DNA from: Sediminibacterium sp.
GTDB taxonomy: Bacteria; Bacteroidota; Bacteroidia; Chitinophagales; Chitinophagaceae
Length of the DNA: 11,012 nucleotides
Assembly: GCA_028288645.1 (NCBI GenBank)
Contig: JAQBNJ010000547.1
Location: forward strand, 1 to 11,012
Direction: 5' to 3'
Part shown: positions 1 to 11,012 of the stretch, piece by piece
Layout of the letters: each line of letters starts with the position of its first letter
How positions within the stretch are numbered: position 1 is the first letter of the stretch
The notes under the pieces: generated by a model
What the model was told of the DNA's origin: nothing
What the model saw: the letters and a program-made list of their open reading frames with translations, nothing else
The model's database searches: none
Position numbers and translations under genes: made by a program

Positions 1-614
1 TACAGGTCCATCTGGAGTTTAACCAATGCAGGGTCAGTCTCATTTAAAACAATATCATACCCGATTTTTCCATCGTGATCTGTGAATTCGAAATCATGAT
101 TATGGTAAGCAAATCCAAGACCCGCAGCAGTAACCTGGCGGCCTATCAGGTTGAGTTTTTTAGACAGCAACCTGAAATGATCGAGGGTTCTCTGTTCGGG
201 CGCTATCCATGGCCAGGTGATATATTTCATACCTACAGCATGCGCCCCTTTGATACACTGGTCCACAAAACGTTTCAAATCATCATCCGTTTTATCCAGG
301 AATGGTGCAAAATCATAATGCCCGCTGGACGCGGTGATTTGCAGGTCGTCCAGTATCTTTTTGAACTCCGAAGATTTGTATCCATAGTAAGTTTCTTTCG
401 CGCTGTCAAATCCATAGGTCTCAACATCTTCATAACCCATGGCCCTTGCGGCTTTCAAACTGGCAACAGGATCTTTGGCCATGTCCTGGCGGATGGTAAA
501 CAACTGCAGGCCCATTTTAAATTTTGGTTGTGCAAACGCCGGGAAACCTGTTACGGGTAGAATGGCTGCTGCAGACAGGAAACCAGTTTGTGTTATGAAT
601 TTTCTCCGGTTCAT
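1..614 (-). CDS. Sugar phosphate isomerase/epimerase-like protein, Tat signal (3' end outside window)
   Basis: About 204 N-terminal residues are visible from the ATG at 614; the gene runs off the left edge. The protein begins MNRRKFITQTGFLSAAAILP, a twin-arginine (RRKFI) export signal with a short hydrophobic stretch and a likely cleavage after a small-residue site (AFA-Q). The mature part starts FKMGLQLFTIRQDM and continues with repeated beta/alpha units (GYEDVETYG, GMKYITWPWIAP) and an AYHNHDFEF motif. These are typical of the xylose-isomerase-like TIM-barrel family (AP endonuclease 2 fold), in which the His/Glu residues bind a divalent metal. The substrate cannot be read from the sequence. 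Many exported Bacteroidota members are annotated only as sugar phosphate isomerase/epimerase. It is separated from the PUL by a terminator and over 340 further bases, so it is probably its own transcription unit. Family call is firm; function is inferred. Confidence 0.88.
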   Translation of the reverse strand, partial: MNRRKFITQTGFLSAAAILPVTGFPAFAQPKFKMGLQLFTIRQDMAKDPVASLKAARAMGYEDVETYGFDSAKETYYGYKSSEFKKILDDLQITASSGHYDFAPFLDKTDDDLKRFVDQCIKGAHAVGMKYITWPWIAPEQRTLDHFRLLSKKLNLIGRQVTAAGLGFAYHNHDFEFTDHDGKIGYDIVLNETDPALVKLQMDL

Positions 615-810
615 TTATCCAGGATTATGAATGATAAATATAATTCTAAATGAATGATTGCATGCAAATACAATCGTTGATTCTTCGGCTATTCCATTGA
701 ACATTGGAAAGGAAAAAGATTTGAGAGTTGGGTTCATATTTTTATTTTCTATGCATTATGATATATTCTGGCATTCAAATTATGTTTCTTCAACTTGAAT
801 GTGTTGATGT
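615..810 (-). promoter_or_regulatory. Upstream region of the epimerase-like gene
   Basis: This non-coding A/T-rich stretch must hold the promoter of the gene starting at 614 if that gene is transcribed separately. A perfect 10-base palindrome TTGCATGCAA lies at 658-667, 43 bases before the ATG, and could be an operator. On the minus strand it overlaps TGTATTTG, a one-mismatch fit to the Bacteroidota -7 box TAnnTTTG. No convincing -33 TTTG lies at the right distance, so no promoter is placed. The leader just before the ATG is A/T-rich, with no Shine-Dalgarno sequence. Confidence 0.3.
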
Positions 811-860
811 AAAGCTGGAACGCAAGGCCCGCTAAGTACCGCACCTTGCGTTCCGGCTTT
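811..860. repeat. 17-bp inverted repeat with 16-base loop
   Basis: The arms at 811-827 (AAAGCTGGAACGCAAGG) and 844-860 (CCTTGCGTTCCGGCTTT) pair over all 17 positions, with a single T-G wobble when read on the + strand and a C-A mismatch on the minus strand. The loop is 828-843. On the + strand the stem is followed by only TTTTAA, and no + strand gene precedes it, so a terminator role is doubtful. Flanking direct repeats were not found. It may be an intergenic repeat or a structured RNA segment. Confidence 0.6.
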
Positions 861-960
861 TAACCACGCATTTGGCACATTTGGCAAACTCGTTAGTTAC
901 TATGTACATATCACCCAATCTAATAGCACAACACGTTAGTTTTTTACTCATATGGCCCAC
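861..960. other. Non-coding stretch with short tandem and palindromic repeats
   Basis: A 9-base unit CATTTGGCA occurs twice in tandem (869-877 and 878-886). A perfect palindrome TATGTACATA lies at 901-910, and CGTTAGTT occurs at both 891-898 and 934-941. No credible gene is seen here. The stretch lies just past the PUL terminator on the minus strand and joins the 17-bp inverted repeat; together they look like decayed intergenic repeat sequence. Confidence 0.4.
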
Positions 961-1006
961 ACTAAAAAAGGTCCTGCAAATTTTCATTTACCGGACCTTC
1001 TTTAGT
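961..1006 (-). terminator. Intrinsic terminator of the PUL operon
   Basis: Read on the minus strand, the core stem AAGGTCC/GGACCTT (993-999 with 968-974) continues through one G-A mismatch into GTAAAT/ATTTGC closed by a GAAA tetraloop. The 3' arm runs straight into six T residues (969-964). ACTAAA/TTTAGT (1001-1006 with 961-966) can lengthen the base of the stem past one mismatch. It lies about 260 bases after the GH30 stop; without the inserted element at 1104-1259 and one target copy it would be about 90 bases away. On the + strand no T-run follows the stem, so it acts mainly on minus-strand transcription. The stretch 1007-1093 holds no gene; its only visible structure is a 6-bp inverted repeat, TTGATA/TATCAA, at 1045-1064. 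Confidence 0.8.
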
Positions 1007-1093
1007 CGTCAGAATCAATATCGACCGCTTATTCCTTTTTTTTATTGATACAAAGCAATATCAAATTCCCGCGATAAAATATTAAGGTTACTT

Positions 1094-1103
1094 CACCAAT
1101 CAC
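1094..1103. repeat. Left direct repeat (target-site duplication) of the MITE-like element
   Basis: CACCAATCAC here is identical to the ten bases at 1260-1269. The match ends exactly at ten bases on both sides, and the two copies directly abut the outer ends of the inverted repeats of the 156-base element, as expected for a target duplication made on insertion. Confidence 0.7.
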
Positions 1104-1259
1104 TACAACTGTTCGGAAGATTAAATTACTACACACGCGGGGCTGGAAGCCCCGGAGAGAAAGGATAGGGTTTTATTCTTACCCGCGCTCTAAAGAGCGT
1201 GGCAAGAATAGCCGTGTAACGAATTGCACAAACTGTTCCTCATCTTCCGGACACCTGTA
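1104..1259. mobile_element. 156-base MITE-like non-autonomous element
   Basis: The ends form imperfect terminal inverted repeats of 18 bases: TACAACTGTTCGGAAGAT at 1104-1121, and TACAGGTGTCCGGAAGAT read inward on the minus strand from 1259 to 1242. Fifteen of 18 positions match. The interior is non-coding and holds two GC-rich hairpins, plus AACTGTTC near both ends as a direct repeat (1107-1114, 1231-1238). Perfect 10-base direct repeats flank the element. Small size, no ORF, terminal inverted repeats and a target duplication fit a miniature inverted-repeat transposable element moved by a transposase encoded elsewhere. Several IS families make duplications of about this length (IS4 and ISAs1 groups, for example), so the parent family is not assigned. 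It sits directly downstream of the GH30 reading frame and becomes part of that mRNA's 3' untranslated region. Confidence 0.72.
1130..1218. other. Two nested hairpins in the core of the MITE-like element
   Basis: The first hairpin is CGGGGCT/AGCCCCG (1138-1144 with 1148-1154, loop GGA). The second is longer: CGCTC/GAGCG with loop TAAA (1186-1190 with 1195-1199). It extends through a G-T wobble and two C-G pairs, then past a small internal loop into TATTCTT/AAGAATA (1174-1180 with 1204-1210). TACAC at 1130-1134 and GTGTA at 1214-1218 can close both into a cloverleaf-like fold inside the outer inverted repeats. The fold is possible as RNA from either strand. Confidence 0.6.
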
Positions 1260-1269
1260 CACCAATCAC
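1260..1269. repeat. Right direct repeat, containing the GH30 stop codon
   Basis: This is the second copy of CACCAATCAC. On the minus strand it contains the TGA stop (1268-1266) of the GH30 gene. The insertion therefore hit the very end of the gene and, by duplicating the target, left the reading frame and its stop intact. Confidence 0.7.
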
Positions 1270-2747
1270 CAGGTAAACGTTCCTACAGACCCCGCTTCCA
1301 ATGAAATGGCAATCCATCTGCCGTTGTATTTGATATTAAACAGTTGGGAACTGCTGCCGTCGTTTTCTACGATCAGCACTTTTTTCCCTTCAGGTGTTTT
1401 AAAGGCTACATTGTTAAGATTGCCGGCTGTGGTACTGGAGATCCGTATGGAACCCTGCGGTACAAATTTAGCTGCATGTGCAATAATGTAATAACCCACA
1501 TTTCGCGTAAAATTACTATTGTTATCTATCGTTATAGCGCCCTTACAGGCATCGCATCCACCGGCTGTATGCGGACCAAATGCGGAATTATTGGCAAGGT
1601 TCCATTCAAGCGCATTGCGGCTCCAGTTACGCATGGAACCAATGACCACATTTTTCAAGTGCCATTTCAGATCGCCTCCGAAATTGCCGGTTGAAGATGT
1701 CCATTGCTCGGTAAAATATAATGCCTTATCAGGATGTGCGTTGCGTACAGTAGATAATGCGCTGATATCTCCCGCATATAAATGAAACGCTGAGCCATTG
1801 ATAAATGTCTTGGCAGCAGCATCGTCTAAAATAGAAATGGGATACTCAGGCTTATCACAGTTATGATCATAGATGATGATCTTGGTTGTGATATTCGCAG
1901 CCTGGAAGGCAGGGCCCAGGTTATTTTTAATAAAGTCGGCCTGTTGCGGAGCTAACATCAACATGCTTGGATTATTGCCGGGATGCAGCGGTTCGTTTTG
2001 CGGGGTGATCGCATCAATGGTAATTCCCTGCGCCTTCATCAGCTGAATATATTTTACAAAGTATTGTGCATAGGCTGCATAATATTTTGTTTGCAAACTG
2101 CCACCTGTAAAACTATTATTGTCTTTCATCCATACCGGCGGTGACCATGGACTACCCAGGATCTTTATATTGGGATTGATAGCGAGTATCTCTTTCAACA
2201 AAGGAATAACGTTAGTCATGTCAGGAGCAAGACTGAAATTAGCCAGGGCAACATCTGTTTGACCCGCCGGCATATCATCATAGGTAAATGGAGAAGCATT
2301 CAAGTCAGAGGCGCCGATACTGATACGCAGATAACTTACACCGATGGAACTTGCGGATGATCCGAATAATTCCTGCAGCAGTTCCTGTTTTTTTGAAGCG
2401 ATCAACGAATTGATCACTTCTGCACTGCCACCGGTAAGTGTATATCCAAAACCATCAACCGATTGGAAAGAGCTGTTCTCATCTACGTCGATATTGAGAT
2501 ATTGATTTACCGGCGTACCAAATGCCAGTACAGTGCTTTGTTTCTGAAGCTTTACGGTTTCATCAGATTTGGTGAGCCAGAAATCCATTTCATTGTTTAC
2601 TACCGGCGGCGGAACAGGGGGTGTTGGCGTTGGAGTGGGATCGACGCTCTTGCTTGAACAATTGATCAATAAGAAAAAAAACAGCGGGAGTACGCCGGTT
2701 ATTATCAACCTTTTACTGCTGGTCACAAGGTTATTATTTGTTTTCAT
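1266..2747 (-). CDS. GH30 family glycoside hydrolase lipoprotein, likely beta-1,6-glucanase
   Basis: Predicted surface or periplasmic endo-hydrolase of about 493 residues. From the ATG at 2747 it has a basic N-region, a hydrophobic segment and a lipobox LINC with Cys30, then a Pro/Thr-rich linker at about 37-48. A longer start at 2768 adds seven residues only three bases after the upstream stop; 2747 gives a more normal signal peptide. The GH30 TIM barrel begins near FQSVDGFGYTLTGG, includes SPWSPPVWM, the acid/base Glu252 in TPQNEP and the nucleophile Glu347 in YFTEQW, and ends in the usual beta-sandwich domain (VLIVENDG, GTFTW). Length and motifs fit complete GH30 enzymes. Known GH30 subfamily 3 proteins of Bacteroidota and fungi cut beta-1,6-glucan; the assignment here is inferred from family and from the GH16 neighbours. 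Beta-glucosidase or another GH30 specificity remains possible. It is the last gene of the operon, and a mobile element abuts its stop. Confidence 0.9.
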   Translation of the reverse strand: MKTNNNLVTSSKRLIITGVLPLFFFLLINCSSKSVDPTPTPTPPVPPPVVNNEMDFWLTKSDETVKLQKQSTVLAFGTPVNQYLNIDVDENSSFQSVDGFGYTLTGGSAEVINSLIASKKQELLQELFGSSASSIGVSYLRISIGASDLNASPFTYDDMPAGQTDVALANFSLAPDMTNVIPLLKEILAINPNIKILGSPWSPPVWMKDNNSFTGGSLQTKYYAAYAQYFVKYIQLMKAQGITIDAITPQNEPLHPGNNPSMLMLAPQQADFIKNNLGPAFQAANITTKIIIYDHNCDKPEYPISILDDAAAKTFINGSAFHLYAGDISALSTVRNAHPDKALYFTEQWTSSTGNFGGDLKWHLKNVVIGSMRNWSRNALEWNLANNSAFGPHTAGGCDACKGAITIDNNSNFTRNVGYYIIAHAAKFVPQGSIRISSTTAGNLNNVAFKTPEGKKVLIVENDGSSSQLFNIKYNGRWIAISLEAGSVGTFTW

Positions 2748-2771
2748 AGATATTGGTGTTAAAAACATGCA

Positions 2772-3575
2772 TCATTTTACCGGCGTGTACACGCGAACAT
2801 AATCTACTTCAAGCGTAGCCGGAAAAACGGTTGTATCAATTCCCTGTTTCCCGCCGAGGTTACCTCCTACTGCTATGTTGATCAGTAAATGGAACGGGGA
2901 ATCAAAAGGCCATTCTGCCGTGGTCTTGTGTTCGTTCTCAATATGATTGTACAAAACATTATCCAGCAAAAAATCCATCCGCTCGGGTGTCCATTCAAGT
3001 GTGTACAGGTGATAGCTTGTATATGGATTTGCGATGAATGCTTTCTTGCCTTTTTGTGTTCCTTTAATATGGTTGTACGATTTGGTGTGTATGGTTCCAA
3101 ACACCGAATCTTTTTCAAAGCCTACATGTTCCATAATGTCTATTTCACCGCTTTCGGGCCAGCCTACGGTATTGATATTATTTCCAAGCATCCAAATTGC
3201 GGGCCAGATACCGCGGCCGGCAGGAAGTTTTGCACGGATTTCTATTTTACCGTAAGTAAAATCTGCTTTACCTTTTGTAAGCAGGCGCGCTGATGTATAC
3301 TCGCGGTTAGCCATTTTTTCACGGATCGCTTTTACTTTCAGTGAGCCGTTGCTTACTTCTGCGTTGGCCAGGGATGCTTTGGTGTAATATTGCAATTCGT
3401 TATTACCCCAGCCATGTCCCCCGATATCATACCCCCATTTGGTAGAATCGGGCAAGCCTTCATAATTAAATTCTTCGCTCCAGGAAAGTTTCCAGTCAAC
3501 CTTACCTGATTTGTTTTGTGATGTTGCACAGGAAACAAAACAGAGTGTGATAAACAATAGGCAAACAAAACGCAT
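2772..3575 (-). CDS. GH16 endo-beta-1,3-glucanase (laminarinase-like) lipoprotein
   Basis: Predicted endo-acting retaining beta-glucanase of about 267 residues, nearly all catalytic domain. From the ATG at 3575 the N-terminus MRFVCLLFITLCFVSC is a textbook lipoprotein signal (Cys16). A longer start at 3602 overlaps the stop of the upstream gene as ATGA and would allow translational coupling, but gives an odd N-terminus; the choice is open. The beta-jelly roll shows WSEEFN, GWGNNELQYYT (55-65), RAKLPAGRGIWPAIWMLG, and the catalytic motif GEIDIMEH with nucleophile Glu144, Asp146 and acid/base Glu149. It ends VDYVRVY. The extra Met in E-I-D-I-M-E and the GWGNNELQYYT loop are typical of laminarinases rather than lichenases, agarases or carrageenases. 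It is clearly paralogous to the GH16 domain encoded just upstream, and probably has a different preferred cut site or chain length. Confidence 0.92.
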   Translation of the reverse strand: MRFVCLLFITLCFVSCATSQNKSGKVDWKLSWSEEFNYEGLPDSTKWGYDIGGHGWGNNELQYYTKASLANAEVSNGSLKVKAIREKMANREYTSARLLTKGKADFTYGKIEIRAKLPAGRGIWPAIWMLGNNINTVGWPESGEIDIMEHVGFEKDSVFGTIHTKSYNHIKGTQKGKKAFIANPYTSYHLYTLEWTPERMDFLLDNVLYNHIENEHKTTAEWPFDSPFHLLINIAVGGNLGGKQGIDTTVFPATLEVDYVRVYTPVK

Positions 3576-3598
3576 AGAATAATCAGTTAGGTGAAGTA

Positions 3599-4801
3599 TC
3601 ATTGAAAAACACGCACATAATCCACAAACATTCTTTGCGGAAATGGTGTGCCTGAATCCGGCGGGCCGGGCCAGAGACCGCCTACTGCAACATTGAAAAT
3701 AAAAAACTGCGATGCATTAAAAGGATAATTTGCGGCACCTGCATCGGCTTTGGTCATTGTAAGAAGCAGCTGGTCATCTACCAGCCATTTGATCATATCC
3801 TGCGACCAGATAATACTGAATACATGGAATTTTTGTGAAAAATCACCCGATGGCAAATTATACTCGGTGCCCTTTGACGTTTCGTTACCTGCTACAGCTT
3901 TCCAGTGCATGGTGCCGTAAACACGGCCCGGGTAAGTGCCGATCAATTCCATGATATCCATTTCACCGCAGGCGGGCCAGGGTACGGTATTGATGTTAGA
4001 ACCCAGCATCCAGAGTGCGGGCCAGATACCTTTGCTTACCGGCAGTTTTGCCCTGATATCGATCCTGCCGAATGTGAAAGATTTTTTATTCTGCGTGGTC
4101 ATACGCGTAGAGGAATAATTGAACCCGCTAATCGCTTCTTTGCGGGCTTCTATTACCAGGTTACCATTGGATGCAAAAACATTTTTCGTGCTGTTGGTAT
4201 AATATTCAAGTTCGCTGTTTCCCCATCCGTTGTTGTTACCGGTTTCCATGTTCCATATAGCAGGATCCGGTGCTGTACCCGAGAATTCATCGGCCCAAGC
4301 CAATGTATAACCGGGGTAAGTAAGCGGTGTGCTGTATCCTGTATTGTCAGTTGTAAGGCTTGTTCCATTCTCTGTAATAATGGTTCCTTTTGCAGAGAGT
4401 ACCCCCAATGCGCAGGACTTTGCATTACTTAACTGAACAGTAAACTCAAGGTTGTTCTGTCGCGTATCCGCAGCATCACCTTTGATGGGCACATCTACCT
4501 GCGCCTGTGATTGGTTGGCAGCAATGGTAACTGTTCCGGATGCAGCTGTATAATCTTTTGGCGCGGTTGCGGTTCCATCGGTCACAGTATAATCTACCGA
4601 GACAGGAACAGATGTTGTTTTATCCAGTGTAACATTAAAATGCATCACGCCTGCGCTGGTAGTTCTTACCTGTGAAGCGTCTTCCATTTTAATCACGGGT
4701 ACAACAACCGCAACAGGTGTATCACCTTTCTTTCCACAAGAGAATAACAAGGTGCTTATTGTTATTAACCCGATAAGGAACTTGAATCTTTGTTTCAGCA
4801 T
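3599..4801 (-). CDS. Calx-beta plus GH16 beta-glucanase lipoprotein
   Basis: Predicted surface endo-beta-glucanase of 400 residues. The ATG at 4801 gives MLKQRFKFLIGLITISTLLFSC, a clean lipoprotein signal with Cys22. The frame is open to a GTG at 4825, but that start adds eight charged residues and is less likely. Residues about 37-145 form a Calx-beta type sandwich (DYTVTDGTATAPKDY, SGTVTIAANQ, DTRQNNLEFTVQL), a module that usually binds calcium or acts as a spacer. GH16 follows from about 164: WADEFSG, GWGNSELEYYT (192-202), RAKLPVSKGIWPALWMLG, then GEMDIMEL with Glu280, Asp282 and Glu285 in catalytic places, ending VDYVRVF. All key residues are present. It is the first enzyme gene after a 140-base gap with a stem-loop, so its expression may be set apart from the import genes. 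Confidence 0.91.
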   Translation of the reverse strand: MLKQRFKFLIGLITISTLLFSCGKKGDTPVAVVVPVIKMEDASQVRTTSAGVMHFNVTLDKTTSVPVSVDYTVTDGTATAPKDYTAASGTVTIAANQSQAQVDVPIKGDAADTRQNNLEFTVQLSNAKSCALGVLSAKGTIITENGTSLTTDNTGYSTPLTYPGYTLAWADEFSGTAPDPAIWNMETGNNNGWGNSELEYYTNSTKNVFASNGNLVIEARKEAISGFNYSSTRMTTQNKKSFTFGRIDIRAKLPVSKGIWPALWMLGSNINTVPWPACGEMDIMELIGTYPGRVYGTMHWKAVAGNETSKGTEYNLPSGDFSQKFHVFSIIWSQDMIKWLVDDQLLLTMTKADAGAANYPFNASQFFIFNVAVGGLWPGPPDSGTPFPQRMFVDYVRVFQ

Positions 4802-4826
4802 ATTGATCGTTTTATCACCCGCCACT

Positions 4827-4855
4827 GTAAAATATCATGTAACAGAACAGGCAAA
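4827..4855 (-). promoter_or_regulatory. Weak candidate internal promoter before the enzyme genes
   Basis: On the minus strand TTTG (4855-4852) is followed after 17 bases by TATTTTAC (4834-4827), which matches six of eight positions of the Bacteroidota -7 box TAnnTTTG. The spacing is slightly short of the usual 19 or so, and the leader to the ATG at 4801 would be short. It directly follows the stem-loop at 4864-4894. The match is weak and could be chance. Confidence 0.2.
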
Positions 4856-4863
4856 CCGAAAGT

Positions 4864-4894
4864 AAAGCACAAGGCATTTCTGCCCTGTGCCTTT
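4864..4894 (-). terminator. Terminator-like stem-loop inside the operon (possible attenuator)
   Basis: On the minus strand GCACAGGGCA (4890-4881) pairs with TGCCTTGTGC (4876-4867) over ten bases, with one G-U wobble and a GAAA tetraloop. AAA/TTT outside a one-base bulge lengthens it. The 3' arm is followed by TTTACTTT, an imperfect T-tract. It lies in the only large gap of the operon (4802-4941), just after the last glycan-binding gene and before the first enzyme gene. It could partly end transcription or protect the 3' end of a processed upstream mRNA. Confidence 0.55.
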
Positions 4895-4941
4895 GGTCAT
4901 CATTGCTTGCCGTATGAAATTCTTTTTAAGTTACCTGTCAA

Positions 4942-5871
4942 TTAGTTCTTTAATTTCAGATACCATGCGTTGCCTGTTTCTGTACCTTGTACCCGCAGGT
5001 ACAGGTTAGTAGCAGAAATAGACATGATCTCGTATTCCTTCAATTGTGCACCATAGCCGATATAAGTATTGGCACCGCCTAACAGGATGCCTGTTTTAGT
5101 AGAAGGAGCTGATGCTGCAATACCCGATGAAGAAGGAACAAAAGAGAAAGTTGAAGTTCCTCCTGAATAAGGATAACATGCTTCTGCACCTGAACCCGGG
5201 ATACCGGGAAGCCCGCCAGCCAATGAACCTGTTTTGGTGAATGCACCATCAGGACTTGCCACAGTAAGGGTATAGGTACCGTCTGCTAATTTGGTAAACG
5301 TGAATGATGCTGAATAGAAACAGTTACAGCAACCTGCTTTTTCATTGGGTACAGCAGCATACCATTCAGGGGTAACTGATGTAGTGCTCCATGGGCCTAC
5401 ACCAAAATGACCAGCTGCATCTTTATCCACTTTCCAGGTTTTGGAACCTGTTCCTGTAAGATTGGTAACGATCGCTGCAGCGGGTGTGAAATCACTTCTT
5501 ACCTGGATGTCTTTGGTAACCGTGGTAGCCGCGGCTCCGGGGCCATACGCTACTGCGGTTATGCGGTATGTATTCAGGCCGATAGATGTGTATTTTTTAG
5601 TAGCTGTACCATCCGGCAAAAACTCGAGGTTAATTCCATCGGCGGCGTTGTAATCTATCTTATAGGAAAGAACATTTTTACCGGTAAGTGAGATCTTCAC
5701 ATCTCCTGAGCCATCGCCATTGGGATGCGTTGCGTCTACGCCCACAATGGTTGTGTTGATAGCAACCTCAGAAGGTGCAACCAGGTTTCCCATGGTGAAT
5801 TCTTTTTTCTCACAACTGCTGAAAAGCATCAATGCGATGATAAAGGAATAGTATTTTATATAACGTATCAT
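4942..5871 (-). CDS. Surface glycan-binding lipoprotein, SusE/F position, PKD-like plus C-terminal domain
   Basis: Lipoprotein of 309 residues with signal MIRYIKYYSFIIALMLFSSC (Cys20) followed by EKK. Residues about 32-125 look like one PKD/Ig-like sandwich (VKISLTGKNVLSYKIDY, YRITAVAYGPG). The second half starts at TGSKTWKVDKDAAGHFGVGP (141-160), then PEWYAAVPNEKAG, a Cys cluster (Cys181, Cys182, Cys184, plus Cys232), and ends with NAWYLKLKN. I recognise this second half as a domain recurring in Bacteroidota PUL proteins, but I cannot name a characterised member. No catalytic motif is seen. Its place after susC/susD and another PKD protein, and its lipid anchor, indicate an outer-surface glycan-binding protein that helps capture the glucan; that role is inferred from context. 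The preceding gene ends ten bases upstream. Confidence 0.78.
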   Translation of the reverse strand: MIRYIKYYSFIIALMLFSSCEKKEFTMGNLVAPSEVAINTTIVGVDATHPNGDGSGDVKISLTGKNVLSYKIDYNAADGINLEFLPDGTATKKYTSIGLNTYRITAVAYGPGAAATTVTKDIQVRSDFTPAAAIVTNLTGTGSKTWKVDKDAAGHFGVGPWSTTSVTPEWYAAVPNEKAGCCNCFYSASFTFTKLADGTYTLTVASPDGAFTKTGSLAGGLPGIPGSGAEACYPYSGGTSTFSFVPSSSGIAASAPSTKTGILLGGANTYIGYGAQLKEYEIMSISATNLYLRVQGTETGNAWYLKLKN

Positions 5872-5881
5872 GGTTGTGTTT

Positions 5882-6979
5882 TTAATTGGTTAATCTGAAG
5901 TTGTCAACATAAATAACAGCGCCTGCGCCGTCGGTACCATCATTAAAGCGCAATACCAACTGGCTGAATTTAGCAGTGGCGGGTACGGCTGAAAGGGTAC
6001 CGAAATCAAACACCAGTTCTTCCCATACGCCTGAAGTTGTGAACGCGGTTCGTAATACGGCAATGCCATTCGCTATTGTACCCGCTTCCAGTTCTATATT
6101 CAGTTTTTTGCCGATGAGTAAAGGATCGGGATTGTAAGCGAGTACTCTTATTTTTTTACCCAATGCCATATCTATCTGGATATTCAAAGGGCTGTATGTT
6201 CCGCTCCAGCTTTCAAAACCACGTGTGAATTTGCCCACTTTTGCACTTGTATTCAGTCCTGATGCATTCGGATTGGTCACTGTTGCAAACTGTTGCCCGC
6301 CACCGAATGTGCCGAAGAAATATTCAATGGTAGACAGGTCAAAAGTGATCGGTAAACCAAATGGATCGAATATAGTTACCGATGTGGTTTTTTCTGTCTT
6401 GGCAACACCACCGCTCAACGCCACCACTTTTACAGTATAGGTACCTGCGGCTGCATAAGTGTGCGACACTTCTGCGCCTGTTGCAAGTGGTGTACCTACT
6501 TCATTGGCAACATCACCATAATAAACAAGGTAAGAAGCCGCATACAATGCTGTGGCTTTTACTTTTAAAAGAAGCGCTGTCTGTGATGTTGTGATCGCCA
6601 CATTCTCAGGTGCACGATACGTTACTGTTAAAGGATAGGTAGCCGTTGATTCTACTCCGGAAATACTTTTGGAGACAATGGTAACCGTATAGGTTCCTTC
6701 GGGATAGGCATGTGTTGTATTATTTCCCGGCATAACAACGGCTGATGCACCAGTGCCGGTACCATGGCCGTAACTAACCGTGTAAGAAGCAGCGCCCTGG
6801 CCGGTTGGCGTGATCACCACTTTACCGGAGTTATCATTGCTTATATCGAATATTTTACTGTTATTGGCTGTTGAGGCGGAACTCAAAAAAGACAGGTCAG
6901 AACTGATTCCATCTTTTTTCTGGCAACCTGTTGCTGCCAGTAAAACCGCCAGGCCGAATATTATGGTTACTTTCTTCAT
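5882..6979 (-). CDS. Surface glycan-binding lipoprotein with two PKD-like modules and a C-terminal jelly-roll-like domain
   Basis: Lipoprotein of 365 residues with signal MKKVTIIFGLAVLLAATGC (Cys19) and QKKDG after it. Two PKD-like repeats are visible: about 50-120 (ASYTVSYGHGTG, HAYPEGTYTVTIV) and about 127-203 (ASYLVYYGD, HTYAAAGTYTVKVV). Each carries the (H)xY...GTYTV signature of PKD folds. The C-terminal part, about 207-365, includes GFESWSGTYSPLNIQID, KIRVLAYNPDP, WEELVFDFG and VIYVDNFRL, a pattern typical of carbohydrate-binding beta-jelly rolls. No catalytic residues can be assigned. It follows the susD-like gene by 14 bases, the position of SusE-type proteins, so the inferred job is binding the polysaccharide at the cell surface, with the PKD modules as rigid spacers and the distal domain as the likely binding site. 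Confidence 0.82.
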   Translation of the reverse strand: MKKVTIIFGLAVLLAATGCQKKDGISSDLSFLSSASTANNSKIFDISNDNSGKVVITPTGQGAASYTVSYGHGTGTGASAVVMPGNNTTHAYPEGTYTVTIVSKSISGVESTATYPLTVTYRAPENVAITTSQTALLLKVKATALYAASYLVYYGDVANEVGTPLATGAEVSHTYAAAGTYTVKVVALSGGVAKTEKTTSVTIFDPFGLPITFDLSTIEYFFGTFGGGQQFATVTNPNASGLNTSAKVGKFTRGFESWSGTYSPLNIQIDMALGKKIRVLAYNPDPLLIGKKLNIELEAGTIANGIAVLRTAFTTSGVWEELVFDFGTLSAVPATAKFSQLVLRFNDGTDGAGAVIYVDNFRLTN

Positions 6980-6993
6980 AAAAGCTGGTTTGT

Positions 6994-8511
6994 TTAATTG
7001 TAGTTAGGATTCTGAACCAATTTAGTAGCCTGTAATTCTCTCGCAGGGATCGGGAATATTTCGTTCTTGCCGGCTTTAAAACCTCTTGAAGAAAGTTTTG
7101 AAGCTGCATCTCCCCAACGTACAAGGTCAAAGAAACGATGGCCCTCTCCTGCCAGTTCCAACCGGCGTTCTGTTTTGATCGCAGCAAGAGAAACCGGAAC
7201 GGAAGCGAGTCCGACACGTGCGCGAACTGCATCAAGCAAGGCCTGTGCCCTTGCGCCGGTAGCGCCAAGCGCTTCTGCTTCCATCAGGTAACAATCAGCC
7301 AAACGGATGATATAATCGTTTTGCTGGAAATTCAGTTCCAGTGTACCGCCACCTGTACGTTGATCGGATTTTCTCGGCATAAACTTGTTGATGAAATATC
7401 CTGTGTTCTGATATCCTTCAATATAAGTTGCCTGGCCAGCTGTTGCATAGGCTTTAATATCCAATACGGTTGCGCCGAAACGTGGATCCGGTTTAAGAGC
7501 ATCATACAGATCCTGCGTGATAGGATTAAAGCTCCATCCTCCGGTATAAATGTCCGGGCCGGTGTAAGTAGCTGTTTTTGCAAAGCTTCTTGGACCCACC
7601 ATCTGGTTTACAGAATTTCCTTCATCAGCGCTGCTTCCCCAGAATCCCCAATCTGCATTTGATTGGTTGGTATGCACACATTCCAATATTGATTCTGAAT
7701 TGAATTTATTGGTGAACACCCACAGGTCAGCAAAATTGGTCAGCAATTTATTGCCATAAGTGTTTGCCTGGCCCGGTGTTGCACCGTTTACTATCGCCAG
7801 TTGTGCCGCTGCCTGTGATCCTTTATTATCGTACAGGTATACTTTACCAAGCATTGCCTGTGCTGCAACTTTTGTTAACCGCCCTGCTTCTGTTCCCAAT
7901 ACAAGAGAGCTGGGAAGATCAGGTATCGCTTCTGTAAGATCCTTTTCTACCTGTGTGTAAATCGCTGCCGGTGTTGCCTGTGTTACCTCGTAGATACCAT
8001 TGGTTGTTAAAGGTTCCAGCAAAAGCGGGACGTTTTTGAACATTCTTACGAGGTTAAAATAATAGATCCCGCGAAGTGCTTTGGCTTCCGCTACGAACCG
8101 TGCTTTTTCTGCAGCGCCCATTGTTGTGGCAGGTAATCTTGAAAGCAGCGCATTCACTCTGAAAACACCCTGGTAGTGATCATTCCAGTAACTGCCCGGC
8201 ATGATGTTGGCATTGATGGTGAAGTTGGAGAAACCCTGGATACCTGCTCCATCCGTAGCGCCACCACCACCGGCAACATGATCATCTGAACCCGCGTTCA
8301 TAAAGGTGATCATGTTCTCAAAACCACCTGCATTCTTACGCAATATATCATAGGCGCCAACCAGTCCGGTATATGCCTGTTCCCTGTTAGCGTAATAATT
8401 CGCTGTAAGGAACTGTCCCTGCGGCTCTATCGTGATAAAATCTTTTTTGCAGGATGCCAACGCCATTAAAGAGGCGGAGAGCAGTGCAAATTTCATCTTT
8501 ATGCTTTTCAT
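6994..8511 (-). CDS. SusD/RagB-like glycan-binding lipoprotein
   Basis: Protein of 505 residues that caps the SusC-like transporter at the outer membrane and delivers oligosaccharides to it. The N-terminus MKSIKMKFALLSASLMALASC gives a lipidated Cys21 followed by KKDFI; Met6 is an alternative start with the same signal. The N-terminal SusD-like region shows YWNDHYQGVFRVN (108-120) and RGIYYFNLVRMFKNVPLL (147-164). The C-terminal RagB/SusD region shows ERRLELAGEGHRFFDLVRWG (448-467) and IFPIPARE (485-492), hallmark motifs of the family. Length is normal and nothing is missing. It starts 18 bases after the susC-like stop and must be co-transcribed. Ligand identity cannot be read from the sequence; the GH16/GH30 genes downstream point to a beta-glucan. 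Confidence 0.97.
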   Translation of the reverse strand: MKSIKMKFALLSASLMALASCKKDFITIEPQGQFLTANYYANREQAYTGLVGAYDILRKNAGGFENMITFMNAGSDDHVAGGGGATDGAGIQGFSNFTINANIMPGSYWNDHYQGVFRVNALLSRLPATTMGAAEKARFVAEAKALRGIYYFNLVRMFKNVPLLLEPLTTNGIYEVTQATPAAIYTQVEKDLTEAIPDLPSSLVLGTEAGRLTKVAAQAMLGKVYLYDNKGSQAAAQLAIVNGATPGQANTYGNKLLTNFADLWVFTNKFNSESILECVHTNQSNADWGFWGSSADEGNSVNQMVGPRSFAKTATYTGPDIYTGGWSFNPITQDLYDALKPDPRFGATVLDIKAYATAGQATYIEGYQNTGYFINKFMPRKSDQRTGGGTLELNFQQNDYIIRLADCYLMEAEALGATGARAQALLDAVRARVGLASVPVSLAAIKTERRLELAGEGHRFFDLVRWGDAASKLSSRGFKAGKNEIFPIPARELQATKLVQNPNYN

Positions 8512-8529
8512 ATAAAATAGTTTGATTAA

Positions 8530-11012
8530 TTAGAATTGAATTTGAAGACCACCTAAAATTGTGCGTGCCTGTGGATACTGACCTTTGTCAATACCAAATA
8601 CACCACCCCCTACTTCAGGATCGTATCCTGTATAGTTAGTAAGTGTGAACAGGTTCTCAGCCGTTACGTATACGCGTAATTTTGAGATACCGCTTTTGCC
8701 AAACAGTTTATTTGGTAAAGTATATCCCAGCTGGAATACTTTCAATCTCAGGTAATCACCTTTTTCAAGATAGAAATCAGACATCCATGCAAAGTTGTTG
8801 TTAGGATCAGTAGTGGTTAACCTCGGATAATCAGTAGAAGTTCCTTCGGCTGTCCAGCGTCCAAGTGCCTTGGTAGAGTAGTTAGAGTTAAGGATATCCA
8901 GTCTGCGTAATCCCTGGAAGATCTTGTTTCCTGCAACACCCTGTGCAAACACCATCATATCAAATCCTTTGTATTCAAGGTTGATCGTTAAACCGAATGT
9001 GAGCTTAGGAATATTGCTTCCGAGGAATGTTTTATCAAGGTTATCGCTTGTGATAGATCCATCGCCATTAAGATCGGCCCAGATAAAATCACCCGGACGT
9101 GCATTCGGCTGAATAAGGCCGCCGGCTTTATTTTTATAGTTATTGATCTCTGCCTGGTTCTGGAATATACCCAGTCTCTGGTATCCGAAAAAGCTGTTAT
9201 AGGATTGTCCAACCTGGATTCTTGTAACATTACCCATTGACTGGAAACCTGCACTACCCCCTATGAAATTCGTATCGGCAGCTACTTTGGTTACCGTGTT
9301 TTTCAGGTAAGAGACATTCGCATTTACAGAAAGGTTAAAATCACCCATTCTTTTGCGGTAGCCCAATTCTACCTCAACGCCGGTATTTTTCATATTGGCT
9401 ACATTGCCTACAGGATTGGCACCTGCACCAACATAACCCGGGATCACTATGTCCCTGAGAATGCCTTTGGTTTCTTTATTATACCAGTTTACCGTAAGGT
9501 TAAGGGAGTTGAAGAGTTGTGCATCAAAACCGATATCAGTAGTTGCTGTTTCTTCCCAATGCAGATCGGGGTTATCCAATGTAAGTGGCGCATAACCTGT
9601 TGTTACGGCTCCTGAAGAACCAATGGCGTAATTGTATCCGCCTACAACAGTGGAAAGATATCCGAAATCCCTGATCGCATCATTACCAACCACACCATAA
9701 CCACCTCTGAGTTTAAAGCTATTAACCACTTTGTTCTTTGGCCAGAAACTTTCCCTGTCTGCGTTCCATCCAATAGAAGTGGAAGGGAAGTAACCGTATT
9801 TATTGTTTAAACCAAAACGGGTACTGCCATCACGACGCACGATACTCGTTAATATGTATTTATCCTGGTAGCTATAATTAAGACGGCCAAACAGGGAAAT
9901 GATCTTGTGTTGTATCATGTCACTTGCATAACCATCGCGGTTCGCCAAAGGCACATCAAACCTGAAAGAGGCATCCTGGTAACTGGTGATCGGCAGATTA
10001 AAGAAGGTCATACCTACACTTCCGCCGATATTTTCTACATAAGTACCCTGGCCGGCCAATACCGTGAAGCTATGGTCACCGATCTTTTTGCTGTAAGTGA
10101 TCGTATTTTCCACGTTCCAGTTAAATACCCTGTTCTCACCTTTTGAATACCTGTTGGTAAGATTTGTATTGGTTGCATTCAGGTAGAAAACCGGTGTGAA
10201 ACCGATATTGCCCCAATATGCTTTTTTAACGCCTACAGTGCTTCTTATCTTAAGTCCCTCGATTGGTGCAATTTCTAAATAAGCATTTCCAACGATATCG
10301 TCTGACCAGTTATAACCGCCTAAACGCGGCTGGATATATGCAAGCGGGTTGGTCATCTCCTGTCCTACAATAGAAGAGATCCCGTAAGGGTTTCCTGCCG
10401 CATCCCTGATGACAGGGTTATTAAGATAAGGTTGTGAAGGTGAATTCGCGACCAGCGGATCAGTGATAATAAGCTTTGTGATCGGATCGAGATTGATGGC
10501 CGAACTCAACGGGCCGCCAAACTCGCTGTTTGTATTTCCGAGGCCGGTACTTCTCTGGTATGTATAACCCAGCGTTTGTCCGAACGTAACATAGTTCCCG
10601 ATCTTATGTGTTGAATTCAAACGGAAATTCTTTTTTGAATATTTGGAAATATCCGATGATACGAGTCCGGTTTGATCCTGGATACCGGCTGACAAATAGA
10701 AAGTCGATCTTTCATTACCACCATTCACGCTCACTTCGTGCAGGTACCGTGGGGCACTGTTGTTAAAGATGGCTTTCTGCCAGTCTGTACCAACGCCCAA
10801 AGACGCTACATCGTTGTATAACACTGCACCACCACCTGCTACAGAACGTTCATTCATTAGCGTAGCATACTGTGATGCGTTGAGGAGGTCAAGTATTTTG
10901 GCCGGTGCCGAGGTTCCGTAGAAACCATTATAGCTCACAGTTAATTTTCCTGGTTTACCTTTTTTGGTAGTTACCAGGATTACCCCTGTAGCCGCCCGCG
11001 TACCATAGATAG
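8530..11012 (-). CDS. SusC/RagA-like TonB-dependent outer-membrane transporter (5' end outside window)
   Basis: The last 826 residues of a SusC-type transporter are visible; signal peptide, carboxypeptidase-regulatory-like domain, TonB box and the first part of the plug lie beyond the right edge. The frame is open to the edge, so the in-frame GTG at 10938 is an internal Val, not a start. The visible part begins with the classic plug motif IYGTRAATGVILVTTKKG, then the barrel: NPDLHWEETATTDIGFD, GNVANMKNTGVEVELGYRKR, RPGDFIWADLNGDGSIT, the C-terminal LRVYVTAENLF and NYTGYDPEVGG, and a terminal Phe (GLQIQF) as needed for barrel assembly. It imports oligosaccharides into the periplasm with TonB energy, paired with the susD-like product encoded 18 bases downstream. 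The operon promoter and any regulator must lie upstream, outside the window. Confidence 0.97.
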   Translation of the reverse strand, partial: IYGTRAATGVILVTTKKGKPGKLTVSYNGFYGTSAPAKILDLLNASQYATLMNERSVAGGGAVLYNDVASLGVGTDWQKAIFNNSAPRYLHEVSVNGGNERSTFYLSAGIQDQTGLVSSDISKYSKKNFRLNSTHKIGNYVTFGQTLGYTYQRSTGLGNTNSEFGGPLSSAINLDPITKLIITDPLVANSPSQPYLNNPVIRDAAGNPYGISSIVGQEMTNPLAYIQPRLGGYNWSDDIVGNAYLEIAPIEGLKIRSTVGVKKAYWGNIGFTPVFYLNATNTNLTNRYSKGENRVFNWNVENTITYSKKIGDHSFTVLAGQGTYVENIGGSVGMTFFNLPITSYQDASFRFDVPLANRDGYASDMIQHKIISLFGRLNYSYQDKYILTSIVRRDGSTRFGLNNKYGYFPSTSIGWNADRESFWPKNKVVNSFKLRGGYGVVGNDAIRDFGYLSTVVGGYNYAIGSSGAVTTGYAPLTLDNPDLHWEETATTDIGFDAQLFNSLNLTVNWYNKETKGILRDIVIPGYVGAGANPVGNVANMKNTGVEVELGYRKRMGDFNLSVNANVSYLKNTVTKVAADTNFIGGSAGFQSMGNVTRIQVGQSYNSFFGYQRLGIFQNQAEINNYKNKAGGLIQPNARPGDFIWADLNGDGSITSDNLDKTFLGSNIPKLTFGLTINLEYKGFDMMVFAQGVAGNKIFQGLRRLDILNSNYSTKALGRWTAEGTSTDYPRLTTTDPNNNFAWMSDFYLEKGDYLRLKVFQLGYTLPNKLFGKSGISKLRVYVTAENLFTLTNYTGYDPEVGGGVFGIDKGQYPQARTILGGLQIQF

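Follow-up and report, generated by a model that had tools for sequence, protein, structure and literature searches.

The locus and the element beside the GH30 stop

We have analysed a stretch of 11,012 nucleotides from Sediminibacterium sp. (contig JAQBNJ010000547.1 of assembly GCA_028288645.1), referred to here as the window. A row of minus-strand genes from 1266 to 11010 codes for a TonB-dependent receptor, a SusD protein, a PKD-domain protein, a protein without a Pfam match, two GH16 proteins and a GH30 glycosidase, and looks like a beta-glucan utilisation locus. The features around the 3' end of the GH30 gene are the following.

961 to 1006, minus strand: hairpin behind the GH30 gene, probably a transcription terminator (-29 kcal/mol, z -7.7)
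1094 to 1103: CACCAATCAC, the left-hand repeat of the 10-bp target duplication, 10/10 identical to the right-hand one
1104 to 1259: 156-bp non-autonomous element (probable MITE), with further copies elsewhere in the genome
1104 to 1121, plus strand: left terminal inverted repeat, 15/18 against the right end, 3 mismatches in 16 against the end shared by the family of elements
1138 to 1154, minus strand: hairpin H2 of the interior, which reads CGGGGCTTCCAGCCCCG on this strand
1183 to 1202, minus strand: hairpin H1 of the interior, which reads CCACGCTCTTTAGAGCGCGG on this strand and is extended to 1175-1209 by flanking pairs
1242 to 1259, minus strand: right terminal inverted repeat, 2 mismatches in 16 against the family end
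1260 to 1269: right copy of the duplication, CACCAATCAC, with the GH30 stop (1266-1268) inside
1266 to 2768, minus strand: GH30 glycosidase gene (PF02055, 140 bits; PF17189, 49 bits), the last of the row before the insertion

The termini of the element read TACA...TGTA. The initial annotation of this DNA had drawn the element, its inverted ends and the perfect 10-base repeat enclosing the GH30 stop exactly to the base. We found 13 exact 10-bp direct-repeat pairs in the window with starts 47-499 bp apart, and just one of them, the element's own, encloses inverted ends that match at 12/18 or better (here 15/18). Such a combination appeared once in total among 300 surrogate sequences made from the window with a first-order Markov model. 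No ORF of at least 80 aa overlaps 1104-1259. The element folds strongly (z -6.6 on the plus strand, -3.2 on the minus strand), and an Rfam scan of 600-1500 gave seven matches, every one of them under its gathering score, so that no known RNA family is recognised in this region.

The coding sequence of the GH30 gene is unaltered by the insertion, and its 3' region has gained 166 bp with strong hairpins. From the stop to the hairpin at 961-1006 there are now 260 nt; without the element and one copy of the repeat there would be 94, close to the 90 or so bases given by the initial annotation. The same source had called this hairpin the operon terminator. The strength of the fold agrees with that name, but the hairpin is not listed by a consensus terminator scan of 600-1400.

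Relatives of the GH30 gene were found in 91 of the 147 genomes of the genus (its own genome counted in), the closest in the genus search being that of genome G049 (78% identity), and the C-terminus is conserved (GSVGTFTW-stop in the window, GSVGTFIW-stop in G049). We fetched the 29 best-scoring loci and inspected the 3' end of the gene in 25 of them, the longest-ORF rule having chosen another gene in L171, L190, L192 and L198. By eye, none of the 25 carries the element at this place. A single end-like site (up to 3 mismatches) was present in one of the 29 loci (L176). The initial annotation had pointed out that copies lacking flanking duplications and always found at the 3' end of this gene would speak against mobility; no complete element lies anywhere in these 29 loci. 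Its absence from the relatives agrees with what would be a late insertion. The flanks of these genes do not align (for the 3' flank of the G049 gene, as judged by eye), and hence a true empty site is not among them.

Copies in the host genome

The host assembly comprises 2.80 Mb (57% complete), with the window as its contig C541. A DNA search of it (E up to 1e-3) gave four further matches, at C79, C160 and C415 (two). The core of the end, TGTTCNGAAGA, has 22 matches in the genome, whereas its reversed control has 3. Inspection by eye shows 13 of these matches to be element ends (C62, C106, C228, C402, three in C408, two in C415, two in C459, C535 and C541), and the remaining nine look unrelated. 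The third C408 end falls outside the complete element of that contig. Five copies with both ends could be described as follows.

C541 (window): 156 bp, duplication 10/10
C228: 247 bp, duplication 10/10
C408: 249 bp, duplication 7/10 in fixed register, 9/10 shifted
C415: 178 bp, duplication 2/10 in fixed register, 7/8 shifted
C106: 95 bp, duplication 1/10 in fixed register, 8/9 shifted

C459 and C535 also have both ends, with no clear duplication by eye. The copies occupy unrelated places in the genome. Those in C228, C408, C459 and C535 have a common interior, other than that of the window (by eye), and make up a second element type of ca. 250 bp with the same ends and AGCTCCGTAGGAGCGACCTGT-like inverted repeats inside. 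The left flanks of C62, C408 and C535 contain the REP sequence GCCGTTGTTGGTC.

The same ends in other Bacteroidota

The genome of the same genus that we take to be Sediminibacterium ginsengisoli DSM 22335 (NZ_FUWH) has 26 matches to the core end vs 5 for the control. About ten of its ends are CACAGGTGTTCGGAAGA or differ from it by one base, and one 272-bp copy has identical ends and a duplication of 9/10. At up to one mismatch the CACAGGTGTTCGGAAGA end occurs in 28 of 394 genomes of the bacterial family, although many of the one-mismatch matches, those without a REP flank, look like chance. The whole element of the window was not found elsewhere in the genus: two of the 146 other genomes matched, and by the H1 part alone (with up to five candidates scored per genome).

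A scan of species genomes for the exact 18-base end gave 82 loci, against about 7 that we estimate for random sequence of equal size. By a count made by eye, 81 carry Bacteroidota titles (48 of them Mucilaginibacter) and the other is a Bathyarchaeota MAG. We examined 80 of these loci. A second end lies within 2.6 kb in 46 of them, by a loose criterion of up to 4 mismatches over both ends together, and 34 have none. One of the 46 is an insertion sequence (L201) and the other 45 are further elements, 35 of them 160-220 bp long and 20 of them flanked by exact 10-bp duplications. At one locus, a Mucilaginibacter MAG (L224, 5017-6944), a gene for an AraC-like regulator and another small ORF (both named by eye) lie between two MITEs of opposite orientation. 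We considered a composite transposon with the AraC-like gene as cargo and discarded it, as the ends are those of two separate MITEs; the 10-bp site is the same for both, and each MITE has it duplicated separately.

A related insertion sequence with an IS4-family transposase

Two loci have insertion sequences between perfect family ends, each at the start of a contig: one of 1286 bp with a single 390-aa ORF (L129, genome G260), and one of 1336 bp with a single 396-aa ORF (L130, genome G309). Both ORFs match PF01609 and exceed the cut-off of 115 of the IS4-family transposase model NF033592 (146.7 and 149.5 bits, respectively), and by eye both contain the YREK motif, as YRSRWQIEVFFKFLK and YKRRWDIEVFFKFIK. 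A PDB sequence search with the L129 ORF gave no match. The ends of the window element differ from those of L129 and L130 by 2-3 mismatches in 16, that is, they are similar and not identical. IS copies with such an ORF and these ends are present in more than one genus, and a Daejeonella MAG holds a decayed copy of 906 bp with perfect ends, in which 201 aa of an IS4-type transposase are left (75.4 bits, below the cut-off). Eight partial matches to the L129 transposase were found in S. ginsengisoli, all at contig ends, as expected because a repeated IS breaks the assembly. When the L130 protein was compared with eight named genomes (E 1e-20), S. ginsengisoli alone gave matches.

The interior hairpin doublet

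The interior of the window element is an ordered doublet of two hairpins (H1-spacer-H2), an aspect absent from the initial annotation, which did not describe it as part of another mobile system. A scan of 1.36 Mb of sequence, part of it chosen for resemblance to the window element, gave 14 distinct instances of the ordered pattern, in four genomes of the genus. Five are in the host genome (the window, C79, C415 and twice in C160), six in G149, two in G064 and one in G077. The instance in C79 stands without IS4-type ends, and in C160 the arrangement is H1-H2-H2'-H1'. In G149 (L298) two doublets flank a gene for a 148-aa Y1_Tnp protein (685-1131), and a third follows ca. 380 bp beyond, their H1 hairpins being at 638, 1271 and 1512. 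The protein matches PF01797 (81.5 bits) and the IS200/IS605 model NF033573 (60.8, cut-off 55). With the RAYT model NF047646 it reaches 23.4 bits, under the cut-off of 80, and we therefore call it Y1/IS200-like and not RAYT. As the doublets occur both around a Y1_Tnp gene and alone, we believe that they belong with a Y1/HUH-type system.

The doublet of G077 is preceded by an IS4-type end with one mismatch, which begins 66 bases ahead of it, and a second end at up to 4 mismatches was not found in the stretch read. The host genome has Y1_Tnp genes at four places over the cut-off and at one below it. None of the palindromes listed around these five loci is H1 or H2, so the source gene of the cargo was not found there. 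One of these loci (L045, contig C497) contains five CAACGGATT..AATCCGTTG palindromes, which form a REP-like family of their own. Beside H1 in G149 (TTGCCACGCTCTTTATAC-like, L298, 540-640) and in G077 (GGCAAGAAGGGCGC-like, L122, 1715-1870) there are short arrays of half-hairpins repeated in tandem, which look like a one-sided multiplication of the end hairpin.

Origin of the element

We consider it highly probable (about 0.87) that the element is a MITE with IS4-type ends, mobilised in trans by an IS4-type transposase and carrying a Y1-type hairpin cargo inside. The initial annotation had already proposed a MITE and had suggested where to look for support, which has come from three of these places: other host copies with different flanks (C228, C408, C415, C106 and others), elements with the same ends in S. 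ginsengisoli and other Bacteroidota, chiefly Mucilaginibacter, and insertion sequences of 1.29-1.34 kb with matching ends and an IS4-family transposase of 390-396 aa. The ends, the duplication, the other copies and the IS are observed; that this IS lineage mobilised the window element in trans is what we infer. In such a process an IS4-type DDE transposase, supplied in trans, would recognise the CACAGGTGTTCGGAAGA-like ends of the element and join it, at the GH30 stop, to strands nicked with a 10-bp stagger, and repair of the gaps would copy the 10 bp. A duplication made in this way would explain that the stop survived and that the 3' untranslated region grew by 166 bp. The doublet may have been captured in an IS4-type shell or inserted into it, which would put two mobility systems, one nested in the other, within 156 bp.

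There are other possible explanations. One, to which we give a small share of the probability, is that the MITE depends on another transposase lineage with these ends, the IS4 link being indirect. This would fit the search of the 57%-complete host genome, in which no relative of the L129 transposase was found, and the result for six Mucilaginibacter genomes with such ends, in which the IS4 model found nothing over the cut-off and one decayed match (101.6 bits). Against it, IS copies with an IS4-type ORF carry these ends in more than one genus, the decayed Daejeonella copy carries them too, and duplications of ca. 10 bp with 5'-CA ends are those given for the IS4 family in PMC2266710.

Somewhat less probable still is that the moving unit is the Y1/HUH-type doublet, in the manner of a REPIN, with the IS4-like shell as an older or incidental neighbour. 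The free doublet in C79, the arrangement in C160 and the doublets around the Y1_Tnp gene of G149 are what would be expected of such a unit. However, the perfect 10-bp duplication of the window lies exactly outside the IS4-type ends, and Y1/HUH elements are not known to make such a target duplication. Besides, C228, C408, C459 and C535 have the same ends with no doublet in the loci scanned. That the stretch is a host structure in the 3' UTR of GH30, regulatory or stabilising the mRNA, and not mobile, is very improbable: its strong folds on both strands and its place behind the last gene of the row would suit this role, but the 29 loci of GH30 relatives lack a complete element, copies are found at unrelated places and a perfect duplication brackets this one.

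Target sites

In S. ginsengisoli all eight listed ends that adjoin IS transposase sequence fit 11-12 of the 12 fixed positions of GTCNNNNGAC-CAACAA, and all of those in G090 (4/4) and G260 (3/3) fit 12 of 12, the presence of transposase sequence having been judged partly by eye. One more G260 end (L132), without IS transposase sequence, fits 9 of the 12 positions. Four G309 ends have the same palindrome with its middle one base shorter, three of them being a bare end at the edge of a contig. From this fit we conclude that these IS copies are inserted centrally in a REP palindrome, TTGTTG-GTCGCCTGAC-CAACAA, where they abut its 10-bp centre. The MITE ends of S. ginsengisoli go from 11 positions of the 12 (L090) and 10 (L099) through 8 and 10 (L093) and 8 (L050, L089) to the low values of 6 and 6 (L085), 5 (L094, L098) and 2 (L097).

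We measured 53 copies: the window, four others of the host, three of S. ginsengisoli and 45 from elsewhere. The IS locus L201 (which has no left flank) and the loci L279 and L280, which lay outside the scan for partner ends, were never part of the sets scored for dyads. The 10-bp duplication is exact in 22 of the 53 and at least 8/10 in 36. Symmetry about the middle of the site, at 6 or more of 9 pairs, was present in 27 of these 36 well-duplicated copies and in 31 of all 53, vs 1.6% of 4800 random sites by the same fixed-centre measure. This measure was chosen, on 48 copies, after the result of a movable-centre measure had been seen (51 copies, mean 0.60 vs 0.42 at random sites). That set of 48 did not include C415 and C106 of the host, L098 of S. 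ginsengisoli, and L215 and L267 from elsewhere, which were restored in the 53; one of these five scores 9 and the others 2-3. The arms of the dyads are of at least three kinds, TTGTTG-GTG..CAC-CAACAA, GTCGCTC-GGCT..AGCC-GAGCGAC and CTTTTT-GT..AC-AAAAAG. The sites are not independent of each other, because many are copies of related REPs, and L245 and L246 have one and the same site sequence.

The site of the window itself has 3 of the 9 symmetric pairs, and with the movable centre it scores 0.54, a value equalled or exceeded by 19% of random sites. With such low symmetry, a preference for dyads does not explain the insertion at the GH30 stop. A wider proposal, that what the IS4-type transposase recognises is the centre of any inverted repeat, as a cruciform or a symmetric target and not as one particular sequence, and that its MITEs take up and spread HUH/Y1 hairpin doublets, is speculative and in our view rather unlikely as a whole. 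If true, two unrelated transposition systems would feed each other, one making palindromes and the other landing in them and carrying them.

Relation to known systems

Like members of the IS4 family as described in PMC2266710, the related IS has a single transposase ORF and the Y(2)R(3)E(6)K motif. Unlike them, the window element has no ORF. Insertion of an IS4-family element in REPs is already in print. The copies of ISRm22 of Sinorhizobium meliloti lie in REP palindromes (nine in the text and 10/10 in the table of PMC1525189), as do those of the related IS described here, although the phylum is different and the window's own copy is outside a REP. A MITE holding a REP is also in print: QMITE2 of Coxiella burnetii, found mainly in 3' untranslated regions, the REP of which is given as a target of IS1111, with no IS4 link mentioned in the extract of that paper (PMC10969869). 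REPINs and RAYTs are likewise hairpin doublets near a Y1 transposase gene and also dispersed from it (PMC3116915). In our case, H1 and H2 differ in sequence, the shell is of IS4 type and the Y1 protein is under the RAYT cut-off.

Among the matches listed in searches of open-licence PMC papers, none deals with this family, its range in Bacteroidota or the combination of IS4 and Y1 parts, and no paper was found there on a MITE together with an insertion sequence in Mucilaginibacter or on a nonautonomous IS4-family MITE in bacteria. What had been an anonymous intergenic repeat is tied by these results to an IS4-type IS/MITE family of the Bacteroidota, with a case in which the target duplication spares the stop codon of a gene. 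The set of insertion sites, with its 22 of 53 exact duplications, its many dyads and at least three arm sequences, may serve to tell whether structure or sequence leads the choice of target by IS4-type transposases.
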